Source: Anaerofustis stercorihominis
Lineage (GTDB): Bacteria > Bacillota > Clostridia > Eubacteriales > Anaerofustaceae
NCBI RefSeq assembly: GCF_005844425.1
Contig: NZ_SPHL01000006.1
Span: 21,340-76,649 of the forward strand
Reading direction: 5' to 3'
Length of the DNA: 55,310 nt
Within the stretch, counting starts at the first letter, position 1, and the number at the start of each line of letters is the position of its first letter. The translations under genes and the position numbers were made by a program. The notes under the pieces are model-generated. The model was given only the letters and a program-made list of their open reading frames with translations. It had not been told where the DNA came from and made no database searches. This document shows positions 1 through 55,310 of this stretch, in pieces.

Positions 1-27
1 TAAAATAGGTGCTTTATTTGATTTCAA
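1..27 (-). CDS. 5' end of a minus-strand gene cut by the window edge
   Basis: On the minus strand a strong AGGAGGG ribosome site (about positions 34-40) is followed six bases later by a TTG codon at 27-25. The frame then runs open to the window edge, reading MKSNKAPIL. The AT-rich upstream region would suit a promoter. Only nine codons are visible, so the product cannot be named. The call rests on the ribosome site and its spacing. Confidence 0.4.
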
Positions 28-251
28 TTAAATCCCTCCTAAATTTATTATAATGAATTATAGTTAGTTTATTTTTATAATATCATAAATTTTTTATAAA
101 AATACATTTTTCTACATCATATATAATAATTTTATTTTATGTTTATTAAAATTTAAAAAAAATTATTAAATTTCCAAACAAGTTTTTATATTTTTTGTCA
201 AATTTAAGGTATAAAATATTAAAATTAAAGGTAAAAAAATACATTTGATTA

Positions 252-284
252 GGCTAAAACCCTTTATTTAAAAGGGTTTTGGTT
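252..284. terminator. weak stem-loop, possible terminator
   Basis: AAAACCCTTT and AAAGGGTTTT form a ten-base-pair stem with a short loop, extended by G-U pairs. No clean T-run follows on either strand, so this may be a boundary hairpin rather than an efficient terminator. Apart from this hairpin, the minus-strand gene start at the left edge and the promoter at 353-381, I see nothing else in the first 412 bases. Confidence 0.3.
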
Positions 285-352
285 GTTTGAAAGGTTTTAG
301 ATAAATAAATATTATAAAATTATTAATTTGTAATTAAAATTATATAATTCTA

Positions 353-381
353 TTGACAAATTATATAATCAGGTATATAAT
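353..381 (+). promoter_or_regulatory. sigma-A promoter of the RHH-clpB operon with repeated operator-like elements
   Basis: TTGACA at 353-358 and TATAAT at 376-381 are separated by exactly 17 bases, a consensus housekeeping promoter. A motif close to AAATTATATAAT occurs just upstream of the -35 (about 335-349) and again in the spacer (358-369), and a shorter ATATAAT-containing copy makes the -10. Such iterated AT-rich elements suit an operator for the ribbon-helix-helix protein encoded immediately downstream. Operator function is inference. Confidence 0.7.
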
Positions 382-412
382 TTAGCCAAAATAAAGGAAA
401 GGTGCAGGTAAA

Positions 413-1075
413 ATGGGAAAAAGTGTATATAGTTTAGTATTAATGGATGAAGTCGTAGAAAAAGTTGATGAAGCGGCTTATAAAATGGGTACAAGCAGGT
501 CTAATTTAATAAATCAAATTTTGGCTGATTATGTATCATATACAACACCTCAAAAACAGGTTGAAGGAATATTTACATCCCTTGAAAATATGTTTAAGGA
601 AATGAATACTTTTCAAGTTTTAGCTAATCCATCTCCTTATTTTATGAATATAACCAGCTCTCTTAGATATAAATACAGACCAACCATAAAATACGGAGTA
701 GAGTTATATGACAATTCAAAGTATTCATTTGGAGAGCTTAAAGTTACTTTAAGAACGACAAATCAGACTTTAATAAGAGATATGAACAGATTTTTGAATT
801 TTTATTCAAAGCTTGAAGAAAAATATATTAGAGGAATACTGGAGGATAATTTATGTTACAAGATAGAAGAAAAGAAATATACAAGACAATTTGTTTTACC
901 AAAGGAACAAGGTATTGACAAAGTTGACCTTGGAGTTTTAATCGGAGAATATATAAAGGTATTTGACAGCGTGTTAAAAGTATTTTTAAATGATCTTCCA
1001 TATATTGATGACGCATGCTCCGATGCTGAAAAAGAGTATGTTACTTTAATGCAAAAGGTTCATGCAATTATATAA
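413..1075 (+). CDS. Ribbon-helix-helix (CopG/Arc-like) protein, 220 aa
   Basis: Residues 4-45 have the CopG/MetJ/Arc ribbon-helix-helix pattern: a short beta strand (YSLVLMDEVVEKVDEAA) followed by two helices containing TSRSNLINQIL. The remaining ~170 residues resemble no family I can name and have no membrane segment. The protein is much longer than a typical 45-90 aa antitoxin or repressor, so the C-terminal part probably has its own ligand- or partner-binding role. It has a strong promoter and a ribosome site (AAAGG) and lies 30 bases before clpB, almost certainly in one transcript. I infer a DNA-binding autoregulator that may control clpB; the RHH fold is likely, the target is not shown. 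Confidence 0.65.
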   Translation: MGKSVYSLVLMDEVVEKVDEAAYKMGTSRSNLINQILADYVSYTTPQKQVEGIFTSLENMFKEMNTFQVLANPSPYFMNITSSLRYKYRPTIKYGVELYDNSKYSFGELKVTLRTTNQTLIRDMNRFLNFYSKLEEKYIRGILEDNLCYKIEEKKYTRQFVLPKEQGIDKVDLGVLIGEYIKVFDSVLKVFLNDLPYIDDACSDAEKEYVTLMQKVHAII

Positions 1076-1105
1076 TGATTATTTAACATAAAGGAGGGTT
1101 TTAAA

Positions 1106-3694
1106 ATGAATGCAAATGACTATACTGAAAAATCACTTCTTGCACTTCAAAATGCACAGAATTTAGCTATAGATAACAATAACTCGGTTATGGAAGCCGA
1201 ACATTTATTATACGCATTACTTGATGACAGAGGAGGGCTTATTCCTGAACTTCTTGAAAAAATGCAGGTTAATGTATCTGGATTAAAATCGGAAGTAGAA
1301 AATAAAATAAAATCTTTTCCTAAAGTTTCATCAAGCAGCGTAGATAACTTATACGCAAGCAACAACTTAAATAGAGTTATTCGTCTTGCAGAAAATATAG
1401 CAAAGAATATGAAAGACGAATATGTTTCCGTTGAACATTTATTCCTTGCAATGTTTAATGAAGGCGGAAGCTTTATAAAAGATGAATTTAGAAAATATAA
1501 TGTTACAAAAGATAACTTCACAAAGAACTTGTCTTTGGTGAGAGGAGGGAGAACAGTGAACAATCAAAATCCTGAAAACACATATAATGTACTTGAAAAA
1601 TATGGTTCCGACTTGGTGGAACTTGCAAAACAAAATAAACTTGACCCTGTAATCGGCAGGGACGATGAAATAAGAAATGTAATAAGAATACTATCAAGAA
1701 AGACAAAGAATAACCCTGTTTTAATAGGTGAACCTGGTGTTGGTAAAACAGCAATCGCAGAAGGTCTTGCTCTTAGAATTGTAAGAGGAGATGTTCCAAA
1801 CAACCTAAAAGACAGAAGTATTTTCTCTCTTGATATGGGTGCTCTTGTTGCAGGTGCAAAATTCAGAGGTGAATTTGAAGAAAGAATCAAAGCCGTACTT
1901 GATGAAATCAAGAAAAGCGAAGGTAAAATTATTCTATTCATTGATGAACTTCATACGATAGTAGGCGCAGGTAAGACTGACGGTGCAATGGATGCCGGCA
2001 ACCTATTAAAACCACTTCTTGCAAGAGGGGAATTACACTGTATAGGTGCAACTACTTTAAATGAATATAGAGAATACATCGAAAAAGATGCTGCACTAGA
2101 AAGAAGATTTCAACCTGTTATGGTAGGAGAACCAAGTGTTGAAGATACAGTTGCAATCCTTAGAGGTCTTAAGGAAAGATATGAAATATATCACGGCGTA
2201 AAAATCACAGACCAAGCTCTTGTTTCTGCAGCAATTTTATCAAACAGATATATTACAGACAGATTCTTACCTGATAAAGCAATTGACTTAATCGATGAAG
2301 CCTGCGCTTTAATCAAGACTGAAATGGATTCAATGCCAACAGAGCTTGATGAAGTAAACAGAAAGATTATGCAATATCAAATTGAAGCAACAGCTCTTAA
2401 AAAAGAAAAAGACGAACTTGCAAAGAAACGTCTTGAAGAAATCAACAAGGAAATCGCTGAACTTTCTGATAAGTTTAATGCCATGAAAGCAAAATGGATG
2501 AAAGAAAAAGACACAATCGGAAAAGCTCAAAGATTAAGAGAAGAAATAGACAGGGTAAACAGCGAAATAGAACAAGCTCAAAGAGTAAACAATCTTAATA
2601 AAGCAGCCGAACTTAAATATGGTAAATTGCCAGAACTTCAAAAGGAATTAAAAGCCGAAGAAGAAAAATCAAAAGAAAAACATTCTACTCTTTTAAGAGA
2701 TAAAGTTACGGAAGAAGAAATTGCAAAGATTGTTTCAAAATGGACTCATATCCCCGTATCCAAACTTGTTGAAAGCGAAAAAGAAAAACTTCTTCACTTA
2801 GAAGATACACTTCACAAGAGAGTGATCGGTCAAGACGAAGCGGTAAGACTTGTAAGCGATGCGATAATCAGGTCAAGAGCAGGTATTCAAGACCCATCAA
2901 AACCAATAGGTTCATTCTTATTCCTTGGTCCAACAGGGGTAGGTAAAACAGAGCTTGCAAAAACTCTTGCTTATACCTTGTTTGACAATGAACAAAACAT
3001 TATACGTATCGATATGAGTGAATACATGGAAAAATTCAGTGTGTCTAGACTTATAGGTGCACCTCCGGGATATGTAGGATATGATGAAGGGGGACAACTT
3101 ACGGAAGCAGTAAGAAGAAGTCCTTACAGTGTAGTACTTTTCGATGAAATTGAAAAAGCTCATCCCGATGTATTTAACATCTTACTTCAAATCCTTGATG
3201 ACGGAAGAGTTACGGATTCTCAGGGAAGAACTATCGACTTTAAAAATACAATCATTATCTTAACATCTAACCTTGGAAGTGAATACTTGCTTGAAAGTAC
3301 AGAAAAATACGGCGATATTACAGAAGAAACAAAAGATAATATAGATAAACTTCTTAAATCACATTTTAGACCTGAATTTTTAAACAGACTAGATGAAATA
3401 GTTATTTATAAACCACTTAAGAAAGAAGAAATATCTAAGATTGTTGATCTTATGCTTGAAAAACTTAAAAACAGACTTGAAGATAAATTCTTGCATTTGG
3501 TTATAAGCGATAAAGCAAAGGCATTTATAATCGACAATGGTTATGACCCAATATTTGGTGCAAGACCTCTTAAGAGATTTATTCAAAGTCATGTTGAAAC
3601 ACTAATAGCTAAAGCAATTTTAGCAAATAACTTTGAAAGCGGAACAACATTAAAGGTAGATGTGGAAGATGATAAATTGGTTGTAAGATATTAA
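1106..3694 (+). CDS. clpB: ATP-dependent disaggregase ClpB (HSP100)
   Basis: ClpB is the cytosolic hexameric AAA+ disaggregase that, with DnaK, threads and reactivates aggregated proteins. The 862 residues match the usual ClpB length. Domains in order: Clp N-terminal double repeat (1-145), first AAA module with Walker A GEPGVGKT (208-215) and Walker B IDELHT, the long coiled-coil M domain (about 400-525) that separates ClpB from ClpA and ClpX, and a second AAA module with [23 protein letters not shown] and the sensor-2 motif GARPLKR. There is no N-terminal zinc finger and no ClpP-binding IGL/F loop that I can see. It follows the RHH gene and a good GGAGG site. I find no CIRCE element or complete CtsR box upstream, which is unusual for a Firmicute clpB. 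Confidence 0.96.
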
Positions 3695-3695
3695 T

Positions 3696-3729
3696 AAAAG
3701 GACCTTAATTGGTCCTTTTATTTTTTTTG
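3696..3729 (+). terminator. Rho-independent terminator of clpB
   Basis: AAAAGGACC and GGTCCTTTT form a stem around a TTAATT loop, followed by a long T-rich tract. The hairpin begins immediately after the clpB stop codon and closes the RHH-clpB operon. Confidence 0.9.
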
Positions 3730-3797
3730 TTTATAAAGTAAAATATGATTAGAAGCATACGATAAGTTTTATTTTAAGTTATAAAGAGGTAGGGGAA

Positions 3798-4592
3798 ATG
3801 AAAATATTAAAAAAACTTATTATATTTATTATTCCTATTTTACTTATTGCCGGATATTTTACATTTAAAAATATAAATTCAGATTGGACTAAAAAGTTTA
3901 GTAATGAGTTTGATATTTTCTTTGGTAAAGGTAATTGGGAAAGCGTATCAGAAGAAACAAAGGAAAGTATAATATATGATGAATATATTATCGTTCATTC
4001 TGCTCCGTACTTGTCGGAAAATGTTCCCGGTAAATTCCAAGAATGGAATATAACCTATATGAATGCTGATAATAAAAGAGAAATGGCAATAATCTCAGAC
4101 CATACCTATAGAATAAATAACGATAAATATTCTTTTCTCAGTAAAAAACGATATTCAAAAAAACAAGCTCTTACATTAGAATTTATGAATATTTCCTTTT
4201 CTATTTGCGGGGATAAAGTTATGAAAGAGAGCATATCGCCTTATTTAAGCGAAAAAGAAATGGAGGCTTTAACCGTAGAGATATCTTATCACGGAGGAAA
4301 TCCAAAGCCCGAATTTTATGATGATTTGATAAAGCAGGCTTGGTTTAACGTAAAAGATATAAGTGCTAAAGATTATCTAAATTATGATAAACATGAGTTT
4401 TATATTTATATACGTTCTTACGATTATAAATTGGATAAATTGACTGACGAAGAAAAACGACACATTTTTGACAGCATGGAAAAAATAGAGAAAGATTTAC
4501 TTGAAAAATATGGGAAAAATGCTTCATTTGAAATATATATAGACGAAAATCACAAAGTAGAATATAAAGATGGGGTAAAAACTGTAAATTAA
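3798..4592 (+). CDS. Membrane-anchored protein of unknown function, 264 aa
   Basis: An N-terminal hydrophobic stretch (about residues 5-25, after MKILKK) should act as an uncleaved signal anchor; no lipobox cysteine follows. The remaining ~235 residues are hydrophilic and rich in Lys, Glu and Tyr, with no motif I recognise, and would lie outside the membrane. The ribosome site AGAGGTAGGGGAA supports the start. It is flanked by the clpB terminator and by a helix-turn-helix gene 86 bases downstream on the same strand, with which it may be co-transcribed. I do not recognise the family. Confidence 0.75.
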   Translation: MKILKKLIIFIIPILLIAGYFTFKNINSDWTKKFSNEFDIFFGKGNWESVSEETKESIIYDEYIIVHSAPYLSENVPGKFQEWNITYMNADNKREMAIISDHTYRINNDKYSFLSKKRYSKKQALTLEFMNISFSICGDKVMKESISPYLSEKEMEALTVEISYHGGNPKPEFYDDLIKQAWFNVKDISAKDYLNYDKHEFYIYIRSYDYKLDKLTDEEKRHIFDSMEKIEKDLLEKYGKNASFEIYIDENHKVEYKDGVKTVN

Positions 4593-4678
4593 CATGAATT
4601 CTCACCCTCTGTACTTTATAAAAAGCATAAAAAATATCATAATGAGATTAAAGTATGGGATAGAAAAGGAGAATTAAC

Positions 4679-5194
4679 ATGAATCAATCTCAGATTGGTA
4701 AATTTATAAAAAGTTTAAGAGAAGAAAAGAATTTAACTCAAGAGCAGCTTGCCGAGAAATTAAATGTCAGCAATAAATCTGTTTCAAGATGGGAAAACGG
4801 AAAAACAATGCCGGATTTATCTTTACTTGTTATGATTTGTGAAGAATTCGATATAACAATAAGTGAGCTTTTAAACGGAAGAAGAATGAGCATAGAAGAA
4901 CTAAAAGAATTAAAGGATACTGTGGAAAGGCTTATTAATTATTCTATGGAAGAACAGTCATTTAAAGCAAAAAAAGTAAACAGATTTTTAATTTTAGGAA
5001 TTTTGTTTACTATTCTTGCAATTTTAAATAATTATATTCCTTATTTAGATTTTATTTTTAGGGAAAACATAGCCCAATTTGTAAGCGGACTGTTTTATGG
5101 GCTTGGAACTTCTTTTGAACTTGTGGGTTTGTATAACAGTTCAAATAGAATATCTTTAAAAGAAAGAAAAAAAGCATTAAAAAAAGATAAGTAA
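4679..5194 (+). CDS. XRE-family helix-turn-helix regulator with C-terminal membrane segments
   Basis: Residues 7-62 form a Cro/C1-type HTH (LREEKNLTQEQLAEKLNVSN, then KSVSRWENGK with the usual recognition-helix pattern). After a short linker, residues ~103-146 contain two hydrophobic stretches that should insert in the membrane, leaving a basic tail. The membrane-tethered XRE layout is common in Clostridia and generally unassigned. It has a strong AAGGAG site and is preceded by the anchored protein gene. It converges on the membrane-protein gene at 5198-5719, with which it shares a terminator. A local regulator is likely; the target is unknown. Confidence 0.85.
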   Translation: MNQSQIGKFIKSLREEKNLTQEQLAEKLNVSNKSVSRWENGKTMPDLSLLVMICEEFDITISELLNGRRMSIEELKELKDTVERLINYSMEEQSFKAKKVNRFLILGILFTILAILNNYIPYLDFIFRENIAQFVSGLFYGLGTSFELVGLYNSSNRISLKERKKALKKDK

Positions 5195-5210
5195 AACTTA
5201 TCTTTTTTTG
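5181..5210. terminator. Bidirectional terminator between convergent genes
   Basis: AAAAAGATAAGT and ACTTATCTTTTT form a twelve-base-pair stem that overlaps the stop codons of both convergent genes, with A-run and T-run flanks. It can terminate transcription from either side. Confidence 0.85.
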
Positions 5211-5719
5211 TATTCTTTTCTTGCTTTGTTAAAGATTATTATAGAGCTTATTACGTCTAAAATAAAAATTAAATGCATTATGATATGTATTGTCGCTTCT
5301 TTGTTTGATAAAATATTTTCTTTTTTCATTTTTAGAACAGCTTTTATTCCGTATGAAGAGGATACCATAATGAGTATATAATTCATACATGCGAGAATAA
5401 GACAAATAATCGGAGAGGCCAAAAGCAAAGCCGGAACGACCATTGCCATTATAAATATCATTCCCACAATAAACATAGTGACAAAAAAAGGAATATGTAT
5501 AAGTTTTATTGTCATATTCCAAAATGCAAGAGTGTAAAAGTCGTTTTCCTCCTTAAGCATATAAGCATTTATTATGTTTGCCGCATATACGATAACCGTG
5601 AATATGAGATATTGAAAAAGAATGAAAAGTCTGGTGTCTTCATCCGGTAAAGCAAACATTAAAAGAAGCATATAAGGCCAACAAATTAACAATAACGGTA
5701 AAATAATTCTTTTTTTCAT
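5198..5719 (-). CDS. Polytopic membrane protein of unknown function, 173 aa
   Basis: The protein has about four hydrophobic segments (near residues 5-25, 32-52, 75-105 and 110-125) plus a further one near 147-165, and no soluble domain or catalytic motif. It starts at ATG 5719 behind AGAGGG, slightly far upstream (ten bases). It converges on the XRE-membrane regulator. I do not recognise the family; a role in a membrane complex or transport is possible but not shown. Confidence 0.7.
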   Translation of the reverse strand: MKKRIILPLLLICWPYMLLLMFALPDEDTRLFILFQYLIFTVIVYAANIINAYMLKEENDFYTLAFWNMTIKLIHIPFFVTMFIVGMIFIMAMVVPALLLASPIICLILACMNYILIMVSSSYGIKAVLKMKKENILSNKEATIHIIMHLIFILDVISSIIIFNKARKEYKKR

Positions 5720-5782
5720 TTTATTAATTCCCTCTAGTTTCTTTTATATATTATAAAGGATTTTTATTCAAGAGTATATAAA

Positions 5783-5813
5783 AAACACAAAGATAAATTT
5801 TATCTTTGTGTTT
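5783..5813 (-). terminator. Terminator of the hsd operon
   Basis: Read on the minus strand, AAACACAAAGATAAA pairs with TTTATCTTTGTGTTT and is followed by a T-run. The hairpin overlaps the hsdR stop codon and ends the restriction-modification transcript. Confidence 0.85.
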
Positions 5814-8800
5814 AACCTATACCAAAGAATTTATCAAAAAATTCTTTTAGATTTTCAATAACCTTTTGTTTTTTCTCTTTTCGTTTGTTTCCCTCTTTAG
5901 AAAATCTTGATACAGGAGGCATTATTTTGTCAATGTCCGTTCCTGTTGTTTTTATATATCCGTCTCTAAACGCATTTTGAATAAACTTTTTAGTGTCTTC
6001 TTCTTTTAAGTTTTCTTCTTTAATTATTTTATCAAGTTCTTTTTCTTTTTCTTTCTTTATAAAATTTCTCCACTCTTCGTCTATATTGTCTGTTTCATTG
6101 ACTCTTTCAATAAAGTTTTCAATTAGAACTTTTTTACTTCTTAATTCATAACTTGCATCAACTGCGTTTTGTATATTGATTAGTACTTCTTTGTCTTTGC
6201 AGTGACTTTCATGATATTTTTTCACAAGCATTAATATATAATCAATATTTATATCTACTTGCTTTATAAGTTCTATTTCAAATATAACATCATTGGTTAT
6301 ATCTTCTTTTTCCATATCTTTTTTATTTATCCATTCATCTCTAATATCTTGATATCTTCCGGTGTAGTTTTGTATGTCTCTTATGGATATTATGTCATTT
6401 TCTTCAAATTCATCAAAGGAGTTTAAAAGATTTCTCATTCTAAGTATAGAGCCAAAAAGCATTATAAATTCTTTTTGTCTTTCTTCCCCTGTTATTCTTT
6501 CTTCACTTAACGGGAATTTCTCTTTTAATTTATTTATTAGGTCGATATAACCGGGTTTGTTTTCTCCCTTTTCGTTTGTATAGCCATAAAAATAGTCTTT
6601 GAATTTTCTTATTAATACAATTCCTCCTGCGTCTTTATCGCCAAATAATGCAAGAGCATCATCTACTTCTTTTTGAAGATTTCTAAAACAAACTATATTC
6701 CCAAATGTTTTAATTGAATTTAAAATTCTGTTGGTTCTGCTGAATGCTTGAATCAAGCCATGCATTTTTAAATTTTTATCTACCCATAATGTATTAAGAG
6801 TAGTTGCGTCAAACCCTGTTAAAAACATATTTACTACAATAAGCAAATCAATTTCCTTATTTTTCATTCTAAGGGATACATCTTTATAATAATTTTGGAA
6901 TTTATCGCTTGTTGTATCATAGGAAGTGTTAAACATTTTGTTATAGTCTCTTATTGCATCTTCCAAAAATTCTCTGCTGTTTGTATCTAAAGCGGAAGTA
7001 TCTTCGCTGTTTTCTTCTCCTAAAATTCCATCTGCTTCTTCTTCATTTTGGCTATAACTGTAAATAAGAGCGATTTTTAATTGCTTATTTCTATTTTCAT
7101 TCATTTGTTTTTTAAACTCGCTGTAATAAGCCTTTGCCATTTCAACGCTTGCTACTGCAAAAATGGAATTAAAACCGCTTAATCTTTGTTTTTGTTTTAT
7201 TTCTTCAATCTTCTTATCTTTATTTGTGGCAACTTGTTCAATATTTTTTAGGGAATTAAAAACATAGGTTTTGTTTCCCCTATATGTCTTTTGGTCAAAG
7301 TGGTCTAAGATATATTTTGTAATAAGTGAGATTCTTTCTTTTGCCATATATACATTTTCTCTGTCTATGTCGTATACCTGCTTATCTTTGATATTATCTT
7401 CATAGTCCATTGTCTTGTTGTATTCTACTCTAAAAGGCAGAACATTTCTGTCGTTTATGGCATCTACTATTGTGTATGTATGAAGTAAATCCCCGAATGT
7501 TTGAGCTGTCGTTAAATTGCTGCCACTATTTATTCCTTTCGCATTTACGGCAAAAATAGGAGTTCCCGTAAAACCGAATAAATAATATTTCTTAAAGTTT
7601 TTTACTATTGCTTTGTGCATTTCGCCGAATTGACTTCTATGGCACTCATCAAAAATTAATACAATTTGTTTATCATATATATCATGTTTCTCGTTTTTCT
7701 TTACGAAAGTTGAAAGCTTTTGTATTGTCGTTATTATAATTCTTGCATTATCGTCTTCAAGCTGTTTTGTCAATACGGCAGTTGAAGTGTTGCTGTTTGC
7801 ACATCCTTTTTCAAACCTGTCGTATTCTTTCATTGTCTGATAATCCAAATCTTTACGGTCTACGACAAATATAACTTTATCTATAAAATCTAAATTAGAG
7901 GCTATTCTCGCAGTTTTAAAGGAAGTAAGGGTTTTTCCGCTTCCTGTTGTATGCCAAATATATCCACCTGATGCAATACTTCCGTATTTTTTATAGTTGT
8001 TTGCAATTTGTATTCTGTTTATTATTCTTTCCGTTGCCGTGATTTGATAAGGTCTCATTACCATAAGCATATTTTCTGATGTAAATATGCAGTATTTTGC
8101 AATTATGTTAAGAATTGTATGTTTTGCAAAGAATGTTTTTGCAAAGTCTATTAAATCGGGAATTATTTTATTGTTTGCATCTGCCCAAAAGCTGGTAAAT
8201 TCAAAACTATTGCTGGTTTTATTTTTGTTTGAATTTTTTGTTGTGGCTTCTTTTATGGCATTATATCTGGTGGAGTTGGAATAATATTTTGTATTTACTC
8301 CGTTTGAAATAACAAATATTTGAACATATTCAAAAAGACCGTCTCCCGCAAAGAAAGAATCTCTTTGATAGCGGTTAATTTGATTAAAGGCTTCTTTTAT
8401 GTTTATTCCCCTTCTTTTTAGTTCAATATGAATAAGAGGAAGTCCGTTTACGAGAATTGTAACATCGTATCTGTTATCGTAGTTTGCCCCTTCTTCTTTT
8501 GTCACTTCGTATTGATTTAAAACCTGCAAATGATTGTTATGAATATTGTTTTTATCTAAAAGAGAGATGTTTTTTGATGTGTTGTCGTCTCTTTTTAATA
8601 CTTGGATATAGTCTTCTTGTATCTTCCTTGTCTTTTCAACTATATGTTCATTTTTATTTGCTATGGAATCTTTATAAAATCTTTCCCATTCCATATTGCT
8701 GAATTCATAGTTGTTTAATTTTTCAAGCTGTTTTCTTAAATTAAGTTTAAGTTCATCTTGTGTATGTATATCTACATATTCATAACCTTGAGATATTAGC

Positions 8801-8925
8801 AGATTTATAAATTCTTTTTCAAGTTCTGCTTCGCTTTGATATGCTTTTGCAGTTTGTATTCCCGGTTTATATTCTGTTATTACGGTGTTTTCGGTTGTTG
8901 ATGCAACTATGTTAAAGTAGCTCAT
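5812..8925 (-). CDS. hsdR: Type I restriction enzyme R subunit
   Basis: HsdR is the ATP-driven translocase and nuclease subunit that joins the M2S core to cut unmethylated DNA. The 1037 residues match full-length members. The N-terminal endonuclease domain has the PD-(D/E)xK arrangement (RYDVTILVNG followed by LIHIELKRRG, near residues 155-175). The SF2 helicase core has Walker A WHTTGSGKT (about 320), Walker B IFDECHRSQFGE (about 425) and motif VI-like QAFSRTNRI (about 730). The C-terminal helical part would bind the methylase core. It is the last gene of the operon, 15 bases after hsdS, with a GAGGTG ribosome site. No frameshift is visible, so the nuclease looks intact. Confidence 0.95.
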   Translation of the reverse strand: MSYFNIVASTTENTVITEYKPGIQTAKAYQSEAELEKEFINLLISQGYEYVDIHTQDELKLNLRKQLEKLNNYEFSNMEWERFYKDSIANKNEHIVEKTRKIQEDYIQVLKRDDNTSKNISLLDKNNIHNNHLQVLNQYEVTKEEGANYDNRYDVTILVNGLPLIHIELKRRGINIKEAFNQINRYQRDSFFAGDGLFEYVQIFVISNGVNTKYYSNSTRYNAIKEATTKNSNKNKTSNSFEFTSFWADANNKIIPDLIDFAKTFFAKHTILNIIAKYCIFTSENMLMVMRPYQITATERIINRIQIANNYKKYGSIASGGYIWHTTGSGKTLTSFKTARIASNLDFIDKVIFVVDRKDLDYQTMKEYDRFEKGCANSNTSTAVLTKQLEDDNARIIITTIQKLSTFVKKNEKHDIYDKQIVLIFDECHRSQFGEMHKAIVKNFKKYYLFGFTGTPIFAVNAKGINSGSNLTTAQTFGDLLHTYTIVDAINDRNVLPFRVEYNKTMDYEDNIKDKQVYDIDRENVYMAKERISLITKYILDHFDQKTYRGNKTYVFNSLKNIEQVATNKDKKIEEIKQKQRLSGFNSIFAVASVEMAKAYYSEFKKQMNENRNKQLKIALIYSYSQNEEEADGILGEENSEDTSALDTNSREFLEDAIRDYNKMFNTSYDTTSDKFQNYYKDVSLRMKNKEIDLLIVVNMFLTGFDATTLNTLWVDKNLKMHGLIQAFSRTNRILNSIKTFGNIVCFRNLQKEVDDALALFGDKDAGGIVLIRKFKDYFYGYTNEKGENKPGYIDLINKLKEKFPLSEERITGEERQKEFIMLFGSILRMRNLLNSFDEFEENDIISIRDIQNYTGRYQDIRDEWINKKDMEKEDITNDVIFEIELIKQVDINIDYILMLVKKYHESHCKDKEVLINIQNAVDASYELRSKKVLIENFIERVNETDNIDEEWRNFIKKEKEKELDKIIKEENLKEEDTKKFIQNAFRDGYIKTTGTDIDKIMPPVSRFSKEGNKRKEKKQKVIENLKEFFDKFFGIG

Positions 8926-8940
8926 GTTTTCACCTCTTTT

Positions 8941-10134
8941 TTATTTTGAAAGTTCCTTAAAATCAAGCAGTTTATCTCTATAATATTCATATTGTTTCTG
9001 TCTTTTTTCTATTTCAGCAGGAAGACCATTTGTTATATCATTACAAAGGGTATCAAAACGGTCAATTATGTCTACTATTCTTTGTTGTTTTTCTTTTTCA
9101 GGTATAGGTATATTTAATGTTACAAGACCTTTTTGTGTTAAATGTGGTACGGTTGAACCAGTTTTAACTCTTTCAATAAAATCTTTAAAATATTTTGAAG
9201 TAAAAAAATAATATATATATTTAGGTATTATATTTTTTTCTAGAATTTTAATTCTAAATACACCACTATTTAATGTTGTTAACTTCTTAGGTTCTTTGCT
9301 TAAAAATGCTACTTTTCCAAGAGTACCATCCTTTGTAATTAGTATGTCATTTTTATGAACTTGGATATTAGAATCCATGTCATATCTATTTTTAGTAACA
9401 TACATACAAGTATCAAAATTTATTGTACCATCTGATTGAAAGTCTGTTCCTGTAATTAAATAATAATCTCCTTCTAGTAAATATTCTGCTTTTGTCAATC
9501 TTTGCCAACCAACTCTAGCTTTTACAAGGGCTATATCAGTAATATGCTTTATTTCACAATTTTGTAAGTTATTGAAAATTTGTTGCTTATAATACTCATA
9601 CTGTTTTTTTCTTGCTGTAAGCTCTGCTGTAAGCTCTGCTGTAAGCTCTGCTGTAAGCTCTGTAAAGGTATCCAAAATACGCACGATCTCTTCTTGTACG
9701 GGAAGAGGGGGGATTGGGATTTTGAAGTTTTGTATACTAGATGTATATACATGAGGAACGCCACTTCCTTTTTTTGTATTAAAAATTTTATTTTGCATAT
9801 TTTTTAATACATAAAAAATAAATTTTGTTAAAATAATATTTTTATTTTTTGAAACTACTGTGAATGCATCAGAGACAAAAATAGGAGTTTCCCAAAAAGC
9901 TACATATCCTGCATTAACACCACTTCCTGCTATAGTAATATTTTCACCTGTTCTATTATGTTTATTACAATAATATGCGGGTTTTAAACCTCCTGCAATG
10001 ACAGGGATATTACCTAAGATAAGATTCTTTTTTGTTATCGAATTACCTCTTTTCATTTCAGCAATGTTCTTTAACTCCACATACTCAACCCCATCGGGAC
10101 AGAGTTCATTTATCAGTTGTTCTAATTTGCTCAT
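8941..10134 (-). CDS. hsdS: Type I restriction enzyme specificity subunit, with TAEL repeat spacer
   Basis: HsdS recognises the bipartite DNA target and joins two HsdM. Two target-recognition domains (about 15-140 and 190-335) are each followed by a conserved coiled-coil helix: the central one runs PPLPVQEEIVRILD..RKKQYEYY (143-182) and the C-terminal one ends RQKQYEYYRDKLL. Within the central helix are three full TAEL units plus partial copies (residues 158-174), encoded by four perfect 12-bp direct repeats. In the EcoR124 family this spacer sets the distance between the two half-sites. The start ATG overlaps the RhuM-like stop (ATGA), so translation is probably coupled. The 397-aa length is normal for a two-TRD subunit. 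Confidence 0.95.
   Translation of the reverse strand: MSKLEQLINELCPDGVEYVELKNIAEMKRGNSITKKNLILGNIPVIAGGLKPAYYCNKHNRTGENITIAGSGVNAGYVAFWETPIFVSDAFTVVSKNKNIILTKFIFYVLKNMQNKIFNTKKGSGVPHVYTSSIQNFKIPIPPLPVQEEIVRILDTFTELTAELTAELTAELTARKKQYEYYKQQIFNNLQNCEIKHITDIALVKARVGWQRLTKAEYLLEGDYYLITGTDFQSDGTINFDTCMYVTKNRYDMDSNIQVHKNDILITKDGTLGKVAFLSKEPKKLTTLNSGVFRIKILEKNIIPKYIYYFFTSKYFKDFIERVKTGSTVPHLTQKGLVTLNIPIPEKEKQQRIVDIIDRFDTLCNDITNGLPAEIEKRQKQYEYYRDKLLDFKELSK
9614..9661 (-). repeat. Four perfect 12-bp direct repeats in hsdS (TAEL units)
   Basis: The plus-strand unit GCTGTAAGCTCT occurs four times without mismatch (9614-9625, 9626-9637, 9638-9649, 9650-9661). On the coding strand each unit adds four residues (TAEL) in frame. 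Copy-number change by slippage would keep the gene in frame but lengthen or shorten the helix between the two recognition domains. Confidence 0.97.
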
Positions 10135-11153
10135 ATGTTTTCACCGTTTTCTTTAAGCATTTTGTTTATTTGTTTATCAAAATCAGATTCTATTTTTTGT
10201 GTCTTGTTGAATTGGTCGTATTCCAAATAGGCTTTTTCCTTTGCATCCTTACTTGATATTTTGCCTTTATCTTTTAATATTTCATATCTTCTGAATTCCA
10301 AAAATGCATTTATGCTTTTTGCAAATTCTTCCATTGTAAATGTGTTTTCTCTCTCGATTAGGTCTTCAATATAATCAAAATATCCGCTTACTGCTCTTTC
10401 GAGACTTTTAATTTGTTTCTCATCCAAATAATTTTTTGCAACTGTTACGTCTGATTTTAATATTCTTCCAGCAGGAGCATTTTTCCATGTTGTAAGCCCC
10501 ATATGTTCTTTGTTATGATCTGATTTTGTATATACTATTTCTGCTGCTGTTTGACCTGTTATTGCAAAATGAAATTTATTTTGCACCATAGCATAAAATC
10601 TTTTTGTAATATCTGAATTTTTGTCATAATCAATACTGCATTCTGCAAAAATATCTGTTATTTGCTGCCATATTCTTCTTTCGCTCGCTCTTATAGAACG
10701 AACTCTTTCCAGCAATTCTTTAAAATAATCTTTGCCAAATAAGGTTTTGCCTTGTTTTAGTCTTTCATCATCCATTGCAAAACCTTTAATCATATATTCT
10801 TTTAATATTTTTGTCGCCCAAATTCTAAAATTTGTTGCACGAAGAGAATTTACACGGTAGCCTACTGAAATGATTGCATCAAGATTATAAAAGTTTGTTA
10901 TATGAGTTTGTGTTTTATCTTCAATGGCACCATGCTTAGTGGTTGTTGCAAATTCTGCAACAACCATGGATTGTTTTAATTCTCCTTCTTCAAAAATATT
11001 TTTTAAATGTCGGCTTATTGTTGATTTATCTACGTCAAACAGTTCAGCCATTGCTTTTTGTGTAAGCCAAATTGTTTCATCTTTTATAAAAGCATTTACT
11101 TTTATATTTTCTTCTTCTATTTTATACATTAAAAATTCAAATTGATTTTTCAT
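10131..11153 (-). CDS. RhuM-family protein within the type I R-M operon
   Basis: The protein matches the virulence RhuM family: an N-terminal winged/KilA-type part (IWLTQKAMAELFDVDKSTIS, a likely helix-turn-helix), then the family signature FYNLDAIISVGYRVNS and RATNFRIWAT, and a long helical C-terminus. RhuM was named from a Salmonella pathogenicity island; its biochemical role is not established, but such genes commonly sit inside type I R-M operons. I choose ATG 11153 (340 aa) because it follows GAGGG at good spacing; a TTG four codons earlier would overlap hsdM. It follows hsdM by one base and overlaps hsdS by four. Function here is unknown, possibly regulatory. Confidence 0.85.
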   Translation of the reverse strand: MKNQFEFLMYKIEEENIKVNAFIKDETIWLTQKAMAELFDVDKSTISRHLKNIFEEGELKQSMVVAEFATTTKHGAIEDKTQTHITNFYNLDAIISVGYRVNSLRATNFRIWATKILKEYMIKGFAMDDERLKQGKTLFGKDYFKELLERVRSIRASERRIWQQITDIFAECSIDYDKNSDITKRFYAMVQNKFHFAITGQTAAEIVYTKSDHNKEHMGLTTWKNAPAGRILKSDVTVAKNYLDEKQIKSLERAVSGYFDYIEDLIERENTFTMEEFAKSINAFLEFRRYEILKDKGKISSKDAKEKAYLEYDQFNKTQKIESDFDKQINKMLKENGENI

Positions 11154-11154
11154 G

Positions 11155-12717
11155 TTATCCCTCAATCTCCTTGATTATTTTGTCGATTTCGGCTCTTAAA
11201 ATTTCTTCTTTTTCTACTATCTCTTTTATTTCTTTGTTTAATACATCAATATCTATTACTTCCCTTGTATCTTGTGGTTCAACATATGTATTTACAGATA
11301 AGTTGTAATCTTCTTCTTTTATCTTTTCATATTCCACAAGAGAAGAAAAATGTTCTTCTTCTTTTCTTTCTTTAAATACTGATAGTATTTTATCCATGTT
11401 TTCTTTTGTGAGTTTATTGTTGTTTGTTACCTTTATGCATTCTTTGCTCGCATCAATAAACAAAGTCTTGTTATCGGTTTTGTTCTTTTTCATTACCATA
11501 ATGCACGTTGCTATTGATGTTCCAAAGAATAGGTTTTCCGGAAGCTGGATAATAGTATCTATAAAGTTATTATCAATAAGATATTTTCTTATTTTTTTCT
11601 CTGCTCCCCCTCTGTACATTATCCCCGGGAAGCATACTATGGCAGCTGTTCCGTTTGTGGCAAGCCAGCTTAATGAATGCATAATAAAAGCAAGGTCTGC
11701 TTTTCCTTTAGGTGCCAAAACTCCGGCAGGGGAAAATCTTGGGTCGTTTATTAAGGTTGCGTTGCTGTCTCCTTCCCATTTTATTGAATAAGGAGGATTT
11801 GATACAATAAGCTCAAAAGGTTCATCATCCCAGTGCTTTGGTTTTGTTAAAGTATCTTCACAGGCTATATCGAATTTGTCATAGTCTATATCGTGAAGAA
11901 ACATATTTATACGGCATAAGTTATAGGTTGTTATATTTATTTCCTGACCGTAAAAACCGTTTCTTACATTTTCTTTTCCAAGTACTTTAACGGATTTTAA
12001 AAGAAGCGAACCTGAACCGCAGGCAGGGTCGTATACTTTGTTTACTTCTTTTTTCCCTACTGTTCCAAGAAGCGTAAGAAGAGTCGAAACATCTGCCGGT
12101 GTGAAGAACTCGCCTCCCGATTTTCCTGCATTTGATGCATACATTGTCATAAGATATTCATAAGCATCACCAAAGGTATCTATATCGTGATTTTGAACAT
12201 TATCAAGTTTCATGTTGTTTATGCCGTCTAAAAGTTTAACGAGTCTTTCGTTTCTCTTTTTAACCGTTGAACCAAGCTTGTTGCTGTTTACGTCAAAATC
12301 ATCAAACAGTCCCGCAAAAGAATTTTCTGAATCGGTTCCTTTTGCCGAATTTTCAATATTTCTAAACACTTTTTCTAATGTTTCGTTTAAATTTTCATCG
12401 CTTTTTGCCTTATTTTGCACATTGCAGAAAAGTTCGCTTGGAAGAATAAAAAAGCCTTTTGAATTTACTATATCTTCTCTTATTGTTTCTGCTTGTTCAT
12501 CTTCTAATTTGGCATAGTCAAATTCAAGGTCACCGGCGTCTCTTTCTCCTTTGTTTATATATTCTGATATATTTTCTGATATATATCTATAAAACATTGT
12601 GCCAAGGACATAATTTTTAAAGTCCCAGCCGTCAACTGCTCCTCTTAATTCATCGGCTATAGCCCATATAGCTCTATGAAGCTCATCTCTTTCCATTTCT
12701 TTCTTATTGTCTGCCAT
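11155..12717 (-). CDS. hsdM: Type I restriction enzyme M subunit (N6-adenine methyltransferase)
   Basis: HsdM transfers methyl from S-adenosylmethionine to adenine N6 in the target chosen by HsdS, protecting host DNA. The 520-aa protein has the HsdM N-terminal helical domain (WAIADELRGAVDGWDFKNYV), the SAM-binding motif DPACGSGSLLLK (about 230-241) and the catalytic NPPY motif (SNPPYSIKW, about 309). C-terminal residues are rich in Glu and Lys and helical, as needed to bind HsdS. It is the first gene of the operon, with a promoter upstream and AAAGGA before its ATG. No disruption is seen. Confidence 0.96.
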   Translation of the reverse strand: MADNKKEMERDELHRAIWAIADELRGAVDGWDFKNYVLGTMFYRYISENISEYINKGERDAGDLEFDYAKLEDEQAETIREDIVNSKGFFILPSELFCNVQNKAKSDENLNETLEKVFRNIENSAKGTDSENSFAGLFDDFDVNSNKLGSTVKKRNERLVKLLDGINNMKLDNVQNHDIDTFGDAYEYLMTMYASNAGKSGGEFFTPADVSTLLTLLGTVGKKEVNKVYDPACGSGSLLLKSVKVLGKENVRNGFYGQEINITTYNLCRINMFLHDIDYDKFDIACEDTLTKPKHWDDEPFELIVSNPPYSIKWEGDSNATLINDPRFSPAGVLAPKGKADLAFIMHSLSWLATNGTAAIVCFPGIMYRGGAEKKIRKYLIDNNFIDTIIQLPENLFFGTSIATCIMVMKKNKTDNKTLFIDASKECIKVTNNNKLTKENMDKILSVFKERKEEEHFSSLVEYEKIKEEDYNLSVNTYVEPQDTREVIDIDVLNKEIKEIVEKEEILRAEIDKIIKEIEG

Positions 12718-12748
12718 AATTTTTATCCTTTGTTATATATTTAATTTT

Positions 12749-12777
12749 ATTTTACATAATTTTTAAACCCATTTCAA
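12749..12777 (-). promoter_or_regulatory. Promoter of the hsd operon
   Basis: On the minus strand TTGAAA (12777-12772) and TAAAAT (12754-12749) are separated by exactly 17 bases, about 30 bases before the hsdM ATG. Confidence 0.55.
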
Positions 12778-12899
12778 TTTTATTGGATATTTTGTAGAAA
12801 TAAGAATTTTGTTAGGGAAATTTTTCCTTATAAAACTTATAATAAATAAATCAAATCTTTTAATGTATATTATAATAAATAAAAAAACAGGAGATAAAA

Positions 12900-13448
12900 A
12901 TGAACGAATGGGAAAAAGCACAAAGAGGAATGCTTTACGATGCAAATTATAATAAAGAAATTTTAAAGCTTAGAGAAAAATGTGCAGATTTGTGTTTTGA
13001 ATTTAATAATCTAAAACCATCGGATAAAGAAAATCAAAATAAACTTTTAAAGGATATTTTAGGTCATATAAAAGGGATAGTAACAGTAACACAGCCTTTT
13101 TACTGTGATTACGGTTTTAATATATCTATTGGAGAAAATTTCTATTCAAATCATAACTTAACTGTTCTTGATGCGGCAAAAGTTACAATAGGAGATAATG
13201 TGTTTATTGGACCAAACTGTGTCATAACAACGGCTTCTCATCCCAAAAATAAGGAAGAAAGAAGAAGAGGGCTTGAATTTGCAAAGCCTATAAAAATCGG
13301 AAATGATGTTTGGATAGGTTCTAACGTCGTTATTCTACCGGGAATTACTATAGAAGACGGGGCGATAATTGGAGCGGGAAGCGTTGTAACAAAAGATGTT
13401 TTAAAAGACAGCGTGGTTTATGGAATTAAAGGAGAGATTAAAAGATAA
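12900..13448 (+). CDS. Maltose/galactoside O-acetyltransferase family protein
   Basis: This is a hexapeptide-repeat acetyltransferase of the Maa/LacA family, which transfers acetyl from acetyl-CoA to a sugar hydroxyl in the cytosol. An N-terminal Mac domain (EWEKAQRGMLYDANYNKEI, residues 3-21) is followed by left-handed beta-helix repeats. The catalytic histidine lies in ITTASHPKN (about residue 117), and the acetyl-CoA end has VWIGSNVVILPGITIEDGAIIGAGSVVTKDV. The 182-aa length is usual. The ribosome site AGGAG supports the start. It stands alone between the hsd promoter and an orphan gene, so the physiological substrate is not indicated; detoxifying acetylation of excess sugars is the usual proposal. 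Confidence 0.9.
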   Translation: MNEWEKAQRGMLYDANYNKEILKLREKCADLCFEFNNLKPSDKENQNKLLKDILGHIKGIVTVTQPFYCDYGFNISIGENFYSNHNLTVLDAAKVTIGDNVFIGPNCVITTASHPKNKEERRRGLEFAKPIKIGNDVWIGSNVVILPGITIEDGAIIGAGSVVTKDVLKDSVVYGIKGEIKR

Positions 13449-13565
13449 GGGTTTATTTAGGGGGATTTATTATAAGTTATTAAATTCTTAAGAAAAAGTT
13501 AATTGTAATATAAAATAAAAAAATTATAATAAAAATAAAATATTACAATAAATTAAGGGAAATAG

Positions 13566-13988
13566 ATGAAAACAAAATATAAGTATAATCCTCCTTTTTC
13601 TTATAGCTTACATGATATGTATGTTAATAATATTAAAATTATTGATAGTAACATAAAACTTGAATTTGAAAATGGATATGTAAAACTTGTTGAACCGTAC
13701 AACGTAATACCGGGCAGTATTATTATTGAAAATGTAGATTTTGATTTTTCAAGTGTGGTTATTCAAAACAGTCTTGGTGAATATGGAATGTTCAAAAGTG
13801 AAAAATTAGAAATTGGAGAGTTTATCAAAAAATATGATGATTTTAGTTTTGAAATTGTAGATGAACTTTACGGGTATAATAAATTATTCTATTCAGGTTA
13901 TTTAAGGCGTAAACATAAAGATGAAATTTATGCCATGGATTTATATGTTTATTTTATCGGTGATATTATTTATGAAACAGAAGAATAA
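13566..13988 (+). CDS. Small soluble protein of unknown function, 140 aa
   Basis: The sequence is rich in aromatic and beta-forming residues (Tyr, Phe, Ile, Val) with no membrane segment, signal peptide or catalytic motif. It begins KTKYKYNPPFSYSLHDMYV, and the whole chain looks like an all-beta domain. It has an AAGGGA ribosome site and its own terminator, so it appears to be a single-gene unit. I do not recognise the family. The shape is similar to that of small immunity-like proteins, but no toxin gene lies beside it, so I leave the function open. Confidence 0.7.
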   Translation: MKTKYKYNPPFSYSLHDMYVNNIKIIDSNIKLEFENGYVKLVEPYNVIPGSIIIENVDFDFSSVVIQNSLGEYGMFKSEKLEIGEFIKKYDDFSFEIVDELYGYNKLFYSGYLRRKHKDEIYAMDLYVYFIGDIIYETEE

Positions 13989-13993
13989 AATAA

Positions 13994-14025
13994 CCCCTTT
14001 GAATATATTATTCAAAGGAGTTTTT
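13994..14025 (+). terminator. Terminator after the 140-aa orphan gene
   Basis: CCTTTGAAT and ATTCAAAGG form a nine-base-pair stem with a short loop, followed by six T residues a few bases after the stop codon. Confidence 0.85.
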
Positions 14026-14127
14026 TGTGTTTTTATAAGCATGATGATTATAGATAACTTTATTAGTCTTATATTATTGCAACATGATTTGATTTTTTAG
14101 AATATGAAAATATAACTTTTTAATTAT

Positions 14128-14805
14128 TTAAATATCTTCATCAATCCTCTTTACACAAAACCAAGAACCTTTCGTATCAATGAGTCCTGATTTTTTTAAT
14201 TTGCCAATTTCTGCCGACATAGCACTTCTTTCTACCCCCAAATAATCTGCGAGAGCCTGCCTGTCAAAAGGTATTGTAAATTCACAGCTGTTGTTTTGTT
14301 TTGCTTGATCTAAAAGATACAGCATTAGCTTGTTCTTTGTTGTCTTTTCTGACATATATCTTATTTTTTTATTTAATGATAGTGTTTTTTGTGCCATCTC
14401 TTTTAATAAATTTTTGATTACTAAATTATGATAATGACAGGAAGCGGAACACATTGTCATTACTTTATTTGAATTAAGTAACATTATCTTACTGTCTTTA
14501 TCGGCTACCACGCTTACGGGAAAAGAATTAAGTCCCGCAAAAGAAAATACTTCCGCAAACATCTCTGACTCTTTTAATATTGTTAAAACGCTTCTATTTC
14601 CATAATAGTCATCTCTTATAATTTTAACTTTTCCCATAAGTACGATTCCAAAATTTTGAGCCAGGTCTCCTTCAAAAAATATATTTTCATTCTTTTTTAC
14701 ATTTATAATTTTCCCATTAAGACATTTTATCATTGATTTTAATTGATTTTCTTGAACACCTTTAAATAAAGGACATTTTAATAATATATCAAAATATTTT
14801 TCCAT
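14128..14805 (-). CDS. Crp/Fnr-family transcriptional regulator, divergent from the hcp operon
   Basis: The protein has a cyclic-nucleotide-binding-type beta-barrel (about residues 10-120, with NENIFFEGDLAQNFGIVLMG) and a C-terminal winged helix (RQALADYLGVERSAMSAEIG), typical of Crp/Fnr proteins. I start it at ATG 14805 (225 aa), which follows AAGGAG; a longer frame upstream lacks a ribosome site. It has Cys residues but no obvious N-terminal Fnr four-cysteine cluster. It is transcribed away from the cupin-ferredoxin-hcp cluster. By analogy with HcpR-type regulators of anaerobes, it probably senses nitric oxide or redox stress and controls hcp. The regulator family is clear; the ligand is inferred. 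Confidence 0.88.
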   Translation of the reverse strand: MEKYFDILLKCPLFKGVQENQLKSMIKCLNGKIINVKKNENIFFEGDLAQNFGIVLMGKVKIIRDDYYGNRSVLTILKESEMFAEVFSFAGLNSFPVSVVADKDSKIMLLNSNKVMTMCSASCHYHNLVIKNLLKEMAQKTLSLNKKIRYMSEKTTKNKLMLYLLDQAKQNNSCEFTIPFDRQALADYLGVERSAMSAEIGKLKKSGLIDTKGSWFCVKRIDEDI

Positions 14806-14818
14806 AAACTTCTCCTTT

Positions 14819-14834
14819 TGTTGGAAATACAACA
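14819..14834. promoter_or_regulatory. Inverted repeat in the regulator/hcp intergenic region
   Basis: TGTTG-N6-CAACA is a perfect five-base inverted repeat 14 bases before the regulator start, in the divergent 138-base spacer. Its size resembles Crp/Fnr operators, so autoregulation is plausible. A second, weaker one (TATTC-N5-GAATA, 14890-14904) lies closer to the cupin gene. Neither has a proven consensus match. Confidence 0.35.
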
Positions 14835-14943
14835 TTTTCTTAGGCTTGATTATAGTATTATACATTTACAAAATCAAATAAAAAATAAATATTCTAAGTG
14901 AATAAGTAAAAATATTTAAGAAAAGCTAATATGGAGGAAAGTT

Positions 14944-15276
14944 ATGAATACAAAAATAAAAAATATAAACCAAGCACAAGTAGTTTTATTAAAAGATGAA
15001 ATATCTTATCAAAAAGGTCAGGTTGTAAGTAAAACCCTTGCTCAAAATAGTGCATTAAGCATTACATTATTTTCATTCGATAAAGGGGAAGAAATAAGTA
15101 CACATAAATCTGGCGGTGATGCTTTTGTTACTTGTCTTGACGGAGTAGGTAAGATCACTATTGATGATAAAGAATATATTCTAAAAGAAGGTGAATCTAT
15201 TGTAATGCCTGCTAATCACCCTCATGCGGTATATGGTGAAGAAGCATTTAAAATGCTGCTTGTTGTTGTATTTTAA
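14944..15276 (+). CDS. Cupin-domain protein, 110 aa
   Basis: A single small beta-barrel cupin: motif 1 resembles G-x5-H-x-H-x3-4-E (EEISTHKSGGDAFVTCLDG), with HKS replacing the usual HxH, and motif 2 is present as GESIVMPANHPHAVYG. His residues at ~51, ~88 and ~90 could ligate a metal. No fused domain exists. It is the first gene of the cupin-ferredoxin-hcp operon, with a GGAGG ribosome site. Small cupins next to hcp occur in several anaerobes, but the substrate is unknown; sensing or detoxifying a redox-active small molecule fits the context. Confidence 0.88.
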   Translation: MNTKIKNINQAQVVLLKDEISYQKGQVVSKTLAQNSALSITLFSFDKGEEISTHKSGGDAFVTCLDGVGKITIDDKEYILKEGESIVMPANHPHAVYGEEAFKMLLVVVF

Positions 15277-15292
15277 GAAAGGAGTTTTTAAT

Positions 15293-15481
15293 ATGAAAGC
15301 ATTTGTTGATGAAGAACTTTGTATTGGATGTGGACTATGTTGCACATACTGTGATGAAGTTTTTCGTTTAAATGAGGATGGGAAGTCAGAAGCTTATAAA
15401 GATGTAAATGAAAATAATTTAATTAAGGTACAAGAGGCGATTGATAATTGTCCTGTATCTGCAATTAGTATGGAGGAATAA
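15293..15481 (+). CDS. Single-cluster [4Fe-4S] ferredoxin, 62 aa
   Basis: A small acidic electron carrier. Cluster ligands are in CIGCGLCCTYC (Cys10, 13, 16; extra Cys17 and Cys20) and the downstream CPV (Cys53), giving one [4Fe-4S] cluster of the Thermotoga/Desulfovibrio monocluster type. I take ATG 15293, which follows AAGGAG by eight bases; a longer frame overlaps the cupin gene. It lies 16 bases after the cupin and six before hcp, so co-transcription is near certain. It is the likely electron donor for Hcp, in the place of the Hcr reductase of enterobacteria; that partnership is inferred from position. Confidence 0.93.
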   Translation: MKAFVDEELCIGCGLCCTYCDEVFRLNEDGKSEAYKDVNENNLIKVQEAIDNCPVSAISMEE

Positions 15482-15487
15482 AAAAAT

Positions 15488-17119
15488 ATGGAAAATAAAA
15501 TGTTTTGTTATCAATGTCAGGAAACTGCAGGATGCAAAGGCTGTACTGCCGTAGGTGTTTGCGGTAAAAAACCAAATGTTGCAAATATGCAGGATTTATT
15601 AATATATGTAACTAAAGGATTATCTTTTGTTACAACACGTCTTAGACAAGAAGGTAAAAAAGTATCTGACGATATAAATTATCTTGTATCTATAAATTTA
15701 TTTACAACAATTACAAACGCAAATTTTGATATAGAAAGTATTAAAGACAGAATTACTTTAACATTAAAGACAAAAGAAGATTTAATAAATAAATTAGATA
15801 ATAAAGAAAATCTACCAAAAGCTGCACTATGGAATGGAGAAGGAGACTGGGAAGAACTTGCAAAGACTGTAGGTGTGTTATCTACAAAAGACGAAGATAT
15901 CCGTTCGTTAAGAGAGCTTATAACTTATGGATTAAAAGGGCTTTGTGCATATTCTAAACATGCAAATGCACTATTAAAGACAGATGAAGAGGTAGATAGA
16001 TTTATTCAAGAAGCGTTATCCCTAACTTTAGATGATAGCTTAAGTGTTGATGATTTAGTAAAATTAACTTTAAAAACCGGAGAATACGGAGTAAAAGGTA
16101 TGGCTCTTTTAGATGAAGCAAATACCACTGCTTACGGAAATCCTGAAATTACAAAGGTAAATATAGGAGTAGGAAAAAATCCGGGGATTTTAGTTTCAGG
16201 TCACGATTTAAGAGATATGGAAATGTTACTACAGCAGACTCAAGGAAGCGGTGTTGATGTATATACTCATTCTGAAATGTTGCCGGCAAACTATTATCCA
16301 AAATTAAAGAAATATCCTAACTTTGTAGGAAACTATGGTAATGCATGGTGGAAACAAAAAGAAGAATTTGAGTCATTCAACGGACCTATTTTAATGACAA
16401 CAAACTGTATTGTTCCTCCAAAGGATAGTTATAAAGATAGAGTTTATACTACAGGTGCAGCAGGTTACCCAGGGTGTAAACATATTAAAGGAGAAATAGG
16501 ACAGACAAAAGATTTTTCACAGATTATTGAACATGCAAAAAAATGCAGTGCTCCGACACAAATAGAAACAGGAGAAATTGTAGGCGGTTTTGCTCATAAT
16601 CAAGTATTTAAGTTAGCCGATAAGATAGTTGAGGCTGTAAAAAGCGGAGCTATTAAAAAATTTGTCGTAATGGCAGGGTGTGACGGTAGAATGAAAAGCC
16701 GTGAATATTATACGGAATTTGCAAAAGCTCTTCCAAAAGATACGGTTATTCTTACTGCCGGATGTGCAAAATATAGATATAATAAATTGAATTTAGGCGA
16801 TATAAACGGTATACCCAGAGTGTTAGATGCAGGTCAGTGTAACGATTCATATTCTCTTGCAGTAATTGCAATGAAACTTAAGGAAATCTTTGGCTTAGAT
16901 GATATTAATGACCTTCCTATTGTTTATAATATTGCATGGTATGAACAAAAAGCTGTTATAGTTTTACTTGCTTTATTATCTTTAGGCGTTAAAAATATTC
17001 ATCTTGGACCTACACTTCCTGCATTCCTTAGCCCTAATGTTACTAAAGTTTTAGTCGATGAATTTAAAATAGCAGGAATTGGAAGCGTAGAAGATGATAT
17101 TAAATTATTTTTTAATTAA
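15488..17119 (+). CDS. hcp: Hybrid cluster protein (hydroxylamine reductase)
   Basis: Hcp carries a standard [4Fe-4S] cluster and a hybrid [4Fe-2S-2O] cluster. It reduces hydroxylamine in vitro and acts as a nitric oxide reductase under nitrosative stress. The N-terminal Cys7-x2-Cys10-x8-Cys19-x5-Cys25 pattern is the class I/III arrangement of anaerobes. Hybrid-cluster ligands are all visible: His in SGHDLRDME, Glu in HSEMLPAN, Cys in [26 protein letters not shown] and DAGQCNDS, and Glu in WYEQKAV. The 543-aa length is normal. It is last in the cupin-ferredoxin-hcp operon, presumably controlled by the divergent Crp/Fnr protein. Confidence 0.97.
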
Positions 17120-17121
17120 AT

Positions 17122-17149
17122 AAAACAGCCTAATAAGGCTGTTTTTTAT
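17122..17149 (+). terminator. Terminator of the hcp operon
   Basis: AAAACAGCC and GGCTGTTTT pair around a TAATAA loop and are followed by T residues, three bases after the hcp stop. Confidence 0.9.
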
Positions 17150-17318
17150 TTTGATAAATGTTTGTTAATACAATGATTATTTTCTCTTTTTTAAATTCTC
17201 AATTATCAAAACTTAACAATATATTAACAATTTATGATATTGATAAAAACGAATTATTATTTTGTTATAATACCTTAAATATTATTAGTGATTGTACTTA
17301 AAAAAGGAGAAAGTACTT

Positions 17319-17594
17319 ATGGATTTTATAATTGAAATTATATGTGAATTATTTTTATGTGTAATATCAGTTATTTTTGAAGATAAAAAAGTAAGTAAAT
17401 GGGTTAGGTATCCTTTTATTGGTATAATTTTCATATTATATACTTTTATTATTGGAGTACTTATTTGGGCAGGGATAATTGGTTTACAAAAGGATATAAT
17501 AAAGCCTGTTGTATTCTTTGGATTATCTGCAATTTTACTGCTTAGCGGAATAATGAGCATAAGACGAATTTGTGAGAAAAAAGATGATTTTTAA
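17319..17594 (+). CDS. Small membrane protein, 91 aa
   Basis: Two to three hydrophobic segments (about residues 3-20, 32-52 and 62-78) are separated by a charged loop (EDKKVSKWVRY), with a basic, charged tail (RRICEKKDDF). I use ATG 17319, which follows AAAGGAGA; an in-frame TTG further upstream includes the ribosome site itself. There is no recognised domain. It sits between the hcp terminator and tRNA-Arg, alone. It resembles the many small unassigned membrane proteins of Firmicutes. Confidence 0.6.
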   Translation: MDFIIEIICELFLCVISVIFEDKKVSKWVRYPFIGIIFILYTFIIGVLIWAGIIGLQKDIIKPVVFFGLSAILLLSGIMSIRRICEKKDDF

Positions 17595-17610
17595 TCCATA
17601 AAGATATTAA

Positions 17611-17644
17611 TAAAAAACCTCTTAGTATTTAATACTAAGAGGTT
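17611..17644 (-). terminator. Terminator of tRNA-Arg
   Basis: A 14-base-pair hairpin (AACCTCTTAGTATT paired with AATACTAAGAGGTT) is followed, on the minus strand, by a run of six T residues. It lies 14 bases after the tRNA-Arg 3' end. On the plus strand it may also weakly end the small membrane-protein gene. Confidence 0.85.
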
Positions 17645-17658
17645 AATTTTCTTTATTA

Positions 17659-17733
17659 TGGCACCCCCTGCGAGAATCGAACTCACAACTAACCCTTAGG
17701 AGGGGTTTGTTATATCCATTTAACTAAGGGGGC
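17659..17733 (-). tRNA. tRNA-Arg (CCT)
   Basis: The minus strand folds as a full cloverleaf: acceptor GCCCCCT with AGGGGGT (G1-U72 wobble), D-stem GTTA/TAAC, anticodon stem AACCC/GGGTT with loop CTCCTAA (anticodon CCT, reads AGG), and T-arm GTGAG-TTCGATT-CTCGC. The discriminator G and an encoded CCA end it at 17659. Confidence 0.95.
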
Positions 17734-17757
17734 GCTTTAGGTAAAAAACCATTATAT

Positions 17758-17786
17758 ATAATAGCATATTATAAGTTACTTATCAA
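17758..17786 (-). promoter_or_regulatory. Promoter of tRNA-Arg
   Basis: On the minus strand TTGATA (17786-17781) and TATTAT (17763-17758) are separated by 17 bases, about 25 bases before the tRNA 5' end. Confidence 0.5.
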
Positions 17787-17924
17787 ATAAAACAATCCTT
17801 ATTTTTAAAGGCTTTTTAAAATACAAATAAATTAAATGTAAACAGTTTTATAAAAAACACTATGATTTTATTTTATTTTATAATATAATATATTTATCTA
17901 TAACAAAGAAAAGAGGTTTTTATC

Positions 17925-19637
17925 ATGAAAGGAATTAATGCATCGCCTGGAGTTGCGATTGGTAATGTATTCTTATATGTAAAGGAAGATTTAGTTGTAA
18001 CACCGGGTAAAATCGAAGCATCAGCAGTTGATGCAGAACTTAAAAAATTAGATGACGCTATTGAAAAATCAAGAGCCGAATTACAAGCTTTAAAAGAAAA
18101 AACAGTTAAAGAAATCGGGGAAGAAGAAGCTGAAGTATTTACTGCTCATATGATGTTCTTAGATGACCCTGGATACATTGGTGAAGCCCAAAATAAAATT
18201 AAAAATGAATTGATCGTTGCTGAACAAGCATTAAACGAAGTTACAGAAGGTTTCGTTGCAATATTCGGGGCTATGGACGATGAATATATGAAAGCAAGAG
18301 CAACAGACTGTCAAGACGTTGCAGACAGAATTTTAAGACACTTATTAGGTCTTGAAAGTGCTGATTTATCACAAGTTGGTGAAAACGGAATTATCGTAGC
18401 CGTTGACTTAACACCATCAGATACAGCTCAAATGAATAAAGATAAAGTTATCGGTTTTGCTATTGATGAAGGAAGTAGAACTTCTCACTCAGCTATTATG
18501 GCAAGATCACTTGAAGTTCCTGCTGTTGTAGGTCTTGGTAATATTACAAGTGAAGTTAAAGGTGGAGAAAAAATTATCGTTGACGGTACAGACGGTAACA
18601 TCATCATTAACCCAACAGATGAAGAAATTAAAGAATATGAAGCTAAACAAGAAGCTTACAAACAAGAACAAGCTGAACTTGCTAAACTTAAAGATATGCC
18701 AAGTGAAACAAGTGATGGACACAAAGTTGAACTTTGTGCAAACATCGGTAGCCCTAATGACCTTGAAGGTGCAAACAAATACGGTGCTGACGGTGTAGGT
18801 CTATTCAGATCAGAATTCTTATACATGGATTCAAAAGAAATGCCATCAGAAGACGTTCAATTTGAAGCTTATAAACAAGTTTTAGAAGGAATGAACGGCA
18901 AACCGGTAATCATCAGAACACTTGATATCGGTGGTGACAAACAACTTCCATATCTTCCAATGGAAGAAGAAATGAACCCATTCTTAGGTGTTAGAGCTGT
19001 AAGACTTTGCTTCCAAAACGTTGATATGTTCAAAACTCAACTTAGAGCTTTACTTAGAGCAAGTGTATACGGAAACGCTCATATCATGTTCCCTATGATT
19101 TCTAACGTACAAGAAGTTAGAAAAGCTAAAGGTATCTTAGAAGAATGTAAAGCTGAACTTAAAGAAAAAGGAATCGAATATGATGAAAACATCAAAGTTG
19201 GTATCATGATCGAAATCCCTTCTGCTGCTGTTACAGCTGATATTATCGCTAAAGAAGTTGACTTCTTCTCAATTGGTACAAATGACTTATGTCAATACTC
19301 ATTAGCTGTTGACCGTCAAAACCAAAACTTATCAGAACTTAACCAACCACTTTCACCAGCAATCATCAGACTTGTTAAAAACGTTATTGATGCTTCTCAT
19401 AAAGAAGGTATCTTCACAGGTATGTGTGGTGAAATGGCAGGGGATCCAACAGCTGCATTATTACTATTAGGTCTTGGACTTGATGAATTCTCTATGTCAG
19501 CTCCTTCTATCTTAAGAGCTAAAAAAGTTGTAAGAAGCTTTACATATGAACAAGCTAAAGAAATTGCTAACGAAGTTTTAGAAAATGCTGAAACTCAAGA
19601 CGAAGTAAAAGCTATCTTAGCTAAATACTTAGACTAA
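17925..19637 (+). CDS. ptsI: PTS enzyme I (phosphoenolpyruvate-protein phosphotransferase)
   Basis: Enzyme I takes phosphate from phosphoenolpyruvate and passes it to HPr, feeding all PTS sugar permeases. The 570 aa match the family. The N-terminal part has the HPr-binding helical domain, the phosphohistidine region SRTSHSAIMAR (His188) and the swivelling domain. The C-terminal PEP-binding TIM barrel has GLFRSEFLY, RTLDIGGDKQLPY, VGIMIEIPSAA and GMCGEMAGDP. Codon use is noticeably more biased than in neighbours, as expected for a highly expressed gene. It is monocistronic: no ptsH beside it, and a terminator follows. It would energise the galactitol-type permease encoded at 28993-30580. Confidence 0.97.
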   Translation: MKGINASPGVAIGNVFLYVKEDLVVTPGKIEASAVDAELKKLDDAIEKSRAELQALKEKTVKEIGEEEAEVFTAHMMFLDDPGYIGEAQNKIKNELIVAEQALNEVTEGFVAIFGAMDDEYMKARATDCQDVADRILRHLLGLESADLSQVGENGIIVAVDLTPSDTAQMNKDKVIGFAIDEGSRTSHSAIMARSLEVPAVVGLGNITSEVKGGEKIIVDGTDGNIIINPTDEEIKEYEAKQEAYKQEQAELAKLKDMPSETSDGHKVELCANIGSPNDLEGANKYGADGVGLFRSEFLYMDSKEMPSEDVQFEAYKQVLEGMNGKPVIIRTLDIGGDKQLPYLPMEEEMNPFLGVRAVRLCFQNVDMFKTQLRALLRASVYGNAHIMFPMISNVQEVRKAKGILEECKAELKEKGIEYDENIKVGIMIEIPSAAVTADIIAKEVDFFSIGTNDLCQYSLAVDRQNQNLSELNQPLSPAIIRLVKNVIDASHKEGIFTGMCGEMAGDPTAALLLLGLGLDEFSMSAPSILRAKKVVRSFTYEQAKEIANEVLENAETQDEVKAILAKYLD

Positions 19638-19656
19638 TTAAAAAAATTAAAATGAT

Positions 19657-19692
19657 AGTGTAACCTCATAATATGGGGTTACACTTTTTTTG
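19657..19692 (+). terminator. Terminator of ptsI
   Basis: GTGTAACC and GGTTACAC form the stem, followed by seven T residues. Between it and the surface-protein gene (19693-20094) is about 400 bases of AT-rich sequence in which I see only the promoter at 20002-20030; no gene or RNA fold is evident. Confidence 0.92.
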
Positions 19693-20001
19693 TATCAATT
19701 CATTTTTTATCATTTAGTAACTATTTTTATTTTTTTATATAAATAGTCAGTGTTAATAACATAGATATAAATATATTTAATTAAACTTAAAATGTATTGT
19801 ATATTAATATATTTTGTGAGTTTTTATGTTTATATTTTTACTAATCATTATATATAATTTGTATTTTTTATTCATTGTAGGCTGTTAGATTTATGTAGTA
19901 TAGATTATTAAATAGTTAATAGAAAATTTATATTTATTCTTTTATTTATGATAAAGTGTATCTTTAATTAATATTTATGCAACATATAGAATTAAAATAT
20001 A

Positions 20002-20030
20002 TTGAACAAAAAAAATAAACATGTTAGAAT
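20002..20030 (+). promoter_or_regulatory. Promoter of the surface-protein gene
   Basis: TTGAAC (20002-20007) and TAGAAT (20025-20030) are separated by 17 bases, leaving an untranslated leader of about 57 bases before the AGGAGG site and ATG 20095. Confidence 0.55.
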
Positions 20031-20094
20031 TATTCCATATCTATAATTAAAATAGGTCGTAAAAAATAAAGACAATATTCTAGGAGGAAATTCC

Positions 20095-22257
20095 ATGATA
20101 CAATTAAAAGTACCTCATAAATTTTTTGTGCTATTTATGTCATTGGCATTGGTAATAGGGTTATTTATTTGTCCTATGCCGGTAATGGCTTTAAGTGAAG
20201 GAAATGTAATTGATATGTCAGATACAAATCCTGCTGCATCAGGAGATGGTTGGACATATGCAGATGGAGTTTATACAATATCCAATGGCGCAAATGTAAC
20301 AGTTGTTGGTGATAATGGAGGAAGTGGTCGTAGGATTTTAATCGAAGCCGGTGCTACTGCAACAGTTACATTGTCTGGAACCAGTATTACTCAAACAAAT
20401 TCAAATGCTGCACCTATAGGATTAGATAATAATACTAATCTTACATTGATACTTGCAGAAGGTACAGAAAATACTTTATCAGGAGCGAGTACACAAGCTT
20501 CAGGTATTCAAATGGGGCTTGCTGGTCAAGCAACGGTTACATCGACTTTAACAATTGAAGGTACAGGTACATTATATGCTACAGGTGGTAATCGTTGGCC
20601 TGGAATTGGAGGTCGTGCCGGAGGAAAAAGAACTATCAATATAATGAGTGGAACAATTATTGCTCAAGGTGCTAATCAAGGTGCTGGAATTGGAAATGGT
20701 AGAAGTACACCTGCAAATTCAAACTTCGTTAATATATATGGTGGAGATATTACTGCTATAGGAGGTAATAATGCTGCCGGAATTGGTGGAGGAGATAACG
20801 TTGGAAAAGATGACAATGCAGGCGTAATTACTGTATATGGCGGTTTGATTAAAGCCCAAGGTGGAAATAATGGAGCCGGCATTGGAAGTGGGTATTATAA
20901 TTATTCTGGTGGAACTCTAAAACTTGATGGAAATGGTATTATATTTGCTTCTAGCGTAAGTGATGGTGGATCATATAATAAAACATCTGGGGTTTTATTT
21001 CAAGGAAATTCCGGAACTGTTTATGGCAATGTTATTTTAGAAAATGACTTTGAAGTTGAGAGTGGAAAACAGCTTACTGTTCCTGCAAATACTTCGTTGA
21101 CAATTGCTAAGGGAATTACAATGACCGGTAATGGTAATATTCAAAATAACGGAAGCATAAAGGTTAATCTTGGCGGTACTTATAACGGAGAAAAACCTGC
21201 CGGACAGGCTCTTTTATATCAAATTGTATCAAATATAGATACGGATATATGTAGTTTAAGTCCTCAAGTACCTGATTATATACAACAAGATAATAATCTT
21301 GCTTTTTCTCTTAATATTAATGATGGATTCTCAAAAACAGATAATTTTGCAGTAAAAGCAAATGGAGAAGCTCTTATTGAGCAAGATAATCAATATACTG
21401 TTTCTGTAACGAAACCTATAGAAATTACTGTTGAAGGTGTGGAAGATATTACATATCCTGTTATTAATGGGGTAACTAATGGAGAAACTTATTACACTAC
21501 ACAAAGTGTTAGTGTTTTTGATGCAAATCTAAAATCTGTTACATTAAATAATGCCTCTGTTCAAGAAAGTTTTGTCTTAGATGGAAATACAGATACAACA
21601 TATAATATTGTTGCTACAGATAAAGCCGGTAACATCACAACATGTACGGTTACTATGAAGTCAATTGCAAGCATTGCTGATCCAATTAAAGATATTACAG
21701 TTGATAATGTAACTTCTGATGATAAAACAACTATTGAAGAAATAAAAACAATTATAGAAAATATAAATACTGACAATGCTACTGAAGAAGAAAAAGCAGA
21801 ATTAAATGATATATTAAATAAATGTGAAACTTTGATTGAGAAAATTGAAACTGTTACAGATTATAATATTATATCAGGAAATAACAGTCAGTGGACTAAA
21901 GGTGATAGTAGTTCAATCAGTATTACAGTTAATGGTGATGTTGAAAAATTTGTAGGAATTGAAATTGATGGAAAAGCTGTTGATGAAAAAAATTATACAG
22001 TAAAATCTGGAAGTACTATCATTACATTAAAACCGGAATATCTAAATACACTATCAGTTGGAAAGCATACTTTAACTGTAATTTATACAGATGGTGAAGT
22101 AACTGGTGAATTTGAAATATTAGATAAAAATAAAATAATTACACCAGAAACGGGAGATGATAACAATATTGGATTATGGACTATACTATCTATTATTGCC
22201 GGTTGTGGATTAGTTGGAGCTGTGAGTTTCAAAAGTAAAAAGAAATATATAAAATAA
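20095..22257 (+). CDS. Secreted, sortase-anchored surface protein with Gly-rich beta-solenoid repeats
   Basis: A cell-wall protein of 720 aa. An N-terminal signal peptide (about 1-32, MIQLKVPHKF..VMA) precedes a repetitive region (about 165-275) of four ~32-residue units carrying GAGIGNG, AAGIGGG and GAGIGSG, spaced like turns of a right-handed beta-helix. Next come beta-rich segments; near residues 445-520 an Ig-like module (YPVINGVTNGETYYTTQ), then a helical linker, and an X2-like module (ISGNNSQWTKGDSSSISITV, about 600-675). It ends with TPETG at 683-687, a hydrophobic segment and a basic tail, a (N/S/T)PxTG sorting signal. No sortase is in the window. An adhesin or polysaccharide-binding role is inferred; the ligand is unknown. 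Confidence 0.88.
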   Translation: MIQLKVPHKFFVLFMSLALVIGLFICPMPVMALSEGNVIDMSDTNPAASGDGWTYADGVYTISNGANVTVVGDNGGSGRRILIEAGATATVTLSGTSITQTNSNAAPIGLDNNTNLTLILAEGTENTLSGASTQASGIQMGLAGQATVTSTLTIEGTGTLYATGGNRWPGIGGRAGGKRTINIMSGTIIAQGANQGAGIGNGRSTPANSNFVNIYGGDITAIGGNNAAGIGGGDNVGKDDNAGVITVYGGLIKAQGGNNGAGIGSGYYNYSGGTLKLDGNGIIFASSVSDGGSYNKTSGVLFQGNSGTVYGNVILENDFEVESGKQLTVPANTSLTIAKGITMTGNGNIQNNGSIKVNLGGTYNGEKPAGQALLYQIVSNIDTDICSLSPQVPDYIQQDNNLAFSLNINDGFSKTDNFAVKANGEALIEQDNQYTVSVTKPIEITVEGVEDITYPVINGVTNGETYYTTQSVSVFDANLKSVTLNNASVQESFVLDGNTDTTYNIVATDKAGNITTCTVTMKSIASIADPIKDITVDNVTSDDKTTIEEIKTIIENINTDNATEEEKAELNDILNKCETLIEKIETVTDYNIISGNNSQWTKGDSSSISITVNGDVEKFVGIEIDGKAVDEKNYTVKSGSTIITLKPEYLNTLSVGKHTLTVIYTDGEVTGEFEILDKNKIITPETGDDNNIGLWTILSIIAGCGLVGAVSFKSKKKYIK

Positions 22258-22263
22258 ATAAAA

Positions 22264-22300
22264 AAAAGCACCTTTTAAATATGATAAAAGGTGCTTTTTA
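22264..22300 (+). terminator. Terminator of the surface-protein gene
   Basis: AAAAGCACCTTTT and AAAAGGTGCTTTT form a 13-base-pair stem, ending in a T-run just after the stop codon. Confidence 0.92.
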
Positions 22301-22503
22301 TTTAACAAGTTTACATCCCTTTTAAATTAAAGGAATGATATATTAATATTTCTTTAAAAGTAAATTTGATTGATATATATATTTTAGTATAAATGATATT
22401 ATGATAATTTATTATATGTATTTAACCATATAAAAAAATTTATATCTGTTATTTTTATGTGTTAAAATATAATCAAATAAAGTATGAATAAGAGGATAAA
22501 ACA

Positions 22504-24096
22504 TTGAACGATACAATGGCGAAAAATATAAAAACCAGACTTTCAAACAAAAAAGGAAGCGAACAAATAAAATTTGTATTAGAAGGGGTTCTTATTGGGT
22601 TAGTTGCAGGGATAAGCGCTATAATTTATAGATTTCTTTTAACAAAAGCCGAAGCTTTTTTGTTTGGTACCATAAAAACAATAAATGGTAATTTTTTGTA
22701 TATGTTCTTTTGGGGAGTATTTATAATACTACTTTCTTTAATTATTGGTAAGTTAATTAAGTTTGAACCAATGGCGAACGGCAGCGGTATTCCTCAAGTA
22801 AGTGGAGAAATGAAAGGATATTTATCCCAAAATCCAATTAAGGTATTAATTGCAAAAATAATAGGAGGAACTCTTTGTATTGTATCGGGATTTTCTCTTG
22901 GAAGAGAAGGTCCTTCCATACAGCTTGGAGCCATGTCTGCAAAACTTCTTGCAAGAATTCAAAAAAAAGGGAAAACTAAAGAAAAAGTTTATCTTTCATG
23001 TGGTGCAGGCGCAGGTCTTGCTGCTGCATTTAATGCTCCTTTGGCAGGGGCTATGTTTACAATGGAAGAAATACATAAAAATTTTGACGGAAGAATTATT
23101 GTAAGTGTAATGACAGCATCTATTACGGCAGATTTTCTTGCAAAAAGTATCTTCGGGCTTTCTCCTGTATTTCACTACACAAATCTTCAAACAATCCCAT
23201 TAAAATATTTTGGTCTTATAATTATTCTAGGGGTTATACTTGGAGTATGCGGTAGTATATATAATAAGGTTATGGTCTATTCTCAGCATATATATGCTAA
23301 GCTAAATAAAATAAAAACCGAATATAAAATACTAATTCCTACTGTGTTTGCATTTATTCTTGCATTTACTCTTCCAGATGTACTTGCAGGGGGAAATCAA
23401 ATGGTAAAAATACTTGAAAATAATCAGTATATTTTATCAACACTTATTACTTTGCTTATTGTAAAATTTATTTTTTCTGCCATTTGTTTTGGCTCTGGAG
23501 CTCCCGGAGGGATTTTCTTTCCTTTGCTTGTTTTAGGTTCTTTTATAGGTGCTATTTTTGCTGTAGTTTGCACAAATCTAATTGGTATTTCTGCGGATTT
23601 TACGCAAAAGTTTATAATTCTTGCAATGGCGGGATTTTTCTGTGCAACCGTAAGAGCACCTTTTACTGGTATAATATTAATAGCGGAAATGACAGGCTCT
23701 CTTTCTCATATGATATCAATAAGCCTTGTCTGCATAATATCTTATGTGGTTGCTTATATATTTAAAAGTGAGCCTATATATGAAAGCTTACTTGATAATA
23801 TATTAAAAAAACAAAAAATAGAACTTAAAGAGCCAAGCAATGAAACAATGTTAGTAACATATAATATAGCTTTTGAAAGCGAAGTTGATGGGAGAAGACT
23901 TGATGAAATTGAGTGGCCTAAAAATTGTCTTCTTGTTGCAATAGAAAGAGGAAATAAAGAGTTTATTCCAAGAGGGTATAATACTATTAAGGCAGGGGAT
24001 TTTATAACAGTGCTTATAAATGAAAACGAAATGAATTATATGAATGAAATGTTAACGCAGATGTGTTGTGAAAAAGAGAAAAAGTATATTGATTAA
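22504..24096 (+). CDS. CLC-family chloride/proton antiporter with C-terminal TrkA-C domain
   Basis: A membrane antiporter that exchanges chloride for protons. Signature selectivity-filter motifs are present: GSGIPQ (about 97-102), GREGP with the gating glutamate (about 137-141), the inner proton glutamate in FTMEE, and GSGAPGG in the second half. About ten transmembrane helices span residues 20-430. Residues ~445-520 form a TrkA-C-like ligand domain (FESEVDGRRLDEIEWP). It starts with TTG 22504, nine bases after AGAGG; the first ATG (22516) would leave an over-long gap. GREGP (not GREGT) argues against the fluoride CLC-F group. It is 16 bases ahead of the MORN gene and probably co-transcribed. 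Confidence 0.93.
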   Translation: MNDTMAKNIKTRLSNKKGSEQIKFVLEGVLIGLVAGISAIIYRFLLTKAEAFLFGTIKTINGNFLYMFFWGVFIILLSLIIGKLIKFEPMANGSGIPQVSGEMKGYLSQNPIKVLIAKIIGGTLCIVSGFSLGREGPSIQLGAMSAKLLARIQKKGKTKEKVYLSCGAGAGLAAAFNAPLAGAMFTMEEIHKNFDGRIIVSVMTASITADFLAKSIFGLSPVFHYTNLQTIPLKYFGLIIILGVILGVCGSIYNKVMVYSQHIYAKLNKIKTEYKILIPTVFAFILAFTLPDVLAGGNQMVKILENNQYILSTLITLLIVKFIFSAICFGSGAPGGIFFPLLVLGSFIGAIFAVVCTNLIGISADFTQKFIILAMAGFFCATVRAPFTGIILIAEMTGSLSHMISISLVCIISYVVAYIFKSEPIYESLLDNILKKQKIELKEPSNETMLVTYNIAFESEVDGRRLDEIEWPKNCLLVAIERGNKEFIPRGYNTIKAGDFITVLINENEMNYMNEMLTQMCCEKEKKYID

Positions 24097-24112
24097 TGTT
24101 AAGAGGTAATAT

Positions 24113-25189
24113 ATGGAAACTCACTGTCTTTTATCCAGAATGAATATAGGAACATTAAAAAAATTAAGAGGAAAATTGCTTTTTGTTAATGTTTATGTAA
24201 GTGACAATGAATATAAATGGACGAATGGAGAAATAGAAGAAAAAAGCCAAAAATTATTTGATATATTTGATTATTTAAAGAAATGTATAAATGAAGAAAA
24301 TGTATTTTTTGAATATTACGTTTCATCTTATTATTTAAATATATCATATCCTTTTGAAAGAACAAGCTGTGAAAAGTGGTTAAAAGATTTTGCAAATGGA
24401 TTTGATTGCCTTAATTTGAAAAATGTGCATGATAAGATGTATTTAAAATACGACGTGGACCAGGTGGCATTTTTATTTATTACTAAGAGACCATCTCTAT
24501 GTTATGCCATAAGTGCAAAAGAGTCTTTTTATGATTTTTGTGAGTTTGCAGTATTATATGGTGAAAATTATAATTCTGTAATTCATGAAATTCTACATTT
24601 GTTTGGAGCTGCTGATTTATATTTTCCTAAAGAAATTTCAGATGTTGCAAAAGAAATGTTTCCCAAAAGTATAATGTTTAATTCAACTTATAATAAAATA
24701 GATGATTTTACAAAGTATGTAGTGGGTATTCATGAAAAACCTTCTTCTTTGGCAAAAACCTTTATAGATAGAACAAAGGATATAAACTGTGAATATATTG
24801 AAAATTCTATAAAAGGGCAGTGGCAAGACGGGTTTAGAAGAGTTACATATGCAGGAGGCATGGTATACGAAGGTAATTTTAAAAATGGTATGCGTGAAGG
24901 AGAGGGGAAAGTATTTTATACAAATGGAGCAGTATATGAAGGAGAATTTAAGAATAATAATATAGAAGGTTTTGGTAAAATGCATTTTGCGAACGGTGCA
25001 TTGTATGAGGGGGAATTTAAAAATAATAAAAGAAGCGGAATTGGCAAACTTATATATCCAAATAAGGTAATATATGAAGGAGAGTTTAAGGATAATGAAT
25101 ATAATGGTCAGGGTAAACTCACTTATCCAAGCGGTAAAACATACGAAGGGGAATTTAAAAACGGTAAAATAGTAAAAAATAAAAGATAA
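24113..25189 (+). CDS. Metzincin-like domain fused to MORN repeats, 358 aa
   Basis: Two parts. Residues 1-230 contain HEILHLFGAAD (158-168), the HExxHxxGxxD zinc motif of metzincin-type peptidases with an Asp as third ligand, after ENYNSV; Met189 (SIMFN), downstream, could be the Met-turn. Residues 252-358 are four full and one partial 23-residue MORN repeat, YEGEFKNN..G.GK...NG, which in other proteins bind lipid or form beta-sheet rods. No signal peptide or membrane segment is visible, so it should be cytosolic. It follows the CLC gene by 16 bases with an AGAGG site. The combination is not one I know. Peptidase activity is inferred from the motif only; a non-catalytic role remains possible. 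Confidence 0.8.
   Translation: METHCLLSRMNIGTLKKLRGKLLFVNVYVSDNEYKWTNGEIEEKSQKLFDIFDYLKKCINEENVFFEYYVSSYYLNISYPFERTSCEKWLKDFANGFDCLNLKNVHDKMYLKYDVDQVAFLFITKRPSLCYAISAKESFYDFCEFAVLYGENYNSVIHEILHLFGAADLYFPKEISDVAKEMFPKSIMFNSTYNKIDDFTKYVVGIHEKPSSLAKTFIDRTKDINCEYIENSIKGQWQDGFRRVTYAGGMVYEGNFKNGMREGEGKVFYTNGAVYEGEFKNNNIEGFGKMHFANGALYEGEFKNNKRSGIGKLIYPNKVIYEGEFKDNEYNGQGKLTYPSGKTYEGEFKNGKIVKNKR
24866..25186 (+). repeat. MORN repeat array (five units, 69 bp each; last partial)
   Basis: Protein-level repeats at residues 252-274, 275-297, 298-320, 321-343 and 344-358. All begin YEGEF or YEGNF and are 23 residues apart, with GxGK in the middle. The DNA copies have diverged, so the array is not a slippage-prone perfect repeat. 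Confidence 0.9.
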
Positions 25190-25210
25190 GGTTTTGCCTT
25201 ATCTTTTTTG
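25181..25210 (+). terminator. Terminator after the MORN gene
   Basis: AAAAGATAAGG and CCTTATCTTTT pair around a short loop and run into a T-tract. The hairpin overlaps the stop codon and ends the CLC-MORN unit. Confidence 0.88.
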
Positions 25211-25366
25211 TAATAATAAAAAATTCTTGATTTATAAATGTAATGTTTAATATTTATAATATTTTAACATAGTTTCGTAAGAAATTTTTAATAATTAAAT
25301 ATTTGCCTTTAGGGTATTATTATAATAAAATACTTTTAGTATAGAAAACAGAAGAGAGGTAACGGA

Positions 25367-25996
25367 ATGTCACAAGTAATTATCCTTGATCACCCTATTA
25401 TTAAAGATTATGTATCAACTTTAAGAGATGAAAAAACAAACATAAAAGATTTTAGGGAAACAGTAAAAAAGTTATCTTTATTTATCGGTTATGAAGCAGT
25501 AAGAAATGTTGAAACAAAGAAAGAAAAAATAAAAACTCCCCTTTGTGAAACAACGGGTGAAAAGATTATAAATGATAATATAACGGTTATACCAATACTT
25601 AGAGCAGGACTTGGAATGATGGATGGAATGCTTGAACTTCTTCCAAATGCTAAAGTAGGTCATATAGGACTTGAAAGAAACGAGAGAACTCTAAAAGCAG
25701 AAGAATATTATTTTAAAATGCCAAATAATTACGAAACTATGGACGCTTATGTTGTTGACCCAATGCTTGCAACCGGCGGTTCTGCAGTTGATGCCATTGA
25801 TAAATTAAAAGAAAGAGGAATTAAACATATTAAATTTTTATGTATAATATCTTCTCCTGAAGGAATAGAAAAACTTCAAAAAGAACATCCTGATGTTGAT
25901 ATATATACTGCTGTAATAGATGAATGTTTAAATGAACATGGTTATATTCTTCCTGGACTTGGAGATGCGGGAGATAGAATTTTTGGTACGATATAA
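25367..25996 (+). CDS. upp: Uracil phosphoribosyltransferase
   Basis: Upp converts uracil and PRPP to UMP and pyrophosphate in pyrimidine salvage. The 209-aa length is exact for the family. The PRPP-binding loop is DPMLATGGSAVDAI (about 129-142), and the C-terminal uracil-binding segment is GYILPGLGDAGDRIFGT. The start follows GAGAGGTAACGG. It is a single-gene unit ending in a strong terminator. I see no uraA-type uracil permease next to it. Confidence 0.98.
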   Translation: MSQVIILDHPIIKDYVSTLRDEKTNIKDFRETVKKLSLFIGYEAVRNVETKKEKIKTPLCETTGEKIINDNITVIPILRAGLGMMDGMLELLPNAKVGHIGLERNERTLKAEEYYFKMPNNYETMDAYVVDPMLATGGSAVDAIDKLKERGIKHIKFLCIISSPEGIEKLQKEHPDVDIYTAVIDECLNEHGYILPGLGDAGDRIFGTI

Positions 25997-26022
25997 AAAA
26001 ACGCACTTTTGTGCGTTTTTTA
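25995..26022. terminator. Bidirectional terminator between upp and the PNPOx-like gene
   Basis: AAAAAACGCAC and GTGCGTTTTTT form an eleven-base-pair stem with a TTTT loop and T/A flanks that serve both converging genes. Confidence 0.92.
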
Positions 26023-26514
26023 ATTTTCACCGTATTTAAGTTCTTTTCCCTCTTTAGAATATTTTTTTCTTTTTCCTGTTATTTCATCTATATTTATTTT
26101 TATTACATTTGTTCTTTCTAAACTTCTGTTTATTGCATCATCAAACATTTCCATATTGCTTTTTGCATATCTAAGGCATATTAATTTTAATGCATGTATC
26201 TTTTCTTCTTTTTCCTTTACTTCCTCTGCTTTTCCATATAAAACTGCACTTTCAAATTCCATTGTAAACTCTTCAGGTTTTGGTCTGCACCTTGATACAG
26301 CGCATATGCAGATTTGATTGTTGTTTTTAAGTAAGTCTATCTTTTTTCCTTCCATTGCACAGTGAAAGTATAAATGATTTTCTTCAAGTACAATGCTTAT
26401 TGGTATACAGTATGGATTGTTGTTTTCATCGGTTAATGATAAAACTACATATGGTGACTTTTTCAAAACGTCAAGGGCAAAATTTTTATCCATTTCTCTG
26501 TCTTTTCTTCTCAT
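26020..26514 (-). CDS. Pyridoxamine 5'-phosphate oxidase-like flavin-binding protein, 164 aa
   Basis: A split beta-barrel flavoprotein of the PNPOx-like superfamily: strands in YVVLSLTDENNNPYCIPISIV (residues 19-39) and LYFHCAMEGKKIDLL contribute to FMN binding. The protein is shorter than classical PdxH and resembles the NimA-like or flavin-nucleotide-binding subgroup common in Clostridia. It has an AGAGG site and follows the pyridoxamine kinase gene by 12 bases, so the pair is co-transcribed. Position suggests a vitamin B6 link, but many members are general flavin oxidoreductases; substrate is not assigned. Confidence 0.85.
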   Translation of the reverse strand: MRRKDREMDKNFALDVLKKSPYVVLSLTDENNNPYCIPISIVLEENHLYFHCAMEGKKIDLLKNNNQICICAVSRCRPKPEEFTMEFESAVLYGKAEEVKEKEEKIHALKLICLRYAKSNMEMFDDAINRSLERTNVIKINIDEITGKRKKYSKEGKELKYGEN

Positions 26515-26526
26515 ATTAAACCTCTT

Positions 26527-27360
26527 TTATTTTAAAAATTGAAGATTATCTTCTATATTCATTCCCATTCTTTTGTCTACAACGATTTTCTCATCTTTTT
26601 CCATAGCTTTTCTTACAAAATCCGAAGCAGCTTTGCATGATTCTTTTAGTGTAAGTCCTTTTAGGAATTTTGTGATTAAAACCGCTGAGAATACATCTCC
26701 AGTTCCCGGGAAGCGTACGTTTATATAATCATAAGGAATAGAAAAATATTCGTCTTCAAAGTGTGAGTATCCTTCTATATAATAATTATTGTCATCTTTA
26801 TGTTGTACACTTGTGATAACAACAGATTTTGAACCTATTTTTCTAAATTCGTCTATATACTCTTTTATTTCTTCTTTGGTTAAAGCTGTATTTTTCATTT
26901 CATCATATAATATAAAAGATGCTTCCGTTAAATTTGGTGTTACTATATCTGCCATAGAGCACATTTTTCTCATGTTTTTTACGACATTTTCGCTAAGTCC
27001 CAAATATAACTTGCCGTCATCACCCATAATAGGGTCAACCATTACTATTGGAGATTTTTCTTTGTTGTCTTTTATTATTTTTTCTATTAATTCAACCTGA
27101 GGATCTGAGTTAATAAATCCTGTGCAAATACAATCGAATTTAAAATTTAATTTATTCCATATATCAATTGTCTTTTCCATGTAGTCTGTCATATCCATTA
27201 TTTCAAACAAACCATAATCAAGAGTGTTTGATACTATTGCTGTTGGTAAGTTATGCACTCTAAATCCAAGGGAAGAAACTATCGGCATCATTGCGGATAA
27301 TGCAACTTTGCCAACTCCCGGCAGGTCGTTTATAAGTAAGATATCTTTGTCTTTGTCCAT
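26527..27360 (-). CDS. Pyridoxal/pyridoxamine kinase
   Basis: Ribokinase-superfamily kinase, 277 aa, that phosphorylates pyridoxal or pyridoxamine to the active cofactor form. Signature features: N-terminal INDLPGVGKVALSAMMPI (9-26), a nucleotide and cation region VDPIMGDDGKLY (about 108-119), NLTEASFIL, and the catalytic loop RFPGTGDVFSAVL with the Asp base (about 214-226). The start follows AGGAG. It is upstream of the PNPOx-like gene in a two-gene B6 salvage operon. The sequence fits the PdxK/PdxY class of Firmicutes rather than ThiD, though dual specificity cannot be excluded. Confidence 0.92.
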   Translation of the reverse strand: MDKDKDILLINDLPGVGKVALSAMMPIVSSLGFRVHNLPTAIVSNTLDYGLFEIMDMTDYMEKTIDIWNKLNFKFDCICTGFINSDPQVELIEKIIKDNKEKSPIVMVDPIMGDDGKLYLGLSENVVKNMRKMCSMADIVTPNLTEASFILYDEMKNTALTKEEIKEYIDEFRKIGSKSVVITSVQHKDDNNYYIEGYSHFEDEYFSIPYDYINVRFPGTGDVFSAVLITKFLKGLTLKESCKAASDFVRKAMEKDEKIVVDKRMGMNIEDNLQFLK

Positions 27361-27450
27361 TTTCTTTCTCCTGATAAATAATATATTGCTAACATTATAA
27401 TACTCAAAAGGAGAAATTTAAAGGATAAATTATATTGATTATTTTATTTT

Positions 27451-27476
27451 AATAAAAAAAGAGCATATGCTCTTTT
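27451..27476 (-). terminator. Terminator of the 151-aa membrane-protein gene
   Basis: The palindrome AAAAGAGC-ATATGCTCTTTT is followed by a T-run on the minus strand, overlapping the stop codon of the gene at 27475-27930. Confidence 0.85.
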
Positions 27477-27930
27477 ATTTGTTTACTTTATTTAATGCTT
27501 TTTGTTTGCTTGGAGTTATATATACATTTAATTTTTTTAACTTGTTGTGAAATTCTCTTAAGTTATCAAAAATATAATTTATTGTTACTTTCTTTCCGTT
27601 CTTTTTATATATTACAAACTTGTTGTTATAAGGTCTGTAAATGGCTGCAATTTCATCTTTTTTTACTGTTTTTGTAGGGAGCACACCGCTTGAAAATGTT
27701 ATTGTATCTTCACTTATGGATACTTTTGAAAGGAAGGCTTTTAAAATATTTATTGTTCCAATTACAAATACTAATGCAATAAAAAATATTTCAAGCCCTT
27801 CAACTGTTCTTCCTGCTTTTTTTGCTATGCTGAAAGTATTAAATATAGATAAAATTCCAAGAACGTATATTATAAGTCCAAAAGTTACATAAACTTTTTT
27901 GTTTTTCTTTTCCATTTTAAAAGTATTCAT
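27475..27930 (-). CDS. Small membrane protein with PH-like domain, 151 aa
   Basis: Two transmembrane helices (about 14-32 and 45-65) precede a beta-rich region, SISEDTITFSSGVLPTKTVKKDEIAAIYRP, resembling the bacterial PH-like (bPH2/YdbT-type) fold that usually sits on the cytosolic side. The start follows AGGTGAG. It stands alone with its own terminator, between the B6 pair and the DeoR operon. The PH-like assignment is based on pattern only; the function is unknown. Confidence 0.72.
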   Translation of the reverse strand: MNTFKMEKKNKKVYVTFGLIIYVLGILSIFNTFSIAKKAGRTVEGLEIFFIALVFVIGTINILKAFLSKVSISEDTITFSSGVLPTKTVKKDEIAAIYRPYNNKFVIYKKNGKKVTINYIFDNLREFHNKLKKLNVYITPSKQKALNKVNK

Positions 27931-28101
27931 TTTCTCACCTCTGTCAGGTAATTATCATATCATAAATTTTTAAATTCTTAAAGAGAATTATTAGATTTAT
28001 GATTGTTGTAATATTAAATATTTTAATAGATTTTTGGGTATCATAATACTTTCCTATGCGAAATAAATATCCCTAAAAAAACTTACGAACGAAATAAAAC
28101 G

Positions 28102-28151
28102 AAAGTAAATAGCATAAAAAACAAGCTAAATAAACGCTTTCAATTTACTTT
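28102..28151 (+). promoter_or_regulatory. Inverted repeat, candidate DeoR operator
   Basis: AAAGTAAAT (28102-28110) and ATTTACTTT (28143-28151) form an inverted repeat, extended by similar AT-rich flanks (CGAAATAAAACGAAAGTAAA against the complement of TTTACTTTTTATTTTG). The right arm overlaps the -35 box at 28144-28149, so a protein bound here could block transcription of the operon. DeoR proteins often use such paired sites. Confidence 0.45.
28129..28142 (+). promoter_or_regulatory. Candidate catabolite-repression (cre) site
   Basis: AATAAACGCTTTCA matches 12 of 14 positions of the CcpA/HPr operator TGWAANCGNTNWCA, with a perfect AACGCTTTCA half. It lies immediately upstream of the -35 box of the PTS operon, where a CcpA-type repressor would act. 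Confidence 0.45.
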
Positions 28152-28172
28152 TTATTTTGTTTTGGTTATAAT
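28144..28172 (+). promoter_or_regulatory. Promoter of the DeoR-PTS-amidohydrolase operon
   Basis: TTTACT (28144-28149) and TATAAT (28167-28172) are separated by 17 bases and lie 37 bases upstream of the DeoR start. Confidence 0.6.
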
Positions 28173-28208
28173 TTATTTAAAGATAACATAAAGAAGGTTA
28201 AAAAAGTT

Positions 28209-28970
28209 ATGTATAAGAATAAAAGGCAATATGCGATTTTGGAATATATATACGAAAAAAAAGAAGCTACGGTTAATGAACTTTCAAAAAAGTTTAATGT
28301 TTCCAAGGTGACTATAAGAAAAGATTTGATAGAACTTGAGTCAAAAGGAAAAATAAAGAAAAATCATGGCGGAGCAATACCGGCGGAAAATATAATGCTA
28401 AATGAAATGCCTTACTACAAAAAGAATATGACGGCAATAAACGAAAAGAGAAAAATCGGGCAACTTGCGTCAAAATTAATTCAAGACAAACAAATTGTGA
28501 TTATAGACAATGGTTCAACAACAAATGAAATTGCATCTTTCTTAAATGATAAAGAAATAGTTGTTGTTACCAATGATATAAGAATTGCCAATAAATTATG
28601 CGGATATCCGAGTATGAATATTGTAATATGCGGAGGTTATATAAAAACGCCGGGATATGCTGTTTTTGGAGCTATGGCAGAAGATTTGTTTAAACATACT
28701 TTGGCAGATATATGTTTCTTATCCGTTGATAGTTTAGATATAAATACAGGACTTTCGTATAACTTTTTGGATTCAATCGCAATAAAAAAACAAATGATTA
28801 GAAATTCAAATAAAGTAATTGTTCTTTGTGACAGTTCTAAAATTGGAAAGCAGTCTTTTGCAAAACTTTGTGATGTAGATAAAATAGACGTTTTAATTAC
28901 CGACAGTATGGATATAAAACTTAAAAGACGCTTTGAAGAAAAAGGTGTAAGAGTTTTAATAGCAAAATAA
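28209..28970 (+). CDS. DeoR-family transcriptional regulator
   Basis: A sugar-phosphate-responsive repressor of 253 aa. The N-terminal winged helix (residues 6-55, RQYAILEYIYEKKEATVNEL and VSKVTIRKDLIELESKGKI) is followed by GGA, the DeoR signature. The C-terminal sugar-binding domain contains IDNGSTTNEIASFL and VVTNDIRIANKL, and GLSYNFLDSIAIKKQMI. It is the first gene of the operon, 22 bases before the PTS IIB gene, and probably represses its own transcript until an imported phosphorylated substrate binds. Ligand unknown. Confidence 0.94.
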   Translation: MYKNKRQYAILEYIYEKKEATVNELSKKFNVSKVTIRKDLIELESKGKIKKNHGGAIPAENIMLNEMPYYKKNMTAINEKRKIGQLASKLIQDKQIVIIDNGSTTNEIASFLNDKEIVVVTNDIRIANKLCGYPSMNIVICGGYIKTPGYAVFGAMAEDLFKHTLADICFLSVDSLDINTGLSYNFLDSIAIKKQMIRNSNKVIVLCDSSKIGKQSFAKLCDVDKIDVLITDSMDIKLKRRFEEKGVRVLIAK

Positions 28971-28992
28971 AAGGAAAGGAGGGGAAAGAAAC

Positions 28993-29280
28993 ATGAGCGT
29001 AAAAATAGTTGTTGCCTGTGGAAGCGGTATTGCTACTTCAACTGTTGTTGAACAAAAACTTAAAGATATTGTAAGCGATAATAATCTAGATGTTAATTTT
29101 ACAAAAACATCAATAAGTTCTTTAGAAGGAATTATAGATGATTTTGACCTTGCAGTAGTAACCAGTAAATTTAATATAGAAAATTCAAAAACTGAAGTGC
29201 TTTCTGCAACATCGCTTCTTACAGGAATAGGCGAAGATGAATTTGTGGAAAAATTTGTTAATAAAGTAAAAAATTTATAG
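28993..29280 (+). CDS. PTS galactitol-type IIB component
   Basis: A cytosolic phosphotransfer protein of 95 aa that passes phosphate from IIA to the incoming substrate through a cysteine. The active-site motif ACGSGIATSTVVEQKL (Cys9) is that of the galactitol/GatB group of lactose-superfamily IIB proteins. It has a GGAGGGG site and lies between deoR and the IIC gene. The IIA partner needed to phosphorylate it is not in the operon. The specificity name is a family name only: no galactitol-phosphate dehydrogenase or tagatose pathway gene is nearby. Confidence 0.93.
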   Translation: MSVKIVVACGSGIATSTVVEQKLKDIVSDNNLDVNFTKTSISSLEGIIDDFDLAVVTSKFNIENSKTEVLSATSLLTGIGEDEFVEKFVNKVKNL

Positions 29281-29311
29281 TAACGTTTTTATTAATTAAA
29301 GGAGGAAAAAA

Positions 29312-30580
29312 ATGGATACATTATTGGTAGTAGTAAAATATGTAACTGATTCTCTTGGAACAATGGTTGTTATGCCTTTATTCCTTATACTTTTAGGGCT
29401 TGCCTTTAGAATGAAATTATCTAAGGCTTTACGTTCAGGTTTACTTGTTGGTATCGGATTTCAAGGTATTAATCTTATAATAACTCTTCTTTCAAATGCC
29501 GTATCTCCCGCTGCAACGGCTTTGGCAGAAAAGGTAGGACTTAATTTTAATATTATTGACGTAGGTTTCCCAACAATTGGTACAGCAGCATGGGCAACTC
29601 CGATAGCTGCTCTTGTTATTCCAATTGCAATTTTAATTAATGTCATTATGCTTAGTTTAAAATTTACAAAAACTCTAAATATCGATATATGGAATATGTT
29701 CCACTTTATTCTTGCAGGAGGAATCGCATATTTAGTTTCAGGCAGTGTTGTTGTTGGTCTTATAGTTTCTGCGATATTCTCTATAATAACTCTTTTGCTT
29801 GCAGATTGGGATTCCAAAACATGGCAGGAGTATTTTGGACTTGAAGGAACCAGTTGTACTACTCTTGCAATAATGACAAGTGCAATTTGTTCTTTTATTG
29901 TGAATAAAGTTATAGACTTAATACCAAAAGTAAGAGATTTTGATATTAATCCCGCAAAAATAAATAAATTAAAGGGAATAAGCGATCCTATGTTTTTAGG
30001 TTTTGTAATTGGTATCGTAATAAGTTTAATAGGAGGACTTCCTGTTGCTCAAATTCTTAATACAGGTGTTGGAATTGCAGCTGCAATGGTTCTTCTTCCA
30101 AGAATGGTATCTCTTCTTATGGAAGGACTAGCTCCAATATCTTCTGCAGCATCAGCATTTACAAAGAAAAGATTTAAAGGAAGATCTCTATTAATTGGTA
30201 TGGATTGTGCTCTTGGTATAGGAGATCCTACAGTTATTGCAGCATCAACAATTATGATTCCTTTTGCAATTTTACTTGCAGTTCTTCTTCCTGGAAACGG
30301 ATTTTTACCTATAGTTTCTTTAACAGGTCTTACATATTTTTGTGTTCCCGCTGCGGCTTATTCTAAAGGAAATTTATTCAGAACAATAATTACAATGCTA
30401 ATATTCTATACTTTGCATATATATGTTATAAATGCAATAAGTCCGCTAATTACCGAACTTGTACACTGGGCAGGTGTTGCACTTCCTGAAGGAGCTTCTC
30501 TTGTTGCAGGCGGAAATCCAGAACATGCATTATTATTAATCATTAAACCTATTCTTTCTCTATTTGGGCTTGCTAATTAA
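29312..30580 (+). CDS. PTS galactitol-type IIC membrane component
   Basis: The substrate-translocating permease of the operon, 422 aa with about nine or ten transmembrane segments. It carries family features such as LLVGIGFQGINLIITLL, the loop DVGFPTIGTAAWATP, GMDCALGIGDPTVIAAS and a hydrophobic C-terminus. The motif GDPTV is shared with the second copy in this window (45132-46496, GNPTT). Preceded by GGAGG. It would work with the 28993 IIB and an unlinked IIA. The co-encoded amidohydrolase suggests an acetylated or amide-bearing substrate rather than galactitol. Confidence 0.93.
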   Translation: MDTLLVVVKYVTDSLGTMVVMPLFLILLGLAFRMKLSKALRSGLLVGIGFQGINLIITLLSNAVSPAATALAEKVGLNFNIIDVGFPTIGTAAWATPIAALVIPIAILINVIMLSLKFTKTLNIDIWNMFHFILAGGIAYLVSGSVVVGLIVSAIFSIITLLLADWDSKTWQEYFGLEGTSCTTLAIMTSAICSFIVNKVIDLIPKVRDFDINPAKINKLKGISDPMFLGFVIGIVISLIGGLPVAQILNTGVGIAAAMVLLPRMVSLLMEGLAPISSAASAFTKKRFKGRSLLIGMDCALGIGDPTVIAASTIMIPFAILLAVLLPGNGFLPIVSLTGLTYFCVPAAAYSKGNLFRTIITMLIFYTLHIYVINAISPLITELVHWAGVALPEGASLVAGGNPEHALLLIIKPILSLFGLAN

Positions 30581-30591
30581 GGAGGTATATT

Positions 30592-30912
30592 ATGGTAGAG
30601 GTACTTCTTGTTTCTAATAAGAATAAAGATGATGTTGATAAAATAATTGATATTATCTATAATTTAGGAAATGAGTTTTTTATTGAAAGCAACGTAACAG
30701 TGGTTGAAAGTGAAAATGCTGATAATATCAATTTTGATTATGATTTTGCAGTAACCTTAAATGATAAAATTCATTTAAGTAAAAAGACAATTGATGCTAC
30801 TTCAATTATTCGTGATATATCAGCGGAAAAAACGAAAAAGGATATACAAAACCAACTTTTAAAAGCAAAAGCAACTCATAAAAGGTTAAGAGAAAGCGGG
30901 AATGAAATATGA
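30592..30912 (+). CDS. Unknown 106-aa protein of the PTS/amidohydrolase operon
   Basis: A small alpha/beta protein (starting MVEVLLVSNKNKDDVDKII, ending in a basic helix KAKATHKRLRES) that I cannot place in a family. It has no GxxxPH-type IIA phosphohistidine motif, so it does not look like the missing IIA, though its position between IIC and the amidohydrolase is where a PTS accessory might sit. It is 11 bases after the IIC gene with a GGAGGT site and overlaps the next gene by four bases (ATGA), so it is certainly expressed with it. It may be a co-factor or chaperone of the amidohydrolase; that is guesswork. Confidence 0.8.
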   Translation: MVEVLLVSNKNKDDVDKIIDIIYNLGNEFFIESNVTVVESENADNINFDYDFAVTLNDKIHLSKKTIDATSIIRDISAEKTKKDIQNQLLKAKATHKRLRESGNEI

Positions 30913-32045
30913 AATATGATATTATCATAGAAAATGGTACGATAATTGATCCTTTGAGAAATATAGAGAAAAAGGAAGATATTTATATAATAAAGGATAA
31001 GATCGTAAATAAGCCAAGTAAAGATGAAAGTGTTTCATATAAGCAGAAGATAGATGCAAGTGGATGTTATGTAATGCCGGGACTTGTAGAAAATCATACT
31101 CATATTTTTTACGGCGGAGGAGATGTAAACTTAAATCCCGATGTAATAATGCTTCCAAGCGGTGTAACTTCAGCGATAGATCAAGGTTCTTCCGGATGGT
31201 CTACGTTTGAATCTTTTTATAGAAATGTCATATTAACTTCCATGATGAACATAAAGTGTTATCTTAATGTTTCAAATACAGGGCTTATAACCGAGGATTA
31301 TTTTGAAAATATAGATCCAAAGTATTTTAATGAAGAGATGATAAAATATTATACCGATAAATATAAAGATACTATAATCGGTCTTAAAATAAGAATGGAT
31401 AATGGTTCTGTAAGGGGGCTTGGTCTTAAGCCTTTGGAAAAAGCAGTTGAAATTGCAGATAAATTGAAATTACCTTTGTCTGTGCATGTTAAAAATTTAC
31501 CTAACATAACTGAAATTGCAAATATCTTAAGAAAAGATGATATATGGATTCACATATATCAGCAAAAAGGGCAGACTCTTTTTAATGAAAAAGGTGAAAT
31601 TCATAAAGAAATTCTTGAGGCAAAAGAAAGAGGCGTTTTATTCGATGTTGCAAGCGGAAGAGGAAGTTTTTCATTTGATATGATTAACAAAAGCTTAAAA
31701 CAAGGATTTAAACCGGACTTATTAGGTACCGATCTTGTGACGTATAACGTATATGAACGTCCTATATTCTCTCTTCCTTATACAATGTCAATGTATTTAA
31801 ATCTTGGTTTTTCTCTTATGGAGCTTGCTAAAATGTGTATACAAAGACCTGCTGAAATGATGCATTTAGAGGATATATCTACGTTAAAAGAAAATACTGT
31901 AGCAGATATATGCATTATAAAAATAAAAGAAAAAGATTTTATATTCAGTGATAAATACGGCGGTAAGCTTAACGCAGACAGATTAATCATTCCATTGCTT
32001 ACTTTAAAAGACGGTAAAGTTTTATATAGAAATATTGAATTTTAA
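30909..32045 (+). CDS. Metal-dependent amidohydrolase/deacetylase
   Basis: A 378-aa TIM-barrel hydrolase of the dihydroorotase-like superfamily that probably removes an acyl group or opens an amide of the PTS substrate. The ligand set is complete: NHTH (His63, His65), lysine 160 in IGLKIRM (likely carboxylated), His193 in SVHVKN, His215 in WIHIYQ and Asp275 in LGTDLV, supporting a two-zinc active site. N- and C-terminal beta-sandwich parts flank the barrel. It resembles the EF0837/Atu3266-type deacetylases. Start overlaps the 106-aa gene. It is the last gene before a terminator. Substrate not determined. Confidence 0.9.
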   Translation: MKYDIIIENGTIIDPLRNIEKKEDIYIIKDKIVNKPSKDESVSYKQKIDASGCYVMPGLVENHTHIFYGGGDVNLNPDVIMLPSGVTSAIDQGSSGWSTFESFYRNVILTSMMNIKCYLNVSNTGLITEDYFENIDPKYFNEEMIKYYTDKYKDTIIGLKIRMDNGSVRGLGLKPLEKAVEIADKLKLPLSVHVKNLPNITEIANILRKDDIWIHIYQQKGQTLFNEKGEIHKEILEAKERGVLFDVASGRGSFSFDMINKSLKQGFKPDLLGTDLVTYNVYERPIFSLPYTMSMYLNLGFSLMELAKMCIQRPAEMMHLEDISTLKENTVADICIIKIKEKDFIFSDKYGGKLNADRLIIPLLTLKDGKVLYRNIEF

Positions 32046-32070
32046 AACGGCAGTATCTGCCGTTTTTTTA
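32044..32070 (+). terminator. Terminator of the PTS operon
   Basis: AAAACGGCAG and CTGCCGTTTT form a ten-base-pair stem with a TAT loop and a run of T residues, overlapping the amidohydrolase stop codon. Confidence 0.93.
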
Positions 32071-32150
32071 AATTAATCAATCATTAATAAAATTTTAAGC
32101 ATGGATTAAAATTTCTTGTGCTAAAATATAAAAAGACAAGGAGAAAAGAT

Positions 32151-32816
32151 ATGCCTAAAATATTAATAGTTGAAGATGATAATAAATTAAGGAATGAACT
32201 TGGTTTATATTTAAGTAATAACGGCTATGACGTTGATGAGATAACTGATTATAAAAACAGTGTAGATGTAATAATTAACAGTGACTCTGATTTGGTTTTA
32301 CTGGATATAAATTTACCTATGATTGACGGAGAGTATATCTGTAAGGAAGTAAGGAAAACATCGGATATTCCAATAATAATGCTTACGAGCAGAACATCGG
32401 AAATGGACGAGCTTATATGTATAAATTATGGGGCAGATGATTATATTACAAAACCCTATAATCCAAGAATACTAATTGCTAGAATAGAAGCACTGTTAAA
32501 AAGAGCAAATAAAAATGTAAGTGATACTATTTCTTATATGGGAGTTAGGGTAAATCTATCAAAAAGCACATTTACTTATAATGACAAAGAGTTTGATTTA
32601 AGTAAAAATGAACTTAAAATTCTACATTTTTTGATAAAAAATAAGTCTAAAATTGTATCCAGGGATTCTCTTATGGATTACCTTTGGGATAATAATGCTT
32701 TTGTAGATGATAATACATTAACAGTGAATATAAATAGACTCAGAAGAAAACTTGAAAGCGCAGGGCTTGGACATTTTATAGAAACTAAAAGGGGGCAGGG
32801 TTATATAATATCATGA
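32151..32816 (+). CDS. OmpR-family response regulator
   Basis: A receiver domain (ILIVEDD, phospho-acceptor Asp52 in VLLDINLP, and the conserved TS and K switch residues in MLTSRTSE and ITKPYNP) is followed by an OmpR winged helix (KNELKILHFLIKNKSKIVSR, ending in INRLRRKLE..IETKRGQGYII). I use ATG 32151 (221 aa), which follows AAGGAG; an upstream in-frame start has no ribosome site. It overlaps the kinase gene by four bases. It is probably the regulator of the membrane-stress kinase; its targets are not visible in the flanking genes. Confidence 0.93.
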   Translation: MPKILIVEDDNKLRNELGLYLSNNGYDVDEITDYKNSVDVIINSDSDLVLLDINLPMIDGEYICKEVRKTSDIPIIMLTSRTSEMDELICINYGADDYITKPYNPRILIARIEALLKRANKNVSDTISYMGVRVNLSKSTFTYNDKEFDLSKNELKILHFLIKNKSKIVSRDSLMDYLWDNNAFVDDNTLTVNINRLRRKLESAGLGHFIETKRGQGYIIS

Positions 32817-33829
32817 AGTTAAAAGATTATTTAAAAGATAGATCATTTAGCATAGGTTTATTTGTGTTTTTATTTTTCTTAACGGCTTTCTTTCTTTTTA
32901 TATTTAAAGTAAGTGTAATACTAAAAATTAATATATTAATATTTTTGATAATTATACCTTCTATTTCTTTTATGATAGATTATCAAAAAAAGAAAAGATT
33001 TTATAATAGTTTATATAGAAACTTAAAGAAGCTTGATAAGAAGTATCTTATAAACGAACTTATTGGCAGTGCGGATTTTCTTGAAGGAGAGATATTAAAT
33101 GATGTTTTGTATACCGTAGATAAATCCATGTCAGAAAATGTTAATGAGTTTAAAAGAAAAAACGAAGATTTAGAAGATTATATAGAGCTTTGGTGTCATG
33201 AAATAAAAACTCCAATCGCAACATCTTCTATGATAATCGAAAATAACAGAAATGATGTAACGGAAAGTATAGAAGAGGAAATTGGTAAGATAGATAACCT
33301 TGTGGAACAAGTGCTTTATTATGCGAGAAGTAAGCATGTTGAAAAGGATTATGTAATAAAGAAAGTTAATCTTGAAGATATTGTAAAAAAAGCTGTAATA
33401 AGAAATAAAAAAGACTTCATTCAAAAGAGAATAAGCCTTAAAATAAAAGATCTTAATGTTTATGTGAATTCTGACAGTAAGTGGTTAGAATTTATAATCA
33501 ATCAAATTATACTAAACAGTATAAAATATTCTAAAAAAGAAAAGGCAAAAATATGGATATATACCATAAAGAAAAAAGATAGTATACAATTATACATAGA
33601 GGATAACGGAATAGGTATAAAAAGAAGCGATCTTCCAAAAGTATTCGATAAAGGATTTACAGGTGAAAACGGCAGAAAGGTATATAAATCAACCGGCATG
33701 GGACTTTATATATGCAAAACCTTATGCGACAGCTTATATCATAAAATAGAAATTCTTTCACAGGAAAATGCAAAGACTGCCGTTATTATTACTTTTCCTC
33801 TAAGTTCTTATGTAAATATGAATGATTAA
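32813..33829 (+). CDS. Intramembrane-sensing histidine kinase (BceS-like)
   Basis: Two transmembrane helices (about 12-31 and 36-55) with almost no extracytoplasmic loop, then a short linker and the catalytic core: H-box WCHEIKTPIATSSMI (His129) and ATPase N/G1/G2 motifs ILNSIKYS, IEDNGIGI and GMGLYICK. This layout is that of BceS/VraS-like kinases, which sense cell-envelope antibiotics, usually via a partner BceAB ABC transporter. No such transporter is adjacent; the next gene is a P-type ATPase behind its own riboswitch. Translationally coupled to the regulator. Confidence 0.92.
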   Translation: MKLKDYLKDRSFSIGLFVFLFFLTAFFLFIFKVSVILKINILIFLIIIPSISFMIDYQKKKRFYNSLYRNLKKLDKKYLINELIGSADFLEGEILNDVLYTVDKSMSENVNEFKRKNEDLEDYIELWCHEIKTPIATSSMIIENNRNDVTESIEEEIGKIDNLVEQVLYYARSKHVEKDYVIKKVNLEDIVKKAVIRNKKDFIQKRISLKIKDLNVYVNSDSKWLEFIINQIILNSIKYSKKEKAKIWIYTIKKKDSIQLYIEDNGIGIKRSDLPKVFDKGFTGENGRKVYKSTGMGLYICKTLCDSLYHKIEILSQENAKTAVIITFPLSSYVNMND

Positions 33830-33923
33830 AAGTAGTATATTACTCCTTTTTTATATGTATTAATCATATGGAATATTACATAAAAATTTTACAAACAATA
33901 ATTGTAAATTAATTATTTTCTTG

Positions 33924-33952
33924 TTGATTTTTTCCGTATTTTAATGTATATT
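33924..33952 (+). promoter_or_regulatory. Promoter of the Mn-riboswitch/P-ATPase transcript
   Basis: TTGATT (33924-33929) and TATATT (33947-33952) are separated by 17 bases. Transcription should start near 33959, exactly at the 5' strand of the riboswitch P1 helix. Confidence 0.6.
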
Positions 33953-33959
33953 ATTTACT

Positions 33960-34092
33960 AATAAAAGGGAGTAGCTGGCACGTATAGTGTGTATGATGTC
34001 GCCAATCTCGATAGATACTAAATCTATCCGTATCATAATGAAACAGCGAGACTTTTATTGTATATTAAAGTACAATAAAAGTCTCTTTTTTA
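33960..34092 (+). ncRNA. yybP-ykoY-type (Mn2+) riboswitch with intrinsic terminator
   Basis: The leader holds the hallmark AAAGGGAGTAGC near its 5' end (33964-33975) and AATCTC / AGCGAGAC elements, and ends in a strong hairpin. P1 can form between AATAAAAG (33960-33967) and CTTTTATT (34052-34059). The same CTTTTATT is in the 5' arm of the terminator stem (34048-34062 paired with 34071-34085, then a T-run), so the two folds are mutually exclusive. This is the arrangement of an ON-switch: ligand stabilises P1 and the terminator cannot form. Known ligands of this class are Mn2+. The downstream P-type ATPase is a classic target. Confidence 0.85.
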
Positions 34093-34125
34093 TTGTACGG
34101 TATGATTATGAAAGGAAAGAAAAGT

Positions 34126-36729
34126 ATGGGTAATTATTACAATCAGGATTTTAATGATGTAAGAAAAGAAATTAATGGTACAACCGAAGGCTTAAGCAGT
34201 GAACAAGCTAAAAAAAATCAAGAAAAATACGGCTACAACGAATTAAGCGAAGGTAAAAAGAAAACTGTTTTACAAATTTTCCTTGAACAATACAAGGATT
34301 TCCTTGTTATTATTCTTATTGCTTCTGCAATAATATCGATGTTTCTAGGAGAAGTTGAGAGTGCGGCAGTAATTTTGGTTGTTATTACAATCAATGCAAT
34401 TTTAGGAACTGTTCAAACAATAAAGGCAGAGCAGTCTTTAAACAGTTTGAAACAGCTTTCATCGCCAAACGCAAAGGTAATGAGAGATGGTATTGTAATT
34501 GAAATACCAAGCAGAGAAGTTACCATAGGAGATGAAGTTCATCTTGAAGCAGGGGATTTTATACCGGCTGACGGTAGAATAATCGAATGTTCAAGTTTGA
34601 AAGTTGATGAAAGTGCTCTAACAGGTGAAAGCTTGGCAGTTGAAAAAACAGAGGAAACTTTAGAAGGTGAACTTCCTTTGGGAGATAGAAGAAATATGGT
34701 TTATTCCGGAAGTTTTGTAACTTACGGAAGAGCGAGCTTTGTTGTAACGGGTATTGCAATGGATACCGAAGTAGGTAAAATTGCAAGTATGCTTAAAAAT
34801 ACTCAGGAAAAGAAAACACCTCTTCAAGTAAACCTTGATAAATTTGGACAAAAACTTTCAATTGCAATTCTTGTATTATGTGCTCTTTTATTTGGGCTTC
34901 AAGTAGTACAAGGAGGAAATGTTACAGATGCATTCTTATTTGCGGTAGCTCTTGCCGTTGCTGCAATTCCTGAGGCATTAAGCTCTATTGTAACTATAGT
35001 TCTTGCTTTTGGTACACAAAAAATGGCAAAAGAAGGTGCTATTATTCGTAAACTTCAAGCCGTTGAAGGTTTAGGTAGTGTATCTATAATTTGTTCTGAT
35101 AAAACAGGTACTTTAACACAAAATAAAATGACTGTTGAAAACTATTATGTAAATGAAAAAGATATAACTTCAGATAAGATAGATATACATGATAATTCAC
35201 AGTCAAGTCTTCTTTTATACAGCATTCTTTGTAATGACTCTACAAATATTGACGGAAATGAAATTGGAGACCCAACAGAAACAGCTCTTATTAACTTAGG
35301 TGAAAAGTATGGTTATAGTGCTCTTAATTTAAGAAATAAATATCAAAGATTAAGTGAAATTCCTTTTGATAGTGATCGTAAACTTATGTCTACTCTAAAT
35401 AATATTAAAGATACTTACGTTATGATAACAAAAGGTGCCATTGATGTTATTTTAGACAGAGCTACACACATAGTAAAAGATGGTAATACCGTAGAAATTA
35501 CTGATGAAGATAAAGAAAAAATAGAAAAACAAAATATGGAATACTCAAGAAACGGTTTAAGGGTTCTTGCGGTATGTTATAAAAATTTTGATGAAGAAAA
35601 AGCATTGGAACTTGAAGATGAAAACGGGCTTACTTTCCTTGGTCTTATTTCAATGATGGACCCACCAAGGGAAGAAAGTAAAGCAGCAGTTGAAGAATGT
35701 ATCAAAGCAGGTATCAAACCTATTATGATTACAGGAGACCATAAGGTAACAGCTTCTGCAATCGCTAAGAGAATTGGTATTTTAAAAGATGAAAGTGAAG
35801 CTTGTGAAGGCAGTGTAATAGAAAACATGAGCGATGAAGAACTTAAAGACTTCGTAGAAAACATAAGCGTGTATGCCAGAGTTTCTCCTGAACATAAAAT
35901 AAGAATCGTTAGAGCTTGGCAGGAAAAAGGCAATATAGTTTCTATGACTGGGGATGGCGTAAATGATGCACCAGCATTAAAACAAGCTGATGTAGGGGTT
36001 GCAATGGGTATAACAGGTACAGAAGTATCAAAAGATGCATCATCTATGGTTTTAACAGATGATAACTTTGCAACAATCGTAAAAGCAGTTGAAAACGGAA
36101 GAAACGTTTATAATAATATAAAAAGAGCAATACAATTCCTTATTTCAGGAAACTTTGCGGCAATCCTTGTTGTTCTTTTTGCTTCTTTGGCAGCTCTTCC
36201 TGTTCCATTTGCTCCGGTACACCTACTATTCATAAATCTATTAACAGATTCTCTACCTGCAATTGCACTTGGTCTTGAACCTCATAATCCTGATGTTATG
36301 AACATGCCTCCAAGACCAAAAGATGAATCTATTATGAATAAGAAATTCTTAACAAGTGTAGGAACAGAAGGTTTTGTTATAGGAGTTATGACTGTTATAG
36401 CATTCTATATCGGATATCAAGACGGAAATGCACTTCTTGCAAGTACAATGGCGTTTGCAACACTTTGTTTATCTAGACTTGTTCATGGATATAACTGTAA
36501 AGCAATGAAGCCGGTACTTTTTACAAAGAGATTTTTTAACAATAAATATATGCAAGGAGCTTTCCTTATAGGTTTTGTTCTTTTAAATGCAGTATTATTA
36601 ATACCTGCTATGCAAGGGTTATTCTCAGTTCAAACTCTTAATATGAGCCAATTATTTACAGTATATGGTCTTGCATTATTAAACTTACCTATAATTCAGT
36701 TATTAAAGAGAATAAGAAATTGTAAATAA
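34126..36729 (+). CDS. P-type (type II, SERCA-like) cation-transporting ATPase, likely Mn2+/Ca2+ exporter
   Basis: An 867-aa P2-type ATPase with ten expected membrane segments. Motifs in order: TGES (167-170) in the actuator domain, M4 motif IPEALSS (281-287), phosphorylated aspartate in SDKTGTLTQNK (Asp325), and hinge TGDGVNDAPALKQADVGVAMG. The M4 motif is that of Ca/Mn pumps, not of Cu/Zn or K pumps. I start at ATG 34126 (AAAGGA nine bases earlier); in-frame upstream codons lie in the terminator region. The upstream Mn riboswitch strongly suggests it exports Mn2+ when cellular Mn is high; Ca2+ is a possible second ion. Confidence 0.94.
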   Translation: MGNYYNQDFNDVRKEINGTTEGLSSEQAKKNQEKYGYNELSEGKKKTVLQIFLEQYKDFLVIILIASAIISMFLGEVESAAVILVVITINAILGTVQTIKAEQSLNSLKQLSSPNAKVMRDGIVIEIPSREVTIGDEVHLEAGDFIPADGRIIECSSLKVDESALTGESLAVEKTEETLEGELPLGDRRNMVYSGSFVTYGRASFVVTGIAMDTEVGKIASMLKNTQEKKTPLQVNLDKFGQKLSIAILVLCALLFGLQVVQGGNVTDAFLFAVALAVAAIPEALSSIVTIVLAFGTQKMAKEGAIIRKLQAVEGLGSVSIICSDKTGTLTQNKMTVENYYVNEKDITSDKIDIHDNSQSSLLLYSILCNDSTNIDGNEIGDPTETALINLGEKYGYSALNLRNKYQRLSEIPFDSDRKLMSTLNNIKDTYVMITKGAIDVILDRATHIVKDGNTVEITDEDKEKIEKQNMEYSRNGLRVLAVCYKNFDEEKALELEDENGLTFLGLISMMDPPREESKAAVEECIKAGIKPIMITGDHKVTASAIAKRIGILKDESEACEGSVIENMSDEELKDFVENISVYARVSPEHKIRIVRAWQEKGNIVSMTGDGVNDAPALKQADVGVAMGITGTEVSKDASSMVLTDDNFATIVKAVENGRNVYNNIKRAIQFLISGNFAAILVVLFASLAALPVPFAPVHLLFINLLTDSLPAIALGLEPHNPDVMNMPPRPKDESIMNKKFLTSVGTEGFVIGVMTVIAFYIGYQDGNALLASTMAFATLCLSRLVHGYNCKAMKPVLFTKRFFNNKYMQGAFLIGFVLLNAVLLIPAMQGLFSVQTLNMSQLFTVYGLALLNLPIIQLLKRIRNCK

Positions 36730-36730
36730 T

Positions 36731-36769
36731 AAAAAATCCTATGGTTATCCATAGGATTTTTTTTTATTC
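36731..36769. terminator. Bidirectional terminator between the P-ATPase and XRE genes
   Basis: AAAAAATCCTATGG and CCATAGGATTTTTT form a 14-base-pair stem with a TTAT loop and T-run, just after the ATPase stop; the minus-strand XRE gene ends beside it. Confidence 0.93.
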
Positions 36770-36973
36770 AAAATAAAATAATTCTTCAAATTTTTTATCA
36801 AGGGCAATTGCTAAAATCAAAGCGAGTTTTGCAGTAGGATTAAATTGTCCGGTTTCGATTGAACTTATTGTCTGTCTTGATACTCCTACCATTTTTGCAA
36901 GGTCGCTTTGAGATAATCCTTTTTCTGCTCTTGCGATTTTTAATCTGTTTTTTAATACTAATTCTTCGTTCAT
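36764..36973 (-). CDS. Small XRE-family regulator (YozG-like), 69 aa
   Basis: Nearly the whole protein is one Cro/C1-type HTH: KNRLKIARAEKGLSQSDLAK, VSRQTISSIETGQFNPTAKL, then the typical C-terminal cap (FEELFYFE). I start at ATG 36973 (69 aa), the family length; a longer in-frame start 16 codons earlier would extend the protein across a likely -10-like TATAAT. Its ribosome site is weak. It follows a small membrane-protein gene on the same strand, 52 bases downstream, as commonly seen for these pairs. The palindromic site at 37447-37458 is a plausible operator. Confidence 0.88.
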   Translation of the reverse strand: MNEELVLKNRLKIARAEKGLSQSDLAKMVGVSRQTISSIETGQFNPTAKLALILAIALDKKFEELFYFE

Positions 36974-37072
36974 ATTAATTTTACCAATAAAGTTTTTCTT
37001 AATTATAACATATTTTATCATTCATAATAATTTGCTTTTTATTTTTTATAATGAATAATATATTTAATTTGT

Positions 37073-37387
37073 TTATATAATCATTGTAAAATGCTCAACA
37101 AGATTTTTTATAAGAAAGATAACACATATTATCATAATTATAATAGAAGATTTTTCTTTAGTTTTTATATATTTATAAATATATTCTCCAAGGCAACCTG
37201 CCCAAAACATAGACATGATACCGCTTATATCTATATCATGAATAGTATCAAATATAATTATAATAACACCTACAATCATTAACATTAATAAATTTGCATT
37301 TTGTGCATATGAGCTTATTTGTTTTTCTCTTTCATCTCTAACATTATTTTCTTTTCTGCTTTTTTCTAGTATTTCATTTTTATCCAT
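37073..37387 (-). CDS. DUF6442-like small membrane protein, 104 aa
   Basis: An acidic, charged N-terminus (EILEKSRKENNVRDEREKQI) is followed by three hydrophobic segments (about 33-48, 55-68 and 82-95). This layout matches small membrane proteins that accompany YozG-type XRE regulators (DUF6442 in my recollection, not checked). The gene has a GAGGG site. It is first in a two-gene unit with the 69-aa regulator, behind a promoter with an operator-like palindrome. Function unknown. Confidence 0.75.
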   Translation of the reverse strand: MDKNEILEKSRKENNVRDEREKQISSYAQNANLLMLMIVGVIIIIFDTIHDIDISGIMSMFWAGCLGEYIYKYIKTKEKSSIIIMIICVIFLIKNLVEHFTMII

Positions 37388-37420
37388 TTTATTTCCCTCA
37401 AATATATTTATTATGGCTTT

Positions 37421-37449
37421 AATATATCACTTTATGTATATAATGTCAA
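37421..37449 (-). promoter_or_regulatory. Promoter and palindromic operator of the DUF6442/XRE pair
   Basis: On the minus strand TTGACA (37449-37444) and TATATT (37426-37421) are spaced 17 bases. CAAGTATACTTG (37447-37458), a perfect palindrome, overlaps the -35. The ACTTGTCA half also recurs at about 37475-37482. This is the pattern of an autorepressed promoter, probably bound by the linked XRE protein. Confidence 0.6.
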
Positions 37450-37493
37450 GTATACTTGTCAAAATATCTATAAAACTTGTCATAAGCTTTTAA

Positions 37494-37521
37494 TAAAAAA
37501 CAGAGGCTTAACCTCTGTTTA
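37494..37521 (-). terminator. Terminator of the lipoprotein gene
   Basis: AAACAGAGG and CCTCTGTTT form a stem over a CTTAA loop with a T-run on the minus strand; it overlaps the lipoprotein stop codon. Confidence 0.88.
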
Positions 37522-38712
37522 TAATAATCTTTGTATGATTTTTGCTTCTTTTAATATTTCGTCATAATCGTATTTTTCTTTTACATCATCAATAGACTTT
37601 TCTTTTAACTTATTATCTTCATAGTATTTATATATTACATCATAAATAGTTACTACATTATCTTCATAAGAAGCATTTATTTCTTTTTGCCAACCATTTA
37701 TATCAAGGTTATTTAGCATTATGCAAAGTTGTGCACCTATAGAGTATAAAGATTGTTCACTTACGTAAGTAGCCGGTATTTCATCTTTGCTCATTTTTGT
37801 AAAGGTATTATAAAATGCAGTTTCTTTTTCTTCGTTGTCTTCTCCAAAGAAGATAAGGTTGTAAGGAGTTTCAGTTAACCTTGCTGCTCTTATGGCAACG
37901 TAAAAAGCACTTCCTTCGTAAGTTATTTTTTCTCTTTCGTCTTTAATATATGTTTCGTTTAATTTTTCTCTTTCTTTTTCCACCGTAACATATTCACTTA
38001 TTAAAGTATTGAGTTTATTTATGCTTACATTGTCTTTGTTGCATTCTTTTCTTATATTGTCCATTATTTTGTATTCAACACCTATATAAGAAAGTTCTTT
38101 TGCCGTAAGACCTACACTTGCCGGATTATCATATTTAGGCCAGTCTTTTTGAATGTAGTAGTTAAAGGCTTGTTTAGTAAACATTGCTGAAAAAGCTTCA
38201 TTTGGGTATTCTTCGTTATTAAAACTTTTTGAATTGTATTTAAAATAAAATACATTTTGGCTTTTGGCAATATTTAATTCATCATTTTTTGATGAATAAT
38301 TACTGTTTAGAGCTGATAAATAATCTTCTACATCATTGAATCTATAAACACTATCAAAATAGAAACCTTCTGGCATGCTTACTTTTTTTACGTTTTCATC
38401 TTCAATTCCATTTATGTTAATGGCAAAATAGGAAACATCTTTGTTTGATTTGTTTCCTTTGTCGTCATTTTCGTCTTTTCTGACAAGAAGTAAAGGTCTT
38501 TGTTTTAAATCAAGATCCTGCCATATAACAGCTTTTGATTTATATAAAACTTTATTTAGTTCGCTTAACATTTTTTTATCGGTATTGTCAAGTTCACTAT
38601 ATTTGATCGTTTTGCTGAATGATTGATAGTTTTTGTTTTTGCACCCTGTAATACTTAAGCAAAGTAAAATACAAGTTAGCAAAACAAATATTCTAATTAT
38701 ACCTTTTTTCAA
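37519..38712 (-). CDS. Lipoprotein of unknown function, 397 aa
   Basis: A lipobox ends the signal peptide: TTG 38712 starts MKKGIIRIFVLLTCILLCLSITGC, with the +1 Cys in ITGCKN, so it is probably lipid-anchored on the outer face of the membrane. I choose TTG 38712 because GGAGGG lies six bases before it; an ATG two codons upstream abuts the ribosome site. The mature part is hydrophilic and charged, with many Lys, Glu and Asn, and no fold I recognise. It is monocistronic. The function is unknown. Confidence 0.82.
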   Translation of the reverse strand: MKKGIIRIFVLLTCILLCLSITGCKNKNYQSFSKTIKYSELDNTDKKMLSELNKVLYKSKAVIWQDLDLKQRPLLLVRKDENDDKGNKSNKDVSYFAININGIEDENVKKVSMPEGFYFDSVYRFNDVEDYLSALNSNYSSKNDELNIAKSQNVFYFKYNSKSFNNEEYPNEAFSAMFTKQAFNYYIQKDWPKYDNPASVGLTAKELSYIGVEYKIMDNIRKECNKDNVSINKLNTLISEYVTVEKEREKLNETYIKDEREKITYEGSAFYVAIRAARLTETPYNLIFFGEDNEEKETAFYNTFTKMSKDEIPATYVSEQSLYSIGAQLCIMLNNLDINGWQKEINASYEDNVVTIYDVIYKYYEDNKLKEKSIDDVKEKYDYDEILKEAKIIQRLL

Positions 38713-38811
38713 TTCCATCCCTCCAATATATATATTTATACCACATAAAAAGCAAAAAGTCATTTTTTTTGTAATTTCAAAGAGTAAAAAGTCGTATTTT
38801 GTACGTTTATA

Positions 38812-38826
38812 ATGTAATGATTACAT
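38812..38826. repeat. Short palindrome in the intergenic region before the phosphate transporter
   Basis: ATGTAATGATTACAT is an inverted repeat around a single central base. The intergenic stretch 38713-39043 (331 bases) otherwise holds only Pho-box-like repeats (38928-38944) and further TTTACA copies at 38972, 38982 and 39015; no gene is seen. Confidence 0.4.
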
Positions 38827-38927
38827 AAAAAATGTTCATATAATTTTATTTTTGTTAAGTTTTAAGTGTAGTTATATATGTCATATTTTTGACAAAAATA
38901 TAAATAAGCTCTCAAACGTAAAATTTA

Positions 38928-38944
38928 TGTAAAGTGAATGTAAA
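38928..38944 (-). promoter_or_regulatory. Pho-box-like direct repeats upstream of the Na/Pi cotransporter
   Basis: On the minus strand the site reads TTTACA-N5-TTTACA, two half-sites eleven bases apart, as in PhoP boxes of Bacillus. Two TTTACA copies ten bases apart on the plus strand follow (38972 and 38982). They lie 60-115 bases before the transporter gene. AT-rich chance occurrence cannot be ruled out. Confidence 0.4.
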
Positions 38945-39043
38945 AAAAGAGAATACTCTATATACATTTAATTTACAAAAATTTACAATAAATATGCTTA
39001 ATTTATACGAAAATTTTACAATAAAATTAAAGGGAGAAAAAGT

Positions 39044-40636
39044 ATGACAATAGCAAATATTATAAGTTTACTCGGCGGGCTTGCTTTGTTCCTGTATGGT
39101 ATGCAAATGATGAGCGGAGGACTTGAAACGGCAGCCGGCGATAAAATGAAGAGTATACTGGAAAAACTTACATCAAACAGAATTATAGGCGTAATAGTGG
39201 GTATGCTGATTACCGCAGTCATTCAATCATCCAGTGCGACTACCGTTATGGTTGTGGGATTTGTAAATGCGGGAATGATGTCTCTTAGACAAGCTGTATG
39301 GATTATTATGGGGGCAAATATCGGTACAACAATAACCGGACAATTAATTGCTCTTGATATAGGTGCTATAGCTCCTGTTATTGCTTTCCTTGGGGTTGTA
39401 ATGATAGTTTTCATTAAAAATCCAAAATCACACTGTATTGGTGAAATAATTGCCGGACTTGGTGTTTTATTCATCGGTATGGAAATGATGAGTAGTGCAA
39501 TGATGCCTTTAAGAGAATCTGAAGCTTTCATTAGCTTAATGACAAAATTCTCTAATCCTATATTTGGTATAATGGCAGGTGCTGTATTTACTGCTGTTAT
39601 TCAGTCATCAAGTGCATCAGTTGGTATCCTTCAAGCTCTTGCTTTAAACGGACTTATAGGTTTAGACGGGGCTGTTTATGTACTATTTGGACAAAATATA
39701 GGTACTTGTATAACCGCTGTTCTTGCTTCAATCGGAACAAACAGAGAAGCAAAACAAACAACCGTTATTCATTTGACGTTCAATATTATCGGTACTATAA
39801 TTTTTACCGTGATTTGTATGTTTACTCCGTTAACATCTTTTATAAGTTCTCTCACACCGACAAATCCTGCAGCACAAATAGCAAATATGCATACATTGTT
39901 TAATATTGTAACAACGTTGCTGTTATTACCGTTTGGTACATACCTTGCATCGTTTGCGGAAAAAGTATTGCCTGTCAAAGATAAAGAAGAAACGGAAGAT
40001 GTTTTTGAAAGTCCTCTTCCAACTCTTTCATATCAAATAGGTACATCTGCAATACTCGTTGAACAGATAGAAAACGAAATAAAAAACATTCAAAATATGG
40101 CTTTTAAGAATGTAAATGAAAGTCTTTCACAATTGGTAAATTTTGACAAACAAAAAGAAAAAGATTTATTAAGAAGCGAAGATAAAGTAAATACAATCAA
40201 CTTAAAACTTTCGGAATATATTACCGAAGCTCTCGGTATTGAGCAAAACAGTGAAAACAGCTTTAAAATGAGTGTTTATTATCATCTTTTGATAGATATA
40301 GAGAGAATTTCAAATTACGCTGTAAGAATACAGAAATATCAGGAAAAAGTAACTTTAAACAGCGAAGAAAAAGACAGAATAGGACAACTTCAAAATCTTA
40401 TATTTATGGCATCAAAAGATTTGGAAAATCTTGAAAAAGAAGAAGAGCAGTATGAAAGAATCAAAGCTTTTTGTAAAGAAACAAAGAGACGTCAAACAGT
40501 CAGAATGAAAGAGAAAAGTATTTCTTTCGAACTTACTTTGTTTTTCTCTCAACTTATAAACGATGTTGAAAGAATAAGCGAACATATGCTTGCCATTGCG
40601 AGAGATTATAATATGATCGAATTGCATAAAGCATAA
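39044..40636 (+). CDS. Na+/phosphate cotransporter with PhoU-like C-terminal domain
   Basis: A 530-aa NptA/YjbB-type secondary transporter. Two inverted repeats carry the signature QSSSATTVMVVGF (about 66-78) and QSSSASVGIL (about 187-196), each near a hairpin that contributes to phosphate and sodium binding. About eight membrane helices span residues 5-310. The C-terminal ~200 residues are charged helices of the PhoU type (EQIENEIKNIQNMAFKNVNE). It has an AAGGGAG site. A Pho-box-like repeat lies upstream. Direction of transport (uptake or efflux) is not settled for this family. Confidence 0.93.
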   Translation: MTIANIISLLGGLALFLYGMQMMSGGLETAAGDKMKSILEKLTSNRIIGVIVGMLITAVIQSSSATTVMVVGFVNAGMMSLRQAVWIIMGANIGTTITGQLIALDIGAIAPVIAFLGVVMIVFIKNPKSHCIGEIIAGLGVLFIGMEMMSSAMMPLRESEAFISLMTKFSNPIFGIMAGAVFTAVIQSSSASVGILQALALNGLIGLDGAVYVLFGQNIGTCITAVLASIGTNREAKQTTVIHLTFNIIGTIIFTVICMFTPLTSFISSLTPTNPAAQIANMHTLFNIVTTLLLLPFGTYLASFAEKVLPVKDKEETEDVFESPLPTLSYQIGTSAILVEQIENEIKNIQNMAFKNVNESLSQLVNFDKQKEKDLLRSEDKVNTINLKLSEYITEALGIEQNSENSFKMSVYYHLLIDIERISNYAVRIQKYQEKVTLNSEEKDRIGQLQNLIFMASKDLENLEKEEEQYERIKAFCKETKRRQTVRMKEKSISFELTLFFSQLINDVERISEHMLAIARDYNMIELHKA

Positions 40637-40654
40637 GTTTTACTTTGAAAAATA

Positions 40655-40684
40655 AAAAACCTGTGATTATCACAGGTTTTTTAG
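40655..40684. terminator. Bidirectional terminator between the Na/Pi and MATE genes
   Basis: AAAAACCTGTGAT and the complementary ATCACAGGTTTTT pair around a short loop, with A and T flanks; both converging genes end beside it. Confidence 0.92.
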
Positions 40685-40690
40685 TACAAT

Positions 40691-42073
40691 TTAATAAAAT
40701 GTGGGTTTATCAATTTCATTTAATATTTTTTTTAGGTTTACCGCAAACAATATGCATGTTGTCGTTATTGCTATTATATCTGCTATAGGTTCTGCCAAGA
40801 ATACTGCTTTAAGATTATTTTCCATTAATGCCGGCATTATATAAATTAAGGGGATAAGTAATATTATTTTTCTGAATATTGCAAGGAAAGTTGATATTTT
40901 TGCCTTTCCAAAGGCGATAAAAGTCTGCTGACATGCAACCTGTGCGCCCATGAACAAAAGAGCCGCCATGTATATTTTAATAGCCCATAATGAGAGTTGT
41001 TCAAGATTTGGGTCTGAAGTAAAAATATTTATAAGTATTTTAGGGCAAAATTGTGAAACTGCCCAAAGTAAAGTCGAATAACAAAGACAACTTAAAAGAA
41101 TTAACTTAAATCCTTTCTTTATTCTTTCTTTGTTTCTTGCTCCGTAGTTATAGCTTATTATAGGTTGTCCTCCCTGGGTAATACCTTGAAGAGGTAACAT
41201 TGCAAATTGCATTATGCTTGATAAAATTGTCATTGCACCTACAGCCAAGTCCCCTCCGTATTTAAGAAGTGAAGAATTAAAACAAAGAACAAGTACGCTT
41301 TCTGTGCTTTGCATTATGAAAGGAGCTACTCCCAGTGCAACAGATGGTAAAATAATATTTTTATTTAATTTAAAGTTTTCCTTTTTTAATTTTAATATTG
41401 TATTATTTCCCGTTATAAACTTAAATGCAAATAATGCACTTAATGCTTGAGATATTACAGTTGCGGTTGCAGCACCTTCTACACCCATATTCAAACCAAA
41501 AATAAAAATAGGGTCAAGAATAATATTTGTTACTGCGCCGATTAAAACCGTAAGCATGCTTATTTTTGAGAAACCCTGTGCTGATATAAAAGCGTTAAGC
41601 CCAAGAGTAAGTTGAACAAATATTGTTCCTATGGCATATATTGTTATATAGTTTGATGCGTATGTTATGGTATTTTTGCTTGCTCCAAAAAGGTAAAGAA
41701 GCGGGGTTTTGAATATAAGCATAATTAGGGTTAAAATAACTGATACTATTACTAGTGAACTAAAACAGTTACCTAATATTTTTTCAGCTGTTTCATTGTC
41801 TTTTCTTCCCATAAATATGCTTGCTCTTGGAGAGCCTCCAACTCCAAATAAATAAGCAAAAGCGGAAACGATCATTATAAGAGGGAAACATACCCCAACT
41901 CCCGTTAAAGCCGTTGCTCCAACCTCTGGGATATGCCCTATGTACATTCTGTCTACCATGTTATATAAAGCATTTACTATTTGAGATATAATAGCAGGTA
42001 AAGCCAAAATCATAAGCAATCTGCCAACTGGTTCTTTCCCAAGATCAACTTCTTTAGACATTTTTATCTTCAT
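40691..42073 (-). CDS. MATE-family multidrug/cation efflux transporter
   Basis: A polytopic antiporter of about twelve membrane helices, 460 aa, that expels drugs using an ion gradient. Family features include the N-terminal helix with PAIISQIVNALYNMVDRMYIG (Asn and Asp likely involved in ion coupling) and a matching second half. I start at ATG 42073, which follows GAAAGGG; an ATG four codons later is possible. It overlaps the MarR gene by 20 bases, so the two are translationally coupled and probably repressed together. Substrates cannot be deduced. Confidence 0.94.
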   Translation of the reverse strand: MKIKMSKEVDLGKEPVGRLLMILALPAIISQIVNALYNMVDRMYIGHIPEVGATALTGVGVCFPLIMIVSAFAYLFGVGGSPRASIFMGRKDNETAEKILGNCFSSLVIVSVILTLIMLIFKTPLLYLFGASKNTITYASNYITIYAIGTIFVQLTLGLNAFISAQGFSKISMLTVLIGAVTNIILDPIFIFGLNMGVEGAATATVISQALSALFAFKFITGNNTILKLKKENFKLNKNIILPSVALGVAPFIMQSTESVLVLCFNSSLLKYGGDLAVGAMTILSSIMQFAMLPLQGITQGGQPIISYNYGARNKERIKKGFKLILLSCLCYSTLLWAVSQFCPKILINIFTSDPNLEQLSLWAIKIYMAALLFMGAQVACQQTFIAFGKAKISTFLAIFRKIILLIPLIYIMPALMENNLKAVFLAEPIADIIAITTTCILFAVNLKKILNEIDKPTFY

Positions 42074-42515
42074 AGTTTTTTGCCCTTTCTTCAAAGATGT
42101 TTAATATTTTTTTTATTGTTTTTTCCATTTGGTTTATTTCTTCAATGGAAATTTCTTTTAAAATAATCTTGTCCATTTCGTCTTTTGCGTTTAAAATTTG
42201 TTTTATTATTTCATCTGATTTTTTTGAAAGAATTATTCGCTGAATTCTTTTATCCTCATCGTCTGGTTTGATTTTTATTAAATCCTTTTTTAAAAGTGAA
42301 TCTATGCTTCTGCAAACAAGCCCTTTTGATACATTAAGATATTTACATAATTCTTTTGATGTGTTTTTAGTAGGATTATTGTTTAAAAAAATCAAGACGT
42401 TTATTTCATTTGGAGAAAAAGAGTCATCCTCTAACATGTTAGTGAATGATTTTGCGTAAACTTTTCTTATATTTGCAAAATGCTTTAATACTTTTTCTAT
42501 ATTCGTTAAATACAT
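42054..42515 (-). CDS. MarR-family transcriptional repressor
   Basis: A 153-aa winged-helix regulator. The DNA-binding part has EINVLIFLNNNPTKNTSKEL, the recognition helix KYLNVSKGLVCRSIDSLLKK and the wing with DKRIQRIILSK; helices at both ends form the dimer. It is first in a two-gene operon with MATE and starts after AAGGGGG. A perfect inverted repeat (42531-42550) overlaps the transcription start, as in autorepressed MarR-efflux systems. A drug-like ligand would relieve repression. Confidence 0.94.
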   Translation of the reverse strand: MYLTNIEKVLKHFANIRKVYAKSFTNMLEDDSFSPNEINVLIFLNNNPTKNTSKELCKYLNVSKGLVCRSIDSLLKKDLIKIKPDDEDKRIQRIILSKKSDEIIKQILNAKDEMDKIILKEISIEEINQMEKTIKKILNIFEERAKNYEDKNV

Positions 42516-42530
42516 AAATATTCCCCCTTA

Positions 42531-42550
42531 TTAGTTTACTTGTAAACTAA
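42531..42550 (-). promoter_or_regulatory. MarR operator (perfect inverted repeat)
   Basis: TTAGTTTAC-TT-GTAAACTAA: nine-base arms with a two-base spacer, a size typical of MarR operators. It spans the expected start point of the marR-MATE transcript. Confidence 0.75.
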
Positions 42551-42559
42551 TTGATTATT

Positions 42560-42587
42560 ATTTTATCACTATTGTTTTTTTTGTCAA
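42560..42587 (-). promoter_or_regulatory. Promoter of marR-MATE
   Basis: On the minus strand TTGACA (42587-42582) and TAAAAT (42565-42560) are separated by 16 bases; the operator palindrome lies just downstream. Confidence 0.65.
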
Positions 42588-42718
42588 TATAAAAGACATT
42601 TTTATTATGTAAATATATGCTTGTAAAAAGGTTTTTAATTGTTGTAAAATATTCATGAAAAAAATAGTAGAATTTATATTTTATAATAGTTTGATAGTAA
42701 TCGGGTAGAGGGTTTTAT

Positions 42719-43825
42719 ATGTTAAATAAAATTTTATTGAAAATTAAAAGTGAATTTATACTTTTTGTATCTTTTATAGTTGCTTTAATATCGGTTTTTT
42801 TTGTTCCAATTTCAAAAGATTATGTTTCTTATATTGATTTTAAAGTGCTTGCGGTTTTATTTTCACTAATGATTGTAATAGACGGACTTCAAAAGCATGG
42901 ATTTTTTACTTCTTTTGCTCAAAGGATATTATACGGAAAAAAACGTCTTAGATTATTATATTTAATTCTTGTTTTGCTTCCATTTATAAGCTCTATGTTT
43001 ATAACAAACGATGTAGCTCTTATAACGTTTGTTCCTTTTTGTGTTTTAATACTTAAAATGATAAATAAACAAGAGTATTTAATATGGACCATAGTAAATC
43101 AAACTATTGCAGCTAATCTTGGAAGTATGGCAACTCCTATAGGAAATCCTCAAAATCTATATTTATACGGTAAATTTTCCTTGAGTTTTGGAGGGCTTGT
43201 TTCTATTATTTATCCTTATGTGCTACTTAGTTTAATATATTTTTTACTAAGCTGTCTATATATAAAAGATGAAGTAATAAGTGTAAAATTTGATAAATAC
43301 TTTACTTTTGACATAAAGCAGACTGCTATTTTTATAATGTTGTTTTTAATATGTCTTTTATCAGTTTTTAATATATTGGATTATAAGATACTTTTGGTTA
43401 TTATTGTTTTAGCCATACTGATATTTGATAAAAAGCTTTTAAGATATGCAGACTATTCACTGATTTTAACATTTGTATGTTTTTTTGTATTTGCAGGGAA
43501 TATAAGCAGAATTCCTCAAATTAATGATTTTATATCTTTACTTATGGAAAAAAATGCTCTTATTACTTCGATAATTACAAGTCAGATAATAAGTAATGTA
43601 CCATCAGCACTTTTGCTTTCTGTATTTACAAATAATTACCATGCTTTAATTTTAGGGTGTAATATTGGAGGTCTTGGAACGTTAATTGCTTCTCTTGCAA
43701 GTTTGATTTCCTTTAAGATATATTTAAAATCAGAAAAAGTGGAAGCAAAGAAATATATTATAACATTTACTATTCTTAATGTTATTTTACTTGTTTTATT
43801 TACAATAATTGCACTTGTTTTATGA
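42719..43825 (+). CDS. SLC13/ArsB-type anion permease, 368 aa
   Basis: A membrane protein of nine to eleven helices of the ion-transporter superfamily that includes SLC13, CitM and ArsB permeases. Visible are the family motif FISSMFITNDVALITFVPFCVLIL (residues 86-109), with the helix-break ITND, and a later helix pair containing SNVPSALLLS. At 368 aa it is shorter than most members (about 420-470). The ribosome site is GAGGG. It stands alone with its own terminator. Substrate is unknown: arsenite, citrate and dicarboxylates are all seen in the family, and there is no ars gene beside it. Confidence 0.85.
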   Translation: MLNKILLKIKSEFILFVSFIVALISVFFVPISKDYVSYIDFKVLAVLFSLMIVIDGLQKHGFFTSFAQRILYGKKRLRLLYLILVLLPFISSMFITNDVALITFVPFCVLILKMINKQEYLIWTIVNQTIAANLGSMATPIGNPQNLYLYGKFSLSFGGLVSIIYPYVLLSLIYFLLSCLYIKDEVISVKFDKYFTFDIKQTAIFIMLFLICLLSVFNILDYKILLVIIVLAILIFDKKLLRYADYSLILTFVCFFVFAGNISRIPQINDFISLLMEKNALITSIITSQIISNVPSALLLSVFTNNYHALILGCNIGGLGTLIASLASLISFKIYLKSEKVEAKKYIITFTILNVILLVLFTIIALVL

Positions 43826-43845
43826 TATAATTATTAATCTTATAT

Positions 43846-43884
43846 AAAAAAAGAATAAATAATGTTATATTTATTCTTTTTATT
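43846..43884 (+). terminator. Terminator of the anion-permease gene
   Basis: AAAAAGAATAAATA and TATTTATTCTTTTT form a 14-base-pair stem over an ATGT loop, ending in a T-run. Confidence 0.82.
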
Positions 43885-43951
43885 TATTAAAAAGTGGAAC
43901 TTTTTAGTAAATTAGTTTATAATAATTTAAAAATTTACATAGGAGTCATGT

Positions 43952-44527
43952 ATGGATAATATAATTGATTCAATAATAATGTTTATAGATAATTTGGCGC
44001 TTCCAATATCCTTAAATACGATATTATCAAATCATATTATACCTATTATAAGTAATGTTTTGGTTATGGGATTTATATGGATTGTAGCAAGTATATTCTT
44101 ATATTTTTATACAAGAGATAAAAGAGTTTCTATTTTAATCATTATCGGGCTTTTCCTTTGCTCTATAGTGGGCAATGAAGTTATGAAACCTGTTTTATTT
44201 CATTTTAGAGAATTTTTAAGTACAAACGGTGTTGGAATATATCTGCCTGAAATTGGAAGATATACTTTTCCTTCTGGATATATAATGATGTGCGCAAGCA
44301 GTACCGTTTTGATTTATTATACTAATAAACAGTTTGGTTTATATGCACTTTGTATTACCGGCTTGGTTGCATTTTTAAGACTTTATATAATCACAACTTA
44401 TCCAGTTGATTTCTTTATAGGTCTTGGGCTTGGAATAATGATAGGAGCATTCCTTGTTTTATTCTTAATGAAAAAGAAAAAAGAGTATGAAGAAATTGAA
44501 GATTTAAGTGATAAATTTCACTTTTAA
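43952..44527 (+). CDS. PAP2-fold membrane protein lacking catalytic histidines
   Basis: A 191-aa protein with about five membrane helices and the PAP2/lipid phosphatase layout. Motif 1 K-x6-R is partly kept (Lys79, Arg86, but Glu instead of Pro next). Motif 2 should be PSGH but reads PSGY (107-110), and motif 3 should be SR-x5-H-x3-D but reads LR-x5-T-x3-D (Arg143, Thr149, Asp153). Both catalytic His residues, including the nucleophile, are replaced, so ordinary phosphatase activity is unlikely. It has an AGGAG site. The frame is intact, suggesting selection for a non-catalytic or altered role. Confidence 0.85.
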   Translation: MDNIIDSIIMFIDNLALPISLNTILSNHIIPIISNVLVMGFIWIVASIFLYFYTRDKRVSILIIIGLFLCSIVGNEVMKPVLFHFREFLSTNGVGIYLPEIGRYTFPSGYIMMCASSTVLIYYTNKQFGLYALCITGLVAFLRLYIITTYPVDFFIGLGLGIMIGAFLVLFLMKKKKEYEEIEDLSDKFHF

Positions 44528-44566
44528 ATTATGTAAAAAAAAAATTAAAAAAATATAAAAATAGTA

Positions 44567-44596
44567 TTGACAAGATATATATGGTTATACTATAAT
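44567..44596 (+). promoter_or_regulatory. Promoter of the tRNA cluster
   Basis: TTGACA (44567-44572) and TATAAT (44591-44596), 18 bases apart; consensus boxes about 13 bases before the first tRNA. Confidence 0.8.
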
Positions 44597-44608
44597 ATAT
44601 CGTGCTGA

Positions 44609-44684
44609 CGCGGGGTGGAGCAGTTGGCAGCTCGTCGGGCTCATAACCCGGAGGTCGCAGGTTCAAGTCCTGTCCCCGCAACCA
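44609..44684 (+). tRNA. tRNA-fMet (initiator, CAT)
   Basis: Cloverleaf with the initiator marks: unpaired C1 and A72 (CGCGGGG with CCCCGCA), three G-C pairs in the anticodon stem (GGG / CCC), and loop CTCATAA with anticodon CAT. T-arm GCAGG-TTCAAGT-CCTGT. CCA is encoded. Confidence 0.95.
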
Positions 44685-44696
44685 AAAAGTAAATAT

Positions 44697-44773
44697 GGCG
44701 GGATAGCTCAGTTGGCTAGAGCACACGGTTCATACCCGTGGTGTCGTAGGTTCAAATCCTATTCCCGCTACCA
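44697..44773 (+). tRNA. tRNA-Met (elongator, CAT)
   Basis: Acceptor GGCGGGA with TCCCGCT (G1-U72 as in Bacillus elongator tRNA-Met), D-arm AGCTCAGTTGGCTAGAGC, anticodon stem CACGG/CCGTG with loop TTCATAC (CAT). T-arm GTAGG-TTCAAAT-CCTAT, encoded CCA. The body resembles elongator Met rather than tRNA-Ile(CAT). Confidence 0.92.
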
Positions 44774-44780
44774 TATATAT

Positions 44781-44855
44781 GGCCCCTTGGTCAAGCGGTT
44801 AAGACGTCGCCCTTTCACGGCGAAAACAGGAGTTCGATTCTCCTAGGGGTCACCA
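44781..44855 (+). tRNA. tRNA-Glu (TTC)
   Basis: Acceptor GGCCCCT with AGGGGTC, anticodon stem TCGCC/GGCGA with loop CTTTCAC (anticodon TTC), T-arm CAGGA-GTTCGAT-TCTCCT region, discriminator A and encoded CCA. Third tRNA of one transcript with fMet and Met. Confidence 0.95.
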
Positions 44856-44866
44856 ATTTGAGATAT

Positions 44867-44890
44867 AACTACCGTAACGGTAGTTTTTTT
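44867..44890 (+). terminator. Terminator of the tRNA cluster
   Basis: AACTACCGT and ACGGTAGTT form a tight hairpin followed by a T-run, 11 bases after the tRNA-Glu CCA. The next stretch (44891-45091) shows no gene. Confidence 0.92.
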
Positions 44891-45091
44891 ATTTATATAG
44901 TTTAATAATAGGGTGTATGTAAATAGTAAGTTTAGAAGTTTTTATTTTATACAAAATTTTTTATTTTTTCTAATCTCCATTCTATATAAGTATGACTATT
45001 AAAATAAAAAGTATAGTATAGACTTTAATCATAAATTTGAGAAAAAAATAAGAATAGTAAAGATATATGAAAGTTTTAAATAAAATACTTT

Positions 45092-45124
45092 GGTATTAAA
45101 AAGCATCCTTAAAGGATGCTTTTA
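45092..45124 (-). terminator. Terminator of the orphan IIC gene
   Basis: AAAAGCATCCTT and AAGGATGCTTTT pair with a very short loop; on the minus strand a T-run follows. Confidence 0.85.
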
Positions 45125-45131
45125 ATTTTTA

Positions 45132-46496
45132 TTATTTTTCGTTTTTAACTTGTCTTCTGATTCTAATACCGTTTGCGATTGCACATGCTAAGCTGACAAC
45201 TGAGAAAATTGCGATTGCGCCAAATCCTCTGAACCATTCTGAAATTTTAACAAGTATAAAGTTAAGAGGTGTTGAAGCATTTGAAATACAACTAACCAAG
45301 CTGAAGCCTTCCGGAAGTTGATAAGATGCACTTATTGCAGCTTGTGTAAATACCGGTGCAATTGCGGTTGAAAGAAGTACACCGATTGCCATCATTGATA
45401 TTGCAATAAGTAAACTTCTAAATGCATTTTCGTTACACATTGGAACAATTAATGCCATTATGTAAGGTGCAGAGCTTAGGTCTGTAAAAGGCAAGAATTG
45501 ATTTCCAGGTACGATTAATGCAAGTAAAATAATTACAGGAGTTAAGATTAGTGCTGTTGCTATGGTTGTAGGATTACCAAGGGCCACTGCGGCATCCATA
45601 CCGATATATATTTTACTTCTATTTTTGAATTTTTTGTTTATTATAACTTGTGCTCTTTCTGAAATTGGTGTTAATGCTTCACCAAAGTATTTTGCCATTG
45701 CAGGAATTAAAACAAGTGTAGCTCCAAGAGTTATGGCAATTAATAAATATTTATCGTATGCTTTTATTCCATAAGCAAGGATACCTATGATAAGTCCGAT
45801 TACAAATCCTACAATTAAAGGATCTCCAAGTACCCCAAGTTTTTCTTCCATCTTCTTTGCATTGATGTCTATTTTGTTAAGTCCAGGAATTTTATCGATA
45901 ATTTTATCAACTACAAAAGAAATACTTGCAAGGACTACCGTCATTGTATGAGGGAAACTTATTCCTTCCATTTTAGTAACTCTTGCTATTCTCTCTGCCG
46001 TTAAGTCCGCAAGAACTAAGGCAATTACAAACTCACATACTGCGGCAAGAAGTCCTAGAGGAACTGATGATGTCACAATTGCAACCAGCGAACCTGTAAA
46101 AGCAAGCTGCCAGAAATTCCAAATATCAATGTCCGCTGTTTGTGTTAAGTTAAGTACAAGCATAACAACATTTACAAGCAAGCATACAGGTATTATTATC
46201 GCTCCTACCTGTGTTGAAAATGCAATTTGAGCAGCAGTCGGCCAGCCAACATCAAGTATATTTAGATTTAAATTTAGATTTTCAACCATTTGTTGTGCTG
46301 CCGGACCGATAGTGTTACCAAGTAGATTGATTACAAGGTTTATTCCTATAAATGCAACCCCTATGGTAAGTCCTGATTTTAAGGCTTTGCCAAAGCCTGT
46401 GCCGATACAAAGGGCAATAACGAAAATGATAATAGGCATCATAACGCTTGCGCCCAAGTTTGATAAGATATCAAAAAAACCTACAATATAATCCAT
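45132..46496 (-). CDS. PTS galactitol-type IIC component, orphan
   Basis: A permease of 454 aa, with about ten membrane segments and the same family features as the operon copy at 29312 (SGLTIGVAFIGINLVINLL, DVGWPTAAQIAFSTQ, GMDAAVALGNPTTIA). It is longer at the C-terminus, ending in a basic tail (RIRRQVKNEK). It has GGGAGG before ATG and a strong promoter. No IIA, IIB, regulator or catabolic gene is next to it, so it must borrow IIB and IIA from elsewhere, or act without PTS phosphorylation. Substrate unknown. Confidence 0.92.
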   Translation of the reverse strand: MDYIVGFFDILSNLGASVMMPIIIFVIALCIGTGFGKALKSGLTIGVAFIGINLVINLLGNTIGPAAQQMVENLNLNLNILDVGWPTAAQIAFSTQVGAIIIPVCLLVNVVMLVLNLTQTADIDIWNFWQLAFTGSLVAIVTSSVPLGLLAAVCEFVIALVLADLTAERIARVTKMEGISFPHTMTVVLASISFVVDKIIDKIPGLNKIDINAKKMEEKLGVLGDPLIVGFVIGLIIGILAYGIKAYDKYLLIAITLGATLVLIPAMAKYFGEALTPISERAQVIINKKFKNRSKIYIGMDAAVALGNPTTIATALILTPVIILLALIVPGNQFLPFTDLSSAPYIMALIVPMCNENAFRSLLIAISMMAIGVLLSTAIAPVFTQAAISASYQLPEGFSLVSCISNASTPLNFILVKISEWFRGFGAIAIFSVVSLACAIANGIRIRRQVKNEK

Positions 46497-46531
46497 GATG
46501 TATCCTCCCTAAAACGTAATAACTTAAATAA

Positions 46532-46560
46532 ATTATATAACTTTTTTTATATACAGTCAA
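46532..46560 (-). promoter_or_regulatory. Promoter of the orphan IIC gene
   Basis: On the minus strand TTGACT (46560-46555) and TATAAT (46537-46532) are separated by 17 bases, about 35 bases before the start codon. Confidence 0.7.
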
Positions 46561-46716
46561 AGAAAACATAATTATTTTTATTTATAGTTATTTGATAATT
46601 GTCATTACTTTTTTAGTGATGATTTTTATATGGATAAATAATCTTTTATATATTGTAGTAAAAGGATAAAATTTATTTGTAAAATATTAAATATATATTA
46701 AAAAAATGCTCTTTGC

Positions 46717-46745
46717 TTGTGATTTATCTGTCAAAAGATTATAAT
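46717..46745 (+). promoter_or_regulatory. Promoter of the PPC/DUF296 gene
   Basis: TTGTGA (46717-46722) and TATAAT (46740-46745) with a 17-base spacer, 37 bases before ATG 46783. The rest of the 46561-46716 spacer shows no feature. Confidence 0.55.
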
Positions 46746-46782
46746 GAATTTAAATAAATATTTTGTCTGAGGGGGCAATTAT

Positions 46783-47205
46783 ATGGAATTTAGAAAATTT
46801 AAAGATAAGTATATTATAAGACTTAACAAAGGAGATGAAGTAATATCTTCAATTACCGATTTATGCAGAAAAGAAAATATCAAACTTGGTAACTTTGTTG
46901 GTCTTGGGGCGGCAAATAAAGTAAGTATAGGACTTTATGATACTGAGCAGAAAGTTTATCATAGGACTTCATATGAAGAAGCTATGGAAATTACTTCACT
47001 TATAGGGAATATTTCAACTTTTGATGATGAAGTATATCTTCATGTTCATATAACACTTTGCAATAAAGATATGCAGGTGTTTGGCGGACACTTAAATGAA
47101 TGTTATATTTCTGCAACCAGTGAAATTACTTTAAATATAATTGAAGGAAAAGTTGAAAGAGAATATGATGAAGATACGGGACTTAATTTATATAAATTTT
47201 TATAA
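46783..47205 (+). CDS. PPC-domain (DUF296) DNA-binding-like protein, 140 aa
   Basis: A single plants-and-prokaryotes-conserved domain. Seen: LNKGDEVISSITDLCRKENI, the core NFVGLGAANKVSIGLYD, and the metal-type histidines in VYLHVHITL and VFGGHLNECYI (HxH plus H), near residues 87-106. The usual fold is a trimer; bacterial members are often annotated as DNA-binding, with little biochemistry. GAGGGGG site and its own promoter. It is monocistronic. Role unknown. Confidence 0.9.
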   Translation: MEFRKFKDKYIIRLNKGDEVISSITDLCRKENIKLGNFVGLGAANKVSIGLYDTEQKVYHRTSYEEAMEITSLIGNISTFDDEVYLHVHITLCNKDMQVFGGHLNECYISATSEITLNIIEGKVEREYDEDTGLNLYKFL

Positions 47206-47238
47206 TCATAAAGGAGTACATTGTACTCCTTTATGATT
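47205..47238. terminator. Bidirectional terminator between the PPC and MerR genes
   Basis: A sixteen-base arm, ATCATAAAGGAGTACA, pairs with its complement across a one-base centre, giving a very long stem between converging genes. Confidence 0.92.
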
Positions 47239-47956
47239 TTTGGTCATCGTAAATTTCTGCAAAATATCCATTATATCCACATTTACTGCATGTAAGTTTT
47301 CTGGTTTTGGGTGTATGTTTTGAAAATATAAATGTTTTTAATGCAGGTTTAAATATATGTTGACATTTTGAACATATATATGCTGAATTTTTATAATATA
47401 TATTGGTTATGAAAATGCCGAGAAGCAATACTATAAACATTCCAAGAATAAAAGGAACCCAAATTCCTTTTGTAATTCCCAAAATTAAAGTGAACAATTC
47501 GATTATATCCATTACAATTCCGACAACCAGCATTTTTTTGTGAGTGTTTTTTATATTTTTTGTATTATTCATGATTTTTTCTATGTCATTTATAGAATTG
47601 ACGGGTATTGTATTTTTATTTTTTATACTGTCTTTTATTAAGTTTATTGTTTCTATCTTATTTTTTAGTTCTTTTTCTTCGTTTTTCAGATATTTAAGTT
47701 GTTCGTTCATAATCATAATAATTAAAGCTTCTTTTTCTTTGTCCTCTAGTATTTCTTTTATTTTTGAAAGAGACAGTCCGATACTTTTAAAAAGACATAT
47801 AAGGTTTAATGTTTTTATATCTTGTTCATTATATAATCTTCTTCCTCCTTCGCTAAAAGAAGAAGGTTTCAAAATGTTTTTCGTGTCATAATATTGAACA
47901 GTTCTGATAGAAACACCGCATATTTTTGCGATTTCCCCGGTAGTGTATGTTGACAT
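47231..47956 (-). CDS. MerR-family regulator with membrane segments and zinc ribbon, 241 aa
   Basis: N-terminal MerR HTH (YTTGEIAKICGVSIRTVQYYD, then EGGRRLYNEQDIKTL) and a coiled-coil (about 80-110), followed by two hydrophobic helices (about 143-190) and a C-terminal zinc ribbon with CSKCQ and CSKCG. It is therefore a membrane-attached regulator. I start at ATG 47956, which follows a perfect AAGGAGGTGAT; an upstream GTG lies within that site. Such MerR/zinc-ribbon membrane proteins occur in Firmicutes with unknown signals. Targets are not identified. Confidence 0.9.
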   Translation of the reverse strand: MSTYTTGEIAKICGVSIRTVQYYDTKNILKPSSFSEGGRRLYNEQDIKTLNLICLFKSIGLSLSKIKEILEDKEKEALIIMIMNEQLKYLKNEEKELKNKIETINLIKDSIKNKNTIPVNSINDIEKIMNNTKNIKNTHKKMLVVGIVMDIIELFTLILGITKGIWVPFILGMFIVLLLGIFITNIYYKNSAYICSKCQHIFKPALKTFIFSKHTPKTRKLTCSKCGYNGYFAEIYDDQKS

Positions 47957-48029
47957 AGATATCACCTCCTTATTGTCATATTACAATATTACCTTGCGTT
48001 ACAAGCAAGCATTTTTAATAAATATTTTA

Positions 48030-48077
48030 ATTAATTCAAAAAAGAATGATAAGGATGCATCCTTTACCATTCTTTTT
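48030..48077 (-). terminator. Terminator downstream of the opuC-type operon
   Basis: AAAAGAATG and CATTCTTTT close a hairpin that contains the palindrome AAGGATGCATCCTT, followed by T residues on the minus strand. It lies about 80 bases after the operon's last stop codon. Confidence 0.7.
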
Positions 48078-48158
48078 ATGGTCATAATTGTTTAAAATAA
48101 TCGTTTCCTTAATAATACATATATCTAGTCCGATATATATTTTCTGTTTGCTTTTGGG

Positions 48159-49715
48159 TTATTTAATCAGCCCGTTTTTTATAAGGAAATCATGAGCGAC
48201 ATCGCTCGATTTTTTTCCTTCTACATCGACTTGGTAATTTAATTCTATCATTACATCTTCATTTAAATATTTTCCCAGTTCTTTTAATATATTTTCGATT
48301 TGAGGATATTTTTCTTTAAGTTCTTTGCTTATTACGGGAACTGCATCATATCTTAAAAACGCACCTTTATCATCTTCAAGTACCACGAGATCGTATTTTT
48401 TTAATAAGCCATCGGTGGAGTATGCATCTATTACATCACAATCTTTGTTTTGGAGTGCAGTATATCTCGGAGAACCGTCTATTGGTGTTACTTCTTTAAA
48501 GTTCATATTATAAGTGTTGTTCAATGCTTTATAGCAGTCTTTTCTTTCCATGAAAGAAAGAGTCGGTGATAATACAAGGTTACTTGATACTTTCTCCAAG
48601 TCGCTGTATGTTTTTAAATTGTATTTTTCTGCGGTATCTCTTCTTACAGCTAAAGTATACGTATTGTTAAAGTTAAGTTCATCCAATACTTCCAATCCGT
48701 AATTTGATTTCATTTCTTTTTTGCATACATTCAATATTTCTTTGGTGTCTTTTGTATCATTGTGACCGAGCACGCTGCCGTAAATGGTTCCGGTATAATC
48801 GATATACATGTCTATGTCTCCGTTTTTTATTGCATCCAAAACTATACCGCTGGCTCCCAAGGAAAGAGATTGCTCTACTTGTATGTCCGTTCTGTCTTCA
48901 ATAAGGTCTTTTATCATATAGGATAGTATTTCCTGTTCCGTAAAATCCATTGAACCTATTTTAATGGTTTCCGCAGTACTGTTTTTTATTGTAAAAAAAC
49001 TTCCCGTAATCAATGCTAAACATGTAATGATTATTATAAAATTATCAAAATATTTCTTTATTTTACTTTGTGGATTTGAAAGTTTTAAGTTTTTAGGTAT
49101 TAATTTCCTTTCCAGTATGGAGAATAAATAATCTATGAATAATGCAAGCAGACATGCCGGTATGGCACCTGATAATATTTGTGCGTTGTTTACGGTTCTT
49201 ATTCCCGCATATACGAAATATCCCAGTCCTCCCGCTCCGATAAATGCGGCAAGGGTCATAAGTCCTACGGCGCTTACGGCACTTATTCTAACACCTGCCA
49301 ATATAACCGGAAGAGCCAAAGGCAATTCAACCTTATAAAGAACTTGGAACTTTGTAAGACCTATTCCTTTTGCTGCTTCCAAAGTATCCGGATTTACATT
49401 TTCGATTCCGGCATATGTATTTTTTACTATCGGAAGTAAAGAATATAATATTACCATTATAATTGCGGGTTTTGTTCCTATTCCTACAAAAGGGATTAAA
49501 AAGCCCAAAAGAGCCATTGATGGAATTGCCTGTATAATATTTGTAATTCCCATTATCGGTTTTTTTGCCGGTTTTACATAGGATATGAGGATGCCTAAAG
49601 GTACGCCTATGATAATTGATGCAATTATAGCCAAAAACGTAAGTTCTATATGTTCGGTAAATAAATCAAATATGGTCGAAGCGTTTGAAGAAAAATAATC
49701 TATAAAAGCTTTCAT
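48159..49715 (-). CDS. Osmoprotectant ABC transporter: permease fused to substrate-binding domain
   Basis: An OpuC/ProX-type fusion of 518 aa. Residues 1-215 are a five- to six-helix permease (LTFLAIIASIIIGVPLG, then the EAA loop VNPDTLEAAKGIGLTKFQVL). Residues ~250-518 are an extracytoplasmic QAT-type binding domain (IKIGSMDFTEQEILSYMIKDL), for glycine betaine, choline or carnitine. It starts directly after the ATPase stop (no gap), so the two are co-transcribed and probably coupled. It would import compatible solutes during osmotic stress. Confidence 0.93.
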   Translation of the reverse strand: MKAFIDYFSSNASTIFDLFTEHIELTFLAIIASIIIGVPLGILISYVKPAKKPIMGITNIIQAIPSMALLGFLIPFVGIGTKPAIIMVILYSLLPIVKNTYAGIENVNPDTLEAAKGIGLTKFQVLYKVELPLALPVILAGVRISAVSAVGLMTLAAFIGAGGLGYFVYAGIRTVNNAQILSGAIPACLLALFIDYLFSILERKLIPKNLKLSNPQSKIKKYFDNFIIIITCLALITGSFFTIKNSTAETIKIGSMDFTEQEILSYMIKDLIEDRTDIQVEQSLSLGASGIVLDAIKNGDIDMYIDYTGTIYGSVLGHNDTKDTKEILNVCKKEMKSNYGLEVLDELNFNNTYTLAVRRDTAEKYNLKTYSDLEKVSSNLVLSPTLSFMERKDCYKALNNTYNMNFKEVTPIDGSPRYTALQNKDCDVIDAYSTDGLLKKYDLVVLEDDKGAFLRYDAVPVISKELKEKYPQIENILKELGKYLNEDVMIELNYQVDVEGKKSSDVAHDFLIKNGLIK

Positions 49716-50864
49716 TTATTCGTCATCCTCGCTTTCGTCATATTTTTGTTTTAGTGTTGTAAAAAGAATACTTTTGGTAATGAGTCCCACAAGTTTGTTG
49801 TCTTCGTTTACAACGGGGATGGTATAAGTGTTGGTTTCGTCTGTTTTCTCTAGTACATCTAAAATAGATTCTTCCGGAGACACATATGTAAAATTTAGAT
49901 GATATTTTTCTTTGTGTCTTTTTAATACTTGCCCTACCGTTAAATTTTTGTTTCTTTCTTTTAATGCTCTTCTGGCATCCAACAGTCCGAGAAATTCTCT
50001 TTTTTTGTTTATTACTATTATGCTGTCTATCTTTTTATCTGCCATTATTGCTCCGGCTTTAAAGCATTGTAAATTATCATAACATGTAACCGGATTATCC
50101 ATCATAATATCTTTTGCCCTTATAAGTTCCGGAGATTCCCATATTCGTTTTTTTCCTATAAAATTATGTACAAAATCATTTGCCGGATGTTTTAATATTT
50201 CTTCCGGCGTATCATATTGTTGTATGCTTCCTTCGTTTATAATACATATTCTGTCAGCAAGTTTTATTGCTTCGGAAATATCATGAGTTACAAAAACGAT
50301 GGTATTTTTTACTTTTTCTTGTATTTCCAAAAGTTCATCTTGCAGATTTGTTCTCGTTATGGGGTCCAATGCGCTAAAAGGTTCGTCCATTAAAATAATA
50401 TCGGGGTCATTTGCGAATGCTCTTGCTATTCCTATTCTTTGTTGTTGACCTCCGCTCATTTGGGAAGGATATAAATCAAGATAATCATCTGCTTTGAGTC
50501 CTATCATTTCAAGAAGTTCATATGTTTTCTTCTTTATTTTTTCTTTATCCTTTTTTTGAAGTTTTGGTATAAGTTCTATGTTTTCTTTTACCGTCATATG
50601 AGGGAAAAGTCCCGTTTGTTGGATTACATAACCGATTTTTCTTCTAAGTTCTATATCGTTTATGTTTCTTATGTCTTCTCCGTTAATGAGTATTTTTCCG
50701 TTGCTCGGAGTTATAAGTTTATTTATCATTTTCAGTATTGTTGTTTTACCGCATCCGCTTAATCCTATGAGGCAAACAAATTCTCCGTCTTTTATCTCCA
50801 AAGAAATATTTTTTAGTATTTCTTTTTTCTTATAGTGTTTGGAGACATTTTCAAATTGTATCAT
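49716..50864 (-). CDS. Osmoprotectant ABC transporter ATP-binding protein with CBS domains
   Basis: The OpuCA/ProV-type ATPase, 382 aa. Walker A GLSGCGKTT (about 34-42), signature MSGGQQQRIGIARAF, Walker B ILMDEPFSALD and H-loop VTHD are intact. A tandem CBS pair follows (about 250-375), which in this family senses ionic strength or nucleotide. Start after AAGGAAG. It precedes the fused permease/binding gene. A GTTAC-N13-GTAAC repeat (50883-50905) lies upstream and might be a regulator site. Confidence 0.95.
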   Translation of the reverse strand: MIQFENVSKHYKKKEILKNISLEIKDGEFVCLIGLSGCGKTTILKMINKLITPSNGKILINGEDIRNINDIELRRKIGYVIQQTGLFPHMTVKENIELIPKLQKKDKEKIKKKTYELLEMIGLKADDYLDLYPSQMSGGQQQRIGIARAFANDPDIILMDEPFSALDPITRTNLQDELLEIQEKVKNTIVFVTHDISEAIKLADRICIINEGSIQQYDTPEEILKHPANDFVHNFIGKKRIWESPELIRAKDIMMDNPVTCYDNLQCFKAGAIMADKKIDSIIVINKKREFLGLLDARRALKERNKNLTVGQVLKRHKEKYHLNFTYVSPEESILDVLEKTDETNTYTIPVVNEDNKLVGLITKSILFTTLKQKYDESEDDE

Positions 50865-51016
50865 TTATTTTCTTCCTTTCTGTTACGTTTGTGATAAATG
50901 TAACTTATATAAAATATTGTCGCACTAAAATATTAAAATAAGCTTTAAATCCTTGTTTTTTTATATATTTTTAAAAATAAATTAAAAGAATGCGTCATAT
51001 CTTTTTATAAATAAAT

Positions 51017-51043
51017 ATCCCCTTTCATACATGAAAGGGGATA
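51017..51043 (-). terminator. Hairpin after the mazF-like gene
   Basis: TATCCCCTTTCAT and ATGAAAGGGGATA form a 13-base-pair stem four bases after the stop (minus strand). T content downstream is modest. Confidence 0.65.
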
Positions 51044-51046
51044 GAG

Positions 51047-51394
51047 TTATTGAAACATTCCAAAACTTATGGAAAGACCTTCGTTTACTTTATTCATTGT
51101 GTCCATATCCACATGACCTATTTTTTCTCTTAATCTTTGTTTGTCTATAGTTCTTATTTGCTCAAGTAATATTACGCTGTCTTTATTAAGTAAATCATTT
51201 TTAGCCGAAAGAGAGATATGAGTGGGAAGTTTTGCTTTGCTCATTGACGATGTAATTGCAGAAACAATAACGGTAGGGCTGTGTTTGTTTCCCATATCAT
51301 TTTGTATAACAAGAACAGGTCTTAAACCTCCTTGTTCGCTTCCCACTATAGGGCTTAAATCTGCGTAATATATATCTCCTCTTTTTATGTTCAT
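51047..51394 (-). CDS. MazF/PemK-family endoribonuclease toxin, no adjacent antitoxin
   Basis: A 115-aa MazF/NdoA-type mRNA interferase: [29 protein letters not shown] and IVSAITS with the conserved Arg and Thr/Ser expected in the catalytic surface. Length and start (GGAG before ATG) are typical. In many Firmicutes the toxin is preceded by a RHH antitoxin gene; here 51395-51594 holds no such frame and no terminator-isolated small gene. The antitoxin may be elsewhere. The gene looks intact. Confidence 0.92.
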
Positions 51395-51594
51395 TTGTTT
51401 TACTCCAGTTTATTTATATATTCTTTTGTTTTAATTCTTTATCCTCATATTTATAATATTTAAAAGAATCAAACTATGTTACTAATAAAATCTTTGCCGT
51501 TAATGAGATTTTTTATACCTAAAAATAAAATTTAAAGTCATATTTTTTATATAAAAAAATATATTTTAAAAGGAGTATATTTAGGAGGAATAAA

Positions 51595-53109
51595 ATGGAA
51601 TTTGAACAAATGGTAAAAAAAATTAATTTAACCGGTAAGGAAGATAATATTGATATAGTTACAGAAGTTTTTGAAAGCGTAAAAATTCTTGATAATATGT
51701 CAAATATAGAAAGAATTTTGCTTACAAACAGCGATGCAATGATAAAAAACATATCCTTAAAGAATGGTAAGTTCGTTTTAAAGGGAATTTTAAGAGTTAA
51801 TATTTTGTATCTTGGGGAAAATGAGAGTCTGTGCGGTATAGATAAAAATATAGAATTCTTTGTTACCCTTGCAGAAGGAGAAAAATGGGATAAGCTTTAT
51901 AATCTAAAAACTCAGATTCAAAATATTGAATTTAGAGTGGTGAAGAAAAGAAGAATTGAAGTTAGCGCTAATGTAAGAGTATTTGGTATTTGTATGGCAG
52001 GAGAATATATAAACACAATAAGCGAAGAGGGAATGAAAGCACTTGAAGTTAAAACTTGTCATGATACGTTGAGTATTTTTGATACCAACTCTACAAAAGA
52101 AACATTTACTTTTAAAAAGGATATACCTTTAAGTGACAGTATAAATATTATTTTTGTCAGTGCAGCTTTAAGAGATATTAACACTAATGCGTCGGGGGTG
52201 GGCGTATTATACAGTGCAAAAGTTGAAATACTTCTTATATATAAAGACGGTTTTGAAGAAGACAGTGAGGTAACGATAGAAAAACTGGTTTATCCTATAA
52301 ATCATTTCATTGAAAAAGACCCTAAATTGAAATGCGACTATTATAATATAATCCCTAGCATTGAAAACGTGAATGCAAGGTATGTAATGGAAGATGAAGA
52401 TTCTTTCATAGAAATTAGTATGGATATGATTTCAAATACTTTGTTTAGTGAAAATAAAGAAATAGACGTTGTTCTTGACGCCTATAGTACGAATAAATCC
52501 ATAAAGCCGGTTTTAAAAGAACAAAATGTAATATCCCTAAAAAGTGAAACGGAAAAAAATATAAAAGTAAGTAATTCAAAAACCTTAATGGATATGGATA
52601 TGATAGGTTCTGTTATAGGGGACAGTGAAAATATTAGGTACGAGTATTCCATAGATGAAAACATATTAAGCATAAAAGGCGAAATAGAAGTAAATATGGT
52701 TACATATATAGATAACGACAGTAAATATTATGTTGATACCATAAATCTTCCTTTTGAAATGAAAGAAGAAGTAGATTTTTCAGGTGGAGATGACTTATTT
52801 ATAAATATTGATATAAATAATTTAGTCATAAACAGCTTAAACCAAACAATAAGCATTGATGGTGATATAAATATATGTGTTTATGTACTTGGAAGTATGA
52901 ATGTTATGAATTTATATGGAGTTGAACAGATAGAAAATGTAGAAGAAAAACAAAAAGATATAAAAGTAAAGATATATTACAAAGAAAGAAACGAGAGTTT
53001 ATGGGATATAGGAAAGAAAAACTTTATAAAATCAGATGATATCTTAGATATGAATGATATTGAAAATGAAAGCGATATAGAAGACGGTTATCCTCTTATT
53101 ATAAGGTAG
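51595..53109 (+). CDS. DUF3794 (SPOCS) domain protein, SipL-like, 504 aa
   Basis: Three SPOCS-type (DUF3794) repeats appear to cover residues ~1-420 (LKGILRVNILYLG near 50-70; later VSAALRDINTNASGVGVLYSAKVEILL), and the last ~50 residues look LysM-like (ESLWDIGKKN). This resembles SipL, which in C. difficile binds SpoIVA and builds the spore coat. It is 504 aa, near SipL length. GGAGG site. Weak ends of the repeats make the count approximate. It suggests sporulation potential in the host, but the family is also kept in some non-spore-formers. Confidence 0.75.
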   Translation: MEFEQMVKKINLTGKEDNIDIVTEVFESVKILDNMSNIERILLTNSDAMIKNISLKNGKFVLKGILRVNILYLGENESLCGIDKNIEFFVTLAEGEKWDKLYNLKTQIQNIEFRVVKKRRIEVSANVRVFGICMAGEYINTISEEGMKALEVKTCHDTLSIFDTNSTKETFTFKKDIPLSDSINIIFVSAALRDINTNASGVGVLYSAKVEILLIYKDGFEEDSEVTIEKLVYPINHFIEKDPKLKCDYYNIIPSIENVNARYVMEDEDSFIEISMDMISNTLFSENKEIDVVLDAYSTNKSIKPVLKEQNVISLKSETEKNIKVSNSKTLMDMDMIGSVIGDSENIRYEYSIDENILSIKGEIEVNMVTYIDNDSKYYVDTINLPFEMKEEVDFSGGDDLFINIDINNLVINSLNQTISIDGDINICVYVLGSMNVMNLYGVEQIENVEEKQKDIKVKIYYKERNESLWDIGKKNFIKSDDILDMNDIENESDIEDGYPLIIR

Positions 53110-53114
53110 TTTTA

Positions 53115-53143
53115 TTTACATTCCCTTATTATGTTGTTATAAT
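53115..53143 (+). promoter_or_regulatory. Promoter of the CmpB-like gene
   Basis: TTTACA (53115-53120) and TATAAT (53138-53143) with a 17-base spacer, 31 bases before the start. Confidence 0.55.
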
Positions 53144-53173
53144 ATGTTTTATTACATATAAGGGAGAAGACAT

Positions 53174-53992
53174 TTGGAATACATGACAATATACGATTAT
53201 TTAAGTTTTTTTATAATATATTCTTTTTTAGGCTGGTGCGTTGAGGTTATATATCAAACCTTTAAAGAAGGTCGTTTTATAAACAGAGGATTTTTGCATG
53301 GACCTGTTTGTCCGATTTACGGTTTTGGTGTTTTATTGGTAATATATTTTTTAGAGCCTTTAAAATCAAATTTTGTTATTTTGTTTTTTGGTTCTTTGGT
53401 TTTTACTACACTGCTGGAACTATGTACAGGTTTTGTGCTTGAAAAATTATTTGCAATAAGATGGTGGGACTATTCAAATAACAAGTTTAATTTAAACGGA
53501 TATATATGTTTATCTTTTTCGTTAATTTGGGCGTTTGCTTGTGTGTTCGTTGTGAATATTATCCACCCTCTTATAAACTTGTTCGTTGATGTTATTCCAT
53601 ATAATGCAGGCATTATTTTAATTATTTTTATTTTATTAATAATGCTTGTTGATTGTATTTTAACCGTTAATACAATATTAAAATTCAAGGCAAAATTAGA
53701 AAGACTAAGTCAAATTGGAGAAAAGCTTACACAGTTATCTGATAATATTGGTAAGAAACTTTCCGACGAAACCCTTGAATTTATGGATAAAGGTGAAAAA
53801 TTAAAAGAAGATATGTATCTTGAGAAGCTTGCTATAAAAGAGCTTAAAGATGAGAAAAAGGATATTATCGAAAATCATTTGATGAAATTCAGATATTATG
53901 AATATTTCAAATTCCATCCAAAAGTTAAATTTCAAAAATACAATGATGTTTTTGAAGAGCTACTTGAAAGAAGAAAAAAGAGAAAGCATTAA
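53174..53992 (+). CDS. CmpB-family (DUF1113-like) membrane protein, 272 aa
   Basis: A putative ABC permease of the CmpB family. Family marks are clear: FLGWCVEVIYQTFKEGRF, the loop NRGFLHGPVCPIYG, and RWWDYSNNKFNLNGYICLSFS. Five or so membrane helices (residues 8-170) are followed by a charged coiled-coil C-terminus (about 175-272, LERLSQIGEKLTQLSDNIGK). It starts at TTG 53174, nine bases after GGGAGA; an ATG three codons later is possible. No ATPase is adjacent, so transport function is unproven. Confidence 0.88.
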   Translation: MEYMTIYDYLSFFIIYSFLGWCVEVIYQTFKEGRFINRGFLHGPVCPIYGFGVLLVIYFLEPLKSNFVILFFGSLVFTTLLELCTGFVLEKLFAIRWWDYSNNKFNLNGYICLSFSLIWAFACVFVVNIIHPLINLFVDVIPYNAGIILIIFILLIMLVDCILTVNTILKFKAKLERLSQIGEKLTQLSDNIGKKLSDETLEFMDKGEKLKEDMYLEKLAIKELKDEKKDIIENHLMKFRYYEYFKFHPKVKFQKYNDVFEELLERRKKRKH

Positions 53993-54007
53993 TGCTTTCT
54001 TTTTTTA
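53981..54007 (+). terminator. Terminator of the CmpB-like gene
   Basis: The palindrome AGAAAGCATTAATGCTTTCT ends in a T-run and overlaps the stop codon. Confidence 0.88.
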
Positions 54008-54079
54008 TATTGAACATAAAAAATTTATTTTATATAATTATATTAATATAATTTGCTAAATGGAAATTAGGAGAAAAAT

Positions 54080-54973
54080 ATGTCCGAAATAAAATTATTT
54101 AAAATAAACAATGAAGTTGAACGATTGGTTCCTACACAAGTTTTACTTGAAAAAGAACTTCAGAATTTAATTGAAAATAATATGGAACAGTTTTTTGGTG
54201 TTCGTTTTTTGTATAGCGAATATAGTATACCAAGTGGGAGAATGGATAGTATTGGGATTGATGAAAATAACTGTCCGGTAATTTTTGAATATAAAAGAAG
54301 CAGTAACGAAAATGTTATTAATCAAGGATTGTTTTATTTAGATTGGCTGCTTGACCATAAAGCGAATTTTAAACTTCTTGTTATGGAGAAATTAGGAAGT
54401 GATGCTGCAGAATTAATAGACTGGTCTGCTCCTTGTGTAATTTGTGTTGCAAATGATTTTACAAAATATGATGTACATGCAGTTAATCAAATGCAAAGAA
54501 ATATAAAGTTAGTAAAATATAAAAAATATAATGATGAACTTATTTTATTTGAACACTTAAATGCTCCGATTATAAAAAATAGTGTAGATAGTACAGTAAA
54601 CGAAGAAAAGAGAAATTCATCACAAAAAACTCATTTAGAAAAATTAAATAATTTATCAAAAGAATTACATATTTTATATGATTCAATTTGTGATTATATT
54701 GAATCTTTAGGGGACGATATTGTTTCTAATCAATTAAAACTTTATTTAGCATATAAAAAAGTTCAAAATATGGCATGTATTGAGGTTTATAATAAACAAA
54801 TTATAATATATTTAAAACTTAGCCCCGATACAGTTATATTAGAAAATGGATTTACAAGAGATATGAGAAACGTTGGACATTATGGAACGGGAGATTTGCA
54901 AATTACCATAAAAAACAATAATGATTTTGAGAAAGCAAAACCTTTAATCGAAAGAGCATATAATGAAATGTAG
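54080..54973 (+). CDS. DUF5655-type protein with PD-(D/E)XK-like nuclease fold, 297 aa
   Basis: Residues ~15-130 resemble the DUF91/NucS-like nuclease fold: MEQFFGVRFLYSEYSI, GRMDSIGIDENN, then VIFEYKRS (the D..ExK arrangement). Residues ~180-297 match the DUF5655 domain (LHILYDSICDYIESLGDDIV, then FTRDMRNVGHYGTGDLQ). AGGAG site and a terminator downstream, so it is a separate unit. Family members are found in defence-like and accessory regions, but no partner is seen here. Nuclease activity is inferred from the motif. Confidence 0.78.
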   Translation: MSEIKLFKINNEVERLVPTQVLLEKELQNLIENNMEQFFGVRFLYSEYSIPSGRMDSIGIDENNCPVIFEYKRSSNENVINQGLFYLDWLLDHKANFKLLVMEKLGSDAAELIDWSAPCVICVANDFTKYDVHAVNQMQRNIKLVKYKKYNDELILFEHLNAPIIKNSVDSTVNEEKRNSSQKTHLEKLNNLSKELHILYDSICDYIESLGDDIVSNQLKLYLAYKKVQNMACIEVYNKQIIIYLKLSPDTVILENGFTRDMRNVGHYGTGDLQITIKNNNDFEKAKPLIERAYNEM

Positions 54974-55007
54974 AAAAATAGCCTTGAATAAAGGTTATTT
55001 TTTTATT
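54974..55007 (+). terminator. Terminator of the DUF5655 gene
   Basis: AAAATAGCCTT and AAGGTTATTTT form a stem with one G-U pair, then a T-run. Confidence 0.85.
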
Positions 55008-55064
55008 AATAAAAGAACATCATTTTGAATACATTTAAGTAAAGACTTTTTTAAGGAGAATGAT

Positions 55065-55265
55065 GTGAAGTTACAGTGTCTGCATTTTAATAACAGAAAA
55101 ACTTATAGATACATTACTCATTTTGAAAATGAGTATTATTTATTTTGTGAAGATCCCCTATCTTGTATATATTCTCTTGTTAAATATGATAAAGAAAAAA
55201 GTACTGCAAGGGATATTCTTCTTTTTGAAAATTATTTTGATTATAAGATTGATGATTATTGCTGA
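55065..55265 (+). CDS. Small protein of unknown function, 66 aa
   Basis: A short, aromatic-rich protein (QCLHFNNRKTYRYITHFENE) with no recognised motif. It starts with GTG behind AAGGAG six bases earlier. A second frame (55252-55310) opens near its end and runs off the window; either a coupled downstream gene or a frameshift could explain this. Confidence 0.5.
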   Translation: MKLQCLHFNNRKTYRYITHFENEYYLFCEDPLSCIYSLVKYDKEKSTARDILLFENYFDYKIDDYC

Positions 55266-55310
55266 ACTTAAAATTAGAGGTGTAGTATCTGATGAAGAAA
55301 ATCCTACTAC
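55252..55310 (+). CDS. Possible start of an overlapping gene, cut by the window edge
   Basis: ATG 55252 opens a frame reading MIIAELKIRGVVSDEENPTT to the edge, overlapping the 66-aa gene by 14 bases. No ribosome site is obvious, so translation would be coupled, or this may be the shifted end of the same gene. Confidence 0.25.
   Translation, partial: MIIAELKIRGVVSDEENPT

Follow-up and report, generated by a model that had tools for sequence, protein, structure and literature searches.

Metzincins are mostly exported. MORN repeats are familiar chiefly from proteins of the eukaryotic cytoskeleton and of membrane contacts, and MORN arrays are often labelled lipid binders. For TbMORN1, membrane binding could not be demonstrated, and the MORN1 structures are dimers joined via their C-termini (PMC7725318). 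In bacteria, MORN arrays are also known as accessories to other domains (PMC8612252). A search of the open-access literature found no title or abstract describing a fusion of MORN repeats with a metzincin, metallopeptidase or metalloprotease.

Here we describe a protein of this architecture, encoded in a 55,310-nucleotide stretch of Anaerofustis stercorihominis DNA (the window). With the metzincins (M12B ADAM/reprolysin, M6 InhA, pappalysins, fragilysin and OgpA), it has in common an HExxHxxGxxD/H motif, a Met-turn and the modelled fold. It differs from them in that identity is mostly <16%, aspartate is the predicted third ligand, the catalytic half lacks a match to any curated family, and the protein has a MORN array and no signal peptide. 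Likeness to the M6 family (TIGR03296) is visible as weak matches in 29 of 77 scanned members of its homologous family and as InhA2 structures among its structural neighbours (Z ~10), but the window protein itself is unmatched. It resembles MORN proteins (PF02493; MORN1, MORN4 and junctophilin) in its 23-residue repeats and hairpin array, with structural matches of Z up to 18.4, whereas its array sits C-terminal to a peptidase-type domain. The MORN-heliorhodopsin fusions of haloalkaliphilic Firmicutes likewise carry a bacterial MORN array as an accessory on a functional domain, although the partner there is a rhodopsin and the array is N-terminal (PMC8612252).

Architecture of the metzincin-MORN protein

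The fusion gene (24113..25189, plus strand) encodes 358 amino acids from an ATG start. It has its own ribosome-binding site, AGAGG, at 24102..24106 on the plus strand, and an in-frame TAA at 24107-24109, just 5' of the ATG, which excludes an upstream extension of the N-terminus. Residues 1-236 (24113..24820) make up a catalytic-type metzincin domain, as supported by the model and its structural neighbours, and contain the zinc-site motif HEILHLFGAAD (residues 158-168; 24584..24616) and a predicted Met-turn, PKSIMFN (residues 184-190; 24662..24682). The remainder is a MORN array (approximately residues 240-356; 24830..25180) of five YEGxF units starting at residues 252, 275, 298, 321 and 344, a spacing of 23 residues. 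It was assigned from Pfam PF02493 (score 96.3 bits, cut-off 22.5), predicted hairpins and matches to MORN structures. The initial annotation of this DNA, made from sequence alone, had read an HExxHxxGxxD motif followed by five MORN repeats, and both sequence and Pfam bear this out.

MORN was the only Pfam match in the protein, leaving the catalytic half unassigned, and NCBIfam returned no match. That annotation had also called the domain pair unrecognised, which holds for the catalytic half, for which Pfam and NCBIfam have no model, and fails for the pair as a whole, which recurs in four more fusions. PADLOC gave no match and PHROGs matched only the MORN part, so there is no sign of a defence role.

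Predicted fold and conservation of the catalytic half

Structure prediction of the HExxH site, proposed earlier as a check, gave a metzincin fold. AlphaFold models, built from an input alignment gathered with an HExxHxxG-type search pattern, had a mean pLDDT of 93.6 for the whole protein, and a pLDDT of 93.0 with a pTM of 0.90 for residues 1-236 alone. In the model the HExxH helix spans residues 153-163 and the methionine lies in a loop past the next helix, while the C-terminal half forms a beta-hairpin array that MORN structures match. Because MORN matches filled the whole-protein Foldseek results, the catalytic half was predicted and searched separately. All 50 of the neighbours listed for it by VIA-align are metzincins (Z 9.0-10.3 over ~153-201 residues), including snake-venom/ADAM proteases, OgpA, Amuc_1438, InhA2, ulilysin, mirolysin, fragilysin, ADAMTS and PAPP-A, and the same metzincin groups head the Foldseek list.

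Genome contigs scanned with the single window protein yielded nothing; a search with a four-sequence alignment then returned 138 related places, of which 80 were retained. These define a family of at least 80 homologues without annotation, spread over several phyla and marked by HExxHxxGxxDxY, an invariant Met-turn and TAYxxGW. Most come from Clostridia (Bacillota), with others in Bacteroidota, Planctomycetota, Spirochaetota, Myxococcota, Pseudomonadota and Omnitrophota. Several weak matches from the single-protein search of the class (L004, L005, L006 and L008) proved on inspection not to be homologues, and neither tblastn in plasmids and phages nor a scan of viral contigs found any. The gene is sporadic, with a member in 5 of 391 genomes of the class and in 2 of 61 relatives, a pattern expected from gain and loss, or from transfer.

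The H, E, H and G of the motif belonged to the search pattern, and their invariance is therefore partly a product of selection. D168, Y170, M188 and G205 all lie outside that pattern and are nonetheless invariant in 67/67 aligned homologues, which argues that the motif is no chance match. Across all 84 family proteins the aspartate of the motif is present and a methionine follows the first histidine by 26-54 residues, which by sequence is the position of the metzincin Met-turn. Profile matches are fainter: Reprolysin_5 (Pfam) weakly matches 26 of the 77 members scanned and not the window protein, and the family profile, run against PDB sequences, found only weak matches, one of them a metzincin (4on1). 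The protein combines the HExxHxxGxxH/D motif, Met-turn and predicted fold by which the metzincin clan is defined, and family conservation, Met-turn and fold all support the metzincin-like reading made initially. No Pfam or NCBIfam model matches the wider family (L038-L117) strongly, and it merits its own profile.

Recurrence of the fusion in Clostridia

Among the 77 family members scanned, 5 have a MORN match. Besides the window protein these are four peptidase-MORN fusions, all from Clostridia and all with the same domain order: L040 from Lachnospiraceae, L041 and L044 from the sheep rectum metagenome-assembled genome RGIG6305, and L045 from goat colon. A maximum-likelihood tree gathers the five fusions, together with two members without MORN (L042 and L046), in a single supported clade of seven (95/81). 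The distribution of MORN on this tree requires two changes, which one gain plus one loss could supply. The MORN-bearing clade probably arose from a metzincin family, mostly exported by appearance, that lacks Pfam or NCBIfam curation.

RGIG6305 carries its two peptidase-MORN genes as paralogues, and the one at L044 is followed by a gene for a 206-residue, secreted-looking protein without a Pfam match. MORN arrays are also attached to another domain in the window's taxonomic family, where one protein of 774 residues in genome G006 joins a Ser/Thr kinase domain to a C-terminal array (L032, 3391-5712).

Genomic context and the adjacent CLC gene

The fusion gene follows a gene at 22504..24096 on the plus strand, which encodes a CLC Cl-/H+ antiporter of 530 amino acids from a TTG start, with the Pfam domains Voltage_CLC and TrkA_C. 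Aligned with structure 1kpl, this protein keeps GSGIP, GREGP with the external gating glutamate, the paired internal glutamates (EE) and the C-terminal tyrosine, and by these residues it is an ordinary antiporter bearing an RCK-type C-terminal domain. As first noted, the two open reading frames (22504-24096 and 24113-25189) are 16 bases apart and share one terminator, a bidirectional terminator-like hairpin at 25181..25207. Given this spacing, the common strand and the single terminator after the second gene, co-transcription of the pair is plausible in this one genome. Directly upstream of the CLC gene, 20095-22257 encodes a surface-type protein of 720 residues that is secreted and contains beta-helix repeats and a CBM_X2 domain. 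Elsewhere in the window are a set of minus-strand open reading frames resembling type I restriction-modification by arrangement only (5812-12717) and a gene for a protein with NucS C-terminal and DUF5655 domains (54080-54973).

The arrangement is not shared by relatives. Two congeneric genomes have a CLC orthologue (69-70% identity), followed in both by an NptA-like phosphate transporter gene, named by sequence inspection, and neither genome contains the peptidase or a MORN match. In a sample of the order comprising 23 CLC-bearing genomes, the window's own among them, a MORN or HExxHxxG gene lay beside CLC at 0 of the 22 related loci (one, L140, read by inspection) within flanks of ~1.5 kb per side, less at contig ends. 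Three CLC loci flagged by a loose MORN regular expression had their matches within the CLC protein itself. Conversely, no CLC gene occurred in the flanks of the fetched peptidase-family homologue loci or near the four other peptidase-MORN fusions, with L041 offering only short flanks on a 3 kb contig. Conserved linkage, the mark by which a CLC-peptidase system would be recognised, is thus absent from the loci surveyed. MORN proteins without CLC do occur in relatives, an outcome that the initial annotation had itself named as counting against linkage. Together, the congeners, the 22 loci and the fusions without CLC leave its proposed CLC-peptidase system unsupported; the comparison of gene neighbourhoods indicates that the adjacency is a chance arrangement local to the window's genome, with no conserved CLC system behind it.

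Cellular location, activity and role of the MORN array

A crude hydropathy scan found a strongly hydrophobic N-terminal segment, in some cases lipoprotein-like, in 69 of 84 family proteins; most of the other 15 appear to have short signals or starts that were mis-called or truncated. By the same scan neither the window protein nor L040, its nearest fused relative, has a signal peptide, and both start at the domain. With no signal peptide and a start directly at the domain, the window protein is probably cytosolic. The membrane localisation suggested initially is not established: neither a signal peptide nor an obvious transmembrane segment is present, and experiments have cast doubt on lipid binding by MORN repeats (PMC7725318). 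A metallopeptidase held at the membrane and working with the antiporter, for example in acid or envelope stress, would gain from the plausible co-transcription of the pair and from the fact that a cytosolic MORN protein could sit on the membrane's inner face, but the unlinked CLC genes of the congeners and of the 22 related loci in the order, and the absence of CLC genes from the flanks of the other fusions and homologues, make it very improbable. Slightly less remote, and still quite unlikely, is export by a non-classical route, with glycoproteins of the envelope or the host as targets; most of the family may act in this way. The N-terminal hydrophobic or lipoprotein segments of most homologues and the mucin-type O-glycopeptidases OgpA and Amuc_1438 among the structural neighbours speak for export, whereas the window protein has no known secretion mark in addition to the features already missing, and L040 is alike in having no signal peptide.

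The window protein is divergent, with an end branch of 1.23 and at most 30% identity to others in the tree. At three positions it carries a residue other than the family consensus, with I157 and K201 where A is usual and I206 where W is usual, so it may have lost activity. A pseudo-enzyme that keeps the metzincin fold, serves as a MORN scaffold and, in its cytosolic form, has lost the original exported role would account for the long branch, the off-consensus residues and the absent signal peptide. The predicted zinc ligands, catalytic glutamate and Met-turn are all intact, however, the reading frame is uninterrupted and the fold is confidently predicted, and we regard this alternative as unlikely, though the most serious of the three. 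The reading we favour, and hold to be probable, is a cytosolic metzincin-type zinc peptidase that is positioned or oligomerised via its MORN array and is next to CLC by chance.

We infer zinc binding, proteolysis, cytosolic location and the function of the array from sequence and model. In the favoured reading of a cytosolic zinc peptidase, zinc would be held by H158 and H162 with D168, E159 would serve as general base, and M188 would form the Met-turn beneath the zinc. The five-repeat MORN beta-hairpin rod would place the enzyme, most likely by protein-protein contact rather than by lipid, and the candidate contacts are a partner, a substrate or tail-to-tail dimerisation. A more specific proposal, offered tentatively, is that this metzincin works in the cytosol with a MORN rod that self-assembles or binds a partner, and that it descends from a large, uncatalogued family of exported metzincins.

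Pairing with CLC can be dropped from the interpretation of this locus. What remains is a widespread metzincin family unmodelled in Pfam and NCBIfam, many of whose members come from ruminant and other gut Clostridia, and a peptidase-MORN architecture that recurs within it. Metzincin members without a signal peptide are unusual, and if the proposed reading is true, this one would be a bacterial protease delivered to defined intracellular targets by a MORN rod.
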